Below, piece by piece: positions 1 to 59,406 of a stretch of DNA of 59,406 nt. A program made the translations under genes and the position numbers. The notes under the pieces were generated by a model that was not told the origin of the DNA, ran no database searches, and saw only the letters and a program-made list of their open reading frames with translations. Each line of letters starts with the position of its first letter. Within the stretch, counting starts at the first letter, position 1. The stretch covers positions 1 to 59,406 of the forward strand of contig JALSRD010000050.1 in NCBI GenBank assembly GCA_026984935.1, in the 5' to 3' direction. This stretch comes from Desulfobacterales bacterium. GTDB lineage: Bacteria > Desulfobacterota > Desulfobacteria > Desulfobacterales > JALSRD01.

Positions 1-7
1 TATCTCT

Positions 8-988
8 GTGGGAAACGTTGAGGATGCCGGAGGATTGCGGCCTCTGTTGCTGAAAAAAATAGATTACCAGGACGTCGTATCGGCCGCCGAAAAGGCCGCT
101 GCCGAAAAGGCCGCCGCCGAAAAGGCCGCTGCCGAAAAGGCCGCCGCCGAAAAGGCTGCCGCCGAAAAGGCTGCTGCCGAAAAGGCCGCCGCCGAAAAGG
201 CCGCCGCCGAAAAGGCCGCCGCCGAAAAGGCCGCCGAGGTTACGCTGACCTACGGTTCAGACGATACGAAAGGAAATGATACCATGGACAAAACCGTCAA
301 GATTCTGGCCGGCGCCGTTCTTGCCGTGATCCTCCTGCTGGTTGTGGCCAGCTTTTCCAATACCGGCAATTACTACCTTAAGAAAACCGACAGCGCTCTC
401 CAGATCTGGCAGGGGAATTTCGCACCCAAGGGAGAGCACCTTCTGATCAGCCTGCCCGGTATGCCGGCTCCCGATGTCGTCAAATCCGTCTATACGCAAA
501 AGGATGTGTTTCCACTGGCATTCAACTACTATGTCGACAAGGCCGATGGGCTGTTGACGCAAAAGGGAATGCCCGACTTTAGTGCCATTAAAGCCGATCT
601 GGACAAGGCCTCGAAATTCGCGGTGACCCCGGCCGCGAAAGCCGCTTTAACGGCGCGTGCAAATACACTTGACATGCTGGTTTTGCTTTACAAGGCGGAA
701 GCATTCGCCGCCAAAAAGCAGCCTGCGGATCTTGAAAAAGCGCTCAAATTCCTGGATCAGGCTGAAATGCAGGCAACCAGCGACGCCCAAAGGGCCCTGA
801 TCGCCGAAAAGCGTGCCGCCGTCAAAAAGGCACTTGAAAAGCCCGCCGCCCCCAAAACCGCCAAGCCGGTAATGGTGACGCGCGTCAGTGAAAAGCCCGC
901 CAGCCAGCGGACGGAAAACAAGGCCGAATCCCCAAAGCCTGCCACTGGGCCGGCAGAAGCCAAAGCGGCACCTGCAAAACACGAGTAA
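8..988 (+). CDS. Ala/Glu/Lys-repeat single-pass membrane protein, start uncertain
   Basis: No family recognised. Ten Ala-rich units ending in Glu-Lys (about residues 26-74) predict a long charged helix. A hydrophobic segment follows (about residues 97-114, starting KILAGAVLAVILLLV), then a roughly 150-residue helical domain and an Ala/Lys/Pro-rich tail. The frame is open to the left edge, so the gene may begin outside the window. Alternatively translation starts at the ATG at 282, which has AAAGGA about nine bases upstream and would give a 235-aa protein opening with the membrane anchor. In that case the repeats would be the C-terminus of an upstream reading frame. The tail resembles envelope-spanning linkers, but that is only a resemblance. 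The part from 282 to the stop is solid coding sequence; the exact N-terminus is not known. Confidence 0.6.
   Translation: MGNVEDAGGLRPLLLKKIDYQDVVSAAEKAAAEKAAAEKAAAEKAAAEKAAAEKAAAEKAAAEKAAAEKAAAEKAAEVTLTYGSDDTKGNDTMDKTVKILAGAVLAVILLLVVASFSNTGNYYLKKTDSALQIWQGNFAPKGEHLLISLPGMPAPDVVKSVYTQKDVFPLAFNYYVDKADGLLTQKGMPDFSAIKADLDKASKFAVTPAAKAALTARANTLDMLVLLYKAEAFAAKKQPADLEKALKFLDQAEMQATSDAQRALIAEKRAAVKKALEKPAAPKTAKPVMVTRVSEKPASQRTENKAESPKPATGPAEAKAAPAKHE
83..229 (+). repeat. 15-bp in-frame tandem repeat encoding AAAEK
   Basis: Ten consecutive units of the type gcc-gcc-gcc-gaa-aag: the first is 12 bp and nine are 15 bp. Variation is almost all synonymous (gcc/gct), so the amino-acid pattern is preserved while bases drift. 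Such arrays can change unit number by slippage. Confidence 0.9.
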
Positions 989-1427
989 GGTCGAGGTAAG
1001 CGGGAAATCCACAGCTGTCGCGTGTAGATTCCGGTCCAGTCCACCGGTTCAAAAGACAAGCCAGATCAGGGCTTTTGTTTTTTCGGGAACCTGATATGCT
1101 GCCGACAGTTCGCCTTTGCGCCGGCGACCTGACGACGCATAAATGCCGCATACGCGGAATGCATGCGTTCGGTCTGAAGAGACCACGCACCCCTCTCTCT
1201 CCACTCACTGTGGCATCATTTCCGAGACCTGCCGTCTTGCATCCTGCCGCCACGCCATATCCTGATTCACCCCCGCAGCCATTTCCACCAGCCGCCGATA
1301 TGCAGTTCCGCTCCTCCGTGGGCCCTATCTAACACCGCCCGACGGCCAGCATTTTTTGCACCTGTGAAACCTGACGATTTCGTAAAAGATCCGGTCTTCT
1401 CGCTTCTGCATGCTTGGCAGACACCCA
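989..1427. other. Intergenic region without a convincing gene
   Basis: It lies between the stop of the repeat protein and the stop of a minus-strand ABC ATPase gene, so it is a convergent gap. Small open frames here have no ribosome-binding site or recognisable protein. The only structure I see is one copy of a dispersed repeat at 1372-1409. Confidence 0.5.
1372..1409 (+). repeat. Dispersed repeat family 1, copy A (partial)
   Basis: The core GATTTCGTAAAA followed by TCCGG and CGCTT matches copies at 25153-25216 (plus) and 11862-11923 (minus). This copy diverges after about 38 bp. All three copies lie outside genes. Confidence 0.6.
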
Positions 1428-2456
1428 TCAGCGTCCATTTTGCCGCTTCAACCAGTGCAGTGCCGGCAGGCGAATCTCGGCGGCCCGCAGACAGGCCTGT
1501 AAATGGTGCCCGTCACGGGTTCCGGGGGCCGGGCGCAGTTCGGGCCGTTCGATCCGGCAGCGCGCCGCGGCGAAGGGGCAACGCGGATGAAAGGTGCACC
1601 CGTCCGGTGGGTGGATGGGTGACGCCACGTCGCCGGAAAGCAGTACCCTTTTGCGCCGCTGTGCCGGGTCCGGCACCGGGATGGCGGCGATGAGGGCGTG
1701 CGTATAGGGATGGCAGGGGGAACGGTAGAGGCTTTCTGCATCGGCCATTTCCACGATCTTCCCCAAGTACATGACCGCGATACGGTCGGCGACGTGTTTG
1801 ACCACCGACAGATCGTGGGCGATAAAGACATAGGTCAGCCCCATCTCTTTTTGCAGGTCCAGCAGAAGGTTTATAATCTGCGCCTGGATGGAAACGTCCA
1901 GTGCCGAAACCGGCTCATCGCAGATGATCAGTCTGGGGGCCAGCGCAATGGCCCGCGCAATGCCGATGCGCTGTCGTTGGCCCCCGGAAAATTCGTGCGG
2001 GAAACGGGTCATACCGGCGGGGTCCAGGCCCACGCGCGCCAGGAGGTTTGCCACGCGCTGCCGGCGTTCATCGGCTGTGCCGATGGCGTGGATATCAAAG
2101 GGTTCCTGCAGGATGTCGCCGACGGTAAAGCGGGCGTCCAGCGATTCGAATGGATCCTGAAAGATCATCTGCATCTGCCGGCGCAGCCGCCGCAGCGCAC
2201 CTTTCCCCAGCTTCAAAACATCCTGCCCGTCAAAACGCACTGTGCCGGAGGTGGGCGTGTACAATTTCAGCAGGCAGCGGCCCAGCGTGGTTTTGCCGCA
2301 GCCGGACTCCCCCACCAGCCCCAGGGTTTCACCGCCGCTTACGGCCAGTGAAACACCGTCCACGGCCCGCACACTGCCGATGCGCCGGCGCAGGATGCCG
2401 CCGTAAATGGGAAAGTGCATCCTCAGGTTTTCCACCTCCAGCAGCACCCCGTGCAT
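1428..2456 (-). CDS. Oligopeptide/dipeptide ABC transporter ATPase (OppF/DppF type)
   Basis: Second ATPase of a peptide importer; it hydrolyses ATP on the cytoplasmic face to power uptake. It shows Walker [10 protein letters not shown], the signature [13 protein letters not shown], Walker B LIICDEP and the C-terminal Cys-containing oligopeptide-transporter tail ([11 protein letters not shown]). It is the last gene of a five-gene minus-strand operon. A TTG at 2465 overlaps the preceding stop, but AGGAG lies only one base before that TTG and ten before the ATG at 2456, so I chose 2456. The partner permeases look like YejB and YejE. In Escherichia coli the two ATPase halves are fused in YejF; here they are separate genes. 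Confidence 0.9.
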
Positions 2457-2461
2457 GGCGT

Positions 2462-3469
2462 TCAAGCTCCTGATTCCCGTCCGCTGCCGTAGAGAAAACA
2501 GCGCGCGGAATGGCCGTCGCCCAGGTCCACCAGCGGCGGTGGGGTTTTGCAGTCCAAAAATGCGTGTGGGCAGCGATTGATAAAACGGCAGCCGGCCGGC
2601 ATCTCTGCCAGCCCGGGGACCATGCCCGGAATGGTTTCAAGCCGGCTCTTGGCGGGGTGCTCCAGACGCGGAATGGATGCCAGCAATCCCTGCGTGTACG
2701 GATGACGCGGAGTACGGAAGAGGCGGGTCACCGAAGCCATCTCCACCACCTGGCCGGCATACATGACCACCACGTCGTCACAGATCTCGGCGATCACGCC
2801 CAGATCATGGGTGATGAAAATCATGGACATGCCCTCGGCCTGCTGCAGATCGTCGATCAGGGCCAGGATCTGGGCCTGCACGGTGACGTCCAGGGCGGTG
2901 GTGGGCTCATCGGCGATCAGAATCTCCGGCGCCACGGACAGCGCCATGGCGATCATCACCCGCTGGCGCATCCCGCCCGATATCTGATGGGGATAATCCT
3001 CCAGCCGCCGTTGGGCCTCGGGGATGCCCACGCGCTGCAAAAGGTCGATGCAGCGCCGCCGCATGGCCGCCGGGCTGAGCCCGCCGGCGTGCAGCAGAAA
3101 CATCTCGCGCAGCTGCCGGCCGATGGGCTGCACGGGATTTAAGGCCGTCATGGGTTCCTGGAAAATCATGGCGATACGTCCGCCGCGGACGCGGCGCATG
3201 CGGTCTGCCGGCAGGCGCACCAGATCCATCTGGTCAAAAAGGATGCGGCCGGCAACGATCTGCCCCGCAGGCTGAGGCAACAGGCGCATGATGGAAAGCG
3301 CGGTGACCGTCTTGCCGCAGCCGGACTCCCCCACCAGCCCCAGGGTGCGCCCTTTCCCGAGGCTGAAACTGACATCCGTAACCGCCGGCAGCCGCCCCTC
3401 GTCGGTCTTGAACACCGTTGAGAGATGCCGGATGTCCAGAATGATCTCGCCTGCGGCGGTAGTGTTCAC
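2462..3469 (-). CDS. Oligopeptide/dipeptide ABC transporter ATPase (OppD/DppD type)
   Basis: First ATPase of the peptide importer, about 335 aa. It has Walker A GESGCGKT, a [14 protein letters not shown] signature, Walker [13 protein letters not shown] and the family's C-terminal [14 protein letters not shown] segment, which in relatives can bind an Fe-S cluster. The frame is open much further upstream, but that part is antisense-like filler over the binding-protein gene. The GTG at 3469 overlaps the preceding TGA by four bases (GTGA), the typical coupled arrangement in this operon. It acts as a heterodimer with the neighbouring ATPase. Confidence 0.9.
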
Positions 3470-5289
3470 GGCGCCGGAACCTCGCGCCGGTAGGTTTTGT
3501 CGATGATCGTTGCCGGTGCAAAAGAGGTGTGTTTTTTTCGCGCCCGGGCGGTCTCGCGGTAACGGGCCGCATCGAACCAGAACAGCCCGCCGGTGGCGCT
3601 GTCGAAGGGTGCAAACAAATCGTCCGTGTGCCGCGTACCCGGCGGGGTGGGCAGGCGCCACCAGCGCCAGAAGGCCTGTCGCACGTAGGGCACCATGAAG
3701 GTGGGCACAAAAGCGCCGATGGCATGGATGCGGTCCTGGATCTTTTTCGACAGCACGATACGTTCCTTGGCCTCCAGCGAATTGCGGTAGGCGTCGATCA
3801 GGCGATCCATCTGCGCATCGTCGGTGTTGGTGATGTTGTTGGTCTGAGGCTTGTGGGCGTTTGCCGAGTGAAAATGCTCCCAGAACTGGGGCCGCAGCGA
3901 GGTGCTCCATCCCATCCAGGCCACGTCGTGCTTTTTCTCGAGGATTTTCTTGAAGGCCGCCGACATATCGAGCTTTTCCAGCCGAAGCTCGATGCCGGCT
4001 TTCTTGGCCTCTTCTTTCAGCACCACCAGCCGTGGCGTGTGGCCTGCAAATCCGTAAGTCACGACCACCGAAAAGCGCCGGCCGTTCTTGGCCCAGATGC
4101 CGTCCGGCCCCCGGTGCCAGCCGGCCTTGTGCATGTAGAAGGCGACTTTCTGCAAATTGAAGCGCCGGGCCCGGATGCGCCGGTTGGAGTAGGCCCCGTA
4201 GCCCACGTACCCGTTTTCCAGGCGATAGTAGTCGTTGTGCAGCACCTGGCGGATGACCTTGCCGACATTCATGCCATGTGCGAAAGCATAGCGTACATTG
4301 CGGTCTGCGAATATCGCGTGGTCCTGGTTGAGCCACATGCCCATGGCCGGCTGCTGGGTGTCGTTGAAAAACCAGATGCGCTGCACGTATCCTTTTTCAA
4401 AAACACGCGTTTTGGATTTTTCGTGCCAGTACTTGGGCATGGTCAGCCCAAAAACGTCGAGTTTCCCCTTTTTGAAATACTCCCACTGGATGTTCAGATC
4501 GCGGATCACGCGGAAGATGACGCGGTCGACGTTGAAACGGTGCTTAAAATAGCGCAGATTGCGACCCCACCAGTTTTTCTTGCGCGCGAAGACGATGGAC
4601 CGGCCCTTGGAAAACCTGGTGATACGGTAGGGCCCCGTGTTGGGCACGATTTTCCAGTTATACCTTCTCACGAAGTCGTCACCCAACCTGCCGTAGAAAT
4701 GCCGCGGGGTGGGCGTCAGGTTCAATTTCAGGTAAAGGTCCGGTTGGGCCTTGGTGCTCACCACGGCCAGGGTGCGGTCGTCATAGACGATGACGCGTTC
4801 GATCTCCCGGCTGTAGTAGTCGTTGTACCAGGGTGCGATGATCTTTTTGGAGCGCATGAATTCCAGGGTGTAGGCAAAATCGCCGGCCGTCACCGGACGG
4901 CCGTCGGACCAGCGCGCTTTGGGATTCAGCTTGAAGTACATGGTCTTTTTGTCGCTGCCGAAAGCCCAATGGGTGGCCAGTTCGGGCACGATGTGCTCGG
5001 TGTTGGGATGTATGCCGATCAGCGACAGCTGGTTTCCCAGGATGGCGCCGCGGAAACTGCCGTTGGAATCCGGCCCCACCACCCGGAAGGTAAGCGGGAA
5101 GCTGAGCAGCGCCAGGTGCAGGCTGCCGCCTTTGACCGCCTCGGGAGCTGCATAGAGCGGGTCGGTGTCGTTGGACAGCCATTTCAGGCCGGAAGGCAGG
5201 TGGGGGGCGCCGTAGGCGGCGCCGGTGACCAACAGGAGCGCTGCCAGCATGGCCGGCAGCAGCTGCCCGGGTTTTGAAAAACGGTGCAT
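3466..5289 (-). CDS. Periplasmic peptide-binding protein, family 5 (YejA-like)
   Basis: Extracellular solute-binding protein of 607 aa with a signal peptide (positively charged start, LLPAMLAALLLVTG, cleavage near AYGA). The family-5 features are the N-terminal 'GG-LHLALLSFP' strand and the WSDGRPVTAGDFAYTLEFM segment seen in OppA/YejA proteins. Its length fits YejA, which feeds peptides (including microcin C in enterobacteria) to YejBEF. It sits between the permease and ATPase genes with GTGA overlap to the downstream ATPase. The actual substrate cannot be read from sequence. Confidence 0.9.
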   Translation of the reverse strand: MHRFSKPGQLLPAMLAALLLVTGAAYGAPHLPSGLKWLSNDTDPLYAAPEAVKGGSLHLALLSFPLTFRVVGPDSNGSFRGAILGNQLSLIGIHPNTEHIVPELATHWAFGSDKKTMYFKLNPKARWSDGRPVTAGDFAYTLEFMRSKKIIAPWYNDYYSREIERVIVYDDRTLAVVSTKAQPDLYLKLNLTPTPRHFYGRLGDDFVRRYNWKIVPNTGPYRITRFSKGRSIVFARKKNWWGRNLRYFKHRFNVDRVIFRVIRDLNIQWEYFKKGKLDVFGLTMPKYWHEKSKTRVFEKGYVQRIWFFNDTQQPAMGMWLNQDHAIFADRNVRYAFAHGMNVGKVIRQVLHNDYYRLENGYVGYGAYSNRRIRARRFNLQKVAFYMHKAGWHRGPDGIWAKNGRRFSVVVTYGFAGHTPRLVVLKEEAKKAGIELRLEKLDMSAAFKKILEKKHDVAWMGWSTSLRPQFWEHFHSANAHKPQTNNITNTDDAQMDRLIDAYRNSLEAKERIVLSKKIQDRIHAIGAFVPTFMVPYVRQAFWRWWRLPTPPGTRHTDDLFAPFDSATGGLFWFDAARYRETARARKKHTSFAPATIIDKTYRREVPAP

Positions 5290-5328
5290 GTGCTTTCCTT
5301 TCGCGTGCCGGCCCGCGAGTGCCGGCAG

Positions 5329-6372
5329 CTATTCGTACGTGGTATGCATGCGCGGGTCGTAGGCCTCCCGCACGGCTTCTCCGATAAAGGTGACCGTCAG
5401 CAGCGTGATCACCATGGCAACGATCACCGAGGCCACGATCCACCAGGCATCCAGGTTGGCCCAGCCCTGCTGCAAGAGTTCACCCCAGCTGGGGGTGGGC
5501 GGCGGCAGGCCGAAGCCCAGGTAGTCCAGCGAGGTCAGCGAGATGATGCCGCTGGAAACCGCAAAGGGCGCAAAGGTGACGATGATGGCCACGGTATTGG
5601 GAATAATGTGCCGGAATATGATGCGCAGGTCCGAAGCGCCCATGGCCCGGGCAGCCAGCACGTACTCACGCGCCTTTTCCTTGTAGGCCATGGTGCGGAT
5701 GGTCCAGGTGATGCTGATCCAGCCGAACAGCGCCATGATCACCACCAGCATGAAAAAATTGGGCACCACGATGGAGGAGATGATGATAATGACGTAGAGA
5801 AAGGGCACGTTGGACCAGATTTCGATGATGCGCTGAAAAAACAGGTCGAATTTCCCTCCCCAGAACCCCATGGCACTGCCGATGGAAACGCCGATCAGGA
5901 AATTGGCCGCCAGCAGGGCCAGTGAAAAAAAGACGGCGATCCGGAAGCCGTAGACCAGGCGTGCCAGCACATCCCGGCCGATGGTATCCGTCCCCAGAAA
6001 ATGCCGGTCTGCAAACGACGGCGCAAAGGGTGGGTAGCGGTTGGGTTTCAAGTCGTTCTCATAAGGGCCATAGGGTACAACCGGCATCAGCACCCAGTCG
6101 CCGGCATGGCGGGATGCAAACACCTTGGCCAATTTGCGGTAGTTGGTCTCATAATTGTAGTCCAGCCCGAAGGTTTTTCCGGGCAGCATGCGGCCATATA
6201 CCGGGAAATAGTAGCGGCCCTGGTAGTGCACGATCAGGGCGCGCCGGTTGACCAGCAGTTCGGCGCCCAGCGAGAGCGTCACCATCAGAGCAAAAATGAT
6301 CAGCGACCAGTAGCCGCGCTTAATGGATTTGAAGCGGCGGATCTTTTTTATGGTCAGCGGACTGAGTCGCAT
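5329..6372 (-). CDS. Peptide ABC transporter permease (YejE-like)
   Basis: Inner-membrane permease of 347 aa. After one N-terminal helix there is a roughly 90-residue periplasmic loop containing a GRMLPGKTFGLDYNYETNY segment, then the standard permease core with HFLGTDTIGRDVLARLVYG and the ATPase-contacting EAA loop (REYVLAARAMGASDLRIIFRH, shown across two parts of the loop). The large loop after the first helix is typical of YejE/OppC proteins. It lies 25 bp downstream of the YejB-like gene and 39 bp upstream of the binding-protein gene. Confidence 0.9.
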   Translation of the reverse strand: MRLSPLTIKKIRRFKSIKRGYWSLIIFALMVTLSLGAELLVNRRALIVHYQGRYYFPVYGRMLPGKTFGLDYNYETNYRKLAKVFASRHAGDWVLMPVVPYGPYENDLKPNRYPPFAPSFADRHFLGTDTIGRDVLARLVYGFRIAVFFSLALLAANFLIGVSIGSAMGFWGGKFDLFFQRIIEIWSNVPFLYVIIIISSIVVPNFFMLVVIMALFGWISITWTIRTMAYKEKAREYVLAARAMGASDLRIIFRHIIPNTVAIIVTFAPFAVSSGIISLTSLDYLGFGLPPPTPSWGELLQQGWANLDAWWIVASVIVAMVITLLTVTFIGEAVREAYDPRMHTTYE

Positions 6373-6397
6373 GTGTTTTTACCCCTCAATCACGACC

Positions 6398-7429
6398 TTA
6401 CTCGAACTTCACCCGCGGATCCACCAGGGCCACGCAGATGTCCGAGAGGATGTTGCCCACCATGAACAGCAGCGATGAGATCACCAGGATGCCGAGCACC
6501 ACGGGATAGTCGCGCTCGACCACGGATTCATAGCCGAGCAGACCCATCCCGTTAATGTTGAAAACCTTCTCAATCAAAAAAGATCCGGACAGAATCACCG
6601 AAATGTTGTTGCCGAAGCTGGTGGCGATGGGAATCAGGCTGTTTCTGAAGGCATGTCGAAACACCGCGGATTTAAAGGACAGCCCCTTGGCCACGGCGGT
6701 ACGCATGTAGTCGGAGGACAGGCTGTCCATGAGCGTGTTTTTCATCAGAAACGTCATCACCGCAAACGATCCCAGGACGTAGGCGATCAGCGGCAGCGCC
6801 ATGTGCCGCAGCACGTCGAAAATCTTGGCCGCCAGGCTCAACATTTCAAAATCTTCGCTCACCACGCCGCCCAGTGGAAAGACCTCCCACACCGAGCCGA
6901 ACAGCACCAGCAGCAGGATGCCGACCACCCAGCCGGGAACCGCGTAGCCGGCAAACACCAGTACCGAGGAAAGATTGTCAAAATGCGATTTATGCTGCAC
7001 GGCCTTGGCGATGCCCAGCGGAATGCAGATCCCGTAGATTAAAAACAGTGACGTCACGCCGAACAGCAGCGAAATGGGAATGCGGTCGCGGATCATATCC
7101 CAGACCGGGTCGTAGTAGCGCGTCGAAACCCCCAGATCGCCCGTCAGCACTTTTCCCAGCCACTGGAAGTAGCTGACCAGCACCGGCTTGTCGAAGCCGT
7201 AGTACTTTTTCAAGCTCTGGATCTGTTCGTCGGAAAGCGGCTGGCTGCGCGTCTCACCGCCGGCCGCCGGCAAACTGCCGCCGGCGGCGCTGCGCGCCTG
7301 CTGGGCCTGGGCGATCATACGCTCCACGGGGCCGCCGGGCACCAGGCGGGTGATGGCAAACACCAGCACCGTGACCCCCAGAAAGGTGGGAATGATCAAA
7401 ACGAAACGCCGGATAAAATAAGCGGTCAT
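6398..7429 (-). CDS. Peptide ABC transporter permease (YejB-like)
   Basis: First permease of the importer and first gene of the operon, 343 aa. It begins MTAYFIRRFVLIIPTFLG, followed by an ARLVPGGPVE-type motif (here TRLVPGGPVERM) and a Gln/Ala-rich periplasmic insertion, then DKPVLVSYFQWLGKVLTGDLG and the C-terminal NGMGLLGYESVVERDYPV segment characteristic of YejB. The open frame runs upstream to 7756, but the conserved N-terminus starts at 7429, so I use that start. It pairs with the YejE-like protein as a membrane heterodimer. Confidence 0.88.
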   Translation of the reverse strand: MTAYFIRRFVLIIPTFLGVTVLVFAITRLVPGGPVERMIAQAQQARSAAGGSLPAAGGETRSQPLSDEQIQSLKKYYGFDKPVLVSYFQWLGKVLTGDLGVSTRYYDPVWDMIRDRIPISLLFGVTSLFLIYGICIPLGIAKAVQHKSHFDNLSSVLVFAGYAVPGWVVGILLLVLFGSVWEVFPLGGVVSEDFEMLSLAAKIFDVLRHMALPLIAYVLGSFAVMTFLMKNTLMDSLSSDYMRTAVAKGLSFKSAVFRHAFRNSLIPIATSFGNNISVILSGSFLIEKVFNINGMGLLGYESVVERDYPVVLGILVISSLLFMVGNILSDICVALVDPRVKFE

Positions 7430-7660
7430 GGACGGTTTGGCATCCTGTGGTTTAACAACCATGCACCAGGTGAAAAAGCCCGCGTGACAGGTGACATGCG
7501 CCGAATATAGAAAAGCCCTCCGGGAAGTGTCAAACGAAAAAGGGCCTGCAAAAGCCGTTGCCAAATTGTTGCGGCTCGGATAAAAGCATGGCATCCGGCA
7601 GAGGCCCTGCCGGGAAATCCTCACCGGACTTTTTTTTACCACCGCAGGCGCACGAAGGCG

Positions 7661-7975
7661 ATGCGAAAAGCAGGCATGATCCTCATAATCTCGGCCACCC
7701 ACTTCGGACTGTGCCGGGCTCTGAACCACGCCGTACTGGCGGCTGCCGCAGCCCATGCCTTCGACGGCACGGCGGCTCCGGTGAGCGGTTTTCTGTCGGG
7801 CCTGGCCAGGGTCTTGTATTTCCCGATTTTGTCGTTACATTTATATGCCAGGAACTGGTTCCCCGGCGATCTGATCCTGATCGTGCTGGCGGCCAACAGT
7901 CTGGTGTGGGGAATCGCGGCCTACGGACTGTTTACTTCGATCCGCAAAACCCGGTCAAAAGGAGACTTGTCATGA
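7661..7975 (+). CDS. Small membrane protein of unknown function
   Basis: A 104-aa protein with about three hydrophobic stretches (residues 5-35, 45-62, 70-92), ending in a basic cytoplasmic tail. No family recognised. Its stop overlaps the next start by four bases (ATGA), so it is translationally coupled to the 97-aa protein and belongs to a four-gene plus-strand unit that includes a glycosyltransferase. The start could also be the ATG at 7676. Confidence 0.65.
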   Translation: MRKAGMILIISATHFGLCRALNHAVLAAAAAHAFDGTAAPVSGFLSGLARVLYFPILSLHLYARNWFPGDLILIVLAANSLVWGIAAYGLFTSIRKTRSKGDLS

Positions 7976-8265
7976 TCGCCTATTGCGTCGAGAAGGACGG
8001 CACCCCCATGATTGTCATACCGGACACCGACCAGGTGCTGCCGCTGGACCAAAACCGACTGGAAGCCTTCATCTCAGTATCCCCCTGTTTCAAAGGCTGG
8101 ATCGGCACGCACCACGAGAACCTGGACGTCAAAGACTTCGGCATTCTGATCGCCACGCGCGACGATGATGGTGATATTACGCTGCAGGACGCCACCCGCT
8201 GGCAAAAGCTGCTGGAAAGCTGCCTGGGGGCAGCGCGCGGCGTCCGTCAGGTCAACCAGCGGTAA
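7972..8265 (+). CDS. Small soluble protein of unknown function
   Basis: A 97-aa acidic protein starting MIAYCVEKDGTPMIVIPDT, with ribosome-binding site AAAGGAG eight bases upstream of the ATG. No motif that I can assign. The start overlaps the upstream membrane protein (ATGA) and the stop overlaps the glycosyltransferase start (TAATG). The unit therefore appears co-translated. Confidence 0.7.
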   Translation: MIAYCVEKDGTPMIVIPDTDQVLPLDQNRLEAFISVSPCFKGWIGTHHENLDVKDFGILIATRDDDGDITLQDATRWQKLLESCLGAARGVRQVNQR

Positions 8266-9470
8266 TGGCGGAAACGGCGACGCCTCACATTTTGCCCGAC
8301 CGGCAGCGGCCAATGAAGATCTGTTTCTATGCACCCTTCAAACCGCTGGGGCACGCCAACCCTTCCGGGGACCTGGCCATCGCCACCGGCTTGTACCATT
8401 TTCTGCGCCGACGGGGGCACCAGGTGCAGATAGCCAGCCGCCTGCGATGCCGCTGGCTGTATTGGAAGCCCTGGCGCTGGCCCGCGTTGGCGGTGGAAAG
8501 TGCGCGTCTGAAACGCCGGCTTGCCGTCGATCCGGTGGACTGCTGGCTGAGCTACCACACCTACTACAAGGCCCCGGACATGCTGGGGCCGCAGGTGGCG
8601 GCACAGCACAAAATCCCTTACGTGATCTTCCAGGCCAGCTATGCCACCAAATACAGGCGCCATTTTAAAACCCGGCCCGGCTTTTACCTCAACCGCCGGG
8701 CGCTGGCCGCCGCGCACCACGTTTTCACCAACCGGCGCACGGACTGGCACAATCTGCAGCGCGTGCTTTCCGCGGGCTGCATCTCCTACGTGCCCTCGGG
8801 CCTGCGGCCGCAGGCATTCCGGTTCGACGCCCGGGCGCGCAGCGAGCTGCGCCGCCGCTGGCAGGCCGGTGACCAAGCGGTCATCTTATCGGTAGCCATG
8901 TTCCGGCCGGGCGTTAAAAGCGACGGGCTGGCGCAGGTGATTCACGCCTGTGCCGGCCTGCTTGAACGCGGCCCGGCTTTCAAGCTGGTCATCGTGGGCG
9001 ACGGCCGCCGGCGGCGGCATCTCGAGGAGCTGGCGCGTGCGCAGGCAAACGGGCACGTCCACTTTGCGGGCCAGATCCCACGCGAGCAGCTCTACCGCTA
9101 TTACAGCGCCGCCGACATCTTTGCTTTTCCGGGCATCCGGGAATCCTTCGGCATGGTGTACATCGAAGCCCAGTCCTGCGGCCTGCCGGTGGTGGCCTTT
9201 GACACCGCAGGCGTGCCCCAGGCGGTCCGCAACGGTAAAACGGGGTTGTTGGTGCCAGAAAACGATGCCGCCGCTTTTGCCGACGCCATGCAGCGACTGC
9301 TGCTGCACGCCGGGCTGCGCCGGCGCATGGGCCGCCAGGCAAGTGCCTATGTGCGCCAGCACCACGATCTCGACCGCAATTACCGTAAAATGGAACATAA
9401 GCTGGCGGCCGTCGTCAGCGCATCCCGATCCCAGAGACCCCAAGGTCAACGACAAGGAGTACCCATATGA
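8265..9470 (+). CDS. GT4-family glycosyltransferase
   Basis: A 401-aa GT-B glycosyltransferase transferring a sugar from an activated donor to a glycan or lipid acceptor in the cytoplasm. The N-terminal half has the MKICFYAPFKPLGHANPSGD loop. The C-terminal half has the GT4 signature: KLVIVGDGRRRRHLEELA, the YRYYSAADIFAFPGIRESFG region with the ExxxxxE-type donor site (ESFGMVYIEAQSCGLPVV), and a GLLVPENDAAAFADA tail. The ATG at 8265 overlaps the upstream stop. An internal ATG at 8313 begins directly at the conserved Rossmann strand and may be the true start. It overlaps the next gene by ATGA. Confidence 0.85.
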   Translation: MAETATPHILPDRQRPMKICFYAPFKPLGHANPSGDLAIATGLYHFLRRRGHQVQIASRLRCRWLYWKPWRWPALAVESARLKRRLAVDPVDCWLSYHTYYKAPDMLGPQVAAQHKIPYVIFQASYATKYRRHFKTRPGFYLNRRALAAAHHVFTNRRTDWHNLQRVLSAGCISYVPSGLRPQAFRFDARARSELRRRWQAGDQAVILSVAMFRPGVKSDGLAQVIHACAGLLERGPAFKLVIVGDGRRRRHLEELARAQANGHVHFAGQIPREQLYRYYSAADIFAFPGIRESFGMVYIEAQSCGLPVVAFDTAGVPQAVRNGKTGLLVPENDAAAFADAMQRLLLHAGLRRRMGRQASAYVRQHHDLDRNYRKMEHKLAAVVSASRSQRPQGQRQGVPI

Positions 9471-10519
9471 GCGACAACCAGGATCCGCAATCATTAGCCG
9501 AGCTTATGGAGCGCCGCAACGCTTCGCTCTACTGCGCCTGCCAGCTGCGCGATTTCGAAGGCTTTCTGCGGCAGGGCGCCATTTCATCGCCGGTAGAGCG
9601 GCCGCAGCGCGATGCGGACCCGGACGGCAGCGAAGCACCCGTACGGGCACAAAGTCCGTCCGCCGCAAGCCGCAGGGTGGTCTTGCGCCTTACAGACGCC
9701 GGCGAAGGCTTTGCCAAGAAACTTCAGCAGACTCCCAATCCCGACGGACCGATTTTATTTCAGGTAAACCCGGACATTCTGCGCCACAGCCGGCACATGC
9801 GTGTGGTCCTAACCCCGGAGTACGGCGGCCGGGCAAAGGACATCCCGCTGGCCGCCGAAGATACGGAATACCTGTTCCGTTACACGGACCAGGCCCCCTA
9901 CCCCGAGCGCCTGCAGATCAAAACCGGCAGCCAGATCCAGAAAACCTTCAAGACCGCAGGGCCCATGGTGCCCGAAATCCGCTGCCGCATACCCGGCGGG
10001 GTGCCGTTTTCCCAGGTTTCCGCCACCATGGTGGACAACTACCTGATTTTCAAACGCCAGCTGCGCGACTGGGCCTATGATCTGCAGCGGCTGTACGGCA
10101 CCTCCCTGCCGCTGAAGCGGCGGTACTGCCCGGCAGACATCGGCGGGCACTTAGCCGACGCCCTGGCCGCACGCCTCCTGACCGGGCCTGTCAGGCTCGA
10201 AAACCTTTACCAAGACGAGACACCGTTGAGGGACTGGGCCGCACAGCTGCGCAAACAGGGCCTCGCGGATCTCTTTCAGCGCTTTGCCGAAAACCTGCGC
10301 AACGGAACGTTGCTCTACATCCAGGCTCACAGGGAACGTCTGTGGACTGCCAAACCCGTGCAAAACCGCTTTTTGGGAAGCATCTCCAGGGCGCAGCGCC
10401 GCCTGGTGGACAAACTGCTGGCCGAAAAAATTCCGCTGGCGGCCATCGCGCGCATTGCGGAGCTGCCCGAAACGCTGCTCGAAGACTACCTGAAAGGAGG
10501 GCGCGCTCAGCAGCCGTAG
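9467..10519 (+). CDS. Hypothetical protein, possible ART-fold N-terminus and HTH-like C-terminus
   Basis: A 350-aa soluble protein. The first 130 residues ([20 protein letters not shown], then VLFQVNP-type strands and a [13 protein letters not shown] segment) faintly recall ADP-ribosyltransferase-fold proteins such as DarT, which open with a short strand, helix and 'GxL'. I cannot identify catalytic residues, so this is a weak suggestion. The last 50 residues ([20 protein letters not shown] and following [10 protein letters not shown]) look like a helix-turn-helix. Translation is coupled to the glycosyltransferase by ATGA. The 3' end overlaps the convergent epimerase gene by 13 bp. Confidence 0.7.
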
Positions 10520-11529
10520 TAGCCGCGGTACCAGGCAATGAAGCGGGCGATGCCCTCCTGGATGGGTGTGTCCGGTTTGAATCCCACGTCCTGCACCAGG
10601 TCATCGATGTCGGCGTAGGTGGCCGGAACATCGCCGGGCTGCAGGTCCAGGAATTCCTTCCGGGCGGTTTTGCCCAGGGCCCCTTCGATGGCGCCGATAA
10701 AGTCCATCAGGGCCACGGGCTGGTTGTTACCGATGTTGTACACACGGTAGGCGGTATAGGAAGTGCCCGGATCAGGAGCCGCGCCGGTCCAGTGTGGATC
10801 GGGCTGCGGCAGCCTGCCCATCACGCGCACCACGCCTTCGACGATATCGTCGATGTAGGTAAAATCCCGCTGCATGCGCCCGTGGTTGAAGACCTGGATG
10901 GGGCGGTCCTCCAAAATGGCCTTGGTGAACAGGAAAAGCGCCATGTCGGGCCGCCCCCAGGGCCCGTAAACGGTGAAAAAGCGCAGGCCCGTGCAGTGCA
11001 TGCCATACAGGTGGCTGTATGTGTGGGCCATCAGTTCATTGCATTTCTTGCTGGCAGCATAAAGCGAAACCGGGTGATCCACGTTGTGATGCACCGAAAA
11101 GGGCATATTCGTGTTGGCGCCGTATACCGAGCTGGATGAGGCGAAAACCAGGTGACCCACCTGCGCGTGACGGCAGCATTCCAGCAGGTTGACGAACCCC
11201 ACGATGTTGGCGTCCACATAGGCATGCGGGTTGGTCAGCGAGTAGCGCACGCCGGCCTGGGCCGCCAGGTTGACCACCACGTCGATCCCCGCCGGCCGGA
11301 AAATGTCCTCCATGGCGCTGCGGTCGGCCAGGTCTGCCTTGAAAAAGGTAAACCGCGCATCCTCTGTCAGCTGCTTCAGGCGGTTTTCTTTCAGCCGCAC
11401 GTCATAGTAGTCGTTCAGGCAGTCTAGGCCCATGACTGCAACGCCCGATGCCAGCAGCCGTTTGCACAGGTGAAACCCGATAAAGCCGGCCGCTCCGGTG
11501 ACCAGCACTCTACGATACGAAAAATCCAT
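10507..11529 (-). CDS. NAD-dependent nucleotide-sugar epimerase (UDP-glucuronate 4-epimerase-like)
   Basis: A 340-aa extended short-chain dehydrogenase. The N-terminal Rossmann motif is [16 protein letters not shown], and the catalytic Ser/Tyr/Lys set is SSSVYG and YAASK (followed by [15 protein letters not shown]). The sequence [16 protein letters not shown] and [15 protein letters not shown] are typical of UDP-glucuronate 4-epimerases (CapI/LpsL type). It probably supplies UDP-galacturonate for surface polysaccharide. AAAGGAG lies just upstream of the ATG. It is convergent with the glycosyltransferase unit. Confidence 0.88.
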
Positions 11530-11747
11530 TCCTGCTCCTTTGTCATCCTGTTTCTGCGGTTTTTTCCCCAGGCTTCATCCAGCGCCGGTTATCGGCAACG
11601 CGCCGAGTATGGCAACCTGGCCTGACGATTTCAAGGCTCAATTGCATATTTCCGTGCGATCGAAGCGGCCGGCGGATAAAATTTGCTTGACTTTCCTGTA
11701 TTAAAACCTAAATTTTATAAGGGTTTTCAACTTTGGCCGACTCATAA

Positions 11748-11769
11748 AAAGCCGGTTTTGAGCGGCTTT
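11748..11769 (+). terminator. Possible hairpin terminator
   Basis: Seven-base arms AAAGCCG and CGGCTTT around an eight-base loop, followed shortly by a T-rich stretch. It does not follow a known plus-strand gene closely, so its role as terminator is uncertain. Confidence 0.35.
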
Positions 11770-11861
11770 CAAGATTTTTCGGGAAAAGCGCTGTGCAGGG
11801 TTGCGCGTTAAAATCCCAAGGCGTTTGAGGAGCAAGGCGACATCCCGGGATCAGGGGCAAC

Positions 11862-11923
11862 GTTGTACAGCCCCCGAAAGGACTTGCGCAAGCGAAAAAT
11901 CCGGACCTTACGAAACCATCACC
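11862..11923 (-). repeat. Dispersed repeat family 1, copy C
   Basis: Read on the minus strand it runs TGATGGTTTCGTAAGGTCC, then CGCTTGCGC, then CTTTCGGGGGCTGTACAAC. It aligns over its whole length with the plus-strand copy at 25153-25216 apart from scattered changes and small indels. Confidence 0.65.
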
Positions 11924-11968
11924 ATTTAAAGGCCGTTGAATCAACCGGGCGCACAGGAGATGGACGCC

Positions 11969-12199
11969 ATGGCACAGATCCAGCTCAAGCTGTTCGCATC
12001 GCTGCAAAAGTATGCCGCCCGGATACCGCCGCGCTGCGAGATCACGGCCGGTGCAAGGCTGCGCGACGTCATTGCCCGCCTGCAGATTCCGGCTGAAAAC
12101 ATCCGGCTCGTCTTTGTCGACGGCCGGCGCAGCAGCCTGGATACAACCCTGCAGGGCGGCGAACGGGTGGGCCTTTTCCCGCCCGTAGGCGGAGGATAG
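11969..12199 (+). CDS. MoaD/ThiS-type sulfur-carrier protein
   Basis: A 76-aa beta-grasp protein ending in the diagnostic Gly-Gly (PPVGGG), which is adenylated by an E1-like enzyme and then thiocarboxylated. The fold is visible as IQLKLFASLQKYA, RLRDVIARLQI, VFVDGRR and the GGERVGLFPPVGGG end. AGGAG nine bases upstream supports the ATG at 11969; an ATG at 11960 is too close to it. The E1-like gene follows after four bases, so the pair forms a unit. Whether it serves molybdopterin/tungstopterin, thiamine or another pathway cannot be decided here. Confidence 0.85.
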   Translation: MAQIQLKLFASLQKYAARIPPRCEITAGARLRDVIARLQIPAENIRLVFVDGRRSSLDTTLQGGERVGLFPPVGGG

Positions 12200-12203
12200 G
12201 GGC

Positions 12204-13067
12204 ATGCCCAAGAAAAAACTGGCGGCCGCCATTGCGGCGGCGGCCGGCAAAAGCGCATTTCCCGACGATACCCCGTGCAGTGTTATTTCCTGCGCACAGG
12301 TCCGCCGGCTGGCCGAAGCTTTCGATATCGGGGACCGTCTTGTCGAAATCCAGAGCCTGCGGACCGGTGTGGTGCCCGAGCGCTACATGCGCAACATGCG
12401 CGCCTACAGCCGCGATGACCAGGCCCGGCTGCTGGAAGCACGCGTGGGGATCGTCGGCCTGGGCGGGCTAGGGGGCAGCGTCGTCGAAATCCTGGCGCGT
12501 CTGGGTATCGGGCACCTGACGCTGATCGACGGTGACATCTTCGAAGACAGCAACCTCAACCGCCAGCTGCTTTCCACCGTCGACCTGCTGGGCAGCGCCA
12601 AGGCGCCGGCGGCGGCCGCACGCGTGCGCGCCATCAACCCTTCCCTGTCCGTCGTGCTGCAGGCTGTATTTTTAAACGCCGAAAACGGTCCGGAACTACT
12701 GGCATCATCGGATGTCGTCGTTGACTGTCTGGACAGCATCGACAGCCGGCGCACCCTGCAGGCCGTCTGCCGCGACCTGGAGGTCCCGCTGGTTTCGGCG
12801 GCCGTCGCCGGGGCATCCGGCCAGCTGGCCACCATTTTCCCCGAAGACCCGGGATTCGACCTGATCTATGGAGCGCCCGCCGCGGGTCAGCCCCAAAAAG
12901 GCGCCGAGGCTTCGCTGGGAACCCTCCCCTTTGCCGTCATGCTCATGGCATCCCTGGAATGCGCCGAAGTCGCCCGTATCCTGCTGAAAAAAGAAAGCCG
13001 GTTGCAAAACCGGCTGCTGGTCGTCGATCTGAACGACTACACACTGGATCTTTTCCGGCTGGCCTGA
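12204..13067 (+). CDS. ThiF/MoeB/HesA-family E1-like adenylyltransferase
   Basis: A 287-aa E1-like enzyme predicted to adenylate the C-terminal glycine of the adjacent sulfur carrier. It has the nucleotide motif GIVGLGGLGGSVVEILARLG, then DGDIFEDSNLNRQ (Asp and Arg of the ATP site), and DCLDSIDSRR. A 60-residue N-terminal extension precedes the domain. The usual MoeB Zn-binding CxxC pairs and the catalytic Cys after the crossover loop are not visible: the segment is YGAPAAGQPQKGAEASLG. This suggests a HesA-like member that only adenylates. It directly follows the MoaD-like gene. Confidence 0.85.
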   Translation: MPKKKLAAAIAAAAGKSAFPDDTPCSVISCAQVRRLAEAFDIGDRLVEIQSLRTGVVPERYMRNMRAYSRDDQARLLEARVGIVGLGGLGGSVVEILARLGIGHLTLIDGDIFEDSNLNRQLLSTVDLLGSAKAPAAAARVRAINPSLSVVLQAVFLNAENGPELLASSDVVVDCLDSIDSRRTLQAVCRDLEVPLVSAAVAGASGQLATIFPEDPGFDLIYGAPAAGQPQKGAEASLGTLPFAVMLMASLECAEVARILLKKESRLQNRLLVVDLNDYTLDLFRLA

Positions 13068-13098
13068 CGCCGGTCCGCCGCAGCCATCCCGGAGCCGG

Positions 13099-14316
13099 TC
13101 ATGAGACTTTTGCCCCCGGCGCTCGAAAACCTCTGATCAGCAGGTGAAAAAAAACGATCAAGACCAGAACCACCGCCGCCGTCAGATAGAAACCCATGGC
13201 AAATGCCGTGCGCTGAATTACGTACCCCATGAGCCCCGAGCTGAGCATCATGCCGAAGTAGATCACCGCGTTGTACCCCCCCATGGCCAGGCCGCGCGAT
13301 TCCGGCGGTACGGTCTCGGCGATCAGCGCGCCGATGGAAGTGAAAGCCAGCCCCATGCTGGTTCCCAGCGCCCCCGCGAAGAGGCTGAAGGATATGAAGC
13401 TGCGGGATATGCCGAAACCGGCCATGGCCAGCGCGAAACCGATCAGCCCGATCACCACCAGACGCCCGCGGTGGGCCACATGATCGCTCAGATGCCCCAG
13501 CGGAATGCGCGAAAGGGCGTTGCACAGGCCCTGGACAAAAAAGACCATGCCGATCTGCGACACCGGCAGGCCCTGGTCCTGGGCGTGCAGCGGAATAAAG
13601 GTGATGAACATCCCCAGGCCGAAACAGCCGCCCAGCGTCGCCAGCCAGCACCCCAGCAGGGGGCGGTTGTGCACCACATCCCGGATGATAATCGCGCCCA
13701 GGTGCCTGTCGCCCTCGTCGGCAGAAAATTTTCGCTGCCACGGCAGGAAAAAAATCAGGATCCCGAAAACAAGCGCGATGAGCGCGCCGGAGATGAAAAA
13801 AACCGGGATGTAGCCGAATCCCTGGGCCACGAATCCGCCCACTGCCGGGCCCAGGCTCATGCCGCAGTACAGCGCGGTGGTGTACCAGCCGTAGGACCTT
13901 CCCAGGTGGGTGGACGGCGAACAGTCCGCCACCATGGACATCATGGTGGGGCCGAAGGCCGCCATACCGATACCAAACAGCAGGTAGATCCCCAGCAGCT
14001 GCGGCATGCTGCCGCTGAGACACAGCAGAAACGACGATGCCGAGAGCAGCAGCAGGCCCCAGGTGGCCAGGCGTTTGCGGCCCCAGCGGTCCGAGAGGAT
14101 TCCCAGCGGCAGCGAAAGCGCACCGGCCATCAGAAAAAAACCGGAGTTGATGATACCGATATGCGCGGTGTTGATGCCCAGCGAGCGCGCAAACAGCGGC
14201 ACCACCGGAAAGCGCATGTACGAGGCCACGTAGCTGGCAAACGCAATCAGGCTGATGACGGTCAGCGTTTTCGCATAGGTTGCGGTCTTGCGCCTATCGA
14301 TTTCGGCCGGTTCCAT
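13099..14316 (-). CDS. MFS transporter
   Basis: A 405-aa major-facilitator protein with about twelve membrane helices. The loop 2-3 motif LGILSDRWGRKRLATWG (GxxxDRxGRR type) and its repeat in the second half (LGHLSDHVAHRGRLVVIG) are clear. A TVPPESRGLAMGGYNAVIYFG segment resembles drug/solute efflux members. The substrate cannot be inferred. It is a stand-alone gene convergent with the ThiF-like gene. Confidence 0.85.
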   Translation of the reverse strand: MEPAEIDRRKTATYAKTLTVISLIAFASYVASYMRFPVVPLFARSLGINTAHIGIINSGFFLMAGALSLPLGILSDRWGRKRLATWGLLLLSASSFLLCLSGSMPQLLGIYLLFGIGMAAFGPTMMSMVADCSPSTHLGRSYGWYTTALYCGMSLGPAVGGFVAQGFGYIPVFFISGALIALVFGILIFFLPWQRKFSADEGDRHLGAIIIRDVVHNRPLLGCWLATLGGCFGLGMFITFIPLHAQDQGLPVSQIGMVFFVQGLCNALSRIPLGHLSDHVAHRGRLVVIGLIGFALAMAGFGISRSFISFSLFAGALGTSMGLAFTSIGALIAETVPPESRGLAMGGYNAVIYFGMMLSSGLMGYVIQRTAFAMGFYLTAAVVLVLIVFFHLLIRGFRAPGAKVS

Positions 14317-14708
14317 TCAGCCTCCGGAAACCCCGGCAGCAACCCCAGAACATTTCTTCGCCGGTTGTGAATGTCAGTCCGCCACACGCCCCCTCAGGCG
14401 GCCGTCGGCATAGGCAAACCGCATACCGCAAGACTGGATCGCCCATAGCGGATCTATCGTACAGGAGCGAATGAAATGTCAAGTGCTTTGGAAAATCGCG
14501 GATATGGCAGCGGAAAACAACTGTGGCACGGCCTGCCGCTTTGAAAGCGGAGGCCGATCGACAAGCAGCCCAACCGGCCAAACAGGTAAAACCGGGCCTG
14601 GAGGCATATGGCCCGGTTTTTCGATAACAAAATCACATGCCGGGCGTCCACGGCAGGTACTGCCCAGCCCCTTGGAAAGCGATGCTTCGGTCCGGCACGC
14701 TCGGCGTA
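14317..14708. other. Intergenic region with a strong terminator
   Basis: Lies between the MFS start and the stop of the 107-aa membrane-protein gene. It contains the hairpin terminator at 14588-14621. Short open frames lack ribosome-binding sites and I see no gene. Confidence 0.5.
14588..14621 (-). terminator. Rho-independent terminator (usable on both strands)
   Basis: An eleven-base stem AAAACCGGGCC / GGCCCGGTTTT with an eleven-base loop and a T run on the plus strand. The A run on the other side makes it a terminator on the minus strand too. It lies about 90 bp past the end of the minus-strand membrane-protein operon, which it likely ends. Confidence 0.75.
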
Positions 14709-15032
14709 CTACGCCAGTATTTTCACCGTAAAGAACATGACGATGAGTCCGGCACCGATGACGGCTGCCCATATCACCCATGTCGCGAGGTTGCCGCCGT
14801 CTTCCTGCCGCGCACTGGATTTGGAAAACAAAAAACCCAGGATCACGAAAACCGCCAGCACCACGACGCCGTGACCGATCCAGTGGTGCCAGAATACCAA
14901 CGCCAGCACGTCATGAACAGCTTCTATTTTTTCCTTGAGAATCGTCAATACCCCGTTAAAAATCATCGCCACGATCAATGCGTAGCCGAAACCCCTTGTG
15001 TAATTGTCCATACTCTGTCGTTGCTCAGCCAT
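14709..15032 (-). CDS. Small membrane protein of unknown function
   Basis: A 107-aa protein with three predicted membrane helices (about residues 15-32, 48-68 and 84-104) and a His pair in FWHHWIGHG at the second helix. I do not recognise the family. It is 14 bp downstream of the 151-aa membrane protein, so the two form an operon ending at the terminator near 14.6 kb. The His residues in helices could bind a metal or haem, but that is only a possibility. Confidence 0.75.
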   Translation of the reverse strand: MAEQRQSMDNYTRGFGYALIVAMIFNGVLTILKEKIEAVHDVLALVFWHHWIGHGVVVLAVFVILGFLFSKSSARQEDGGNLATWVIWAAVIGAGLIVMFFTVKILA

Positions 15033-15046
15033 TTCGATCTCCTCAG

Positions 15047-15502
15047 CTATTTAAGCAGTCCCTGTTTTACACCCATGGCGATAATCGAACCGAATCCCTC
15101 CATGGCCAGGGCAATTACCACGATCATGGCCGAAACGGCCACTGACAACTTCCTCGCACTTTTGTTGGCCAGCAGGTTGTTCCTTTTGACGACGATCGGC
15201 AGATACGTCGCCAACAGGAGCACGATGAAAAACAGATGTTCTTTCACTTCCATAAAATAATTATGCGCCCAGGGCCAGTTCCCCGCTTTTATGACGGCTT
15301 TGTCTGCCCCATAGTGAAAAACATAGAACCATCCGCCGATGAGATAGGCCGCCCATATCAGGCCAAAAGTCCACATCGCTGCAAGCTTGATCCTTTCGGT
15401 ATTGTTTTCACGTACATTCAGCAGCTCAACGGTCACCCACAGGGCCGCCAACGCGCTCAATCCCCCTACGGTCGCATGAACTAATAATTGGATCACCGGC
15501 AT
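15047..15502 (-). CDS. Four-helix membrane protein of unknown function
   Basis: A 151-aa protein with about four membrane helices (residues 8-25, 43-62, 90-108, 122-142). A soluble-looking segment YGADKAVIKAGNWPWAHNYF and a charged MEVKEHLF stretch sit before the third helix. GGAGG precedes the ATG. It is the first gene of a two-gene unit with its own promoter at 15586-15614. Family not recognised; a helper of a respiratory or redox system is conceivable. Confidence 0.75.
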   Translation of the reverse strand: MPVIQLLVHATVGGLSALAALWVTVELLNVRENNTERIKLAAMWTFGLIWAAYLIGGWFYVFHYGADKAVIKAGNWPWAHNYFMEVKEHLFFIVLLLATYLPIVVKRNNLLANKSARKLSVAVSAMIVVIALAMEGFGSIIAMGVKQGLLK

Positions 15503-15548
15503 ATCGTACCTCCAGATCGGTTAGAGTTAGACAAACTTCCGTTTTTAT

Positions 15549-15567
15549 CCCCAAACACCCTTTGGGG
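15549..15567 (-). other. Hairpin in the leader of the two-gene membrane-protein operon
   Basis: A perfect inverted repeat CCCCAAA-N5-TTTGGGG lies just downstream of the promoter, in the transcribed leader. It could stabilise the mRNA 5' end or be a regulator site. Confidence 0.4.
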
Positions 15568-15585
15568 TCAGATGCATCTGTAAAA

Positions 15586-15614
15586 AACATACCACTTTGT
15601 AATACTTATGTCAA
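15586..15614 (-). promoter_or_regulatory. Sigma-70-type promoter
   Basis: On the minus strand TTGACA (15614-15609) and TATGTT (15591-15586) are separated by exactly 17 bases, about 85 bp upstream of the 151-aa membrane-protein start. Confidence 0.7.
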
Positions 15615-15704
15615 GCCGGACTCCATCTGGAGCGCACAAGCCGGAGTGCCTCTTTGGACAGTGGCATCATGCGGGGATTCCATTGCCCGGGTTATGCCAC
15701 ACCC

Positions 15705-16394
15705 TTAAGGATGCTTGAGCACCTTGATGATTTTGGGGATGAACAGTGAAAACACAAACAGGCCCAATGAAAAAAACACCTTGACGGAAAGAAGCGCGTG
15801 CCAGTTTCCGCTGACCCAGGCCGATTTCAGCGTACCGATGAAAAAGATAAAAATGAAAGTGCCGGTCAGGATGCCCAGGGCAGTGCCGCAGAAGTAACCC
15901 CGAAAGGATACCCGCGTCAGCCCCATGCCGAAATTCATCGGCGTAAAGGGGAAGTAGAGCAGGCGCAGGTAGAGAACCGTTGCAAAGCCGTTGCGTGCGA
16001 TGGCGTCGTCGTATTTTTTGAGTCGGTCCCCAATCAGCGCGGCGGCAAACTCGCGACCCAGGTAACGGCCGATAAAAAATGCGGCGCTGGCTCCGGCCAG
16101 GGCGCCGACCCAGACGTAGACGAATCCCCAGTAAGGGCCGAAAAAGACGGCACCCAGCGCCCCCAGCACGGTTCCAGGAACAAACAAACAGACACCCAGG
16201 GCATAAATCACCATGAACAGCAACGGTGCCCAGAAACCGGCCGCTTGCAGAAAACTTCCCATGCGCGCAACGGTCAGCAGCTCTTTTGCCGCTGAAAAGC
16301 GCACTACGATGACCGCCCCCGCCACCAAGGCTACCAGCACCATGGCTTTTATGCGGGCGCGCCGCCGGCTCTTGAGGTTTTCGATGTCATCCAT
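15705..16394 (-). CDS. TVP38/TMEM64 (VTT-domain) membrane protein
   Basis: A 229-aa integral membrane protein of the VTT/DedA-like superfamily. It shows the family motifs FVPGTVLGALGAVFFGPYWG and the GR-x-LGREF-type re-entrant region (FFIGRYLGREFAAALIG), followed by FPFTPMNFGMGLTRVSFRGY. In other bacteria such proteins are often next to mercuric-reductase-like or selenium/thiol genes, but their substrate is unsettled. It is the last gene of the ArsR-led minus-strand operon, 27 bp after the 105-aa selenoprotein gene. Confidence 0.88.
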   Translation of the reverse strand: MDDIENLKSRRRARIKAMVLVALVAGAVIVVRFSAAKELLTVARMGSFLQAAGFWAPLLFMVIYALGVCLFVPGTVLGALGAVFFGPYWGFVYVWVGALAGASAAFFIGRYLGREFAAALIGDRLKKYDDAIARNGFATVLYLRLLYFPFTPMNFGMGLTRVSFRGYFCGTALGILTGTFIFIFFIGTLKSAWVSGNWHALLSVKVFFSLGLFVFSLFIPKIIKVLKHP

Positions 16395-16421
16395 GGCCTG
16401 AATCGGGCGCTAATGCCGCTT

Positions 16422-16739
16422 TCAGCGCTTCAGCAGCCGACCCAGCACACCCTTTTTAGCAGCCTCCGGCTTTTCCAGCCCCAGGTGACGGCAGATGACC
16501 GACTCCAGTTTTTCCTGGGATACATCTCCGCCCTCCACCACGATCTCGTCGGCCACCATGACGGCCGGCGCCACCGGCAGGTCCAGCTCAAAATATTCGT
16601 CGGTCATGTACTCTGCCTTGGGCCTGGAGGTGGTTTCGATTTCGATGTCGTATTTTTCTCCCAGCACGGGGATCATCTTTTTGAAGTGCTTTCAGGGCTT
16701 GCCGTTGGGCTCGTTATAAAAGAATCGTACTTTGAGCAT
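16422..16739 (-). CDS. Thioredoxin-fold selenoprotein with UGA-encoded selenocysteine
   Basis: A 105-aa protein if the TGA at 16694-16692 is read as selenocysteine (U16). The ATG at 16739 has a near-perfect AAGGAGG five bases upstream, whereas the internal ATG at 16676 has none. Initiation therefore lies before the UGA. The product starts MLKVRFFYNEPNGKP-U-KHFKKM, with a beta strand, an active-site loop with U where the second Cys of CxxC would be, and a cis-Pro-like segment LPVAPAVMVADEIVVEGG. This is the layout of small thioredoxin-like proteins. A short UCCC/GGGA hairpin with loop CGUGCU begins 19 bases after UGA and puts its loop 23 bases away, in the bacterial SECIS range. The gene is fourth in the ArsR operon, 17 bp after the rhodanese-DsbD gene. 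Confidence 0.85.
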
Positions 16740-16756
16740 CGCTGCCTCCTTGGGTT

Positions 16757-18514
16757 TCAGTTTGGTGGATTGGTGGTAAAAAATCGGCTGATTTCCGTCA
16801 TACGCACCAAAAAAGGGCCGGGCGGCATAAAGTCCACCAGGCGCAGATCACGCCGTTCTTTGCCGTAGGGATCGATGAAAACAACCGTGGGAACCCCTCT
16901 GATGTCAAACTGCTTCAGCAGTCTTGCATGGACGGGATTGCCCTTGCGCGTCAGATCCACCTTAATCAGGATAAAATTCTGCTTTGACCGCTTGACGATT
17001 TCAGGATCACGAAAGGTGATCTCATCCAGTTCCCGGCAAGGGGCGCACCAGACAGCGGAAAAATCGATGATCACCGGCTTTTTCCGAGCCGCCGCTTCCT
17101 TGAGCAATTGATCCGAGTAAGGGTGCCAGATCGCGCCGGGCCCGGCCAGGATCAGTGAGCCGGCCAGAAAGGTTGCCGTTACCAGTCCGGCTATACCGGC
17201 AGCTGTTTGCATCCATTCAAAGGCTTTGAAATTCGCCCGTGTACGGTCGATCCAGCACAGATGCAGACCAGCTCCCAGAGCCACGGCCGCCAAGACGATG
17301 TCACCGACTATTTTCGTCAGCACCGGACGAATGAAATAAGCCGCCATGCCCACCAGCACCCACCCCATGAGCTTGCGTACCCAGATCATCCACTCGCCGC
17401 TGCGTGGCAGCTTGTCGAGTTTTCCGGAGAACAACGCCAGCAGGAACAGGGGCACTCCCAGACCCAGGCTGAGGGTGAAGAACACCAGAAATCCCACATA
17501 GGGGTTGCCCATGCCGGCCACCCACGTCAGCAGCCCCAGCACAAAAGGACCGATGCAGGGCGCTGCCACCACCCCCAGGGTGATCCCCATAAAAATACTG
17601 CCAAAATAGCCGGTATAGGACTTGGAAGCGGCCTGGGTCAGTCCCTGGGGCAGCCTGAACTCCCAGAATCCAAACATGCTGCTGGCAAATGCCAGCAGAA
17701 CAACCGCCACCGCCGCCAGCACCAGTGGATTCTGCAGCATAGCCCCCATGAGCCCACCGGTAAGGGCGGCGGCCACCCCCAGGCTGGAATTGGTCAAGGC
17801 CAGCCCGCCCACGTAGCACAGGCCATGGGCCAAAGTCCGCCCCTTGCCTTTGGAGCTGCGCCCGCCAAAGTATGAGACGGTAATGGGAATCAGGGGATAG
17901 ACGCAGGGGGTCAGGTTCAGCGCCATGCCGCCTAAGAAAATACCCAGCAGGGTCCAGACCATGGACCAACCCGCCAGGGAACCGTAGTTTTTTTGCGGCC
18001 CTTCCGTGGACAGCGGTTGAGACGGCGATCGTTCCACTGGAAAGCCGCTTGCTTTCCAATCCGGATATCCTTTGGGCTCACGGTATACGTTTTCGTATCC
18101 CAGCGCTGCGGCCACCCGGGCCGCCGAGTCACTGCGGACTCATGTCAAGCCCGCTCAGTAAAAAATGATGAGGCGTTGCTTGTCAGGGCCCAGAAACTTT
18201 GCCAGCGCACCCTTTTTGCGCCAGCGTGCCCACCAGGTGGGCTCCATGGGAAAATTTGCCGCCCCCTTGATGTGCCCGGTGCGGTACTCCCACTCCTGAC
18301 GGGTATCCACAATGAAGACATCATTCGATTTCTTCTGTTGCAGTTTCCATAGCCTGCCGGTATCGATCAGGCGATATCCGCCCCTTTGGGCCTCGGCGAT
18401 AACGTCCTCCGGGGTGGCCTTTTTCACCACGATGGGGCGATTTTGAAACCACAAAGCGTAGAACGTGACACCCACGGCCAGAACCGCCAAAATAATCGAC
18501 TTGGTTTTCTGCAT
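16757..18514 (-). CDS. Rhodanese-DsbD-thioredoxin fusion with two in-frame UGA (selenocysteine) codons
   Basis: Read through two TGAs (18157-18155 and 18142-18140) this is one 585-aa protein. An N-terminal signal anchor (residues 5-24) places a rhodanese domain (about 35-160) in the periplasm. Its active-site region reads LIIFY-U120-AGLT-U125-VRSDSAARVAAALG; the first U sits exactly at the rhodanese catalytic Cys and the second at a Cys common in relatives. The DsbD/CcdA membrane domain follows, with Cys in NLTPC204 and VVAAPC320, then a periplasmic thioredoxin domain with WC490APC493. The rhodanese seems to take the place of the DsbD alpha domain, so electrons from cytoplasmic thioredoxin could reach a selenium-based periplasmic site. 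Treated as two genes, the second would begin mid-domain at a GTG without a ribosome-binding site. It is third in the ArsR operon. Confidence 0.9.
18093..18118 (-). promoter_or_regulatory. Candidate SECIS hairpin inside the rhodanese-DsbD coding sequence
   Basis: Downstream of both UGA codons the mRNA can form GCGGCC / GGCCGC with loop CGGGU. The loop is about 21 bases after the second UGA and 36 after the first. Both distances lie in the range reported for bacterial SECIS elements (roughly 16-37). One hairpin could thus serve both codons. A further stem GCGGGCU/AGUCCGC starts right at the first UGA. Position is approximate and no folding program was run. Confidence 0.5.
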
Positions 18515-18526
18515 TAAAAATCCTCG

Positions 18527-18976
18527 TTAGAGCTTCCCCTCTGTTTTCAGCTTGGTGATGAGAAACGCCGCTCCGGCGTAAGAAACACCCAGTTTTTCTC
18601 CGAGTATCCGGGGGTCCAGCGCCACCCCCTGAGCGACAATCGTAATGACCTCGGCTTCGAGTTCTTCCAGCCAGTCTTCAAACAGCACCAGTACATCCGG
18701 ATCCGCCACCGCCTGCAACTGCTCGGAGCGCGCCACCTTGTTCACCAGGCTCTGGCACATGTCTTTTGGATCGACACCTTCGTCCATGCAGGTGGCCAGT
18801 CAGAGGTGCACCAGGCCGGGCACGCTCCCTTTGTCGGCATCCCCGGTCAGCGCGCAAATAAAGTCCAGGCGCACCTTCTCGCTGACATGCGCAAACAGGC
18901 CCTTAACCACTTGGGCGATCTCGCCCATGGCCCGTTCGGGATCCATTGCCTCTACAATCCTTCCGATGCTCTTCAT
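18527..18976 (-). CDS. Uncharacterised selenoprotein with U-x3-C motif
   Basis: Reading the TGA at 18802-18800 as selenocysteine gives a 149-aa, all-helical-looking soluble protein starting MKSIGRIVEAMDPERAMGEI. The motif is LVHL-U59-LATC, followed by MDEGVDPKDMCQSLVNKVA. The frame is continuous on both sides of the TGA and the amino-acid composition is uniform, which argues against two separate genes. A GGGGG stretch about ten bases upstream of the ATG may act as ribosome-binding site. No family recognised. It lies 35 bp after arsR and 12 bp before the rhodanese-DsbD gene, so it is second in the operon. A good SECIS hairpin is less clear here than for its neighbours. Confidence 0.8.
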
Positions 18977-19011
18977 GAAATGTTATTCCCCCTTTATCTG
19001 ACCGTTATGGT

Positions 19012-19338
19012 TCAAAAGCCTTTGCGGTTGCTCAGCAGATCCGCTGCCAGTTCGGCCACCTGCTGCAGGATCTCGACAATTCTGGCATCTGCCAGTTCAT
19101 AGTAAATGAAAGGCCCTTTACGTTCCACCTGGACCAGCAGCGAGCGCTTGAGTTCTCTCAGGTGGTGGGACACCAACGGCTGGGAAAGCCCCACCTCTTC
19201 GACAATGCGCGAGACCGACTTCTTGCCGCCGTCTAAACACAGCAGAATGCGCAGACGGTTTTCATCCGACAGGCTCTTTGCCAGAACGGCCAGCGCCCCG
19301 AGGTCGCGAAATACCGTCTGCCCGTTGATGTCCGTCAA
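19012..19338 (-). CDS. ArsR-family winged-helix repressor
   Basis: A 108-aa ArsR/SmtB-type regulator: LAKSLSDENRLRILLCLDGG, then the recognition helix region VGLSQPLVSHHLRELKRSLL, and a beta wing VERKGPFIYYEL. The only Cys is in LLCLDGG at helix 3, so the classical ELCVCDL metal site is missing. The inducer may be bound elsewhere or be a redox or organometalloid signal. It is the first gene of the selenoprotein operon and presumably binds the inverted repeat at 19399-19418 to control itself. Similar sites at 42.85 and 52.70 kb could make it a regulator of those operons too. Confidence 0.9.
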   Translation of the reverse strand: MTDINGQTVFRDLGALAVLAKSLSDENRLRILLCLDGGKKSVSRIVEEVGLSQPLVSHHLRELKRSLLVQVERKGPFIYYELADARIVEILQQVAELAADLLSNRKGF

Positions 19339-19398
19339 GCCGTCCCCCCGTCCGCACCCGTGGGATTTTACAGGTTCCCCGATCCGTTGTATACTAAC

Positions 19399-19438
19399 AT
19401 ATAAATATACGTTTATATTAAAGCCGGCCGGGTGTCAA
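19399..19438 (-). promoter_or_regulatory. Promoter and ArsR-type operator of the selenoprotein operon
   Basis: A perfect inverted repeat ATATAAA-N6-TTTATAT (19399-19418) sits about 60 bp upstream of arsR. On the minus strand TTGACA (19438-19433) precedes it, and the operator covers the -10 region. The best -10 (TATAAA) is at 15 bases, less ideal than in the two sister promoters. Confidence 0.6.
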
Positions 19439-19601
19439 GCAGGTCGGCAATTTTTCCACCTCCGGTCAGGCCGAGGGGCGTATTTGTCCGCAGCCGAACA
19501 AAGGAATTTGACTTGCCTACGCAGTTGGGTGTAAGTGCATCCAAACGCCGAAATCGCGGCTTTTTCCCATGACCGGTTTCAACCCCCAAGGTATGTAAAG
19601 C

Positions 19602-20714
19602 ATGCCGACCGTATCCTCCGACGCCGTGCCGACCATCGCCTGGTTCATTTCCCCGCACGGCTTTGGGCATGCGGCGCGGGCCTGCGCCGTCATCGAGGCT
19701 TTGCACATCCGGCGGCCGGAAATCGGTTTTCACCTGTACACCAGCGTGCCGGCCTGGTTTTTCCGCGATTCGCTTGCCGCGGATTTTATCCACCACCCGC
19801 TGGTAACCGACGTGGGCATGGTACAGCGCACGCCGTTCAAAGAGGATCTTCCCGCCACCCTCGACCGGCTGGCGCGCTTTTATCCCTGCGATGAGCGCCG
19901 GGTCGACGACCTGGCGCGGCAGGTAAGCACTTTGAACTGCCGCCTGCTGGTCTGTGACATCGCGCCGCTGGGAATTGCCGTGGGCCGGCGGGCCGGACTG
20001 GCCACGCTGCTGCTGGAAAATTTCACCTGGGACTGGGTCTACGCCGGCTACCGGGATTACGAAGAGGCCCTGCAGCCCTTTTGCCGCTACCTGGGCGAAC
20101 TGTTTGCATCCGCCGATTATCACCTGCAGACCCGCCCGGTATGCCGGCCGGCACACGCCGCGGTCACCACGGGCCCCATCAGCCGCCGGCCGCGCATCGA
20201 TTCCGTCACGCTGCGCCGCCGGTTGAACATTCCGGCGGCTGCCCGCATGGTAGTCGTCACCCTGGGCGGCACGTCCGGGTTGTTCTCTTTTTCCGGGTTT
20301 GCCGCTGCCGGCCGGGATCTGTATTTTGTGGTTCCCGGTGCCGCCGAGACCACCAACTCGCGTGACCGGGTGATCCTGCTGGCAACGCACTCGTCATTCT
20401 TTCATCCGGACCTGATCCACGCCGCCGATGCGGTAATCGGCAAGGCCGGCTACAGCACCCTGGCCGAAGTGTACGCCGCCGGGGTGCCCTTCGGGTATGT
20501 CAAACGCGCAGGATTCCGGGAATCCGCCATCCTGGAGGACTTCGTGGCCGCACACATGCCCAGCCTGGAAATTTCCGAAGAGATGCTGGCTTCGGGCCCG
20601 GACGCCGGCAGCTTAGAGCAGCTTCTGGCGCTGCCCCGGGTTCGCAGGAAGACCGCCAACGGGGCCGATGCGGCCGCCGCTTTTATCTGCCGGCTGCTGG
20701 AAAAGAAAATATGA
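19602..20714 (+). CDS. MurG/UDP-glycosyltransferase-like protein
   Basis: A 370-aa GT-B-fold protein. The N-terminus has the loop ISPHGFGHAARACAVIEAL typical of MurG-like and related glycosyltransferases, and the C-terminus has the donor-site segment ADAVIGKAGYSTLAEVYAAGVP. A central VVVTLGGTSGLFSFSGF strand starts the second domain. Related proteins occur as stand-alone genes of unclear acceptor. It is divergent from arsR and convergent with the ABC permease gene; no partner genes are adjacent. Confidence 0.78.
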   Translation: MPTVSSDAVPTIAWFISPHGFGHAARACAVIEALHIRRPEIGFHLYTSVPAWFFRDSLAADFIHHPLVTDVGMVQRTPFKEDLPATLDRLARFYPCDERRVDDLARQVSTLNCRLLVCDIAPLGIAVGRRAGLATLLLENFTWDWVYAGYRDYEEALQPFCRYLGELFASADYHLQTRPVCRPAHAAVTTGPISRRPRIDSVTLRRRLNIPAAARMVVVTLGGTSGLFSFSGFAAAGRDLYFVVPGAAETTNSRDRVILLATHSSFFHPDLIHAADAVIGKAGYSTLAEVYAAGVPFGYVKRAGFRESAILEDFVAAHMPSLEISEEMLASGPDAGSLEQLLALPRVRRKTANGADAAAAFICRLLEKKI

Positions 20715-20732
20715 GGATGCGATACCCGCCGC

Positions 20733-22418
20733 TCAGGCGCTTCCCGCCACCGGTTTGAGCCAGATGCCCACGAGGGTCGCGGCAAGCACCAGCGCCGTGG
20801 AGATAAAGATCATCATGATCCCCAAAGCGGACAGCTGGCCCCACAGGCCGTCTTCGGCAAAGCGCAGGATCTGCACCGCCAGCACCTCGCTGCCCGGCCG
20901 TGAGAGCACCACCGAAAGCGTCAGCTCGCGCACGAACATGCTGGCCATGAGGATCCACGCCGAGACGATGCCCGGGATGAGCAGCGGGATGACGATGCGC
21001 CGCATGGTGGTGAAGGCACCCGCCCCACAGACCCGCGACGACTCTTCCAGATGGCTGTGAACCTGGATGAAAGCGCTGGCCAGGGGCCGCACGCCATAGG
21101 GCAGGTAGGTGGCGACATAGCCGATGAGCAGCGCCCAGATGGTGGCGTACAGCGGCGTGCGCACGAAAAACCACATGAAGCCCACACCGATGACGATGCC
21201 CGGAAAAGAGAAAGACAGAAAAGAGAGGCTCTCCAAAATGCCGGAGGCATACGAACGGACCTTGACGATGGCATAGGCCACGAAAACGGACAGCATCACC
21301 CCGATGCTGGCACCCACAACACCCAGAAACACGCTGTTTTTCAACGACAACAGCGAGATCGGGTCGTGGATGACCTCGATCCAGTGTTTCCAGCTCATCA
21401 TGGAAAAGGCCCTGGCACTGGGGACCATGGAATACGGCACCAGCGAGGTGTAGAACAGCACCACCACCGGCAGCACGATGAGCACCAGCGAAAGGATGCC
21501 GACAACGCCGAAGAGGGGATACCGGGCGCCTTTTAGTTGAATGATGCTGGGCCGGTATCCGCGGCCGCTGATGGTCACGTACTTCTCGCTTTCCGACGTC
21601 AGGTGCCGGTAGAGGTAGATCAGCGTAATGGAAGTCGCCAGCACGCTCATGCCGATGGCCGCGGCCTTACCGAAATCCGCGGCAAAGCCGGTGGCGATGG
21701 ACTGGTAGATGTAGGTCGCCAGAACGTAAATCCGGCCAGGCATGCCGATGACCGACGGCACGGCAAAAGAGGCCAGGCTGCGAACCAAAGTCAGAATGAA
21801 GGCGGCCAGAATCGCCGGCCGCAAAACGGGCAGCGTAATCCGTAAAAGGGTCCGCAGAGTGGTCCCGCCGCAGACCCGCGACGACTCTTCCAGCGCCACA
21901 TCAAAAGACGCCATGGCCGGCGCCAGGATAAGGTAGGCGATGGGCAGGTCCAAAAGCCCCTCGACCAGGATCATCCCCGGCAGGGAGTAGATATTGATAA
22001 CCGCGTCTGGCATACCGAACACATCACGCAAAAACAGGTTGATCAGGCCGTTGGAGGGGTTCAGCAGAAGCACCCAGCTCACTGAGAACAGAATGTGTGG
22101 AATCATCATGGGGATGACGGAAATAATGCCGAACAGGAATTTGAAGGGAATGTCCGTACGCGTGTTCAGGTAGACCAGCAGCAGCGCCAGGCCGGTGGCC
22201 ACCATGGCGGACCCGAGCACAAAGGTGGCCGTGTTGGCGATGATGCCAAGCAGTTCGGGATTGCCGTACGCTTGGACGTACTTGTCTACGGTGAACTTGC
22301 CGAAGGCCCCCAGGCCGGTGGAAAAGCTTCCGAAAACCAGCATGACCACGGGGCATACGGTCAGAAAACCGACGATGCCGATCAGGGTGGGCGTCAGGAC
22401 CGATCGTTTGTGGGCCAT
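20733..22418 (-). CDS. Fe(III)-type ABC transporter permease (FbpB/SfuB-like)
   Basis: A 561-aa duplicated permease with about twelve helices. Each half carries an ATPase-contact loop: EESSRVCGGTTLRTLLRIT in the first and EESSRVCGAGAFTTMRRIV in the second. Double-domain permeases of this kind serve periplasmic ferric-iron (or similar small-anion) importers. It is the last gene of a three-gene operon, 16 bp after the ATPase gene. Confidence 0.88.
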   Translation of the reverse strand: MAHKRSVLTPTLIGIVGFLTVCPVVMLVFGSFSTGLGAFGKFTVDKYVQAYGNPELLGIIANTATFVLGSAMVATGLALLLVYLNTRTDIPFKFLFGIISVIPMMIPHILFSVSWVLLLNPSNGLINLFLRDVFGMPDAVINIYSLPGMILVEGLLDLPIAYLILAPAMASFDVALEESSRVCGGTTLRTLLRITLPVLRPAILAAFILTLVRSLASFAVPSVIGMPGRIYVLATYIYQSIATGFAADFGKAAAIGMSVLATSITLIYLYRHLTSESEKYVTISGRGYRPSIIQLKGARYPLFGVVGILSLVLIVLPVVVLFYTSLVPYSMVPSARAFSMMSWKHWIEVIHDPISLLSLKNSVFLGVVGASIGVMLSVFVAYAIVKVRSYASGILESLSFLSFSFPGIVIGVGFMWFFVRTPLYATIWALLIGYVATYLPYGVRPLASAFIQVHSHLEESSRVCGAGAFTTMRRIVIPLLIPGIVSAWILMASMFVRELTLSVVLSRPGSEVLAVQILRFAEDGLWGQLSALGIMMIFISTALVLAATLVGIWLKPVAGSA

Positions 22419-22434
22419 GGCCTTGCGAACTCCC

Positions 22435-23523
22435 CTACTCGGTGACCAGCAGGCAGCGATCCGGGTCTACGGTGAAATGCACCCGCTCGCCTACCCGCAT
22501 GTCGGAATCCGGTGCGGTCTTGATGAAAAGCTGCGTGCCGTTGACGGCGATCTCGCCCTCGAAGGCTTCCCCGATGAAAACCAGGGACTGGATGCGGCCG
22601 TTGAAAACGTTCTGGAAGTGCAGGCCGTCGCCGTGCTGCAGACGGATGAACTCGGGCCGCAGACAGAGGGTCACAGCATCGCCCGGCTTGAGGTCGGAGC
22701 GCTTGCGGCAGGCCACGTTGCCCAGGATGCAGTCCACCATCGTCAGCGTGTCCTGCTGGGATATGACCGTCGCCTCGATCAGGTTGGTGCGGCCGATGAA
22801 GTCGGTCACAAAACGATGGGTCGAGTTGAAGTAAATCTCCCGCGGGGCGCCGGTCTCGATGATCCGGCCGCTGTTCATGACCGCAACCGTGTCCGACAGC
22901 GCCAGGGCCTCGATGCGGTCATGGGTCACATAGACCGCCGTGATCTGCAGTTCGCTTAAAAAGGTCCGCAGCTCCTTGCGGGTTTCTTCACGGAGCTTGG
23001 CGTCCAGGTTGGAAAGCGGCTCGTCGAAGAGGATCACCTTGGGTTCGGCGACCAGCGCCCGCGCCAGTGCCACGCGCTGCTGCTGTCCGCCGGAAAGGTT
23101 GGTGGCAGGCCGGTCTTCGAACCCCTCCAGCTGCACGAACTGCAGCGCTGCGGCCACCTTGCTGCGCATGACATCCCGCGGCAACCTGCGCGTCTGCAAC
23201 GGGTAGGCGACGTTGTTGAAGACATCCATGTGCGGCCAGATGGCGTAGGTCTGAAAAACCATGCCCAGGCCCCGCTTTTCGGTGGGGACATGGATGCTTT
23301 TTGCATGGGACCATACGATCTCACCACCGATTTCGATCTCTCCGGCATCCGGGGACTCCAGGCCGACGATGCAGCGCAACAAGGTGGTCTTGCCGCATCC
23401 GCTGGGGCCCAGCAGGGTGAAAATGCGGTTGGCCGGAATGGTCAGGCTGACATCGTCCAGCGCCTTGATCACCTGGCCGCCGGAGCGGAAATGCTTGCGG
23501 ATGTTTTTGATGCGGATTTCCAT
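22435..23523 (-). CDS. Fe(III)/spermidine-type ABC transporter ATPase (FbpC-like)
   Basis: A 362-aa ATPase: Walker A GPSGCGKTT, signature LSGGQQQRVALARAL, Walker B VILFDEPLSNLDAKLREE, and a C-terminal regulatory OB (TOBE) domain ending HFTVDPDRCLLVTE. The open frame extends upstream to 23595, but MEIRIKNIRKHF at 23523 matches the family N-terminus. It is the middle gene of the importer operon. Confidence 0.9.
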   Translation of the reverse strand: MEIRIKNIRKHFRSGGQVIKALDDVSLTIPANRIFTLLGPSGCGKTTLLRCIVGLESPDAGEIEIGGEIVWSHAKSIHVPTEKRGLGMVFQTYAIWPHMDVFNNVAYPLQTRRLPRDVMRSKVAAALQFVQLEGFEDRPATNLSGGQQQRVALARALVAEPKVILFDEPLSNLDAKLREETRKELRTFLSELQITAVYVTHDRIEALALSDTVAVMNSGRIIETGAPREIYFNSTHRFVTDFIGRTNLIEATVISQQDTLTMVDCILGNVACRKRSDLKPGDAVTLCLRPEFIRLQHGDGLHFQNVFNGRIQSLVFIGEAFEGEIAVNGTQLFIKTAPDSDMRVGERVHFTVDPDRCLLVTE

Positions 23524-23655
23524 GGAAATTTCGCTGCCGGCCCGGATCCGGCGGCCGGCACAGGCCGCCTCATCCTGCCGCCCTTCACCGGGCACAGCCC
23601 GCCCGGGCGATGCCGGACGGGCGCGAGGCCTGGTACGTGGATGCGTTTAAAGCAT

Positions 23656-24654
23656 TTAAAAAGGTTTGAAGATTTTTGCGAACCTGGCGCCCCAGCTCCG
23701 GATCTCCTGGTCCGACAGAGTGCGGATGGGAATGACCCTGGCCTTGTCGATGCCGTCGATGGGTGGAAACACACCCGGCGCCAGCACATATTCGCCGACC
23801 TTTGAAGACAGCATGCCCATGGCCTTTTTGGAGAGCCAGAAGTTCATGAACAGTTTGGCGGCATTGGGGTTTTTGGCCGTGGCGGAAAGGGCGATGCCTC
23901 GGGGGGTGCCCAGCAGGGGTTGGCTGAGCCGGGCCCAGTCCAGGGGCGCCGGCGCCTTGGTGATGATGTACTTGGGCATGGAGATGCCGATGAGCTTCTC
24001 ACCGCTCTCGATGGGCGCCGGCGTGGGGCCGAAAGATTTGACGAACATGGGCCGGTTGGCGGCCAGCCCCTTGACGAACTTCATCCATGCGGCCTCGGAT
24101 TTGAAGACATTTTCCTTTAGTCCGATCAGCCAGGAAATGGTTGTGGCGTGGCTGGCCGGGTTGGCCATAACGATCTTGTTTTTCCACTTGGGATCGGTCA
24201 GGTCCTGGTAGCGTTTGGGCACGTCGGCCTTTTTGACCAGCTCTTTATTGTAGATCAGGGCCACATACTCGATGCCGAAGACCTGGATCTGGTCGTCTTT
24301 GCGCGTCCAGGCGGGGTAGGCCGCGGCCGCCGGCGACTTATAGGGGGCCAGCACGCCTTTGGCCTTGAGCATCTGCATTACCGGCAGCGGCGCCTGCAGC
24401 ACATCGGCCATAAGCTTGCCCGCCTGGTACTCGGTCAGTACCGTGGGCAGGAATTTGGAGGTCGAAATGCGGGTGTACTGGCCCTTGATCCCGGTTTGGG
24501 CATTGAACACGTCCATAATCGGCTGGATGGCGGTCATATTGGCGTAAAACGATAGCCGCCCCTCGGCCTTGGCCTTTTGAACCAGGGCGCTGTCGGCGGC
24601 GTACACGGACGGCACCAGGGCCATCGTCAGCAGGACAATCCAAAGTTTCTTCAT
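23656..24654 (-). CDS. Fe(III)-type periplasmic binding protein (family 1)
   Basis: A 332-aa exported protein with signal peptide MKKLWIVLLTMALVPSVYAAD. The mature N-terminus (VQKAKAEGRLSFYANMTAIQ) and RYQDLTDPKWKNKIVMANP are typical of FbpA/AfuA-like ferric-binding proteins. Relatives may instead bind other anions such as thiamine phosphate or 2-aminoethylphosphonate, so iron is the most likely but not the only ligand. AAGGAGG precedes the ATG. It is the first gene of the importer operon. Confidence 0.88.
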   Translation of the reverse strand: MKKLWIVLLTMALVPSVYAADSALVQKAKAEGRLSFYANMTAIQPIMDVFNAQTGIKGQYTRISTSKFLPTVLTEYQAGKLMADVLQAPLPVMQMLKAKGVLAPYKSPAAAAYPAWTRKDDQIQVFGIEYVALIYNKELVKKADVPKRYQDLTDPKWKNKIVMANPASHATTISWLIGLKENVFKSEAAWMKFVKGLAANRPMFVKSFGPTPAPIESGEKLIGISMPKYIITKAPAPLDWARLSQPLLGTPRGIALSATAKNPNAAKLFMNFWLSKKAMGMLSSKVGEYVLAPGVFPPIDGIDKARVIPIRTLSDQEIRSWGARFAKIFKPF

Positions 24655-24805
24655 GGGCGCACCTCCTTGTTTTTTTAGATTCTCGGATCCTATCCTTGGC
24701 AGGTATTACCCTAACCGGCCGCGGCGCGGGTTGTCAATTCTCAATAACGCAACGGGCGGCTGAAAACCACCCCGTCTTGACCGCACCACATTTTTTCCCG
24801 TACCT

Positions 24806-25120
24806 TCAATTTTTTTTATCCAGCACCTCACCGACCCAGCCCATGGCGGCCATCATGTTGGGGAAACCGGTGGTGGTCAGAGACAGCAGCACGGCATGTT
24901 CGATCTCTTCCCGCGTCGCACCCGCTTCGATGGCCTTGCGGGTCTGGGACATCACGGAGCCCCGGGAATTGGCGCCCACGGCGATGCCCAGATTGATGAG
25001 ATCCTGATACTTGGGCGGCAGGGGGCCGCTTTCACGGCAGGTCTTGCCGATCTGTTTTAAGTCTTTCAACACCTGCGGAAAATTTTTCGAAAAATTCTCG
25101 TAGAGTTTCGGAATGTGCAT
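24806..25120 (-). CDS. Carboxymuconolactone-decarboxylase/AhpD-like protein lacking CxxC
   Basis: A 104-aa CMD-family protein starting MHIPKLYENFSKNFPQVLKD, with GGAGG seven bases upstream. The family segment TRKAIEAGATREEIEHAVLL is intact. The redox motif that AhpD relatives carry just before it (CxxC-x2-H) is replaced by SRGSVMSQ, so there is no redox pair. It may act as a decarboxylase-like or non-redox member. The frame was called longer, but the upstream part has no support. Confidence 0.85.
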   Translation of the reverse strand: MHIPKLYENFSKNFPQVLKDLKQIGKTCRESGPLPPKYQDLINLGIAVGANSRGSVMSQTRKAIEAGATREEIEHAVLLSLTTTGFPNMMAAMGWVGEVLDKKN

Positions 25121-25152
25121 GCAGTTTCCTCCCTTTTTTAAGTGAATCAACC

Positions 25153-25216
25153 GTGATGATTTCGTAAAAAGTCCGGCCCTCCCGCTTGCGCCAGCCTTTT
25201 CGTGAGCTGTGCAGAC
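25153..25216 (+). repeat. Dispersed repeat family 1, copy B
   Basis: Begins TGATGATTTCGTAAAAAGTC, continues through CGCTTGCGCCAG and ends near GAGCTGTGCAGAC. It is the best-preserved copy together with the minus-strand copy at 11862-11923. It fills the gap between the CMD-like gene and metW. Confidence 0.65.
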
Positions 25217-25845
25217 TAACTCTTGCCGATTAGAAACAGGCCGTATGTGGCCCGCCAGTTGGCAAGTTTGCGCACGATGCGGCCGCGATGATCTGCCGCC
25301 GACGTGTTGATGGCGGTCTCGCGGATCACGGAGGCACCGATTTCGCCCAAAAAGCGCCGAAAATCCTTGATGGTGATCACCCGGATGTTGGGCGTATCGT
25401 GCCACTCGTAGGGTAGTTGGGCGGTTTTGGGGGCATAGCCGCCGAACATCAGTTGCAGCCGGGCCTGCCAGTGGCTGAAGTTGGGAAAACTGACCACACC
25501 GCGCCGACCGACGCGCAGCAGTTCGCCGATCAGCTCGGCCGGACGGTAGACCTGCTGCAGGGTGCGGCTCAGTATGACGTAGTCAAAGGCCCGCGAAGCA
25601 TAATCGCGGATCTCCGCATTGATATCCCCCTGGATCACCGGCAGACCTTTTTCGATGCAGCGCGCCACGTGGGTTTCGCGGCGCTCGATGCCGGTGCCGG
25701 CCACCTGCTTGACACGCTGCAGGTAGTCGAGCAGATCCCCTTCGCCACAGCCTAGATCCAGCACGCGGCTGCGCGGCGCGATCCAGGAAGCGATGATCGC
25801 AAGATCGAAACGCAGGGCTTTATTTTCGGATGTCTTCGTGGGCAC
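25216..25845 (-). CDS. metW: MetW-type methyltransferase-like protein
   Basis: A 209-aa class I SAM-dependent methyltransferase-fold protein with motif I VLDLGCGEGDLLDYL. The conserved MetW segments VILSRTLQQVYRP, SFPNFSHWQARLQLMFGG and LPYEWHDTPNIRVITI are present. MetW accompanies MetX in many proteobacteria and is needed for full homoserine acylation activity. Its start lies inside the 3' end of metX (26-bp overlap), so the two are coupled. Confidence 0.93.
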   Translation of the reverse strand: MPTKTSENKALRFDLAIIASWIAPRSRVLDLGCGEGDLLDYLQRVKQVAGTGIERRETHVARCIEKGLPVIQGDINAEIRDYASRAFDYVILSRTLQQVYRPAELIGELLRVGRRGVVSFPNFSHWQARLQLMFGGYAPKTAQLPYEWHDTPNIRVITIKDFRRFLGEIGASVIRETAINTSAADHRGRIVRKLANWRATYGLFLIGKS

Positions 25846-26992
25846 GCTTCAAAAATCCCCTGATGAGCTGGCTCAAACGCGGGTTGGGCAAAAGGAAGGC
25901 GTCATGCCCCCACTGGGCCTCGATTTCGCAGAAGCTCACCTCGCGCCCCGCTTTTTTCATGGCCTGCACCATCTCGCGCGACTGGTAGGTGGGATAGAGC
26001 CAGTCGGATGTAAACGACACCACCAGGAACCGCGCGCGGGCCTTTGAAAAGGCCTGGGACAGGGAGCCGTTGCCGTGCTGCCGGGCCAGGTCGAAGTAAT
26101 CGGCGGCCTTGGTGATATACAGAAAGGCATTGGCGTCGAAGCGTTCGACGAATTTGCGGCCCTGGTAGCGCAGATAGCTCTCCACCTGGAAATCGGCGTC
26201 GAAGTTGAACGAAAAGTCGCTTTTGTTCTGCAGCTGGCGGCCGAACTTGCGGCGCATGGCCTCGTCCGACAGGTAGGTGATGTGCCCGATCATGCGCGCC
26301 ACGGCCAGCCCCAGGTCCGGTTTGTTGTCCGGCCCGTAGCGCCCGCCGTGCCAGTTGGGGTCGGCCATGATGGCCTGCCGGCTGACCTCGTTGAACGCAA
26401 TGGCCAGCGCCGAGTGCCGGCAGGTGGTGGCCAGCGGCACGGCCGCAAAAACCCGCTGGGGGTAGCGCACGCACCACTCGAGCACCTGCATGCCGCCCAC
26501 CGAACCGCCGATCACCGCCAGCAGTTTTTCGATTTTCAGATGATCCAGCAGGACTTTTTGAGCCGTCACCATGTCGCCGATGGTGACCACCGGGAAATCC
26601 AGTCCGTAAGGCACGCCGGTTTCAGGGTTGACGGAATTCGGGCCGGTGGATCCTGCACAGCTGCCGATGATGTTGACACAGACGACGAAATACTGCTGCG
26701 TGTCGATGCCCTTGCCCGGGCCCACCATGATATCCCACCAGCCCGGCTTGGGGTCCTCTTCGCGGTGGTAGCCCGCTAGGTGCGCGTCACCGGAAAGGGC
26801 GTGGCAGACCAGCACCGCATTGCTGCGGTCACGGTTCAGGCGGCCGTAGGTTTCATAGGCCAGGGTCACCGGTCCCAGATGCTCTCCGCTTTCCAGAACC
26901 AGGCGCTCCGGCGGCCGGGCAAAGGTGAAGACCTGTTTTTCCACCCGCCCCACCGAAACGCCGTCGGCGTCGTGCGCAATGTACTCGCTCAT
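25820..26992 (-). CDS. metX: Homoserine O-acetyltransferase
   Basis: A 390-aa alpha/beta-hydrolase-fold acyltransferase that activates homoserine for methionine synthesis. The nucleophile elbow is GGSVGGMQVLEW (Ser in SVGG), the oxyanion region is VCHALSGDAHLAG, and the catalytic Asp/His lie in the C-terminal part (DWLYP and WGHDAFLL). It overlaps metY upstream by four bases and metW downstream. Acetyl versus succinyl specificity is assumed from the family and from the metY partner. Confidence 0.93.
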   Translation of the reverse strand: MSEYIAHDADGVSVGRVEKQVFTFARPPERLVLESGEHLGPVTLAYETYGRLNRDRSNAVLVCHALSGDAHLAGYHREEDPKPGWWDIMVGPGKGIDTQQYFVVCVNIIGSCAGSTGPNSVNPETGVPYGLDFPVVTIGDMVTAQKVLLDHLKIEKLLAVIGGSVGGMQVLEWCVRYPQRVFAAVPLATTCRHSALAIAFNEVSRQAIMADPNWHGGRYGPDNKPDLGLAVARMIGHITYLSDEAMRRKFGRQLQNKSDFSFNFDADFQVESYLRYQGRKFVERFDANAFLYITKAADYFDLARQHGNGSLSQAFSKARARFLVVSFTSDWLYPTYQSREMVQAMKKAGREVSFCEIEAQWGHDAFLLPNPRLSQLIRGFLKRAHEDIRK

Positions 26993-28278
26993 AAACGGCT
27001 TCGCTCAAGCGCCTGGTCGATGTCCTCCAGGATATCGCCGATATCCTCGATGCCCACCGAGAGCCGCACCAGGTCCGGCGTGATGCCGCCGGCCAGCTGC
27101 TCCTTTTCGGACAGCTGGGAGTGGGTCGTGCTGGCCGGGTGGATGGCCAGGCTCTTGGCATCGCCCACATTGGCCAGGTGCGAAAAGAGTTTCAGATTGT
27201 CGATGAATTGCGCGCCGGCCGTCCGGCCGCCGCGTACACCGAAAACCACCATGCCGCCGAAACCGTTTTCGAACTGACGCACGGCGGTTGCGTGGGCCGG
27301 ATCGTCCGCAAGCCCCGGATAGCGCACCCATTTGACCTGCGAATGGGCGCCCAAGAAGTCGGCCACCGCCTGGGCGTTATCGCAGTGCCGCTGCATGCGC
27401 AACGGCAGGGTCTCGATGCCCTGCAGAAACATCCAGGCGTTGTCCGGGCTGATGCAGGCCCCCAGGTTTCTCAGGGGCACCAGCCGCATGCGCATGATGA
27501 AGGCCAGCGGGTTCAGGTCCCCCAGGTCGTGGGCGTAGCGCAGGCCGTGATAGGAGCCGTCCGGCGTGTTGAACAGCTGGAAGCGGTCGTCCGTCCAGTC
27601 GAAGCGTCCGCCGTCTACAACGATGCCCCCGATGCCCGTGCCGTGTCCGCCCAGCCATTTGGTCAGCGAGTGCACCACGATGTCGGCGCCGTGCTCCAGG
27701 GGACGGCACAGGTACGGCGTGGCAAAGGTGGCATCCACGGCCAGCGGCAGGTGGTGCCTGCGCCCGATGGCGGCCAGCGCCTCGATATCGGCCACATCCA
27801 GCACCGGATTGCCGATGGCCTCGGCGAACAAGAGCCGCGTACGTGCGTTGATGGCCGCCGCAAAGCCGGACGGGTCCAGCGGATCGGCAAAGCGCACCGT
27901 GATGCCCATCTCCGGCAGAATGTTGTTGAACATGGTATAGGTGCCGCCGTAAAGGTTGGCGGCCGACACCACTTCATCCCCCTTGTGGCAGACGTTGATC
28001 ACCGTGTAGAAGATGGCCGACGTCCCCGAGGCCAGCGCCAGGGCCCCGGCACCGCCCTCCAGCGCGGCCATGCGGTTTTCCAGCACCTCCTGGGTGGGGT
28101 TCATCAGGCGCGTGTAAATGTAGCCGGGCTCCTTCAAGGCAAACAGGTCGGCGGCGTGCGCGCTGTCCTTGAACACATAAGAACTGGTGCGGTACAAAGG
28201 CTGCGCCCGGGAAGTGCTCGCGTCCACCACCGCACCGGCGTGCAGCACCCGGGTATTGAATCGGTAGGCTTGCGACAT
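26989..28278 (-). CDS. metY: O-acetylhomoserine aminocarboxypropyltransferase (sulfhydrylase)
   Basis: A 429-aa PLP-dependent Cys/Met-metabolism enzyme making homocysteine from O-acetylhomoserine and sulfide, which suits a sulfidogenic host. The PLP lysine is in HSLTKWLGGHGTGIGG, and GYIYTRLMNPTQEVLE and SGTSAIFYTVINV are typical. AGGAG precedes the ATG at 28278; the longer frame upstream is not supported. It forms an overlapping unit metY-metX-metW. I see no SAM riboswitch in the 99 bp upstream. Confidence 0.92.
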   Translation of the reverse strand: MSQAYRFNTRVLHAGAVVDASTSRAQPLYRTSSYVFKDSAHAADLFALKEPGYIYTRLMNPTQEVLENRMAALEGGAGALALASGTSAIFYTVINVCHKGDEVVSAANLYGGTYTMFNNILPEMGITVRFADPLDPSGFAAAINARTRLLFAEAIGNPVLDVADIEALAAIGRRHHLPLAVDATFATPYLCRPLEHGADIVVHSLTKWLGGHGTGIGGIVVDGGRFDWTDDRFQLFNTPDGSYHGLRYAHDLGDLNPLAFIMRMRLVPLRNLGACISPDNAWMFLQGIETLPLRMQRHCDNAQAVADFLGAHSQVKWVRYPGLADDPAHATAVRQFENGFGGMVVFGVRGGRTAGAQFIDNLKLFSHLANVGDAKSLAIHPASTTHSQLSEKEQLAGGITPDLVRLSVGIEDIGDILEDIDQALERSRL

Positions 28279-28377
28279 GGCTCTGCTCCTGTCGTCGTGC
28301 TGTAAATGCCGGCAGGTCGGCAATCTGGACTGTACGCGATCCTGCCGGCTGCTGTTGATTCTCTCCGCCAAAGGCTG

Positions 28378-29052
28378 CTAGGCGGCCCCATCGGCAGCGG
28401 CTTGGTCTTTGAGCACCGCCAGCCCGCGGGTCAGTTCCAGCAGCACCCCCATTCCCTGCTTGACGCCCTCGTCCCCCATGGCGCCGAACATACCGAAAAA
28501 CCCCACCGGCCGGGCGCGCGCAACATCCACGGCGGCCGGGATTTCAGCGGCTTTTTCCAGAAGGTCGACCGCCGCCGGCATGGTCAGTTTTTTTACGGCC
28601 CCCATCAGACGCACCAACCCGTCTCCAATCTGCTCCATCTCTGCGGGCGAGCAGCTCTGGGCGACCCTCTCCAGCACTCCCATGCCCGTGCGCAGCATTT
28701 TAAATACGCCCTTTTGCTCCAGTTCGTCCAGCAGAAAAATCATGCGGGGCACGCTGTCTTTCAGCAACGGTTCGGCATTCAAGACAAAGTCCGCCAGATT
28801 TTTGAGTTGGTCCAGAGCGAAATTCAGATTGCCGATATTGCGCAGCGCTTTCTTGGCCAGGTACAGCAAATCTTCGATTTGAAAATCCGCCTCGATGTCG
28901 GCCAATTCCGCGATCAAGGCGTGAACCGCCTCGTTGACGCGCGGCGCCAGTTCACGGCGCAGTTCGGTGACGGCATGCGCCGACTGGGTCAGCGGTTCGA
29001 TCTGGGCCTCCAGGCGATCGAGCCTCGCCAGGATTTTTTCCTCGTTGGGCAT
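28378..29052 (-). CDS. DUF1641 protein
   Basis: A 224-aa, almost entirely helical soluble protein starting MPNEEKILARLDRLEAQIEP. The segment GFFGMFGAMGDEGVKQGMGV with the repeated glycines near the C-terminus is characteristic of DUF1641. Such genes are regularly next to sulfide:quinone oxidoreductase-like flavoprotein genes, as here (15 bp downstream of one). Role unknown; a partner of the flavoprotein is likely. Confidence 0.88.
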   Translation of the reverse strand: MPNEEKILARLDRLEAQIEPLTQSAHAVTELRRELAPRVNEAVHALIAELADIEADFQIEDLLYLAKKALRNIGNLNFALDQLKNLADFVLNAEPLLKDSVPRMIFLLDELEQKGVFKMLRTGMGVLERVAQSCSPAEMEQIGDGLVRLMGAVKKLTMPAAVDLLEKAAEIPAAVDVARARPVGFFGMFGAMGDEGVKQGMGVLLELTRGLAVLKDQAAADGAA

Positions 29053-29067
29053 GGTCCACCTCCTTGT

Positions 29068-30303
<1,236 letters not shown>

Positions 30304-30580
30304 GGCGTTTCCTCCTTCTTCATGGCTTGCGGTGGGCGGATATGTAAAAACACGGGAAACCGCCCCAACAAACAGCCGTGCAGTCGGGCGGCGCCCGGGA
30401 GTAAAAACAGCTCCCCGCAGGTTCCGTAGGATGAGATCGCGTTTCAGCGGCTGGAGTGGGAATTCCGGGCCGGATCCGCAGCCCGATGGTAAATACCACA
30501 AAGTCACATTCAGGGCCATCAAAAAATCGCTGCCGACAACCCCACCGGCGGTGACCCCGGCCGTACATCCTCCAGGGAGG

Positions 30581-31612
30581 CTACAGACCTTTGCCGAAGG
30601 GACAGTGGGGATAGGTGCACGTGGGGCAGTCCTGGCACAAACCGCCGTGTCCCAAAAGGGCCAGGGCCTTTTTGCCGATGTGTTCGCCGGTCAGAATGCG
30701 GGGCAAAATAAGGTCCAGCACCGTGATGCGGTGGTGCAGGCCGCAGGCCGGAACCCCCAGCAGAGGTGTACCGCCGATGTAGGCCACCAGAAACATGGCG
30801 CCCGGCAGGGCCGCCGCGCCATAGTGGAATTCATCGGCGCCGGCCGCGGCAATGGCTTTGCGCGTTACGTCGTCGGCGTCCACGCTCATGCCGCCGGAGA
30901 GCAGCAGCAGGTCGCAGCCTTCTTCCATGAACGACGCGATGGCCTGCCGGATCCGTTCGGTATCATCGGGCGCAAAACATACGCCGGCGACCGTGGATCC
31001 CAGGTCCTCGATCTTGTCCCGCAGAACCGGGGCGAAACGGTCCTGGATGATCCCGTGGTAAACCTCGCTGCCCGTGACGATGATGCCCGCACGCGCCTTC
31101 TTTAATCCGCGTACCGCCAACACGCCGCCGTCTGCGGCTGCTATGGCCGCGGCACGCTGCACCGGCGCGCGTTTCATCACCAAAGGAATGGCCCGTGTGG
31201 CCGCCACCCGCTGGCCCCTTTCAACCAACGTGTGGCTGTGCAGCGAAGCGCACATCACTTCATCGATCATATTGAAAGCCGCCAGCGACGCCGCGTTGAC
31301 CGTCAGCAGGCCGCTTCTGTCCGCCAGCAGGCTGATCTTACCCTCGGTGGGGTTGTCTTTCCAGGTCACGCCGTCACCGGCGAGGGCCCCCGCCAGCATG
31401 GCGGCAGCCTGGTTTTCGTGGATCTCATCTTCCGCAAGGTCGATCAGATAGAGGTGGTTTTTGCCCAGTTTCTGCAAATGGCAGATGTCTTCATTGCAGA
31501 CCGTGTGCCCCTTGCGAAAGGCCGCCCCCTTGAATTCGCCGGGCCGGATCTCGGTGATGTCGTGCGCCAGCCGGGTTCCCACGGCGTCTTTGACCTTGAT
31601 TTTTTTCAGCAT
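30581..31612 (-). CDS. Molybdopterin-binding (MoeA/MogA-fold) protein with C-terminal Cys cluster
   Basis: A 343-aa protein whose core (ARAGIIVTGSEVYHG, LLLSGGMSVDADDVTRKAI, GVPACGLHHR) is the MoCF-type molybdopterin-binding domain of MoeA/MogA/CinA. The extreme C-terminus has four Cys in 13 residues (CQDCPTCTYPHC) and could hold a metal or Fe-S centre. It overlaps the FmdE gene by seven bases and lies downstream of the molybdoenzyme genes, so help with cofactor assembly or sensing of molybdenum is a fair inference. Confidence 0.85.
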   Translation of the reverse strand: MLKKIKVKDAVGTRLAHDITEIRPGEFKGAAFRKGHTVCNEDICHLQKLGKNHLYLIDLAEDEIHENQAAAMLAGALAGDGVTWKDNPTEGKISLLADRSGLLTVNAASLAAFNMIDEVMCASLHSHTLVERGQRVAATRAIPLVMKRAPVQRAAAIAAADGGVLAVRGLKKARAGIIVTGSEVYHGIIQDRFAPVLRDKIEDLGSTVAGVCFAPDDTERIRQAIASFMEEGCDLLLLSGGMSVDADDVTRKAIAAAGADEFHYGAAALPGAMFLVAYIGGTPLLGVPACGLHHRITVLDLILPRILTGEHIGKKALALLGHGGLCQDCPTCTYPHCPFGKGL

Positions 31613-32295
31613 GCGCGCTTCTCCCTGTTCAGTTGCGTGCCCTCCGGCGACGCTGCCGCCGTGCCTTCAGCGGCCTCCGGTGCCAGGCCCATGTCCGGCC
31701 AGGTCACTTCGCGGGCGTGGCTGAAATAGGCCCCCTCGGTGCACGGCCGGCACAGCACCTGCCCGCAGCGCACCACTTCGCGCCGGTCACGGATCACCTG
31801 TCCGCAGCGGCTGCACACGGCCTTGTAGCGCGTCGGCCCCGGCAGATCGCAATCCTTCAGCGAGACCTGCACCTGCTGTACGCGAAACAGCACACTGTCC
31901 GGCATGCGCCGGTAGGCGGCCAGCTGCCGCGCGTACTTGCCTTCGACTTCCGGGGCATACATATCGGCCAGGTCCCGGGATTCTTCGGTGGACAGAACAC
32001 GGTAGGCTCCGCCGTCTTCCAGATTGAGAAAGGTGGCCGCCATGATACCGTAATCCATGAACTTCAGGCTGCGGCGGCCCAGCTTCACCCCTGTGACGTG
32101 CGCTACGGCATCCGCCGTGCAGCGGTCCATCTCCACGAAAACGATCAGTTTTTTAATCTGGTCGTGGCGCCGGGGATCGGTAAGGCCGATGAGCCGGCAG
32201 CCCAGCATGGCCATGCGCACCCCCACCACCTGTCCCGGGCACAGATGCCCATGCGCGGCGGCCGAAGATGCGATCAGCGCTTCAAAAGATTCCAT
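31606..32295 (-). CDS. FmdE-family protein with C-terminal zinc ribbon
   Basis: A 229-aa FmdE-like protein. The N-terminal HGHLCPGQVVGVRMAMLG motif and VEMDRCTADAVAHVTGVKLG are the family signature, and a C-terminal four-Cys ribbon is formed by CSRCGQ and CGQVLCRPC. FmdE is named after tungsten/molybdenum formylmethanofuran dehydrogenase operons, but in bacteria its job is unknown and it often goes with molybdoenzymes. It is one of three FmdE genes in the window. It overlaps the molybdopterin-binding protein gene. Confidence 0.88.
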   Translation of the reverse strand: MESFEALIASSAAAHGHLCPGQVVGVRMAMLGCRLIGLTDPRRHDQIKKLIVFVEMDRCTADAVAHVTGVKLGRRSLKFMDYGIMAATFLNLEDGGAYRVLSTEESRDLADMYAPEVEGKYARQLAAYRRMPDSVLFRVQQVQVSLKDCDLPGPTRYKAVCSRCGQVIRDRREVVRCGQVLCRPCTEGAYFSHAREVTWPDMGLAPEAAEGTAAASPEGTQLNREKRAC

Positions 32296-32319
32296 ACCTG
32301 CTCCCGGCCAAGGGTGCCC

Positions 32320-32880
32320 TCAGCATCCCATGTCCTCTTCTTCTTTTTCTTCCGTATCGGGGCTTTCTTTTTGCGGCACCGTTTTCCCGGCGGGCTTGGT
32401 GATCCCGGATTTCTGCGGAGCAGCGCGTTTTCGCACGGGTCCGCGGTAGACCTTGTGCCCGGAAAGCTTCTGCCAGGCCTGCATCCCCCCTTTGACCCAG
32501 TAGGCCACACCGCCGTGGGCTGCCACGGCCCTGGCCGCCGCCAAGCTGCGCCGGCCGGCAGCTGAAATAAACACCACGGTTTTGCCGGCGGGAAACTGCA
32601 GCGGATGGTCTTCGACGGCCTTTAGGGGAACGTTGAGCGCCCTCTTGATGTGCCCCAGCGGGCCGTTCAATTCCTGGGCGCGGCGCACATCCACCAGGCA
32701 CAAATGGGGATCCATCTGCATGAGGGTCTGCAGGCCCTGTACATTGATGGCGATGGCGTGGCCTTTTCCGCCGGCCCGGGCCGTGGGACCGTAGCACATC
32801 AGCAGCAAAGCCAGCAGCAAAGCACCCGCTGGTGCCGACGCATAGCCTTTCGGCCAGCGCCGCCGGGGATCGTCAATCAT
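32320..32880 (-). CDS. Rhodanese-like protein without catalytic cysteine
   Basis: A 186-aa exported or membrane-anchored protein with hydrophobic N-terminus (AGALLLALLLMCYG) and one rhodanese domain: VDVRRAQELNGPLGHIKRA and WVKGGMQAWQKL. The active-site loop reads VVFISAAGRRS, with Ser where the catalytic Cys should be, so classical sulfurtransfer is not expected. The tail is Lys/Pro-rich, then Glu-rich, ending MGC. It sits 93 bp downstream of the TtrA-like gene. Confidence 0.82.
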   Translation of the reverse strand: MIDDPRRRWPKGYASAPAGALLLALLLMCYGPTARAGGKGHAIAINVQGLQTLMQMDPHLCLVDVRRAQELNGPLGHIKRALNVPLKAVEDHPLQFPAGKTVVFISAAGRRSLAAARAVAAHGGVAYWVKGGMQAWQKLSGHKVYRGPVRKRAAPQKSGITKPAGKTVPQKESPDTEEKEEEDMGC

Positions 32881-32973
32881 GGCGTGGATTTTTCCCTTTT
32901 TGTGTTTCTACGGTAACGCCCGTTGCGCCAGAGCCTGCAGAACATGCCCCGGCGCCGTATGGGGCGCATATTC

Positions 32974-35900
32974 TCATAGCGGCACCACATTGACGCGCGA
33001 ATCGGAAAAGGAAGTGCTGCCGCCGATGGGATCCGACAGGCAGACATCCTTGATCACCGGGTCCACCGCCAGCAGCGGGTTGGTGCAAAGGCCGCCGGCT
33101 CGGCGCCGGTCGCCGCCGATCTTTTTCCCGTCGACAACCACGTCGTTTGACCCGTAGGCCCAGTGGCCGTAGTGCCAGGACACGGCCAGGGTTCCGGGCC
33201 GCATACCTTCCATTATATTCACCCGGCCGATCATGTCAATCACCCGGCCGGCGCCATCCTTGAGTTCCAGCCGCCCCTTGGGGTTGTCCTGGGATACCAG
33301 CCGTACTTTCTGATCCTGGGAAAGCCCCAGCTTGCCGGCATCGGTCGGATGAATCAGGACCTTGTTGGCCGGCTGCAGCCCGATGTTGCCCCAGTAGTTG
33401 GAGATCGTGCGTGACTGGCCGCCGATGGGATCTTTGTAGGAGATGATCTTGAAGGGATAAGCCGCGGTGCGCGCCAGGGGTTTTCCGGCGGCGTCGTATT
33501 CGCCGCCGATGATGGCCACGCCGCTGAAATACTTGCCGCTGATGCTGTTCTTCTGCTTAGCCACCCTTTCCACAAAGAAGTTGAACATGGTCGCGATCTG
33601 GGATTTGATATACTTTCCCTTGTAGTTGCTGCCGTAGGGTGCAAAACGCCCGCCGCGGTTTAAGACATACACCGTCCTGCGCCATTCTTCATCGTTGCGC
33701 AGCGCCTTTTGCCAGCGCGCCTCGTCGAAAACCGATGCCGGCAGGTGCCGCCGGGCCTTGCGGAAAATATCCAGCTCGGCATCGTCGGCAGCGGGCACCG
33801 CTTCTCCCTTTTTATCGCCATAGGCGATGTTGGCGGCCTCTTTCAGAAACCAGTCCTCCATGCGCGTCAAATGCATGCCCGGCCCGAAAGCGTCTTTGCC
33901 GAAACCGGACAGCTTCATCTTGGAAACCACAGCTATCATGAAGGTTTCCAGGCAGATGGGCATTTTTTCACCACCCACTGTCACCTCTTCGGTCAACGGT
34001 TTGCCCACCGGCTGGCGGATCTTGCTGAGCTTGGTGGCATTATCCGGTGTGGGATGGGGCATCCCCCAGCGCTCCAGAAACGTCAGGTCGGGCAGAATGT
34101 AATCCGCATACATGGAGGTCTCGCCGATGACGATATCCGAAGCGATGAACAACGGCACCCGTTTCGGGTCTTTCAGCATGTCGATGATCTGCTGGTTGCC
34201 GCCCGGCAGGGAAAAGGCCGCCGTTCCCATGTGGGTCAGCAGGATCTTCCCGCCGTAGGGGTATCCGCCGGCAAAGGAGGGAATGATTTCCTGGTAGACA
34301 TTGCCCGTAAACGGATACCAGGGCCGCTTGGCCGGATAGCCGTTTTCGCGGAACAGTGAAAAGTCCTCGTAACGGGCTTTTTCACGGGTGATCTTGGGGC
34401 CGAAAGCCTTCAGCGCGCCGGGGTGCAGCTTACCCAGATTGTAAACGTTTCCCGGCTTGCCACCGGCCTCGTGCCAGTGGCCGCCGCCCTTCATCAGGCC
34501 GCCCTTATAATCCATGCAGCCGATGAGCATGTTCAGGGTGATCACCAGACAGCCGGAATAATAGCCGTCGGTGGACTGCACCGGCCCGCGGTACATGTCC
34601 ACGGCCGCCCGCTTGCCGTGCGATGTCAGCTCACGCGCCACTGCGATGATGGTCTTTAGCGCCACACCGCAGTCCCTGGCGTAGTCCTGCAGCGGGCGGG
34701 CAAAGGCCTGTTCGGCCAGGAGCTGGAAAGCGCTCTTGACGGGCGTTCCCTTGACCTCGGTTTTGACGAACAGATCGCCTTCTACAACATTTGCGGTGTC
34801 CTTGGGGTCCACGGCCACAAACTGTCCGTTTCTGGAAACCACCATCTGTTTTTCGGTGCCGATACCCACTTCGGAGGCCCGCAGCAGTTCCCTGGGATGG
34901 CCGTCGATGATTTTTACCAGGTGCGTCGCGTTGGTCCAGGTGGGTTCGCCGTCGGCCTTGGCAGCCGCCTTGTTGGCGTTTTCCAGGTAGCGCTGGTCGT
35001 AGCGCTTGTTTTCGATAATCCAGCGGATCATGGCCATGGCCAGCGTGCCGTTCTTGTCCGGCTCCACCGGCAGCCACCAGTCGGCCTTGCCGGCGTCGTG
35101 CGACAGCCGGGCATCCACGACCGCGATCTTCATGCCCCGCTCGACCTTGCTGGTGGTGGCCTTTTCCGCCATGCAGGTCAGCCCGAAATTGGCCGAATAC
35201 GCCCCGGTTCCCCAGAAGAGCACGAACTCGCAGTTGACCAGGTCCGGTTTCATGTGGTGGGTCTTGTGGCCGCTGGTCTCGGCATAGGCGATATGGTGGG
35301 ACTGCTCGCACACGGTGGTGTGCTCGAAAGCATTCTTGGAACCTAATGATTTTCCCGTAAAGCGCTTCATCATCTCTTTGCGCCCGTGCTCGATACGGCC
35401 GGCCATGAAGACGAAACCGTTGTTTTTGGGGCCCAGGTCCGGATGGTCGGGATCGATCAATTTGTCCAGGTGATCCTTGTACTTCTGTTTGAAAGCGCCA
35501 ATTTCCATTTTCCCCTGGCCGCACTTCTTGGCGTCTTTGGCCATGGCGGCAGAAAGTTTGGGATCCCGCAGGGCGATCACCTCTTCAAAGCCCGGATAAT
35601 GTCCGTCGTCGCCCAGACCGGAAAACAGCTTCCCGCCCTTGACAACCTCATCGATGAACTGGGAAAATGGGATGGCCTTCCACTTGTTGGAGCCCCTTTT
35701 GCCGGCGCGCTTGAGCACCTTGCGCACGCGATAGGGGTCGTAGTAGGTCTGGACGGCGGTCTGGCCCTTGGTGCACAGCTTGCCGTCGATGGGCGCCGCA
35801 TCCCGGGGGCTGGTCTGATAGGGGATATGCGGCAGGAAATTCTGGGGGCTGTACGGGCTGCCGGTGATCTTGGCAAGCGTGCCATCCCAGATCTTGGATT

Positions 35901-36159
35901 TTGTCTGGCAGGCCACGTGGCACTGCAGGCAGGAACTGTAAATCTGGTTTTCCGGCGCGGCCAGGACATAGGGCGTCGATTTCTCGCCCGCCGCCGCTGC
36001 ACCGGCACTGAAAAACCCGGTCAGGGCACCGGCGGCCGGCAGCCCCAGGGCGGTGCATCCGCCCACAAAAGCCGTGGATTTCAGAAAATTGCGCCGTGAA
36101 AGCTTCTCTGCAGCCTTTTCGGTCTTGATGTTCGCTGCCGTCTTATTCTCCTTGCTCAT
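32974..36159 (-). CDS. Molybdopterin oxidoreductase catalytic subunit, TtrA-like
   Basis: A 1061-aa Mo-bisPGD enzyme, catalytic subunit of a periplasmic respiratory reductase. The N-terminus carries a Tat signal (SRRNFLKSTAF). A [4Fe-4S] site follows with C77-x2-C80-x3-C84 and C129 (x44). A Cys in TTVCEQSHHIAYAETSG is the likely Mo ligand. The YDPYRVRKVLKRAGKRGSNKW segment and length fit the TtrA/ArrA/SrrA branch. The gene order Fe-S subunit, NrfD subunit, catalytic subunit equals ttrBCA, so tetrathionate or another oxyanion or polysulfide is the likely substrate. Arsenate cannot be excluded given the arsenic genes nearby. Confidence 0.88.
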   Translation of the reverse strand: MSKENKTAANIKTEKAAEKLSRRNFLKSTAFVGGCTALGLPAAGALTGFFSAGAAAAGEKSTPYVLAAPENQIYSSCLQCHVACQTKSKIWDGTLAKITGSPYSPQNFLPHIPYQTSPRDAAPIDGKLCTKGQTAVQTYYDPYRVRKVLKRAGKRGSNKWKAIPFSQFIDEVVKGGKLFSGLGDDGHYPGFEEVIALRDPKLSAAMAKDAKKCGQGKMEIGAFKQKYKDHLDKLIDPDHPDLGPKNNGFVFMAGRIEHGRKEMMKRFTGKSLGSKNAFEHTTVCEQSHHIAYAETSGHKTHHMKPDLVNCEFVLFWGTGAYSANFGLTCMAEKATTSKVERGMKIAVVDARLSHDAGKADWWLPVEPDKNGTLAMAMIRWIIENKRYDQRYLENANKAAAKADGEPTWTNATHLVKIIDGHPRELLRASEVGIGTEKQMVVSRNGQFVAVDPKDTANVVEGDLFVKTEVKGTPVKSAFQLLAEQAFARPLQDYARDCGVALKTIIAVARELTSHGKRAAVDMYRGPVQSTDGYYSGCLVITLNMLIGCMDYKGGLMKGGGHWHEAGGKPGNVYNLGKLHPGALKAFGPKITREKARYEDFSLFRENGYPAKRPWYPFTGNVYQEIIPSFAGGYPYGGKILLTHMGTAAFSLPGGNQQIIDMLKDPKRVPLFIASDIVIGETSMYADYILPDLTFLERWGMPHPTPDNATKLSKIRQPVGKPLTEEVTVGGEKMPICLETFMIAVVSKMKLSGFGKDAFGPGMHLTRMEDWFLKEAANIAYGDKKGEAVPAADDAELDIFRKARRHLPASVFDEARWQKALRNDEEWRRTVYVLNRGGRFAPYGSNYKGKYIKSQIATMFNFFVERVAKQKNSISGKYFSGVAIIGGEYDAAGKPLARTAAYPFKIISYKDPIGGQSRTISNYWGNIGLQPANKVLIHPTDAGKLGLSQDQKVRLVSQDNPKGRLELKDGAGRVIDMIGRVNIMEGMRPGTLAVSWHYGHWAYGSNDVVVDGKKIGGDRRRAGGLCTNPLLAVDPVIKDVCLSDPIGGSTSFSDSRVNVVPL

Positions 36160-36255
36160 GGCTTATCGTCCTCCCTAATGTGCAATATTAAAAAATTTGT
36201 TGGATCCATGCTGTGCCGGCGCATCCAAGACGCAGGCCGAACACGATGGTTTCAT

Positions 36256-37392
36256 CTACTTTCCTGAAGCCCTGAAGGACCCCGCCGGCAGCAACCGCCT
36301 GCCCAGCCAGAACAAGGCGATGCAGACGGCCACGGAAAAGGCGAACACCGCCCATTCATTGGCGGAGGGGAAATAGGAAAACTTCAGCCATTTGTCCGTG
36401 TAGGCCTCCTGCAATCCCTTCATGGAAGGCGCAATCTGACCGGGAATCACGTGGTTCAAACGCACCGCCATGTAGGTCAGCGCCACCAGGGCGCCTCCCA
36501 GACCGGCCGCCAGGCGCTGGGCCGGATTCGAAAGCAGCAGAATCAGCGGGACAACCGACCCCAACAGCACGTGGAAAATCCAGAAGACATACCAGTACTT
36601 GCCGAAAAGCACCGCCGACAGCAGCACATAGGCCTCGCCGCGGCTGTACCACATGGCCACCGAATACTGGGACCACTCCAGCAGCAGCACAAAGAGGATC
36701 AGTCCGATGACGGTCCGGCTCAGGATCCTGAACACCCGGCCGTCATCGGCGCTGGCCGGCAGAAAAAGCGCGCCTGCAGCCAGCACCAGAGCGACGCCGG
36801 AAAGCAGCGCGCCGCCGATGGACAGGATGGGCCCCAGCGCCGAGTGCCAGTAAGGGTTGGATATCAGGGTGGCAAATTCGGCGCCGTTGGCGCCGGAAAA
36901 GGCCAACGCAAAAAAGATGCCGATCCACCCAAACAGGCGACCGGTTCCCTCGGTGTGTCCGGATTTAAGGGAAATCCCCAGTCCGATGAGCACATAGATC
37001 AGATAGGCCATGGAAAGCCAGGTGGCGATAGCCAGCAGGGAAGAAAAATTCGGGCGTGTAAAAACTTCGTACAACCGCCACATGTGTCCCAGGTCGAAGG
37101 AAATCACCAAGAGTCCCGAAATCATGGTAACGGCGGAAACCAGCAGCGAAATGCGCACCAGCGGCCGCAGCGTCTGGATATTGAAAGCGCAGATCACCCA
37201 GGCCAGCAGCGAAGCGCCCACGGCCAGTCCCACGAAGTAGACTTTGGCGGCCACCCACAGGCCCCAGGGCACGTAACTGCCGTAATTGGCCAGCAGATGC
37301 CCCTGTGTCATCCGCTGAAAAAAGCCGATGGTGCCCCAGACCGCCAGGGCCAGCCAGATGATAAAAACAATTGTTTTCTGCGTCCTGCTCAT
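36256..37392 (-). CDS. NrfD/PsrC-family quinol-oxidising membrane subunit (TtrC-like)
   Basis: A 378-aa integral membrane protein with about nine helices. It begins MSRTQKTIVFIIWLALAVWG and carries the NYGSYVPWGLWVAAKVYFVG region that lines the quinol site in NrfD/PsrC/TtrC proteins. It would pass electrons from menaquinol to the Fe-S subunit. It lies between the Fe-S and catalytic subunit genes with gaps of about 170 and 96 bp; the first gap is filled by a dispersed repeat. Confidence 0.9.
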   Translation of the reverse strand: MSRTQKTIVFIIWLALAVWGTIGFFQRMTQGHLLANYGSYVPWGLWVAAKVYFVGLAVGASLLAWVICAFNIQTLRPLVRISLLVSAVTMISGLLVISFDLGHMWRLYEVFTRPNFSSLLAIATWLSMAYLIYVLIGLGISLKSGHTEGTGRLFGWIGIFFALAFSGANGAEFATLISNPYWHSALGPILSIGGALLSGVALVLAAGALFLPASADDGRVFRILSRTVIGLILFVLLLEWSQYSVAMWYSRGEAYVLLSAVLFGKYWYVFWIFHVLLGSVVPLILLLSNPAQRLAAGLGGALVALTYMAVRLNHVIPGQIAPSMKGLQEAYTDKWLKFSYFPSANEWAVFAFSVAVCIALFWLGRRLLPAGSFRASGK

Positions 37393-37435
37393 GATTTTTC
37401 TCCTTTAGGGTCTCGGAAACAATTAATTAATTCCA

Positions 37436-37541
37436 CAGATATTGTGTCGGATTTTGGTTCGGCCACAGGGCGCGTCGGTTTTTTCATACTGGTTGTATGA
37501 GTCGACGCCATACAGTAGCCGGGCCAGAAGACAAACTAGAT
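37436..37541 (-). repeat. Dispersed repeat family 2, copy 1
   Basis: Read on the minus strand: CTTCTGGCCCGGCTACTG, CATACAACCAGTATGAAAAA, then ACGCGCCCTGTGGCCGAACC and AAAATCCGACA. It matches 53901-54016 (plus) at most positions. It contains the inner palindrome CATACAACCAGTATG. It lies between the Fe-S and NrfD subunit genes of the operon, so it is transcribed with them. Confidence 0.8.
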
Positions 37542-37565
37542 TGAGGAACGAATTTTTTGAGGCCC

Positions 37566-38477
37566 TCATACCAGATAAAATACGGACGGTTCCGTACCGA
37601 GCTCTTCTTTCAGGCGCTGTACGCGGGTTGCGCCGATCAGTTCGTGCACCAGGCTGTGCTTGTCGTTGTAATCGCCAAAGTAGGTCGCGCCGCCCAGACA
37701 GGTGGTGACGCAGGCGGGCAGCACGCCGACCCGGATACGGTGCAGGCAGAAAGTGCACTTGCGGGCGTTTCCAATGGGCGAGGCATGCGACCCCGGCTTG
37801 CGCACCCATTTTTTGCTGTATTCGAAATTGGGCCGCGTCTCGTAGTCCATGACCTCCGGGGTCCCCCGGCCGAAGAAATCACCAAAATCGGCCGTACGCG
37901 CATTGTAGGGGCAGGACGCCAGGCAGTTGCGGCAGCCGATGCAGATGTCGTAATCGATGACCACGATGCCGTCTTCGCGTTTCCACGTAGCCGTCACCGG
38001 GCAGACCGGCACGCAGGGCGGATTGTCGCAGTGCATGCACGGCCGGGGCGTAAACCGCCAGGCGACATTGGGAAAGGTCCCGACCTGCTCCTTGGGCACC
38101 GGCCGGTAAACGACACCCGGCGGCAGGTTGTTCTCCGCATTGCACGAAACCGTGCAGGAACTGCAGCCCACACATTTCTGCTGGTCGATGACCATCACCC
38201 ACTTGCGCTGCGCCACCGGCTTTTGCAGCGCCTGTAAAAGTTCCACACGCATGCGCTCGAGTTTGCTGCCGTCGGCGTAGCTCTGAGGCGCGGGCAGCGG
38301 TGCGGCACTTGTCTTTGCTGCAGACTCCGCCGCGCGTACAGCTTTGGCGGCCAGCGTACCGGCGGCCGTTACACTGCCGGCTGCCAGCAGGGCTTTCCTG
38401 AAAAACTGGCGGCGCCCGGCATCGGGCGTTTCGTCAGCCGTTTCGACCGATTCCTCAAACTGATGTTCGTTTTGCAT
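37566..38477 (-). CDS. Exported four-cluster Fe-S electron-transfer subunit (TtrB-like)
   Basis: A 303-aa ferredoxin-type subunit with a Tat-like signal ([20 protein letters not shown]). Four [4Fe-4S] sites are visible: [37 protein letters not shown] and [20 protein letters not shown]. The last belongs to the cluster-4 pattern seen in DmsB/TtrB-type subunits. A signal peptide on this subunit is a TtrB trait. It transfers electrons from the NrfD protein to the molybdoenzyme and is the first structural gene of the complex. Confidence 0.9.
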
Positions 38478-38604
38478 CTAAAGCCTCCCGATTCCTGATA
38501 ATGAAGTTGCGGTTGCTGAAAAATACGGTTTCCCTGCGCAAATTTCTACAAAACGGCAGGGCGGCTTGGATTTTTCAATCTCCGGTGTTGCGGGGCCGTT
38601 CGGG

Positions 38605-38964
38605 TCAGTTCTTTTCAATGCTCTTCAGCCAGAAGACCAGCTCTTCGCCGTCCACGGGCTTTTTGAGACAGGCGTAGATATGCTCCTGGATCATGTCTTT
38701 CAGCTGCGGGTGAAAACTTTTTTCCGATACACACAGAATATACAGCCCGGGGTGGTGTGCCTGCAGCCGCCGGATACGGTGCCGGTCCGGCTGAATCGAA
38801 TCGATGTTCAGGATAACGGCCAGGCAGGCCGATTGCAGCAGCTGTGTTTCCAGAGATTGGAAGTCTGCCAGTGTCCGACTGGCGTAGCCGTTCAGCGTCA
38901 GCAGATCGCCCAACCGGCGGCTGTTTTGCGGATCACGGTCCAGGATAAAGACGGTTTTTCCCAT
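38605..38964 (-). CDS. Response-regulator receiver-like protein, degenerate
   Basis: A 119-aa single-domain protein beginning MGKTVFILDRDPQNSRRLGD, with the alternating strand/helix pattern of CheY and a CLKKPVDGEELVFWL end carrying the Lys-Pro of receivers. The phospho-acceptor strand is AVILNIDSIQPD, so an Asp is present but the acidic pocket is weak. The frame extends upstream to 39129 and would add a Cys-rich piece (HCDGCYVRLAGTEFC). I cannot find a good start for it, so the short form is used. It sits between the sigma-54 activator and the ttr-like genes. Confidence 0.65.
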   Translation of the reverse strand: MGKTVFILDRDPQNSRRLGDLLTLNGYASRTLADFQSLETQLLQSACLAVILNIDSIQPDRHRIRRLQAHHPGLYILCVSEKSFHPQLKDMIQEHIYACLKKPVDGEELVFWLKSIEKN

Positions 38965-39413
38965 GGTTGCGGCCACTTGCAGACACGGCGCGCCTGCCTG
39001 CATGCAGAATTCGGTGCCAGCCAATCGAACGTAACACCCATCACAGTGCAATGCCCGTGCCGCACGGCTGCTCCGACCGCCCGGTATGACCACAAACCCG
39101 GGCTTAAATACCCCCTCCAGACATCGCAACCTGCTGAAACTGCACGCTTAAGCGTAAAGAAAAAAATGATTCGGTTGGCATGCGGAAAGGTTTCGATGCC
39201 CAAAACGACTCTGTTCAGCAGTTGAGACCGGCATGGGAAGTGTCCGGATGTCGGACACGGCGTTCTGGATAAATACTATATATTATGTATTATCAATTTA
39301 TTATAACTGTACGGTTTCGGACATCTCGCCGCTATAAAACAGCGCGGCGCCATCCAACCCTCGGGTGGAAAACTTGGAAACTTGTTTTTTTCAGGGTGTG
39401 CGAAAAGAGGCGG
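38965..39413. other. Regulatory gap between sigma-54 activator and ttr-like operon
   Basis: Contains the inverted repeat at 39240-39258, an AT-rich stretch near 39270-39310, and a further half-site TTCGGACAT near 39316. A minus-strand sequence TGGCACCGAATTCTGC near 39007-39023 resembles a sigma-54 promoter but has 11 instead of 10 bases between GG and GC. It may be coding if the receiver-like gene starts further upstream. Confidence 0.4.
39240..39258. promoter_or_regulatory. Candidate upstream activator site
   Basis: A perfect inverted repeat GTGTCCG-N5-CGGACAC, with a repeated half-site about 60 bp away. It lies just downstream of the sigma-54 activator gene and upstream of the receiver/ttr-like genes, where an enhancer for that operon would be expected. 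Confidence 0.55.
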
Positions 39414-41630
39414 TCAGTGGAGCGTGGGTTTGACGATGCGGTATTTTTTGAGCTTTTCGTAGAGCGTGCTGCGGCTGATGCCCAGGCGCTGGGCGGCTTC
39501 GGTTTTGTTCCACTTGCAGGCGACAAGCACGCTGCGCATCAGCTTTTCCTCATTTTCCACCAGGGTCTGCCTGGGCGCGGCTTCAGCTTTGGAGCCATCG
39601 CGCAGCGATGCCGGCAGATCCGAAGCATCGATCTGCTTTTCACGCGTCAGCACCACGGCGTGCTCGATGCTGTTCTCCAGCTCGCGCACATTGCCTGGCC
39701 AGGGATAATCGAACAAAAGGCGCATGGCTTCAGAGGTAAACCCCCGGACATCCTTCCCCTGCTGGGCGGCGCAACGTTTCAAAAAGTGGTGCGCCAGCAG
39801 CGGGATGTCGTTGCGCCGCTCGCACAGGGGCGGCATCAGTACCGGAATGACATTCAGGCGATAGTAGAGGTCCTCGCGGAAATGCCCCTTTTGCACCTCC
39901 TGAAACAGGTCCTTGTTGGTGGCTGCCAGGATTCTTACGTTGACTTCAAGCGTGCTTTCGCCACCCAGGCGTTCGAACTTACGGCTCTGGAGTACCCGCA
40001 GCAGGCGGATCTGGGCCGAAGGTGGAACCTCTCCGATCTCATCCAAAAACACGGTTCCACCGTCAGCCTGTTCAAAACGTCCGGCTTTGCGGCGCAGGGC
40101 TCCGGTAAAGGCCCCTCTCTCATGGCCGAACAGTTCGCTTTCCAGAAGCGTACTGGGATAGGCCGAGCAGTTGATAACCACGAAAGGGTTGTCCCTCCTG
40201 TCGCTCAAACGGTGGATAGCCCGCGCCGCCAGCTCCTTGCCGGTACCGCTTTCGCCCTGGATCAGCACCGTGGCATCGGTGGGCGCCACATCCTCGATAA
40301 GTTTGTAGATCAGCTGCATCTGCGAATCCCGGCCGACCATACCGGAAAATTCAGCCGCCGGCTCGATGCGTTTGCGCAATTCACGGATTTCCTCCTCCTG
40401 GCGCATGCTGCGGTACAGCGTGCCGGCAGCCTGTTTGAGGATCATGTCGATGACGCCCAGCTCCTCTCGCACACAGCTGCAGTCCCCGGGGCATCCAATC
40501 AGCAGCGCAGCACACAGGCGGCCCTCATGGCGCAGCGGAAAAGCCCCCACGCGCCGACTTTCCCGCAGGCCATCGGAAAAGACAAAGTCTCCAAAAAGTT
40601 CGGCCGGCAGAAAATCCATGCCGTGTAGGCGGCCCAGGGCGGCCTGCACGCTGCGGTAGGCGGCCTGCCCGCGCACGGCGGTATCTTTTTCCCGCCAGAT
40701 CATGAGGCTCTCGCGCCGATCGCCCAGAACCACCATAATCAAATGCCGGCAGGCAACGACATCCTGCAGGGTTTTCAGCAAATGGCGGCAGACCGCGTTC
40801 AGATTGGGCAGCGCCGTGATTTCCTGCGATATGGCAAATGAAGTGCGCAGCTGCCGCTGCACACGGTCGAGCTCCTGGTTCTGTACCTCGAGACGACGAT
40901 TATACTCTTTCAGGCGCTGGGTGGACTCCGCGATGCGCTGCAGCATGGCGTTAAAGGAAGTGCCCAGTTTGCGCACTTCCAGACGTCCCCCGACGTCCAC
41001 CGGGATTTCCAGGTTGCCGGCGTCGATTTTTTCAGCGGCCGCCGCCAGGTTCAACAGCGGGCGTGTCAGGCGCCGGATGAGCAGGTGACCGCCCAGCAGG
41101 GCCAGTGCCACAACGGCCAGTGTAATCAAGCTCATCTGCAGCCAGAGCGCGTCGGCCTGGCGGCGAAAGGGTTTTTCGTCAAGCCCCAGACGCAGGACAC
41201 CGGCCTTGGCGCTGAATATGGGCCAGGCGATGTCCAGGAAATGCGCGCCGGTCTGGGACACGATGGGCTGCAGGTGCTCCTTGCGGGTAGCGGTGAGCGC
41301 ATTGGCTGCAATCAGGTTGACGGGAACGCCTCTTTTAAAGGTGTGGCTCAGGATCTGACCGTCCTTAACGACAAAAAGGTAGGCCACGGCCGGGTCACTG
41401 CGCATCTGGTCGTCCAGCAGCTTCTGCAGCGCCACACGGTCGTTTATAAGGATGCGGTCGGCGGCATCCAGAGCCAGCTTGTGGGCGATGTTTTCCGCAC
41501 GCGCAGCGGCAGATTCCAGCAAACGCACGCTGTAGCGATGAATGACGACCTGGGAAATCAGCACACCGCTGCCCACGACCAGCAGGGCGGTGACCAGCAG
41601 CAGGGCGTTTTTAAGACTCTTGGGCCCCAT
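39414..41630 (-). CDS. Membrane-bound HAMP/GAF sigma-54-dependent activator
   Basis: A 738-aa protein that joins a membrane sensor directly to an NtrC-type activator. Residues 7-27 and about 165-185 are membrane helices flanking a periplasmic sensor domain. HAMP ([20 protein letters not shown]), a coiled coil and a GAF-like domain follow. The AAA+ core has GESGTGKE, the sigma-54 contact [23 protein letters not shown] and PWPGNVREL, and a Fis-type HTH ends it ([20 protein letters not shown]). There is no histidine kinase or receiver domain, so signal and transcription activation share one chain. The ATG at 41630 has GGAAGG six bases upstream. It overlaps the PhnD-like gene by 20 bp. Confidence 0.88.
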
Positions 41631-42579
41631 GCGAAACCTTCCATGCGCTATGCACCTGCTCGTACATCTCGGCAACCGGCGCATACCATTTCTCCTGTGG
41701 AGCTATAAATTTCCCGATCATGAGCTTTTTTAAAATCTTGCGCCCATCAGCATCTTTATGCATGGAAAAAAGCAGCCCCCGGATTTTGACCTTGAGCGGT
41801 TCTGCCAGAAATCGCGAGGCCACCAGCGGCGGTGTGCCAAAGGGTTTCGATTTTCGGATCACACGGGTTTTTGCGGTGTAAAGCGGTTTTCTGCGATTGT
41901 AGTACTCCCATTTGAGGCTGTCTACGGCCGCCCCGTCCACCAGGCCGCGGGCCACCGCCAGAATCGAGTTGTCGTGGCTGTAGGTATAGATAATCTTCTT
42001 GAAAAAGCCCTCCGGTGTCTGCCCTGTTTGGCTGAGCCAGAAGGTGGGCACCAGCGCGCCGGTATTGGACTGCGGATCGGTGAACGCAAAGACGCGCCCC
42101 TTTAAATCTTCAAGCGATCTATAAGGGCTGCGGCGGTTGACGATCAAATAGGCGCGGTAAAAGGGTTTGCCGCGCACCACCGGTACCGCCAGCGCTTCAA
42201 AGCCGAATCGCGCCCGGTCAACGGCGTAGGGCCCGGTGCAGATAAAGGCCAGGTCGATTTCCCTTTTGGGAAACAGGGCGTTGATTTCACCGTAGGTTTT
42301 GCGCTGAATCAGCTGCACCGGCCGGCCCAGCCGGCTGCCGATGTAATCCAGCAGGCGGTGGTAATAAACAAAGGTTTCCTTGGGCGATATCATGGCGGCC
42401 ACGGCCACCCGCAGACCGCCCTCGGCTCCGGTCTGCTTCTCAGGCTGGACCACCGTAATGGTTCTTGAAAAATCGACACGCTTATAATTGTCGCCCCGGC
42501 TGCAGCCGGTGACGCCGGCAAGCAACGCCGGTATCAAGACAACCCGCAACCATTTTTCACGCAAGAGCCGATTCGCCAT
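41611..42579 (-). CDS. PhnD/TtrS-sensor-like periplasmic lipoprotein
   Basis: A 322-aa phosphate/phosphonate-binding-like protein with a lipoprotein signal (LLAGVTGC26). Family features are [40 protein letters not shown] and [19 protein letters not shown]. The same domain forms the sensory half of TtrS and the free sensors AioX/ArxX in arsenite systems. Coupled by overlap to the membrane sigma-54 activator, it is probably the ligand receptor for that protein rather than a transport component. Confidence 0.85.
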
Positions 42580-42936
42580 ACCGATATCCCTCTGATCCGG
42601 ATAATCATTTCGCCAGATGACGAATTTCCATGTACCACATGCACAAAGGTGCCGTCAAGCCACCGCAGCTGGCCATGACGGCCGGAACCCGGTCGGTGTA
42701 AGGATACGGCAACCGTGTGCGCATGAATTTTGGCATCCCGGTTATCGGGTGCCACATCCACAAAAATGCATGATGCACGGGTGCCGCACAATCCGCGGGT
42801 AAAGTTTTGTTCGAAGCTTTGCAAAAAGCTTGACAAGCACCGGGCTTATATTTATATTCGCATACAAGAATATATAGGACACCCAAAAGAGTGCCGCCAC
42901 CCGGCGTGCGACCCGGGATTTCAGCGGGAGGAATAC
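42580..42936. other. Divergent regulatory region with promoter, operator and hairpin
   Basis: Separates the PhnD-like gene from the thiol/metalloid operon. It holds the TTGACA-N17-TATATT promoter with overlapping inverted repeat, and a hairpin GGCATCCCG/CGGGTGCC at 42732-42753. No gene seen. Confidence 0.6.
42830..42874 (+). promoter_or_regulatory. Sigma-70 promoter overlapped by ArsR-like operator
   Basis: TTGACA (42830-42835) and TATATT (42853-42858) are exactly 17 bases apart. The -10 is the left arm of the inverted repeat TATATTC-N8-GAATATA (42853-42874). A repressor bound there would block RNA polymerase. The downstream gene starts 63 bp later. Confidence 0.8.
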
Positions 42937-43479
42937 GTGGTGACAGATCCGGATGTGAGCCAGATATACGTCAACGGGCACCAGACCGGTGTCATCGGCC
43001 TGAAGGCCGCTCTCGAAGCTGTGGCCGCAGATTTCAAAGATCGGCCGGATGACGATATCCGTGCCGAGATGCTCCGGCGGCTCGGCAAAAAAAACTACAT
43101 CCCTGCACGCGTCCAGGCCGCATACGCCGAGGCCTTTTTACGGGAATTTAAGAAATTCACCGGCCAGGCGGTCGTCGACGAAACCAGTCCTGTGCTGCAG
43201 ATCAAGGTGCTGGGCCCGGGCTGCCGCCAGTGCGACCAACTGCAGCAGGACCTTATGAGCCTGCTGGCCGCCCTGCAGGTGCCCGCCGATCTGGAGCACG
43301 TAACGGACATCGAGGCCATCAGCCGATACGGCGTCATGGCCATGCCGGCGCTGGTCATCAACGGCGATGTGGTGGCGGCCGGCAGCATGCCGCCCAAATC
43401 CGGTCTGCAGGAATTGATCCGGCAGGCGGCCGAAAAACATGCGCAGGTTTCAACGGGAAACCGGGAAAAGCAAGCATAG
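42937..43479 (+). CDS. Two-domain protein: 'NYIP' helical domain plus CxxC thioredoxin-like domain
   Basis: A 180-aa cytoplasmic protein. The N-terminal 80 residues (IYVNGHQTGVIGLKAALEAV, then KNYIPARVQAAYAEAFLREF) form a small helical domain that I know only as a companion of redox proteins in anaerobes. The C-terminal part is a small thioredoxin-like domain with GPGCRQCDQL and the cis-Pro strand GVMAMPALVINGDVV. GGGAGG lies five bases before the GTG at 42937. The frame upstream would run through the promoter and is rejected. It is the first gene of the ArsR-operator-controlled operon. Confidence 0.82.
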   Translation: MVTDPDVSQIYVNGHQTGVIGLKAALEAVAADFKDRPDDDIRAEMLRRLGKKNYIPARVQAAYAEAFLREFKKFTGQAVVDETSPVLQIKVLGPGCRQCDQLQQDLMSLLAALQVPADLEHVTDIEAISRYGVMAMPALVINGDVVAAGSMPPKSGLQELIRQAAEKHAQVSTGNREKQA

Positions 43480-43490
43480 GAAAGTTTGGT

Positions 43491-43721
43491 ATGGAAATCA
43501 AAATACTGGGGCCCGGCTGCTCAAAATGCGAGCTGACCGCCCGACGGGTTCAGGAAGCCGTGGCCGAAAGCGGTGCGCATGCGCACATCGAAAAGGTCAC
43601 CGACCTGATGAGAATCGCCGGCTACGGCGTGTTCGGCACACCGGCTGTCATCATCGACGGGGAAGTCAAAAGTGTGGGCAAAGTCCCCGGCAAAAACGAC
43701 ATCAAAGCCTGGATCGGCTGA
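43491..43721 (+). CDS. Small CxxC thioredoxin-like redox protein
   Basis: A 76-aa thioredoxin_3-type protein: MEIKILGPGCSKCELTARRV with a CSKC pair, and the cis-Pro strand YGVFGTPAVIIDGEVKSVG. Proteins of this kind occur with arsenic-resistance permeases and methyltransferases and are thought to reduce a partner protein or a metalloid compound. It starts 11 bp after the previous gene, whose C-terminal domain is a paralogue. Confidence 0.9.
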   Translation: MEIKILGPGCSKCELTARRVQEAVAESGAHAHIEKVTDLMRIAGYGVFGTPAVIIDGEVKSVGKVPGKNDIKAWIG

Positions 43722-43763
43722 AGCTCCTGGCCCCGACGGACCGTGTCCAAAGAAGGCCGAAAG

Positions 43764-44202
43764 ATGGGCCAAGGTGTTGCCGAAACAGCGGCGACATCCT
43801 GACACTGAACTGTTCGGGTGGCTCCAATGTCGGCCAGCTGGCCAACCGGGCGGCCGTGGAACTGACTCGGGAGGGCTTCGGCAAGATCTACGGCCTGGCG
43901 GCCATGGGCGCCCATCTGGAAAAATTCGTCGGTACCGCAAGGCGGTCGGCGCAACTGGTGGCCATCGATGGCCGTAAGATAGCTCGCACGCAAAAACTGC
44001 GGCAGCACCTGCAAGCGCCGCCGGCGTATCACCTGGTCGTCACCGATCCGGGAGCCGCAAAAACAAGGATTTCGGTCTGCATTGCGATGCGTCCGCAAAA
44101 GTCAAATCCGCCGTGCGCAGGATCTGCAGCGCAAGAGACCTGCGGCAGCCAGACGGGATGCCGCAGCGTCTGAAAGGTGAGGCTATTTTTGCGCGGGCTT
44201 AA
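43764..44202 (+). pseudogene. Decayed zinc-binding protein gene (CSGGSNVGQLAN family)
   Basis: The frame encodes LNCSGGSNVGQLANRAAVEL, then TREGFGKIYGLAAMGAHLE and QLVAIDG, which match a small putative zinc-binding protein family. The start (ATG at 43764, MGQGVAETAAT) is in another frame, so a first shift lies near 43797. A second shift near 44060 moves the end to the frame giving NKDFGLHCDASAKVKSAV. In addition the expected Cys residues after VAIDG (usual pattern Cys-x3-Cys) are Arg residues (GRKIART). Two frameshifts and lost ligand residues indicate a pseudogene. Confidence 0.8.
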
Positions 44203-44235
44203 TCCCAACTCATTATCCCTACGGAGGTACGAACA

Positions 44236-44847
44236 ATGGACGAAAAACTGGAAAAAGTATTTCAAACCGGACTGGCCTTTCACGGACACAAATGCCCGGC
44301 CATGCCCATGGGGCTGCGGGCCGGTCTGGCGGCCATGAAAACCCTGGGTGTCGAACGCGCCCCGGACAAAGAACTGACCCTGATCTCGGAAACCGGCAAA
44401 GGCCACGCGGCCGGCTGTTTTCTGGACGGCCTGATGACGGCCACCGGCTGCACCTACGGCAAGTCCAACGTGGAAAAGCGCTACTACAACAAGATGGCCT
44501 TCACCCTCATCGACAACCAGAAAGGCCGCGCTGTGCGGGTATCGCTGAAACCGGAGTTTTTCGCAAAGGCGCTGCAGTCGCCTTTCGTGCAGAAACGCAA
44601 GGCCGGTGTGCCGCCCCAGGACATCGAGCCGGAAATCGCCGACCCTCTGGTGGAGCGCATCCTGAACCTGCCCGAAGAACAGTTTCTCAATATCGGTGAA
44701 ATTCAAACCGTGGCGGTCAAAAAGGGCAAGGGCATTTTCGACGCCAAACCCTGCGCCAAGTGTGGTGAGCTGACCTTCATCAACAAGCTGCGCCCCGACG
44801 CAGAGGGCCGGCTGCTGTGCATCCCCTGCTCGGGATACGACGCCTAG
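44236..44847 (+). CDS. FmdE-family protein ([11 protein letters not shown] type)
   Basis: A 203-aa soluble protein. The N-terminal metal motif is [20 protein letters not shown]. The family's second motif is [20 protein letters not shown], and a C-terminal zinc ribbon is formed by CAKCGE and [16 protein letters not shown] lies eight bases before the ATG. It is 34% or so like its neighbour at 45.7 kb by eye, suggesting a duplication separated by the TauE gene. Function unknown; metal or selenium/sulfur handling is likely from context. Confidence 0.88.
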
Positions 44848-44910
44848 TTTTTGACCATGCCGCCCCGTGTGGTTTTAATACGGGACTGCTTTTACGAAAG
44901 GCCCCAACTC

Positions 44911-45663
44911 ATGATGCTTGCTATCACCACCGGCGTTATTCTGGTGCTGTCCTTTATCTTCGCCATGCTGGGCCTGGGCGGCGCCATGCTCTACATCCCG
45001 GTGTTTCACTGGTTCGGCTATGACTTCAAGTCGGTGGCCATTCCCACCGGCCTTTTGTTAAACGGCATCACGGTGGTCTCGGCGGCCATCGTCTATTTCA
45101 AGGCCAAAATGGTGGATGTCAAGGGATCCATCCCGCTGGTGGTCACTTCGTTCATCGGAGCGCCTTTCGGCGCCTACCTGACGCAGTTCGTGCCCACGCG
45201 CACTCTGATTCTGCTGTTTGCCCTGTGCATGGTCTTTGCCGGCGGCCGCATGCTGATCAGCTCGTCCCAACCGGACAGGGACACCATGATGGACCTGAAG
45301 ATGCGCCTGATTCTCATGGCCGTCGGGGGTTTTTTCATCGGCATGATCGCCGGCCTGCTGGGGGTTGGCGGCGGGTTTTTGTTCGTGCCCATGATGCTGG
45401 CCATGGGCTATCCCACCAAAAAGGCGGCCGCCACCAGTGCCTTCGTGGTCATCTTTTCCTCCTTTTCCGGCTTTGCCGGCCACATCGCCGAGGGACACTT
45501 CAACTGGCCGCTGATGATCGCCACCAGCATCGCCGTGATCATCGGCGCCCAGATCGGGGCCCACGTGATGAAGGAGAAGATGAAGGCCAAGTGGATCAAG
45601 CAGATGTTCGCGGTGGTGTTGCTGGGCGTCGCCGTCAAGCTGCTGGTCAAACTGTATTTGTAA
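44911..45663 (+). CDS. TauE/SafE-family sulfite/anion exporter
   Basis: A 250-aa membrane protein with about eight helices. The duplicated TauE motif is visible as FAMLGLGGAMLYIPVF and again as AGLLGVGGGFLFVPMMLAMG, followed by KKAAATSAFVVIFSS. Members export sulfite, sulfonates or other sulfur anions. I chose the ATG at 44911; the frame extends to 44851. It lies between two FmdE genes, suggesting that the three act on the same compound. Confidence 0.85.
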   Translation: MMLAITTGVILVLSFIFAMLGLGGAMLYIPVFHWFGYDFKSVAIPTGLLLNGITVVSAAIVYFKAKMVDVKGSIPLVVTSFIGAPFGAYLTQFVPTRTLILLFALCMVFAGGRMLISSSQPDRDTMMDLKMRLILMAVGGFFIGMIAGLLGVGGGFLFVPMMLAMGYPTKKAAATSAFVVIFSSFSGFAGHIAEGHFNWPLMIATSIAVIIGAQIGAHVMKEKMKAKWIKQMFAVVLLGVAVKLLVKLYL

Positions 45664-45709
45664 TAGCGAAGCATACAACCGGCGGTATTGGCGCTACATG
45701 GAGGTGAAA

Positions 45710-46318
45710 ATGGCGGGAAAAGAAATTCTCGTAAAGGCCTTCGAGTTTCACGGACACATCTGCTGGGCCAGCTGCGCCGGCGTGCGTGCCGGTCTGGCGG
45801 CCTTACGGGAGCTGGGCGTGGCGCGCGCCGGCAGTTCGGGGGAGCTGCACTGCATCCTGGAAATCGGCGACAACCACGGAGCGCAGTGCTTTGCCGATGG
45901 CGTGCAGTACGCCACCGGCTGCACCCTGGGAAAGGGCAACATCGAAAAGGCGGGTTGGGGCAAACTGGCCCTGACGCTCATCGACAAGCAGGAAAACCGT
46001 GCCATACGCGTATCTTACAAGCCGGGGCGGCACCGGCAAATCGCCGCTTCGGCTTTCATGCGCAAGCGCGGCCAGGGCATCCCGCCGACCCGGATCCCCG
46101 AAAAGGAAGCCTGGGGGATGGCCGACATCGTCTGGGAGGCGCCGGAAGACGAAGTGCTTGCCGCCGGACCGGTTTTCGACTACGACTGGGGAGAGGATTT
46201 CGGTGAGATCATGGGCCTGGCGCCCTGCAGCAACTGCGGCGAACTGGTGGCCATACCCTACCTGCGGGTGGTGGGCAAGAGCCACATGTGCACGCCCTGT
46301 TCGGGGTATGAGCGATAG
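45710..46318 (+). CDS. FmdE-family protein (HGHICWASCAG type)
   Basis: A 202-aa paralogue of the FmdE protein at 44.2 kb, with FHGHICWASCAGVRAGLAAL, CFADGVQYATGCTLGKGNIE, and the ribbon CSNCGE and CTPCSGYER. GGAGGTG lies five bases upstream of the ATG at 45710; an ATG at 45698 is less well placed. The extra Cys in the first motif (CWASC) differs from the upstream paralogue (CPAMPM), suggesting a different metal ligand set. Confidence 0.88.
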   Translation: MAGKEILVKAFEFHGHICWASCAGVRAGLAALRELGVARAGSSGELHCILEIGDNHGAQCFADGVQYATGCTLGKGNIEKAGWGKLALTLIDKQENRAIRVSYKPGRHRQIAASAFMRKRGQGIPPTRIPEKEAWGMADIVWEAPEDEVLAAGPVFDYDWGEDFGEIMGLAPCSNCGELVAIPYLRVVGKSHMCTPCSGYER

Positions 46319-46337
46319 AAAAAGGAGGTGCATCCGT

Positions 46338-46862
46338 ATGCTGCTTGAAAGTTATCGCCTGGAGATTTTCAATTCCGAGTGCAACCCCAGCGCCATGGCG
46401 GTGCACTGTTTTGCACACCTGGACCAGGATGTCAGCTGTGCCCTGCCCTACCTGAACAGCGTGCTGGGCGGTTTTGAGTACATTAAAGATCCACCCGCGG
46501 TCACCTTCAAGGCCCAGGGCAAGTTGATCACGGTGCACGGCCGCAAGATTGCGGTCAATGCGCTCAAAGACGAATCCGAGGCGCGCAAAATCGTGGAATG
46601 GCTCAAGCGCGAAATCAACAACGCCTGGGAGTGCCGGGATGAAATCGAACCCAGGACCGAAGGCCTGCCGCGGCCTCAGATGATTGAGATTCTCAAGCTC
46701 CTGCCCAAGACCAACTGCCGCAAGTGCGGCCAGCCCACCTGCATGGTGTTCGCTACGCGGGTGGCGGAAGGCAGTGCGACGTCGGCCGACTGCCCGGAGC
46801 TGGACGGCACGGCCAAAGCCGCTCTTGACAACTATATGCAGGCGTTTCATCTTGATGCCTAG
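46338..46862 (+). CDS. Fe-S protein with AcsC-type four-cysteine domain
   Basis: A 174-aa soluble protein beginning MLLESYRLEIFNSECNPSAM. An N-terminal alpha/beta domain (about 110 residues, with a SALPYLNSVLGGFEYI-like segment) is followed by LLPKTNCRKCGQPTCMVFAT and a fourth Cys in SADCPEL. That is the CxxCGxxxC-x-C cluster pattern of corrinoid Fe-S proteins and related Fe-S domains (PF04060 type). AAAGGAGGTG sits seven bases before the ATG. Function in this operon unknown; it may feed electrons to the FmdE or DUF2703 proteins. Confidence 0.83.
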   Translation: MLLESYRLEIFNSECNPSAMAVHCFAHLDQDVSCALPYLNSVLGGFEYIKDPPAVTFKAQGKLITVHGRKIAVNALKDESEARKIVEWLKREINNAWECRDEIEPRTEGLPRPQMIEILKLLPKTNCRKCGQPTCMVFATRVAEGSATSADCPELDGTAKAALDNYMQAFHLDA

Positions 46863-46896
46863 TGGGCACGTCTCTTACGGCCCGGACAGGGATAGG

Positions 46897-47286
46897 ATGG
46901 CAATGAAAACGGTTACTGTGGAGTGGCTTCATCTGGACGAAGACGGGATGACCTGCGACCGATGCGCCGGCACAGGCGAAGAAGTACGGGCGGCTGTCAG
47001 GAGCTTAAACAGCGAATGTGCATCCAGGGGCGTCTCCATTGCCTATCGGGAACGGAAACTGTCCACGGCGCAAATCGCAAAATCCAATCTCATCCTGATC
47101 GACGGCAGCCCCATCGAAGACATACTGCCGGATGCCGCGGCATCGCAAAGCTGCTGTCCGTCATGCGGTGAAATAACCGGCCGCAAAGAATCCTGTCGCA
47201 CCATCGTTCAGCTGGGCGAAGTTTACGAAACGATACCCCGGAAACTCATTCGAGCGGCGGTCTGCCGGATTGCGCAATGCTGTTGA
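46897..47286 (+). CDS. DUF2703 protein
   Basis: A 129-aa Cys-rich protein. The sequence TVEWLHLDEDGMTCDRCAGT, a middle LILIDGSPIEDIL strand, and CCPSCGEITGRKESCR then TIVQLGEVYETIPRKLI are the DUF2703 pattern. Such proteins are common beside arsenic and mercury genes in anaerobes. Start may be 46897 or 46903, both with modest ribosome-binding sites. The C-terminus ends in CRIAQCC, an unusual Cys pair. Confidence 0.86.
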   Translation: MAMKTVTVEWLHLDEDGMTCDRCAGTGEEVRAAVRSLNSECASRGVSIAYRERKLSTAQIAKSNLILIDGSPIEDILPDAAASQSCCPSCGEITGRKESCRTIVQLGEVYETIPRKLIRAAVCRIAQCC

Positions 47287-47306
47287 ACAAGGAGCCGGCA
47301 AAGCGT

Positions 47307-47819
47307 ATGCGCAGCAAAAATGCCGTAAACAACCGGATCGCCGCCCTGTGGCAGGTTCCGGCCATTCTGCTGGTATCCGTGGTGTTGGGCGTGGGCGCAA
47401 ATTACATGCACAGCGACCGCCTGCCGCTGATGGCCACCGAAAAAGCCCCGCCGTCTGCAGTCGACGGGCTTATTTCGCTTGGCGAAGCCAAGCGCCTGTT
47501 TGCCGCCGGCGCGGCGGTCTTCATTGACGCCCGACCGGCAGGCGACTACAGAAAGGGGCATATCACCGGCGCCATCAGTCTGCCATGGGAGGCCGTCGAC
47601 AGCCGCTTTGCCGACATCGGCGCCGAGATTCCCGTAGACAAGCCGATCATCACCTACTGTGACGGCGCAAACTGCAGCCTAAGCGAGCATTTGGCAAAAT
47701 TTTTAAGGGAAATGGGATTTGCGCACGTGCGCGTGCTCAAAAACGGCTGGAGCCTGTGGCAGCGGCAGCAGCTGCCCGTCGAAAGCGACCGCCCGGATGA
47801 ATCCAAAGCGGCCGCATGA
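47307..47819 (+). CDS. Membrane-anchored rhodanese
   Basis: A 170-aa protein with an N-terminal membrane anchor (about residues 16-33, PAILLVSVVLGVGANYM) and a periplasmic rhodanese domain. The domain is marked by VFIDARPAGDYRKGHITGAI, the active loop ITYCDGANCSLSEHLAKFL with Cys present, and LKNGWSLWQRQQLP. AAGGAG lies about twelve bases before the ATG at 47307. An in-frame ATG at 47277 overlaps the DUF2703 stop and may be used instead. It is coupled to the next gene by a short gap. Confidence 0.83.
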   Translation: MRSKNAVNNRIAALWQVPAILLVSVVLGVGANYMHSDRLPLMATEKAPPSAVDGLISLGEAKRLFAAGAAVFIDARPAGDYRKGHITGAISLPWEAVDSRFADIGAEIPVDKPIITYCDGANCSLSEHLAKFLREMGFAHVRVLKNGWSLWQRQQLPVESDRPDESKAAA

Positions 47820-47841
47820 AAACCCGCAAAAGCAGGGAGCC

Positions 47842-49341
47842 ATGCAGACCACAGAACACGAACGGGAGCATCCCGAACATGCCGTATCGGACGACGATCA
47901 TACGCCGGCCGAAACCGGGGCGCAGGCCCACCATCACCATCACGTTGATATCCAGGAGACCAGCGGAAAGCGCCTGCTGCTGACGCTGGGGCTCAACTTC
48001 ATCATCCCCGCAGCCCAGATCATCGGCGGCCTGTATGCCAACTCCGTGGCCCTGATTTCAGACGCCACCCACAATTTCAGCGATTTTCTGGCCATCCTGA
48101 TCTCCTACATCGCCTTTCGCATCGGCCGCCATGGTGCATCGCCGCAGTTTACTTTCGGCTACCGCCGGGCCGAGATCATGGCCGCTTTGATCAACGTCGT
48201 GCTGCTGGTGGGCGCCTCGATTTTCATCGTGGCCGAAGCCGTGCATCGTTTTCATCACCCCGAGGCTGTGGCCGGGCGCATCGTCATGGCGCTGGCCGCC
48301 GTGGGCATTGCCGGCAACGGTTTTTCGGCCTGGCTGCTGCACCGCGATGCCGAACACAATCTCAACGTGCGCGGCGCTTTTCTGCACATGATGGGCGACC
48401 TGCTGACTTCGGTGGCGGTTCTGATCAGCGGCATCATCCTGTTCTTCAGGCCCTGGTACTGGCTCGACCCTCTGCTGTCGGTGCTGATCGTGGCCTTCAT
48501 TCTGAAAAACTGCTGGCAGATTCTGAGAGAATCCGGCGCCCTGCTCATGGAGGCCACCCCCAAAGGCCTGGATCTCGCGGCTGTCAAGCACTACCTGGAG
48601 GGCCTGCCCGAAGTGCTCGGCGTGCATTACCTGCACGCCTGGAACCTGAGCTCCTCCAGTGTGGCCTTTTCCTGCCACGTGCTGGTGCCCGACCAGGCCG
48701 TCAGCCGCACCCAGGCGCTGGCCGCTAAGATCCGCCATGAATTGCTTAAGCGTTTCCGCGTCGACCACCCCCTGCTGCAGTTCGAGACCACCGAATGCGG
48801 CAGCGGTGGTATGCTCTGCGAGATGTCCTGCGCGACATCCCCCGGCACCGACGAACACGTCGGCAAACGGCCCAAATGGGGAACGTCCCGGATCGCCTAC
48901 CATGGCATCCGCATCCTGCTGGGCGCGCTTTTCGTTTACGCCAGCATCGATAAAATCAGGCACCCCGAAGATTTTGCGCATGCCATCGCCAATTACCAGA
49001 TCCTGCCGGCGCTGCTGGTCAATCCGGCGGCCATCATCCTGCCCTGGCTGGAATTTGCCATCGGCAGCCTGATGATTTTCGGCGTCTGGCTGCCGGGCGC
49101 CGTGGCACTGGCCACTTTGCTGCTGACGCTGTTTACGGGTGCTTTCGCGTTCAACCTGGCCCGCGGGCTGAACGTCTACTGCGGCTGTTTTGCCGCCGCC
49201 GGCAAACTGCTGCACAGCAATGCCTGGTACATCGCGCGCGACGGGCTGTTTCTGGCCGCCGCCGGATACCTCTTTATCCGCACCTTCTTTGCAAAAGCGG
49301 GCAGGAATCGGTCCCATGAACCTGAAGAAAGTACACATTGA
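47842..49341 (+). CDS. CDF metal-cation transporter fused to MauE/DoxX-like redox membrane domain
   Basis: A 499-aa fusion. Residues 1-38 are His-rich (HHHHH at 30-34). Residues 45-310 form a CDF/ZnT exporter with six helices and the metal ligand sets DATHNFSD (74-81) and HMMGD (182-186), followed by its cytoplasmic domain. A Cys-containing linker (C319, C326, C330) leads to a second unit (about 350-490) with four helices that matches MauE/DoxX-like proteins (FVYASIDKIRHPEDFAHAI) and includes VYCGC at 447-449. Zinc or a similar cation could be exported and tied to thiol redox state. The 3' end overlaps the next small gene by 26 bp. Confidence 0.85.
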   Translation: MQTTEHEREHPEHAVSDDDHTPAETGAQAHHHHHVDIQETSGKRLLLTLGLNFIIPAAQIIGGLYANSVALISDATHNFSDFLAILISYIAFRIGRHGASPQFTFGYRRAEIMAALINVVLLVGASIFIVAEAVHRFHHPEAVAGRIVMALAAVGIAGNGFSAWLLHRDAEHNLNVRGAFLHMMGDLLTSVAVLISGIILFFRPWYWLDPLLSVLIVAFILKNCWQILRESGALLMEATPKGLDLAAVKHYLEGLPEVLGVHYLHAWNLSSSSVAFSCHVLVPDQAVSRTQALAAKIRHELLKRFRVDHPLLQFETTECGSGGMLCEMSCATSPGTDEHVGKRPKWGTSRIAYHGIRILLGALFVYASIDKIRHPEDFAHAIANYQILPALLVNPAAIILPWLEFAIGSLMIFGVWLPGAVALATLLLTLFTGAFAFNLARGLNVYCGCFAAAGKLLHSNAWYIARDGLFLAAAGYLFIRTFFAKAGRNRSHEPEESTH

Positions 49342-49471
49342 ACTCGAACTCGGGCCGGACGAAGTCCAGCATCTTCTGGCCATCGGCCTGGACGATGACC
49401 GCGATGCGGCGCTGGCCTTTGTCAAACAGACCCTGATCAAGAAAGTCGAAAAGGCCCTTGCGCCCCACTGA
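49316..49471 (+). CDS. 51-aa protein of unknown function
   Basis: A small acidic/basic two-helix protein (MNLKKVHIELELGPDEVQHL, then LIKKVEKALAPH). The ATG lies inside the 3' end of the CDF-MauE gene in a different frame, 26 bp before its stop, so it is translationally coupled. No family recognised. Confidence 0.6.
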   Translation: MNLKKVHIELELGPDEVQHLLAIGLDDDRDAALAFVKQTLIKKVEKALAPH

Positions 49472-49605
49472 GTGCCGGTCTTCGAGGCCAGTTACGGCCC
49501 CGGCCAGACGGAGCACTTCAGCCGTTGACGGTGTACCGGCACAACCGGATCATTTTGGCAAACCGGCCTTCAGAGCATATCTTTGCGGAAAGGAAGATTC
49601 AGAAC

Positions 49606-50214
49606 ATGCGTACTAAAGCCACAATTCTCATCGCTGCGGGTTTCATTTTCGGCGCGGCGGGCCTCGCCGCCGCCGGGCCCATGGCCAAGCTGGCCAAAAA
49701 CATCTCACCACGCCAGGCCTACGCCATGATGCAGCAAGATCCGAACATCACGGTCATCGACGTCCGCACCCCCTGGGAATTCCAGTTCGTGGGGCACATC
49801 AAGGGCGCCTACAACATCCCGTCCAATTTCGTTGCCACGCATTTTACACCCAAAGGCCAAACCTACCTGTACAACGGACGGCCCGTAACGGCCCGCAAAA
49901 GCCGCTACCAGTGGGTGAAAAATCCGGATTTTCTCTATTACGTGGGAAAACTCGTGCAAAGCAATCTGAACGCCAAGATGATACTGTACTGCCGCAGTTC
50001 CCATCGCAGTTCACGCGCCGCCGATGCGCTGGTCAAGGCGGGCTTTACGCAGGTGTACAACATGACCGAGGGATTCGAGGGCGGCTTCGGCAAACACCCT
50101 TACCGCCGCATGACCGACGGCTGGCAGCACGCCGGCCTGCCCTATCAGTACATCGACAAGATCGGCAACCTGGACCCCGAGTACATCTACCCGGGGCCCA
50201 TGATCACCCGATAA
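49606..50214 (+). CDS. Exported rhodanese
   Basis: A 202-aa protein with a signal peptide (MRTKATILIAAGFIFGAAG, cleavage near LAAAG) and a rhodanese domain: VIDVRTPWEFQFVGHIKGAY, the active loop ILYCRSSHRSSRAADAL and YNMTEGFEGGFG. A Tyr/Lys-rich insertion of about 45 residues before the active loop is larger than in simple rhodaneses. AAGGAAG precedes the ATG at about ten bases. It likely moves sulfane sulfur in the periplasm for the neighbouring membrane proteins. Confidence 0.85.
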   Translation: MRTKATILIAAGFIFGAAGLAAAGPMAKLAKNISPRQAYAMMQQDPNITVIDVRTPWEFQFVGHIKGAYNIPSNFVATHFTPKGQTYLYNGRPVTARKSRYQWVKNPDFLYYVGKLVQSNLNAKMILYCRSSHRSSRAADALVKAGFTQVYNMTEGFEGGFGKHPYRRMTDGWQHAGLPYQYIDKIGNLDPEYIYPGPMITR

Positions 50215-50283
50215 ACCGGGCGATACGGCGGTGGAAACCTAGCGGGCGCATCGACGCCCCCGGAGAATGGCCGGCAGGATACC

Positions 50284-52392
50284 GTGAAATTCCGCTGGAA
50301 ACTTTTAATTCTGCTCCTGATTCTGGCCATGGTGCCGGTGCTGGTGCTGCGGACGTTTGGCGCCCGCCACCTGCAGATGCTGTCCGCCGAACTGGTGACA
50401 CGGCTGCGCACCTGCCGGCAGGCAACCGTGGAAACGCAGTTGCGCTTCCTGGCCAATGACTACGCAGCACGGCTGCACGCCAACATCCACCAGGCCGAGA
50501 CACTGGTCAGCCTGCAGGCCGTGGAAACCCAGCGCTATCTGCGCCAGGCGCAAACGCCTTCAGCCGCCGCAATAAAAAGCGCCGCATCCGGGATAGACCC
50601 GGCGGGGGCGGGTTTTTACTGCCTGCCCGGTGCCGCCCCGCGGGTAACCCGCATAGGACCCGCCAGCCTGGCGGCGATTTCCCAGGTTTACGGCTTGCTA
50701 TACAGTCCCTTTTTCCTGCGTCAGCAAACCATTCTGGAAGACGGGTGCGTGATCAGCCGACCGGCAGTACCAAAGCCTGGCTATGCACAAGATCCCAGGA
50801 AAAGGCGCTGGTACCGCCGCGCCCTGGCCGCCAGTGGACTGTGCTGGTCAAAACCGCTGACCGATCAGCAAAGCGGCCTGTCGGTCATGGTCGTCGCCAA
50901 AGCGCTGACTCGGCCGCCCGGGGTTACCGCCGCGGTCATCCCGCTCATCCACCTGTTTGAAAAATGCGGTATTTTTCGGCACACACTGCCGCAGACATCC
51001 ATCTTCCTAGTTGATTTCTCGCGCCACGCGCCGGCCGAACTCGAAGTGCTGGCACGCGGAAAATACAGCGGCAAAACCGCCGTAAAATGCCTGAACGGCA
51101 GCACCGGCCAACGGCTTGTCTCCAGCGACAGCTCCCGTTTTCGGATGATGCACAGTGAGCTGCAACAGGGCCTCGTTAGCCTGCAGTACATGCCCTACGA
51201 AGGCCGCAGCAGCCTGTGGACCGGTGTGCCGGCCATGCAAAACATCGCGCTGATCCTGATCACTCCCACCAAGGTCATCCTGGCGCCGGCGGCTAAAACC
51301 GAACGTTTCGTCAAGCAGTTCATGCAGCGCCAGTTTCGCTTTTCACTGGTCCTGCTGTTGGGTACCCTTGCGGCCGTGGTGATCGTCGCCGTTTTCTTTG
51401 CACGCACGGTCACACGGCCGTTGCGAATACTGGTCGCCGGCGCCCGCCGTCTGGCAAACGGCAATTTCTCGGCCCGTGCAGAGGTCACCACGCAGGATGA
51501 ATTCGCCGATCTCGCCAGGGTTTTCAACGACCTCGGCCCCGCGCTGCTGCAGATCAGCCGCATGGAACATGCCCTAGCGGTGGCCGCCGAAGTCCAAAAG
51601 AGCCTTCTGCCCCAAGGCGATCCCTGCATTTCCGGACTGGCGGCATCCGGAACCAGTATCTACTGCGAAAAGATCGGCGGCGATTATTTCGACTACCTCA
51701 CCTTCGGTGAACAAAGCAAAGACCGATTCGGCACCTTCGGCGAACAAAGCAAAGACCGATTCGGCACCTTCGGCGAACAAAGCAAAGACCGATTCGGCGT
51801 CGTCATCGCCGACGTATCGGACCATGGTATCGCAGCAGCGCTGCTGATGGCCACTGCACGCGCGCTTTTGCACGAACGCGCCGCCCGTCCGGGCTGTGCA
51901 TCCTGCGATCTGGCCGAAATCAACCGCCAGCTCTGCACGGACGTGGGAGATTCCGGGCGCTTCATGACGCTTTTCTATGCCGAATTCGACTTTAAGGCGG
52001 AAACCATCCGCTGGGTGCGCGCCGGGCATGATCCGGTGCTGGTCTACGATCCCGCCAGCGACCGTTTCGATGAACTCAACGGCCGCGGCGGCATCCCGCT
52101 GGGCATTCTGGCGCATGCGCAGTGGATCGAGAACGCGCGCAGCGTGCGCAACGGCCAGATCTTCGTCTTCGCCACCGACGGCATATGGGAAACCCGCAAT
52201 CCGCAGGGAGAGTTTTTCGGCAAAAAACGGCTGCGGCATCTCATCCGTGAAAATGCCGGCCAAGAACCGCGCGCCATCCGCGATGCCGTCATGCATGCGG
52301 TAGAGACCTTCCGCGGTCCTTTGAAAACCGAGGACGATCTGACGCTGGTGATCGCCAAATACACCGGTATGAGCTCCCGGCCACAGACCTGA
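50284..52392 (+). CDS. Membrane sensor with HAMP and SpoIIE/RsbU-type phosphatase domain
   Basis: A 702-aa protein: membrane helix (residues 6-25), a periplasmic Cache-like sensor domain (about 30-345), a second helix, HAMP (TVTRPLRILVAGARRLANGN) and a PP2C-like SpoIIE domain. The PP2C acidic residues are in IGGDYFDYLTF and ADVSDHGIAAALLM, with VRAGHDPVLVYDP and FATDGIWETRN further on. It probably dephosphorylates an anti-sigma-factor antagonist, though no partner gene is adjacent. A threefold repeat TFGEQSKDRFG is inserted in the loop between the first two acidic motifs. Starts with GTG. It closes the long plus-strand run. Confidence 0.88.
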   Translation: MKFRWKLLILLLILAMVPVLVLRTFGARHLQMLSAELVTRLRTCRQATVETQLRFLANDYAARLHANIHQAETLVSLQAVETQRYLRQAQTPSAAAIKSAASGIDPAGAGFYCLPGAAPRVTRIGPASLAAISQVYGLLYSPFFLRQQTILEDGCVISRPAVPKPGYAQDPRKRRWYRRALAASGLCWSKPLTDQQSGLSVMVVAKALTRPPGVTAAVIPLIHLFEKCGIFRHTLPQTSIFLVDFSRHAPAELEVLARGKYSGKTAVKCLNGSTGQRLVSSDSSRFRMMHSELQQGLVSLQYMPYEGRSSLWTGVPAMQNIALILITPTKVILAPAAKTERFVKQFMQRQFRFSLVLLLGTLAAVVIVAVFFARTVTRPLRILVAGARRLANGNFSARAEVTTQDEFADLARVFNDLGPALLQISRMEHALAVAAEVQKSLLPQGDPCISGLAASGTSIYCEKIGGDYFDYLTFGEQSKDRFGTFGEQSKDRFGTFGEQSKDRFGVVIADVSDHGIAAALLMATARALLHERAARPGCASCDLAEINRQLCTDVGDSGRFMTLFYAEFDFKAETIRWVRAGHDPVLVYDPASDRFDELNGRGGIPLGILAHAQWIENARSVRNGQIFVFATDGIWETRNPQGEFFGKKRLRHLIRENAGQEPRAIRDAVMHAVETFRGPLKTEDDLTLVIAKYTGMSSRPQT
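51703..51801 (+). repeat. 33-bp in-frame tandem repeat, three copies
   Basis: Units at 51703-51735, 51736-51768 and 51769-51801 are nearly identical and encode FGEQSKDRFGT three times (last one ending in V). The repeat keeps the frame and lies between the GGDYFD and DVSDHG motifs of the phosphatase domain. The unit itself copies the natural loop, so it looks like a recent local expansion. Confidence 0.95.
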
Positions 52393-52806
52393 AGTCCGCT
52401 CCGGCAACACCGACAGCCCCTCAGCCTGTGAATGACCACCAGCACGCCGAATCGCAAAAGCACCTTCCGCGAAAGCGAAAACATCCGGCTGAAGAGGCGC
52501 GATCATCCATTCCCACGGGATTCAAAAAAAAACCGCCGATACACGGCCACCGCACAAGTCCACCCTCCCCACGCAAGGTTGTCCCCTCCGGGCATGGCCC
52601 TTGTTTTGCCCCTGTCAAAATATTAAAGTTTGGCCTCGACTTTCGGCATCTATATTTCCGCAAAAGCCTTGACAGGATTATCCGATATATTTATAATTCG
52701 CCATATAGCGAAACAATAAAACGCCTGCCTGACGGCTGAATCTCCGCCACAGCGTATCCCAACAGTCCGACAATTGTGGGCGGCAAAGCATATCAGGAGT
52801 CAAACC
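52393..52806. other. Intergenic region upstream of acr3
   Basis: Between the phosphatase stop and the arsenite exporter start. Its 3' part holds the promoter/operator at 52669-52712. The first 270 bp contain only small frames without ribosome-binding sites and I see no gene. Confidence 0.5.
52669..52712 (+). promoter_or_regulatory. Consensus sigma-70 promoter overlapped by ArsR-like operator
   Basis: TTGACA (52669-52674), 17 bases, TATAAT (52692-52697): a perfect consensus promoter. The inverted repeat TTCGC-N6-GCGAA (52697-52712) begins at the last base of the -10. Together with ATATTTATA just before it, this resembles the site at 42853-42874. A strong promoter with a covering operator is what arsenite-inducible control needs. 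Confidence 0.85.
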
Positions 52807-53910
52807 ATGCCCGACATCAAAAAACTCTCTTTCCTGGACCGCTTTTTGACGCTGTGGATTTTTCTGGCCATGTTCGCGGGCGTTTTGAGCGGCTATCTCT
52901 TTCCACGCCTTCCCGACGTCATCAACTTCTTCCAGGTGGGCACCACCAACATCCCCATCGCCATCGGCCTGATTTTAATGATGTACCCGCCGCTGGCCAA
53001 GGTCAAGTACGAAGAACTCGGCGAGGTCTTTCGCAACATCAGGGTGCTGACGCTTTCTTTGGTGCAGAACTGGATCATCGGCCCCATCCTGATGTTCGCC
53101 TTGGCCGTCACCTTTCTCTCCGGAAAGCACGAATACATGGTGGGGCTGATTCTCATCGGCCTGGCGCGATGCATCGCCATGGTGATCGTATGGAACGACC
53201 TGGCCGGTGGCGACACCGAGTACTGCGCCGGCCTGGTGGCCTTCAACTCCATTTTCCAGGTGCTCTTTTTTTCGCTCTACGCCTATATCTTCATAACGCT
53301 GGTGCCCCGCTGGATGGGGATGCAGGGTGCCGTGGTCGATATCTCCATCGGGCAGATCGCCGAGAGCGTGGCCATCTACCTGGGAATTCCATTCGTGGCC
53401 GGCATGCTCTCGCGCCTCATCGGCCTGAAAACGCGCGGCAAAACCTGGTACGAGCAAAAGTTCATCCCCAAAATCAGCCCCGTCACGCTCATCGCCCTGC
53501 TGTTTACCATCGTGGTGATGTTTTCGCTCAAAGGCGCGTACATCGTGCAGCTGCCGCTGGACGTACTGCACGTCGCCGTGCCGCTATGCATTTACTTCGT
53601 CGTGATGTTCTTCATTTCGTTCTACCTGTCCATGAAAGTCGGCGCCACCTACGAGCAGTCGGCCACGTTGAGTTTTACGGCCGCCTCCAACAATTTCGAG
53701 CTCGCCATCGCCGTGGCCGTGGCCGTGTTCGGCATCGACTCGGGCGAAGCCTTTGCCGCCGTCATCGGCCCGCTGGTGGAAGTGCCGGTGCTCATCAGCC
53801 TGGTCAACGCGGCGCTGTGGCTCAAGCGCAAATACTTCCCGCAGGCTGTGCAAACGCCCACCGGCATCTGCCATGTAAGGGTCTCGAAAAAAACAAAATC
53901 CCCAATCTGA
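52807..53910 (+). CDS. acr3: ACR3-family arsenite efflux permease
   Basis: A 367-aa membrane protein with ten helices of the BART/ACR3 family. The ACR3 marks are [38 protein letters not shown] with the conserved Cys in helix 4, and [19 protein letters not shown]. It expels arsenite or antimonite using the proton gradient. It has its own strong promoter with ArsR-like operator. The last dozen codons, with the stop, lie in a dispersed repeat, so the C-terminus ([12 protein letters not shown]) was probably altered by the repeat insertion. Confidence 0.93.
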
Positions 53911-54016
53911 CTTGTCTTTTGGCCCGGCTACGGCCTTGCGCCGGTCCTCCCATACAACCAGTATGAAAAAACCGGCACGCCCTGTAGCCGAACCAAAATC
54001 CGGCGTGATCCTGTGG
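53901..54016 (+). repeat. Dispersed repeat family 2, copy 2
   Basis: Runs CTTTTGGCCCGGCTACGG, CCATACAACCAGTATGAAAA, CCCTGTAGCCGAACC, AAAATCCGG. It matches the minus-strand copy at 37436-37541 in order and spacing. It overlaps the end of acr3. Confidence 0.8.
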
Positions 54017-54140
54017 ATTTACTTCTTTCCGTGACCCCAACCTGTAAATCGAGTCTAGGACAAGGTTCCGGAAATAACGCTGGTGGAAATGTCTTCGGGA
54101 ATCCGCCACCCGGCCGGCCGGCGTCAGGCCCCAATATGAA

Positions 54141-54164
54141 ACCCGGGGAATTTCTTCCCCGGGT
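54141..54164 (-). terminator. Hairpin terminator between acr3 and porin genes
   Basis: A perfect ten-base stem ACCCGGGGAA / TTCCCCGGGT with a four-base loop, between two convergent genes. On the minus strand it is followed by TTTCAT, so it most likely ends the porin transcript; a long T run is missing. Confidence 0.65.
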
Positions 54165-54205
54165 CCGCAGCTATAGCCCACCATGTTGTCAGCGGCCGTC
54201 AGCAG

Positions 54206-55351
54206 TTAGAAGTTGATCTGCCACTTGGCGCCGAAGTAGGTGAAATCCTTGAGATCGAGATTGGGCACCGACGTGCTGTTGCCGTAGTCGTAATGGCCGA
54301 CTTCCGGCACGATGAAAACGCCCTTGGCCAGGGTAATGGGCGCGTTGAAGTAGAAGGCGTAGGTTTCGCTGTCGTCTACATACAGGTCGTTTTCATGTTT
54401 CAGGTAGCCGTAGCCGCCCTCCAGGCTCAGCATGTCGTTGACCTTGAAACCCAACACGCCCAGGGCGCCGTAAGAGTCGGTATCCTCCACGTCCAGGTCG
54501 TTGCCGCTGCCGGTGACCACGGCATCGGCATGGCCCTGCAGGTACATGCCCAGCTGCTTGGCGTTCTGGGCGTACCAGCCAAAGGCCCTGATGTAGGCCG
54601 GGCCGATGTTGACGCCGCCGCCGCCGCCGAACAGGTAGGAGTCCACCGTGAAATCACCTCCGAAAGAGCTGGAATTTTCCACTTTGTAGGTCTGGTAGGC
54701 ACCCACAACGTCAATATAGAAAGTATCCCAGGCATGGTGGTAACTGGCTTCGATTTTGGGGACCACCACGTCCACGTCAGCGGCTGTCTCGGTGTTGTCG
54801 GGGCCGACAAAAGTGGCTCCCAAATCCTTGGCGCCGGAAACCTTGACAAAGGCCAGCTTGAAACCATCGTACTGTAGCTGAATCATGGGCTTGCGGCTGT
54901 CATAGGCCTGACCGGTACTCAGCAGGCCCTCATCCTCATTGTAAACCTGGTCGGAATAAAACAGGTCAATGGGCGTATAGGTTTGTCCGACGAGCAGCGT
55001 CCAGTTGGCGCCCTGCGGTTTCCACGTGGCGTAGAGTTTCCGCAGCCATACGTTGTTGGGGTTGGTGGCGTTGCCGTATTCGAAATAACCACTGACATTT
55101 CCATGTTTGACCTTGGCGCCGATACGCGAGTTGGCATGCAGATCCCAGATGGTCTCGGCGTCGCTTTCGTCCAGGTTATTGTTCATGTGCGTCGGGGCGT
55201 AAGCGCCGCCGCCCATCAGACCGGACGCATCCCCGGTTTCATACCAGGTGCCCATACGCACGCTGCCGTAAAAGTTCCAGTCCATGGCCACAGCCGGGAC
55301 GCTAAAGGCCGCCATTGCCAGTACCGCCAGAAACAACCCGATTTTTTTCAT
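54206..55351 (-). CDS. Outer-membrane beta-barrel porin
   Basis: A 381-aa protein with signal peptide MKKIGLFLAVLAMAAFSVPAVA. The mature part is made of alternating aromatic strands (DWNFYGSVRMGTWYETGD at the start, NFYGS-type turns, FTYFGAKWQINF ending in Phe). A C-terminal Phe is typical of outer-membrane barrels. It resembles desulfobacterial porins used for solute entry; substrate unknown. GGAGG lies about nine bases upstream of the ATG at 55351. A sigma-54 promoter lies 155 bp upstream and a divergent sigma-54 activator gene follows. Confidence 0.85.
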   Translation of the reverse strand: MKKIGLFLAVLAMAAFSVPAVAMDWNFYGSVRMGTWYETGDASGLMGGGAYAPTHMNNNLDESDAETIWDLHANSRIGAKVKHGNVSGYFEYGNATNPNNVWLRKLYATWKPQGANWTLLVGQTYTPIDLFYSDQVYNEDEGLLSTGQAYDSRKPMIQLQYDGFKLAFVKVSGAKDLGATFVGPDNTETAADVDVVVPKIEASYHHAWDTFYIDVVGAYQTYKVENSSSFGGDFTVDSYLFGGGGGVNIGPAYIRAFGWYAQNAKQLGMYLQGHADAVVTGSGNDLDVEDTDSYGALGVLGFKVNDMLSLEGGYGYLKHENDLYVDDSETYAFYFNAPITLAKGVFIVPEVGHYDYGNSTSVPNLDLKDFTYFGAKWQINF

Positions 55352-55506
55352 TTTAGCTTTCCTCCAGGTTCGCGTGTTTCCATTTATCTGCCATCTCCTG
55401 CCATTTAAACAAGACCACCTCAAAATCACGCTGCAATCTTTTTTTTGCTGACCTCCTTTCCAACCGGGCATTGCCTCCATCTCTCTGGTTGCTTTCTGAT
55501 TATACC

Positions 55507-55522
55507 AGCAATTTCAATGCCA
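55507..55522 (-). promoter_or_regulatory. Sigma-54 (-24/-12) promoter of the porin gene
   Basis: On the minus strand TGGCATTGAAATTGCT has GG and GC exactly ten bases apart and matches the -24 TGGCA and -12 TTGCT blocks. It points at the porin gene. Confidence 0.8.
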
Positions 55523-55651
55523 TTTTCTGGCCAAATACGGTATCCTGATGCTTATCGTTGAAAAAGCAACATACGCCATGTTTTCAGATAGATGGAATAG
55601 TGCTTACGAAACCGGCCCGAAAGATTCTGTTTGCATTTTAACAATTGATAA

Positions 55652-55684
55652 GTTAAATAGTTTAACGATGTTAATTAATTTAAC
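55652..55684. promoter_or_regulatory. Tandem inverted repeats, likely enhancer for sigma-54 activation
   Basis: GTTAAA-TAG-TTTAAC (55652-55666) and GTTAA-N5-TTAAC (55670-55684) lie 18 bp apart start to start, about 140-170 bp upstream of the sigma-54 promoter and immediately before the activator gene. Spacing and symmetry fit an NtrC-type enhancer. Confidence 0.7.
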
Positions 55685-55696
55685 GCCGGGGGGCAG

Positions 55697-57064
55697 ATGC
55701 ATACCGATCATATCGGAACCTACTGGAAAGCCGTGGTGGAAAATATCCACGACGGCATCATCATCGTGGATGTGAACGGCAGGATTCTATCCGTCAACCG
55801 TGCTTTCGAGCAAATGAGCGGGTACCGCCGGCAGGATGTGGTGGGAAAGCCCTGTACGGCCCTGAACTGTAGCCTGTGCGCCATCGCCCTTGAAAAAAAC
55901 CGGGAGCACTGGTGTATGCTGTTCAGGCTCGGAAAACTGCAAAACCAGCACTGCACCCTGGTGCGCAAAGACGGGACCAGAATTCACAGCCTGAAAAATG
56001 CAACCCTTTTGCGAAATGACGACGGAACGCTCGTGGGGGCTGTCGAAACCATTACCGACATCACGGCCTTGATCGAAAAGGACAATCAGATCGCGGCCTT
56101 TCGGCGGGACCTCCGGTCCGAAGACAGTTTTTACGGCATGATCGGCACTTCGCCTGCCATGCGCCACATCTTTGACCTGATCGCCAATGCCGCGCAGTCG
56201 GACGCACCTCTGGTCATTTACGGCCAAAGCGGCACCGGCAAAGAACTGGCCGCCCAGGCGCTGCACGATTTAGGCCCTCGGCGGCAAGGCCCTTTTGTCA
56301 AAATCAACTGCGCGGCACTGAGCGAATCCTTACTGGAAAGCGAGCTGTTCGGCCATGTCAAAGGCGCTTTTACCGGAGCTTACCGGCACCGCCGGGGGCG
56401 CTTCGAAGCTGCCCAGGGAGGAGATATCTTTCTGGATGAAATCGGCGATCTGTCACCCTCCACCCAGGTCAAGCTGCTGCGGGTGCTGGAAGAAAAAGTC
56501 ATCGAACGGGTGGGCGACAACCAGCCCATATCCGTTGATGTGCGGATTATTTCCGCCACCAACCGGGATTTGAAAAAGCTGGTTGCAAAGGGAGCATTCC
56601 GGGAGGACCTCTACTTCCGCATCAATGTGATTCCCATCGAGCTGCCGCCGCTGAATCAACGGAAATCTGATATCCCCCTGCTGGCGCAATTTTTCATGCG
56701 CCGCGCCAGCCTCAAAAGCGGCAAGCCCATCCGGAAAATCAGCAACCGCGCCATGGAGGCCTTGATGAGCTACCCGTGGCCCGGGAATGTGCGCGAACTG
56801 AAAAGTGCCTTCGAGTATGCTTCTGTCAGTTGCGGCGGCAGTGAAATCAGGCGCAAACACCTGCCGCCGAACATCGCACAGGCAAAAGCGACGCATATCA
56901 TCTCCGATTCGGCCCCGCTGAAACACGACAGCCTGAAAAGGGCCGGCCTCGTAAGAGCTTTGCAGCAGGCCCGGGGCAACCGGACCGAAGCAGCCCGCCT
57001 GCTGGGCGTCTCGCGCGTGACCATCTGGAACTGGATCAAACGCTACGGTATCAAGACGCCTTGA
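55697..57064 (+). CDS. PAS-domain sigma-54-dependent activator
   Basis: A 455-aa cytoplasmic regulator. The PAS domain (residues 10-130, NIHDGIIIVDVNGRILSVNR) has a Cys-rich stretch GKPCTALNCSLC plus nearby Cys in EHWCMLF and NQHCTLV, which may sense redox state or bind a metal. The AAA+ domain has GQSGTGKE, GAFTGA, FLDEIGDLSPSTQVKLL and PWPGNVREL, and a Fis-type HTH closes it (EAARLLGVSRVTIWNWIKRY). GGGGGG precedes the ATG. It probably binds the tandem repeats just upstream and activates the divergent porin gene. Confidence 0.9.
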   Translation: MHTDHIGTYWKAVVENIHDGIIIVDVNGRILSVNRAFEQMSGYRRQDVVGKPCTALNCSLCAIALEKNREHWCMLFRLGKLQNQHCTLVRKDGTRIHSLKNATLLRNDDGTLVGAVETITDITALIEKDNQIAAFRRDLRSEDSFYGMIGTSPAMRHIFDLIANAAQSDAPLVIYGQSGTGKELAAQALHDLGPRRQGPFVKINCAALSESLLESELFGHVKGAFTGAYRHRRGRFEAAQGGDIFLDEIGDLSPSTQVKLLRVLEEKVIERVGDNQPISVDVRIISATNRDLKKLVAKGAFREDLYFRINVIPIELPPLNQRKSDIPLLAQFFMRRASLKSGKPIRKISNRAMEALMSYPWPGNVRELKSAFEYASVSCGGSEIRRKHLPPNIAQAKATHIISDSAPLKHDSLKRAGLVRALQQARGNRTEAARLLGVSRVTIWNWIKRYGIKTP

Positions 57065-57169
57065 TCGCTCTTTATCGACATTCCTCCTGCAGGTATGGTG
57101 TGCGCCCAAACGCGGCCCGACACCGACTTTCGCTTGCGGCCAACGGTCAAAGCCAGCAATTCTCTTTGG

Positions 57170-58018
57170 TCATGCCAGCTCCCGCTCTCCGGCCTCAAAA
57201 GCTTTCAGCGCCTCTTCGCGCACCGCATCGGCGACCTTTTTTTTCAGTTCAACAAAATGTTCACTGGTAATTATTCGAAAATCCCGCGGTCTGGGGATAT
57301 CAATTGAAATTTCAGACTTAATGGTTCCCGGTCGGGTGGTCATGACCAGCACACGGTCCGACAGAAAAACCGCTTCTTCCAAATCATGCGTGATGAAAAA
57401 TATAGTTTTTCGTGCAATGGTAAATACATCCAGTAAATACCGGTGCATACGCCCTTTGGAGATATTATCCAGCGCGCGAAACGGTTCATCGAGCAGGAGG
57501 ACTTTGGGATTGTTGATCACCGCACGGATAATTTCGACCTGCCGCTTCATTCCCGATGAAAGGCTGTTCGGGTAGAGATCCTCGGTACTTTCGCTGAGCC
57601 CCAACGTTTTCATGACCCGCCGGGCTTCCTCCACGGCCTGCTCCTTTGACATCTTCTTCTGAACGATGGGCCCATAAGTAAGATTCTGCATCACGGTCTT
57701 CCATGGGAAAAGGGCCCCGTTTTGAAATACCACCATACGGTCTGCATTGGGGGATTGCTGGATATCGGGGGATGCGATAATTTTCCCGTCGAGTTGAATC
57801 GTACCGGATGTAACGTTGGAAAAACCGGCAATGGCATTTAACAGCGTCGTTTTCCCACATCCTGACGGACCGACCATCATAACGAATTCACCGGGCGCAA
57901 TCTCCAAGGTGCAATTTTCCAGCGCACAGAGGTTCACACCTTCAGGATCATAAATTTTCCCGACATTGTTGGCCCGGATTTCACCTTCCACATTTGATCT
58001 CTGAACGTCGGTTAGCAT
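57170..58018 (-). CDS. NitT/TauT-type ABC transporter ATPase
   Basis: A 282-aa ATPase of a nitrate/sulfonate/bicarbonate-type importer: Walker A GPSGCGKTT, NGALFPWKTVMQNLTYGP, Walker B VLLLDEPFRALD and the ITHDLEEAVFLSDRVLVMT switch region. The ABC signature reads LSSGMKRQ instead of LSGGMKRQ. The ATG at 58018 has AAGG eight bases upstream; the frame extends to 58129 but would overlap the upstream ATPase. It is the last gene of a unit with a second ATPase and a permease. Confidence 0.85.
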   Translation of the reverse strand: MLTDVQRSNVEGEIRANNVGKIYDPEGVNLCALENCTLEIAPGEFVMMVGPSGCGKTTLLNAIAGFSNVTSGTIQLDGKIIASPDIQQSPNADRMVVFQNGALFPWKTVMQNLTYGPIVQKKMSKEQAVEEARRVMKTLGLSESTEDLYPNSLSSGMKRQVEIIRAVINNPKVLLLDEPFRALDNISKGRMHRYLLDVFTIARKTIFFITHDLEEAVFLSDRVLVMTTRPGTIKSEISIDIPRPRDFRIITSEHFVELKKKVADAVREEALKAFEAGERELA

Positions 58019-58115
58019 AAATTGCGCCTTGACAATCCAGATAGGGCGGCAATGGCCTGCCGCCCGTAATTTCTGAAATTTTCTTTGATATCCATCTAAA
58101 AATTGCCGTTTCTGT

Positions 58116-58949
58116 TCATTTGCTCCCAAGACTTAAAATCGGGCAACACCTGTTATCCCCCGGCTCCCCCGCCATTTCTTCATACAGCAGTTCCAGTGCC
58201 TCCTGTTTCAGCTCGTTGTATCGTTTGGTCGCATAGATCTCGAAATTTCTCGGACGCGGCAGATCGACATGCAAAATCTTTTTGACTTTGCTGGGCCTGT
58301 TGGTCATGACAACCAGCCTGTCGGCCAGAAACAGCGCTTCATCCATTTCGGAGGTCACAAAAAAATTCGTTGTCTGAGTCTCTTCAAACAGTCTCAGGTA
58401 ATATTCCTGCATCAGTTCACGGGTCATGGCATCCAACCCCCGAAAGGGTTCATCCATCAACATCACTTTGGGTTTGTTGATCAGTGCGCGGGCCAATTCC
58501 ACCCGGCGCTGCATGCCACCGCTCAGCTGGCTGGGATATTTGTCACGAAAATCGGAAAGGCCGATCTTTTCCAACAGTGCCAGTGTTTCGTGGTGCGCAA
58601 TTTCCTCCGGCACGCATTTGCAGGCCAGTGGCCCGAACATGATATTTTCATAGCAGGTCAGCCAGGGGAAAAGCGCCACCTCCTGGAAAACAACCAAACG
58701 CTCCCAGTTTGGACCGCTAATCGGCTTGCCATCCATCAATACCTCGCCGCTACTGGGCGTTTCATAGCCTGCCATCAGGTTAATCAAGGTGGTCTTGCCA
58801 CACCCGGACGGTCCGATCAGAACCGTTAATTTACCGGCTTCTACCGTAAATGTGCAGTGCTGCAAAATAACAGTTTGGACTTTTTTGGACTGAATTGCCT
58901 TTGTTACATTTTTAATAATCACTTCACTTTTTTCATTCCGGTCGACCAT
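58116..58949 (-). CDS. NitT/TauT-type ABC transporter ATPase, second copy
   Basis: A 277-aa ATPase paralogous to its neighbour: Walker A GPSGCGKTT, EVALFPWLTCYENIMFGPLA, signature LSGGMQRRVELARAL, Walker B VMLMDEPFRGLD. The switch His is missing: the segment is FFVTSEMDEALF where most have THDxxEA. Two ATPase genes after one permease suggest a heterodimeric motor. Base composition is AT-richer here than in the rest of the window. Confidence 0.85.
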   Translation of the reverse strand: MVDRNEKSEVIIKNVTKAIQSKKVQTVILQHCTFTVEAGKLTVLIGPSGCGKTTLINLMAGYETPSSGEVLMDGKPISGPNWERLVVFQEVALFPWLTCYENIMFGPLACKCVPEEIAHHETLALLEKIGLSDFRDKYPSQLSGGMQRRVELARALINKPKVMLMDEPFRGLDAMTRELMQEYYLRLFEETQTTNFFVTSEMDEALFLADRLVVMTNRPSKVKKILHVDLPRPRNFEIYATKRYNELKQEALELLYEEMAGEPGDNRCCPILSLGSK

Positions 58950-59277
58950 ATCCCTTACCTCCGCACCTACTGGAAGGCCATTTTATTTCCCATTGAAATC
59001 AATTTTCTACCTGAATTTTGCAAGCGTCGCGTTTGCCGCCTATACAAGGTGCAGGGCATGCAGCTGTCGTATACAGACGCAAATGCCCTGCGACACAGTA
59101 GAGGCGGTAAAATCGGCGCTCCCGCAGGGCAGACAATTTTGAAGTCAAAATGGAAGGTTTCCGAACATACCAATGACGCTATAAAATATCGCGCTGCATC
59201 CATAGACAACCATGTGATAACATTACAATTTTATAAGTTTTCAAAATTGTCTGTGCAAGATTCAGGTTCTAAATACC
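58950..59277. other. Gap between permease and ATPase genes
   Basis: No gene recognised. It holds an inverted repeat GCAGGGCAT / ATGCCCTGC (59051-59059 and 59083-59091) around a GTATAC centre, possibly a terminator or mRNA hairpin within the ABC operon. The region is AT-rich. Confidence 0.45.
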
Positions 59278-59406
59278 CTAAAAAAGGCCGCGCCATTTCA
59301 TGCAATGATTCCCCACCAAGTCAATCCCCAGACTGCAAAGCGCGCCACACAAACCGATAATACCCATGCCCAGAATAACCATGGGGTATTCCATCACCGT
59401 GTTGTG
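59278..59406 (-). CDS. ABC transporter permease, C-terminal fragment
   Basis: The last 42 codons of a minus-strand gene that begins beyond the right edge: VMEYPMVILGMGIIGLCGAL and then a short basic tail (MKWRGLF). This matches the final membrane helix of SsuC/TauC-type permeases, which belongs with the two ATPases. It is truncated by the window, not by a mutation. Confidence 0.7.
   Translation of the reverse strand, partial: HNTVMEYPMVILGMGIIGLCGALCSLGIDLVGNHCMKWRGLF

Follow-up and report, generated by a model that had tools for sequence, protein, structure and literature searches.

A TsoR–TsoA pair as a possible selenocysteine-based switch of the Tso operon in Desulfobacterota

One of the three selenoproteins encoded by the Tso operon, TsoA, may belong to the switch itself and not to the pathway that this switch controls. 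We analyzed a 59,406-nucleotide stretch of a Desulfobacterales genome (contig JALSRD010000050.1 of assembly GCA_026984935.1, hereafter called the window), in which an ArsR-family gene is followed by three selenoprotein genes and a gene for a VTT-domain membrane protein. Judged by its sequence, this operon is a member of the already published Tso operon and is not new. What is new here is the linkage of TsoR with TsoA, the combination of a TsoR having no conserved Cys with a TsoA having a predicted winged helix, the distribution of the operator palindrome, and the sulfur-related and ArsM-like neighbours of loci that lack TsoB.

Genes, Sec codons and candidate bSECIS hairpins

All five genes lie on the minus strand of what is a sulfate-reducer-type genome (Table 1), with intergenic gaps of 35, 12, 17 and 27 bp as read in the window, in agreement with the close packing (12–35 bp) described in an earlier note on this DNA. 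The first four are named by NCBIfam as tsoR, tsoA, tsoB and tsoC, all over cut-off, while no NCBIfam family matched the VTT gene. Three consecutive selenoprotein genes with four Sec codons, also claimed in that note, were confirmed, with the curated TsoA, TsoB and TsoC families matching across each of the four in-frame UGA codons at scores above their cut-offs. Passages of a 2026 review (PMC13188914) list 'Tso (three selenoprotein operon)', with Haft & Tolstoy 2025 as the reference, together with the selenoprotein motifs LULAxC, UxxxxU and NEPxGxxU, all three of which contain Sec. The host genome also holds the Sec machinery, with SelB (387 bits), SelA (614 bits) and tRNASec (76 bits) each over cut-off. 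Among 194 genomes searched, all 32 with a TsoB over cut-off carried two TGA codons in tsoB, and one in-frame UGA was found in 108 of 109 distinct full-length TsoA sequences; the remaining one (L176) has Arg, and Cys in place of Sec was seen in none of the 109.

Table 1. Positions of genes, Sec codons, candidate hairpins and promoter elements in the window
Feature	Position	Strand	Description
tsoR	19012-19338	(-)	ArsR-family repressor, TTG start; NF045707 161 bits (cut-off 115); PF01022 44.8 bits (cut-off 22)
tsoA	18527-18976	(-)	Selenoprotein, 149 aa, LULAxC motif, predicted C-terminal winged helix; NF045695 207.5 bits (cut-off 170)
tsoB	16757-18514	(-)	Rhodanese with Sec-x4-Sec, DsbD membrane domain and WCAPC thioredoxin domain; NF045694 992 bits (cut-off 805)
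tsoC	16422-16739	(-)	Thioredoxin-fold selenoprotein, NEPxGxxU motif; NF045708 150 bits (cut-off 45)
VTT gene	15705-16394	(-)	VTT-domain membrane protein (TVP38/DedA-like); PF09335 85.5 bits (gathering score 33.9)
tsoA Sec codon	18800-18802	(-)	UGA, TsoA U59
tsoB Sec codons	18155-18157 and 18140-18142	(-)	UGA, TsoB U120 and U125
tsoC Sec codon	16692-16694	(-)	UGA, TsoC U16
Hairpin GCGGCC[CGGGT]GGCCGC	18108-18124	(-)	Candidate bSECIS common to both tsoB UGA codons
Hairpin TCCC[CGTGCT]GGGA	16659-16672	(-)	Small, candidate tsoC bSECIS; score 7, below counting threshold 8
Operator palindrome	19399-19418	(-)	ATATAAA-N6-TTTATAT upstream of tsoR, holding a -10-like TATAAA
-35-like TTGACA	19433-19438	(-)	20 nt before the operator; read in window sequence

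The Rfam scan of the window gave no match at the gathering threshold, and candidate bSECIS elements were searched for as hairpins. Of 47 TsoB rows tested, 45 keep the six apical pairs of the candidate shared by both tsoB codons. When using a longer hairpin, an energy below -6 kcal/mol was reached by 67 of 95 TsoB sites compared with 35 of 100 controls and, again in excess, by 32 of 46 TsoA sites (controls 34/106), with no excess for TsoC (12/52 vs 37/106). A second definition with a shorter stem and a score of at least 8, devised after seeing that result, was satisfied for TsoB in 48/48 and 46/47 and for TsoC in 47/52, compared with 27–31% of control positions, with little excess for TsoA (16/46 vs 28%). 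Part of the hairpin excess reflects protein conservation, because the stems sit in conserved codons.

TsoR, TsoA and the operator

Of 80 named loci, 79 have tsoR ahead of tsoA and in the same orientation; the exception (L223) is a sequence that starts 96 bp before tsoA. This arrangement is also seen in all 46 loci with full-length TsoA of our first set, and the pairing holds without TsoB as well, which follows the pair in 40 of 74 loci. Fourteen of 31 loci have the order R-A-B-C-VTT, with tsoC single or doubled, and two others have R-A-B-VTT, making the VTT gene (16/31) a frequent but optional member. The earlier note had staked its proposal of a dedicated, co-regulated selenoprotein pathway on conservation of this order; the unit is indeed conserved and already described as Tso, and the interpretation as a whole is supported in part. 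At the 32 loci lacking TsoB, sulfur genes were neighbours in 13 (SQR-like in eight, DsrE in four, TauE in one, with identities looked at for examples). ArsM-like methyltransferase genes behind TsoR–TsoA in five and TsoY in four do not point to sulfur, and six had none of the sought families. Moreover, an ArsR–rhodanese fusion replaces TsoR–TsoA in 9 of 47 TsoB loci.

In 42 TsoR-type sequences, no Cys occupies an invariant or 90% column, and of the distinct TsoR proteins, numbering 102, 29 have no Cys at all in the matched region. TsoR hence lacks the conserved Cys ligands of a classical ArsR/SmtB thiolate metal(loid) site, as well as the conserved Cys pair of SqrR/BigR persulfide sensors, with the BigR model giving 40.7 bits against a cut-off of 155. 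Its PDB matches include BigR (3pqj) and the 6o8k/6o8l chains, which we take to be SqrR. Canonical arsenic control by TsoR is therefore unsupported, while the ArsM-like genes in 5 of the 32 loci lacking TsoB still leave room for a metalloid role. With regards to the thiol or metalloid redox control suggested in the earlier note, thiol redox control by the Tso operon is plausible, and the metalloid half found no support in the canonical ArsR form.

TsoA carries an invariant Sec-x3-Cys dyad (Sec59-x3-Cys63), plus Cys74, and its C-terminus is predicted to form a winged helix. In a structure model with a pTM of only 0.41, residues 97–149 resembled winged helices with Foldseek probabilities of up to 0.96 but E-values of 0.6 or higher, and VIA Z-scores reached 7.5, where values below 8 are middling by the tool's own note. 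HTH_24 was matched by 22 of 46 TsoA members at E-values up to 0.1 (best 1.5e-7), with no Pfam model matching the TsoA of the window itself. When the TsoA and TsoR profiles were compared, homology was given a probability of 20%, for residues 23–57 only; it was not accepted and was left as a lead.

The inverted-repeat operator that had been noted before the ArsR-family gene proved to be a perfect palindrome, being unique in the window even when two mismatches were allowed (shuffles, mean 0.02) and the sole zero-mismatch match in the genome. It was found upstream of tsoR in 59 of 76 loci, with 61 sites in 0.90 Mb compared with three for the reversed sequence. At 41 of the 59 operator sites of named loci, TTGAC starts 19–24 nt before the operator, with a single occurrence of the reversed word CAGTT in these stretches. 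Between tsoA and tsoB, no operator (≤1 mismatch) was found at any of the 80 named loci, and tsoA appears to share its transcript with the following genes there; a second operator at that place was seen in L120, L138 and L140, all of one family. A thioredoxin reductase gene (trxB) precedes tsoR in seven named loci, only three of which have an operator upstream of trxB. No palindrome (≤1 mismatch) was found within 400 bp upstream of 11 ArsR–rhodanese fusion genes examined. The genome of the window has three operator-like sites with one mismatch, compared with one for the reversed pattern; two of these were rejected as further operators, being in or near unrelated genes. One such site lies before a gene pair encoding Metal_resist and SHOCT proteins.

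Proposed mechanism and alternative explanations

We infer that the Tso operon deals with reactive sulfur (or metalloids) and that TsoA assists TsoR in sensing, and give the full mechanism a chance just short of even. TsoR would be a repressor bound at the palindrome over the promoter, having TsoA, translated directly after it, as sensory partner. The inducer would react with the Sec59-x3-Cys63 dyad, plus Cys74; sulfane sulfur (as polysulfide or persulfide) is its most likely identity, and a species of As, Se or Te a less likely one. The winged helix of TsoA would then alter TsoR or DNA binding, and the induced genes would remove the stressor. Thioredoxin would be the source of electrons, which the DsbD-like membrane region of TsoB (Cys204/Cys320) and then the WCAPC domain would hand on to an outward-facing rhodanese. 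The two Sec residues of this rhodanese may accept a sulfur (or metalloid) atom that the substrate gives up, and then discharge it in reduced form. In the cytoplasm, TsoC would carry out a reduction of the thioredoxin type with its one Sec, with the VTT protein as a putative accessory membrane transporter. The sulfur theme is supported by the SQR-like, DsrE and TauE neighbours of loci lacking TsoB and by the fusions replacing TsoR–TsoA, and the electron path by seven TsoB columns, 120 and 125 (Sec), 204, 233, 320, 490 and 493, that are invariant in 32/32 TsoB proteins. The DsbD_TM domain of TsoB scored 147.6 bits (PF02683), with the membrane pair Cys204/Cys320 and the CxxC pair Cys490/Cys493 present in all 32. 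For TsoC the predicted fold is that of thioredoxin (pLDDT 91.5, pTM 0.80), with Foldseek giving thioredoxins at a probability of 1.00 and a best E-value of 2.2e-3, none being under 0.001; across 51 sequences, its single Sec16 is not accompanied by a conserved Cys column as partner, and a CxxC or UxxC active site is thus lacking.

More specifically, TsoA could be a Sec-based transcription regulator within a two-protein ArsR-type switch, where TsoR contacts the operator and the winged-helix TsoA senses by its Sec-x3-Cys dyad, with TsoR–TsoA as a portable module governing varied sulfur or metalloid gene sets across Desulfobacterota; this proposal is tentative, and we rate it as somewhat less than probable. 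Alternatively, TsoA may be a pathway enzyme or carrier, such as a seleno-metallochaperone or a carrier of sulfur, with its linkage to TsoR being no more than a matter of which genes come first in an operon. We regard this as credible without being probable: the invariant dyad is typical of redox centres, DNA binding by TsoA is putative and tsoA lies close to the genes behind it in many loci, whereas the TsoR–TsoA pair stays constant while downstream genes, including tsoB, vary, the C-terminus is a predicted winged helix, and seven shorter TsoA relatives without the Sec region (L122–L128) are also found behind TsoR-type genes, in two cases with a VTT gene in between.

It is rather unlikely that the operon is a unit for arsenic or antimony (or selenite or tellurite) detoxification, with TsoR–TsoA sensing the metalloid via selenolate and thiolates and TsoB and TsoC reducing it. 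In its favour are the ArsR-family membership of TsoR, the ArsM-like genes, the presence of ArsD among the Foldseek matches of TsoC (rank 34, E-value 7.6e-3) and the one-mismatch site before the Metal_resist and SHOCT pair. Against it, neither an arsenic pump nor an arsenate reductase was assigned to any of the five genes by Pfam or NCBIfam profile matches, TsoR has no conserved Cys, and SQR-like, DsrE and TauE genes are neighbours. General periplasmic thiol repair, in which TsoB would act like DsbD in reducing envelope proteins that are oxidised or persulfidated and would have no small-molecule substrate, seems distinctly improbable; it would agree with the DsbD membrane and WCAPC domains and with trxB ahead of tsoR in seven loci, but not with the rhodanese at the N-terminus of TsoB nor with its low score in the full-length DsbD model PRK00293 (248.8 bits, below the cut-off of 330). 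If TsoR–TsoA does form the two-protein switch, selenium would be used for sensing and not only for catalysis, and a directly testable signal, operator and regulon would become available for Tso.

Comparison with known systems

The literature searched contained no statement on the function of the Tso operon, and no Sec-based ArsR-type sensor was proposed in titles or abstract openings among the matches listed; the original Tso paper may say more. The nearest item was an FmdB-family selenoprotein given as 'putative regulatory protein' in a table of the review (PMC13188914). The operon of the window shares with Tso all four proteins above cut-off, identical motifs and the co-location of tsoR, tsoA, tsoB and tsoC; the point of difference is its fifth gene (VTT), for which NCBIfam has no matching family. 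Like DsbD, TsoB has a membrane domain with conserved Cys residues and a C-terminal CxxC thioredoxin domain, but its N-terminus is a rhodanese with two Sec residues and it scores below what the model for full-length DsbD requires. In excerpts of PMC9774250, YgaVP is described as a regulator plus a rhodanese, and SqrR, BigR and YgaV as a sulfide-responsive ArsR-type group; the trait in common with Tso is an ArsR-type gene heading an operon with a rhodanese, whereas TsoR has no conserved Cys pair and the possible sensor would be a separate protein. For the ArsR–rhodanese fusions, a SqrR Cys pair was considered and rejected, with Cys36 by eye outside the SqrR Cys column in the alignments and Cys88 showing no match by eye either. 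Such a fusion is one Cys-based protein with no TsoA, in contrast to Tso, but it sits where TsoR–TsoA would, and its C-x4-C loop parallels the U-x4-U of TsoB.

Gene content, Sec decoding and distribution

The three selenoprotein operon (Tso) of the window consists of five consecutive genes separated by spacers of 35, 12, 17 and 27 bp, with in-frame UGA codons read through in the second, third and fourth genes. It is of an already described kind, because NCBIfam names the first four genes and the Tso operon is treated in a 2026 review (PMC13188914). SelB, tRNA-Sec and SelA were each found above cut-off in the same genome; on sequence, the genes, the operator, their conservation and this Sec machinery are established.

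Features of the operon and its surroundings in the window
Feature	Position	Strand	Assignment	UGA codons
Operon	15705-19338	minus	five genes	
tsoR (gene 1)		minus	ArsR-family regulator TsoR (NCBIfam, over cut-off)	
tsoA (gene 2)		minus	TsoA (NCBIfam, over cut-off)	1
tsoB (gene 3)		minus	TsoB (NCBIfam, over cut-off)	2
tsoC (gene 4)		minus	TsoC (NCBIfam, over cut-off)	1
VTT gene (gene 5)		minus	VTT-domain membrane protein	
Operator	19399-19418	minus	ATATAAA-N6-TTTATAT, in front of tsoR	
Small genes	14709-15502	minus	a 151-aa and a 107-aa small membrane-type protein, flanked by the VTT gene and an MFS transporter	
Sulfur carrier genes	11936-13067	plus	ThiS-like sulfur carrier, then ThiF-family enzyme; about 2.6 kb past the operon's VTT end	

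Pfam gave no match over cut-off for the 151- and 107-aa proteins.

Of 194 genomes from the same order, 32 gave TsoB above cut-off, with two TGA in every one, and a search of 395 genomes from the phylum matched TsoA in 46 (above cut-off in 33); the loci from these genome searches are here called the first set. A GTDB contig scan gave 144 TsoA relatives, the best 80 of which are the named loci, partly the same as the first set and with one bin contributing two (L176 and L182); L numbers mark individual loci of either set. The record titles of these best 80 are deltaproteobacterial (Desulfo- and Syntrophobacter-type), two being titled just 'Proteobacteria'.

In TsoB a rhodanese is linked to a DsbD membrane domain and a thioredoxin domain. 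All 32 of 32 sequences keep both Sec positions, Cys204, Cys233, Cys320 and the two Cys of WCAPC. A hairpin with six apical pairs follows the second tsoB UGA in 45 of 47 rows, the test covering those 47 of 50 TsoB rows in which the two UGA are spaced by five codons. Because its loop starts 36 nt after the first UGA and 21 nt after the second, a single candidate bSECIS may act for the two. By predicted structure and Foldseek, TsoC is a thioredoxin-fold protein, and its one Sec has no conserved Cys partner. Among 31 loci having TsoB and more than 3 kb behind it, TsoC was present in 29, VTT in 16 and at least two TsoC in 11. Nine loci (L042, L044, L102, L105, L109, L113, L115, L137 and L138) have two or three TsoC paralogues each, usually one with a TDEYFELDL stretch and one divergent, with an in-frame UGA in each. 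In L041, L044, L053, L054 and L058, tsoC or VTT is followed by a GcvH-related protein (NF045810, the copy tested being that of L054).

TsoR and TsoA as a pair

TsoR and TsoA are a pair. TsoR lies upstream of TsoA on the same strand in 79 of the best 80 relatives, the single exception being L223, whose sequence starts 96 bp before tsoA; 77 loci have a spacing of 18-65 bp, and the other two have 174 and 186 bp. All 46 first-set loci with full-length TsoA likewise have TsoR upstream (spacing 5-345 bp). Of the 74 named loci with more than 1.2 kb of downstream sequence, 40 have TsoB no further than 2.5 kb behind (42 with and 32 without under a laxer profile limit). Seven shorter TsoA relatives lacking the Sec region (L122-L128) also have a TsoR-type gene in front, with a VTT gene in between in L127 and L128. 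A Met-rich or Met/Cys stretch replaces the Sec region in L122, L124 and L126, still after the TsoR-type gene; these are perhaps metal-binding versions of the same partner.

No conserved Cys column was found among 42 aligned TsoR-type sequences, 29 of 102 distinct TsoR have no Cys within the matched region, and the BigR model gave 40.7 bits, below its cut-off of 155; TsoR is thus unlikely to sense alone in the usual way. TsoA, for its part, has the look of a regulator. All 46 sequences share Sec59 and Cys63, and Cys74 is present in at least 90%, with UGA in 108 of 109 distinct TsoA and Arg in the remaining one, L176, perhaps a decayed paralogue; its bin holds a second copy (L182) with UGA. The predicted TsoA model is all-helical (mean pLDDT 81, pTM 0.41), with block means of at least 90 from residue 101 onward, and Foldseek and VIA-align placed residues 97-149 on winged helices such as DeoR, Lrp, BirA, CadC and Z-alpha, at weak E-values and Z of at most 7.5, in lists that also name COP9 signalosome subunits among further winged-helix-like parts. 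Among 46 members, 22 matched HTH_24 at E of at most 0.1, the best at 1.5e-7; TsoA of the window itself gave no match in that search.

The operator

The palindrome occurs once in the window and, without mismatch, once in its genome. Allowing one mismatch, 59 of 76 named loci have a copy no more than 1.4 kb upstream of tsoR; the total was 61 sites in 0.90 Mb, and the reversed sequence gave 3. Because TTGAC begins 19-24 nt ahead at 41 of the 59 sites, the operator is likely to span the -10 region, as a repressor site would. A copy between tsoA and tsoB was seen in none of the 80 named loci; L120, L138 and L140, which belong to one family, carry one there, L138 having none before tsoR. In these three tsoA groups with the regulator, and a separate unit may begin at tsoB. 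In the window's own genome, a one-mismatch copy (L143:1501-1520, C35:91867-91886) precedes a Metal_resist gene (Spy/CpxP-like, Met/Gly-rich) and then a SHOCT gene. These form a possible second TsoR target, a weak one because the reversed control pattern also matches once. In L148 a similar small membrane protein, judged by eye, lies directly behind tsoA.

Candidate controlled genes and proposed mechanism

Within 3 kb downstream of tsoA in 32 loci lacking TsoB, small home-made profiles, with identities checked for examples, found TsoC (12 loci), an SQR-like flavoprotein (8), ArsM-like (5), DsrE, FA-hydroxylase-like and TsoY (4 each), and TauE and VTT (1 each); 6 had none of the families sought. 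SQR-like, DsrE or TauE together account for 13 of the 32, and the SQR-like protein scored 97 bits against the type III SQR selenoprotein model, well under its cut-off of 525. Sulfur-related genes are the commonest theme, and metalloid-type genes are also present.

In the mechanism we propose, TsoR would repress the operon and TsoA would be the sensor, with electrons passing from thioredoxin via TsoB to the Sec-x4-Sec rhodanese. The substrate may be sulfane sulfur, a lead taken from the YgaVP precedent (PMC9774250). Upstream of the 47 first-set TsoB lie TsoR and TsoA in 28, TsoR alone in 1, an ArsR-rhodanese fusion in 9, neither in 7 and a contig end in 2; in none of the 47 did TsoR and TsoA occur together with the fusion directly upstream of TsoB. 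The rhodanese loop of that fusion, YCRGPYC, resembles YUAGLTU of TsoB.
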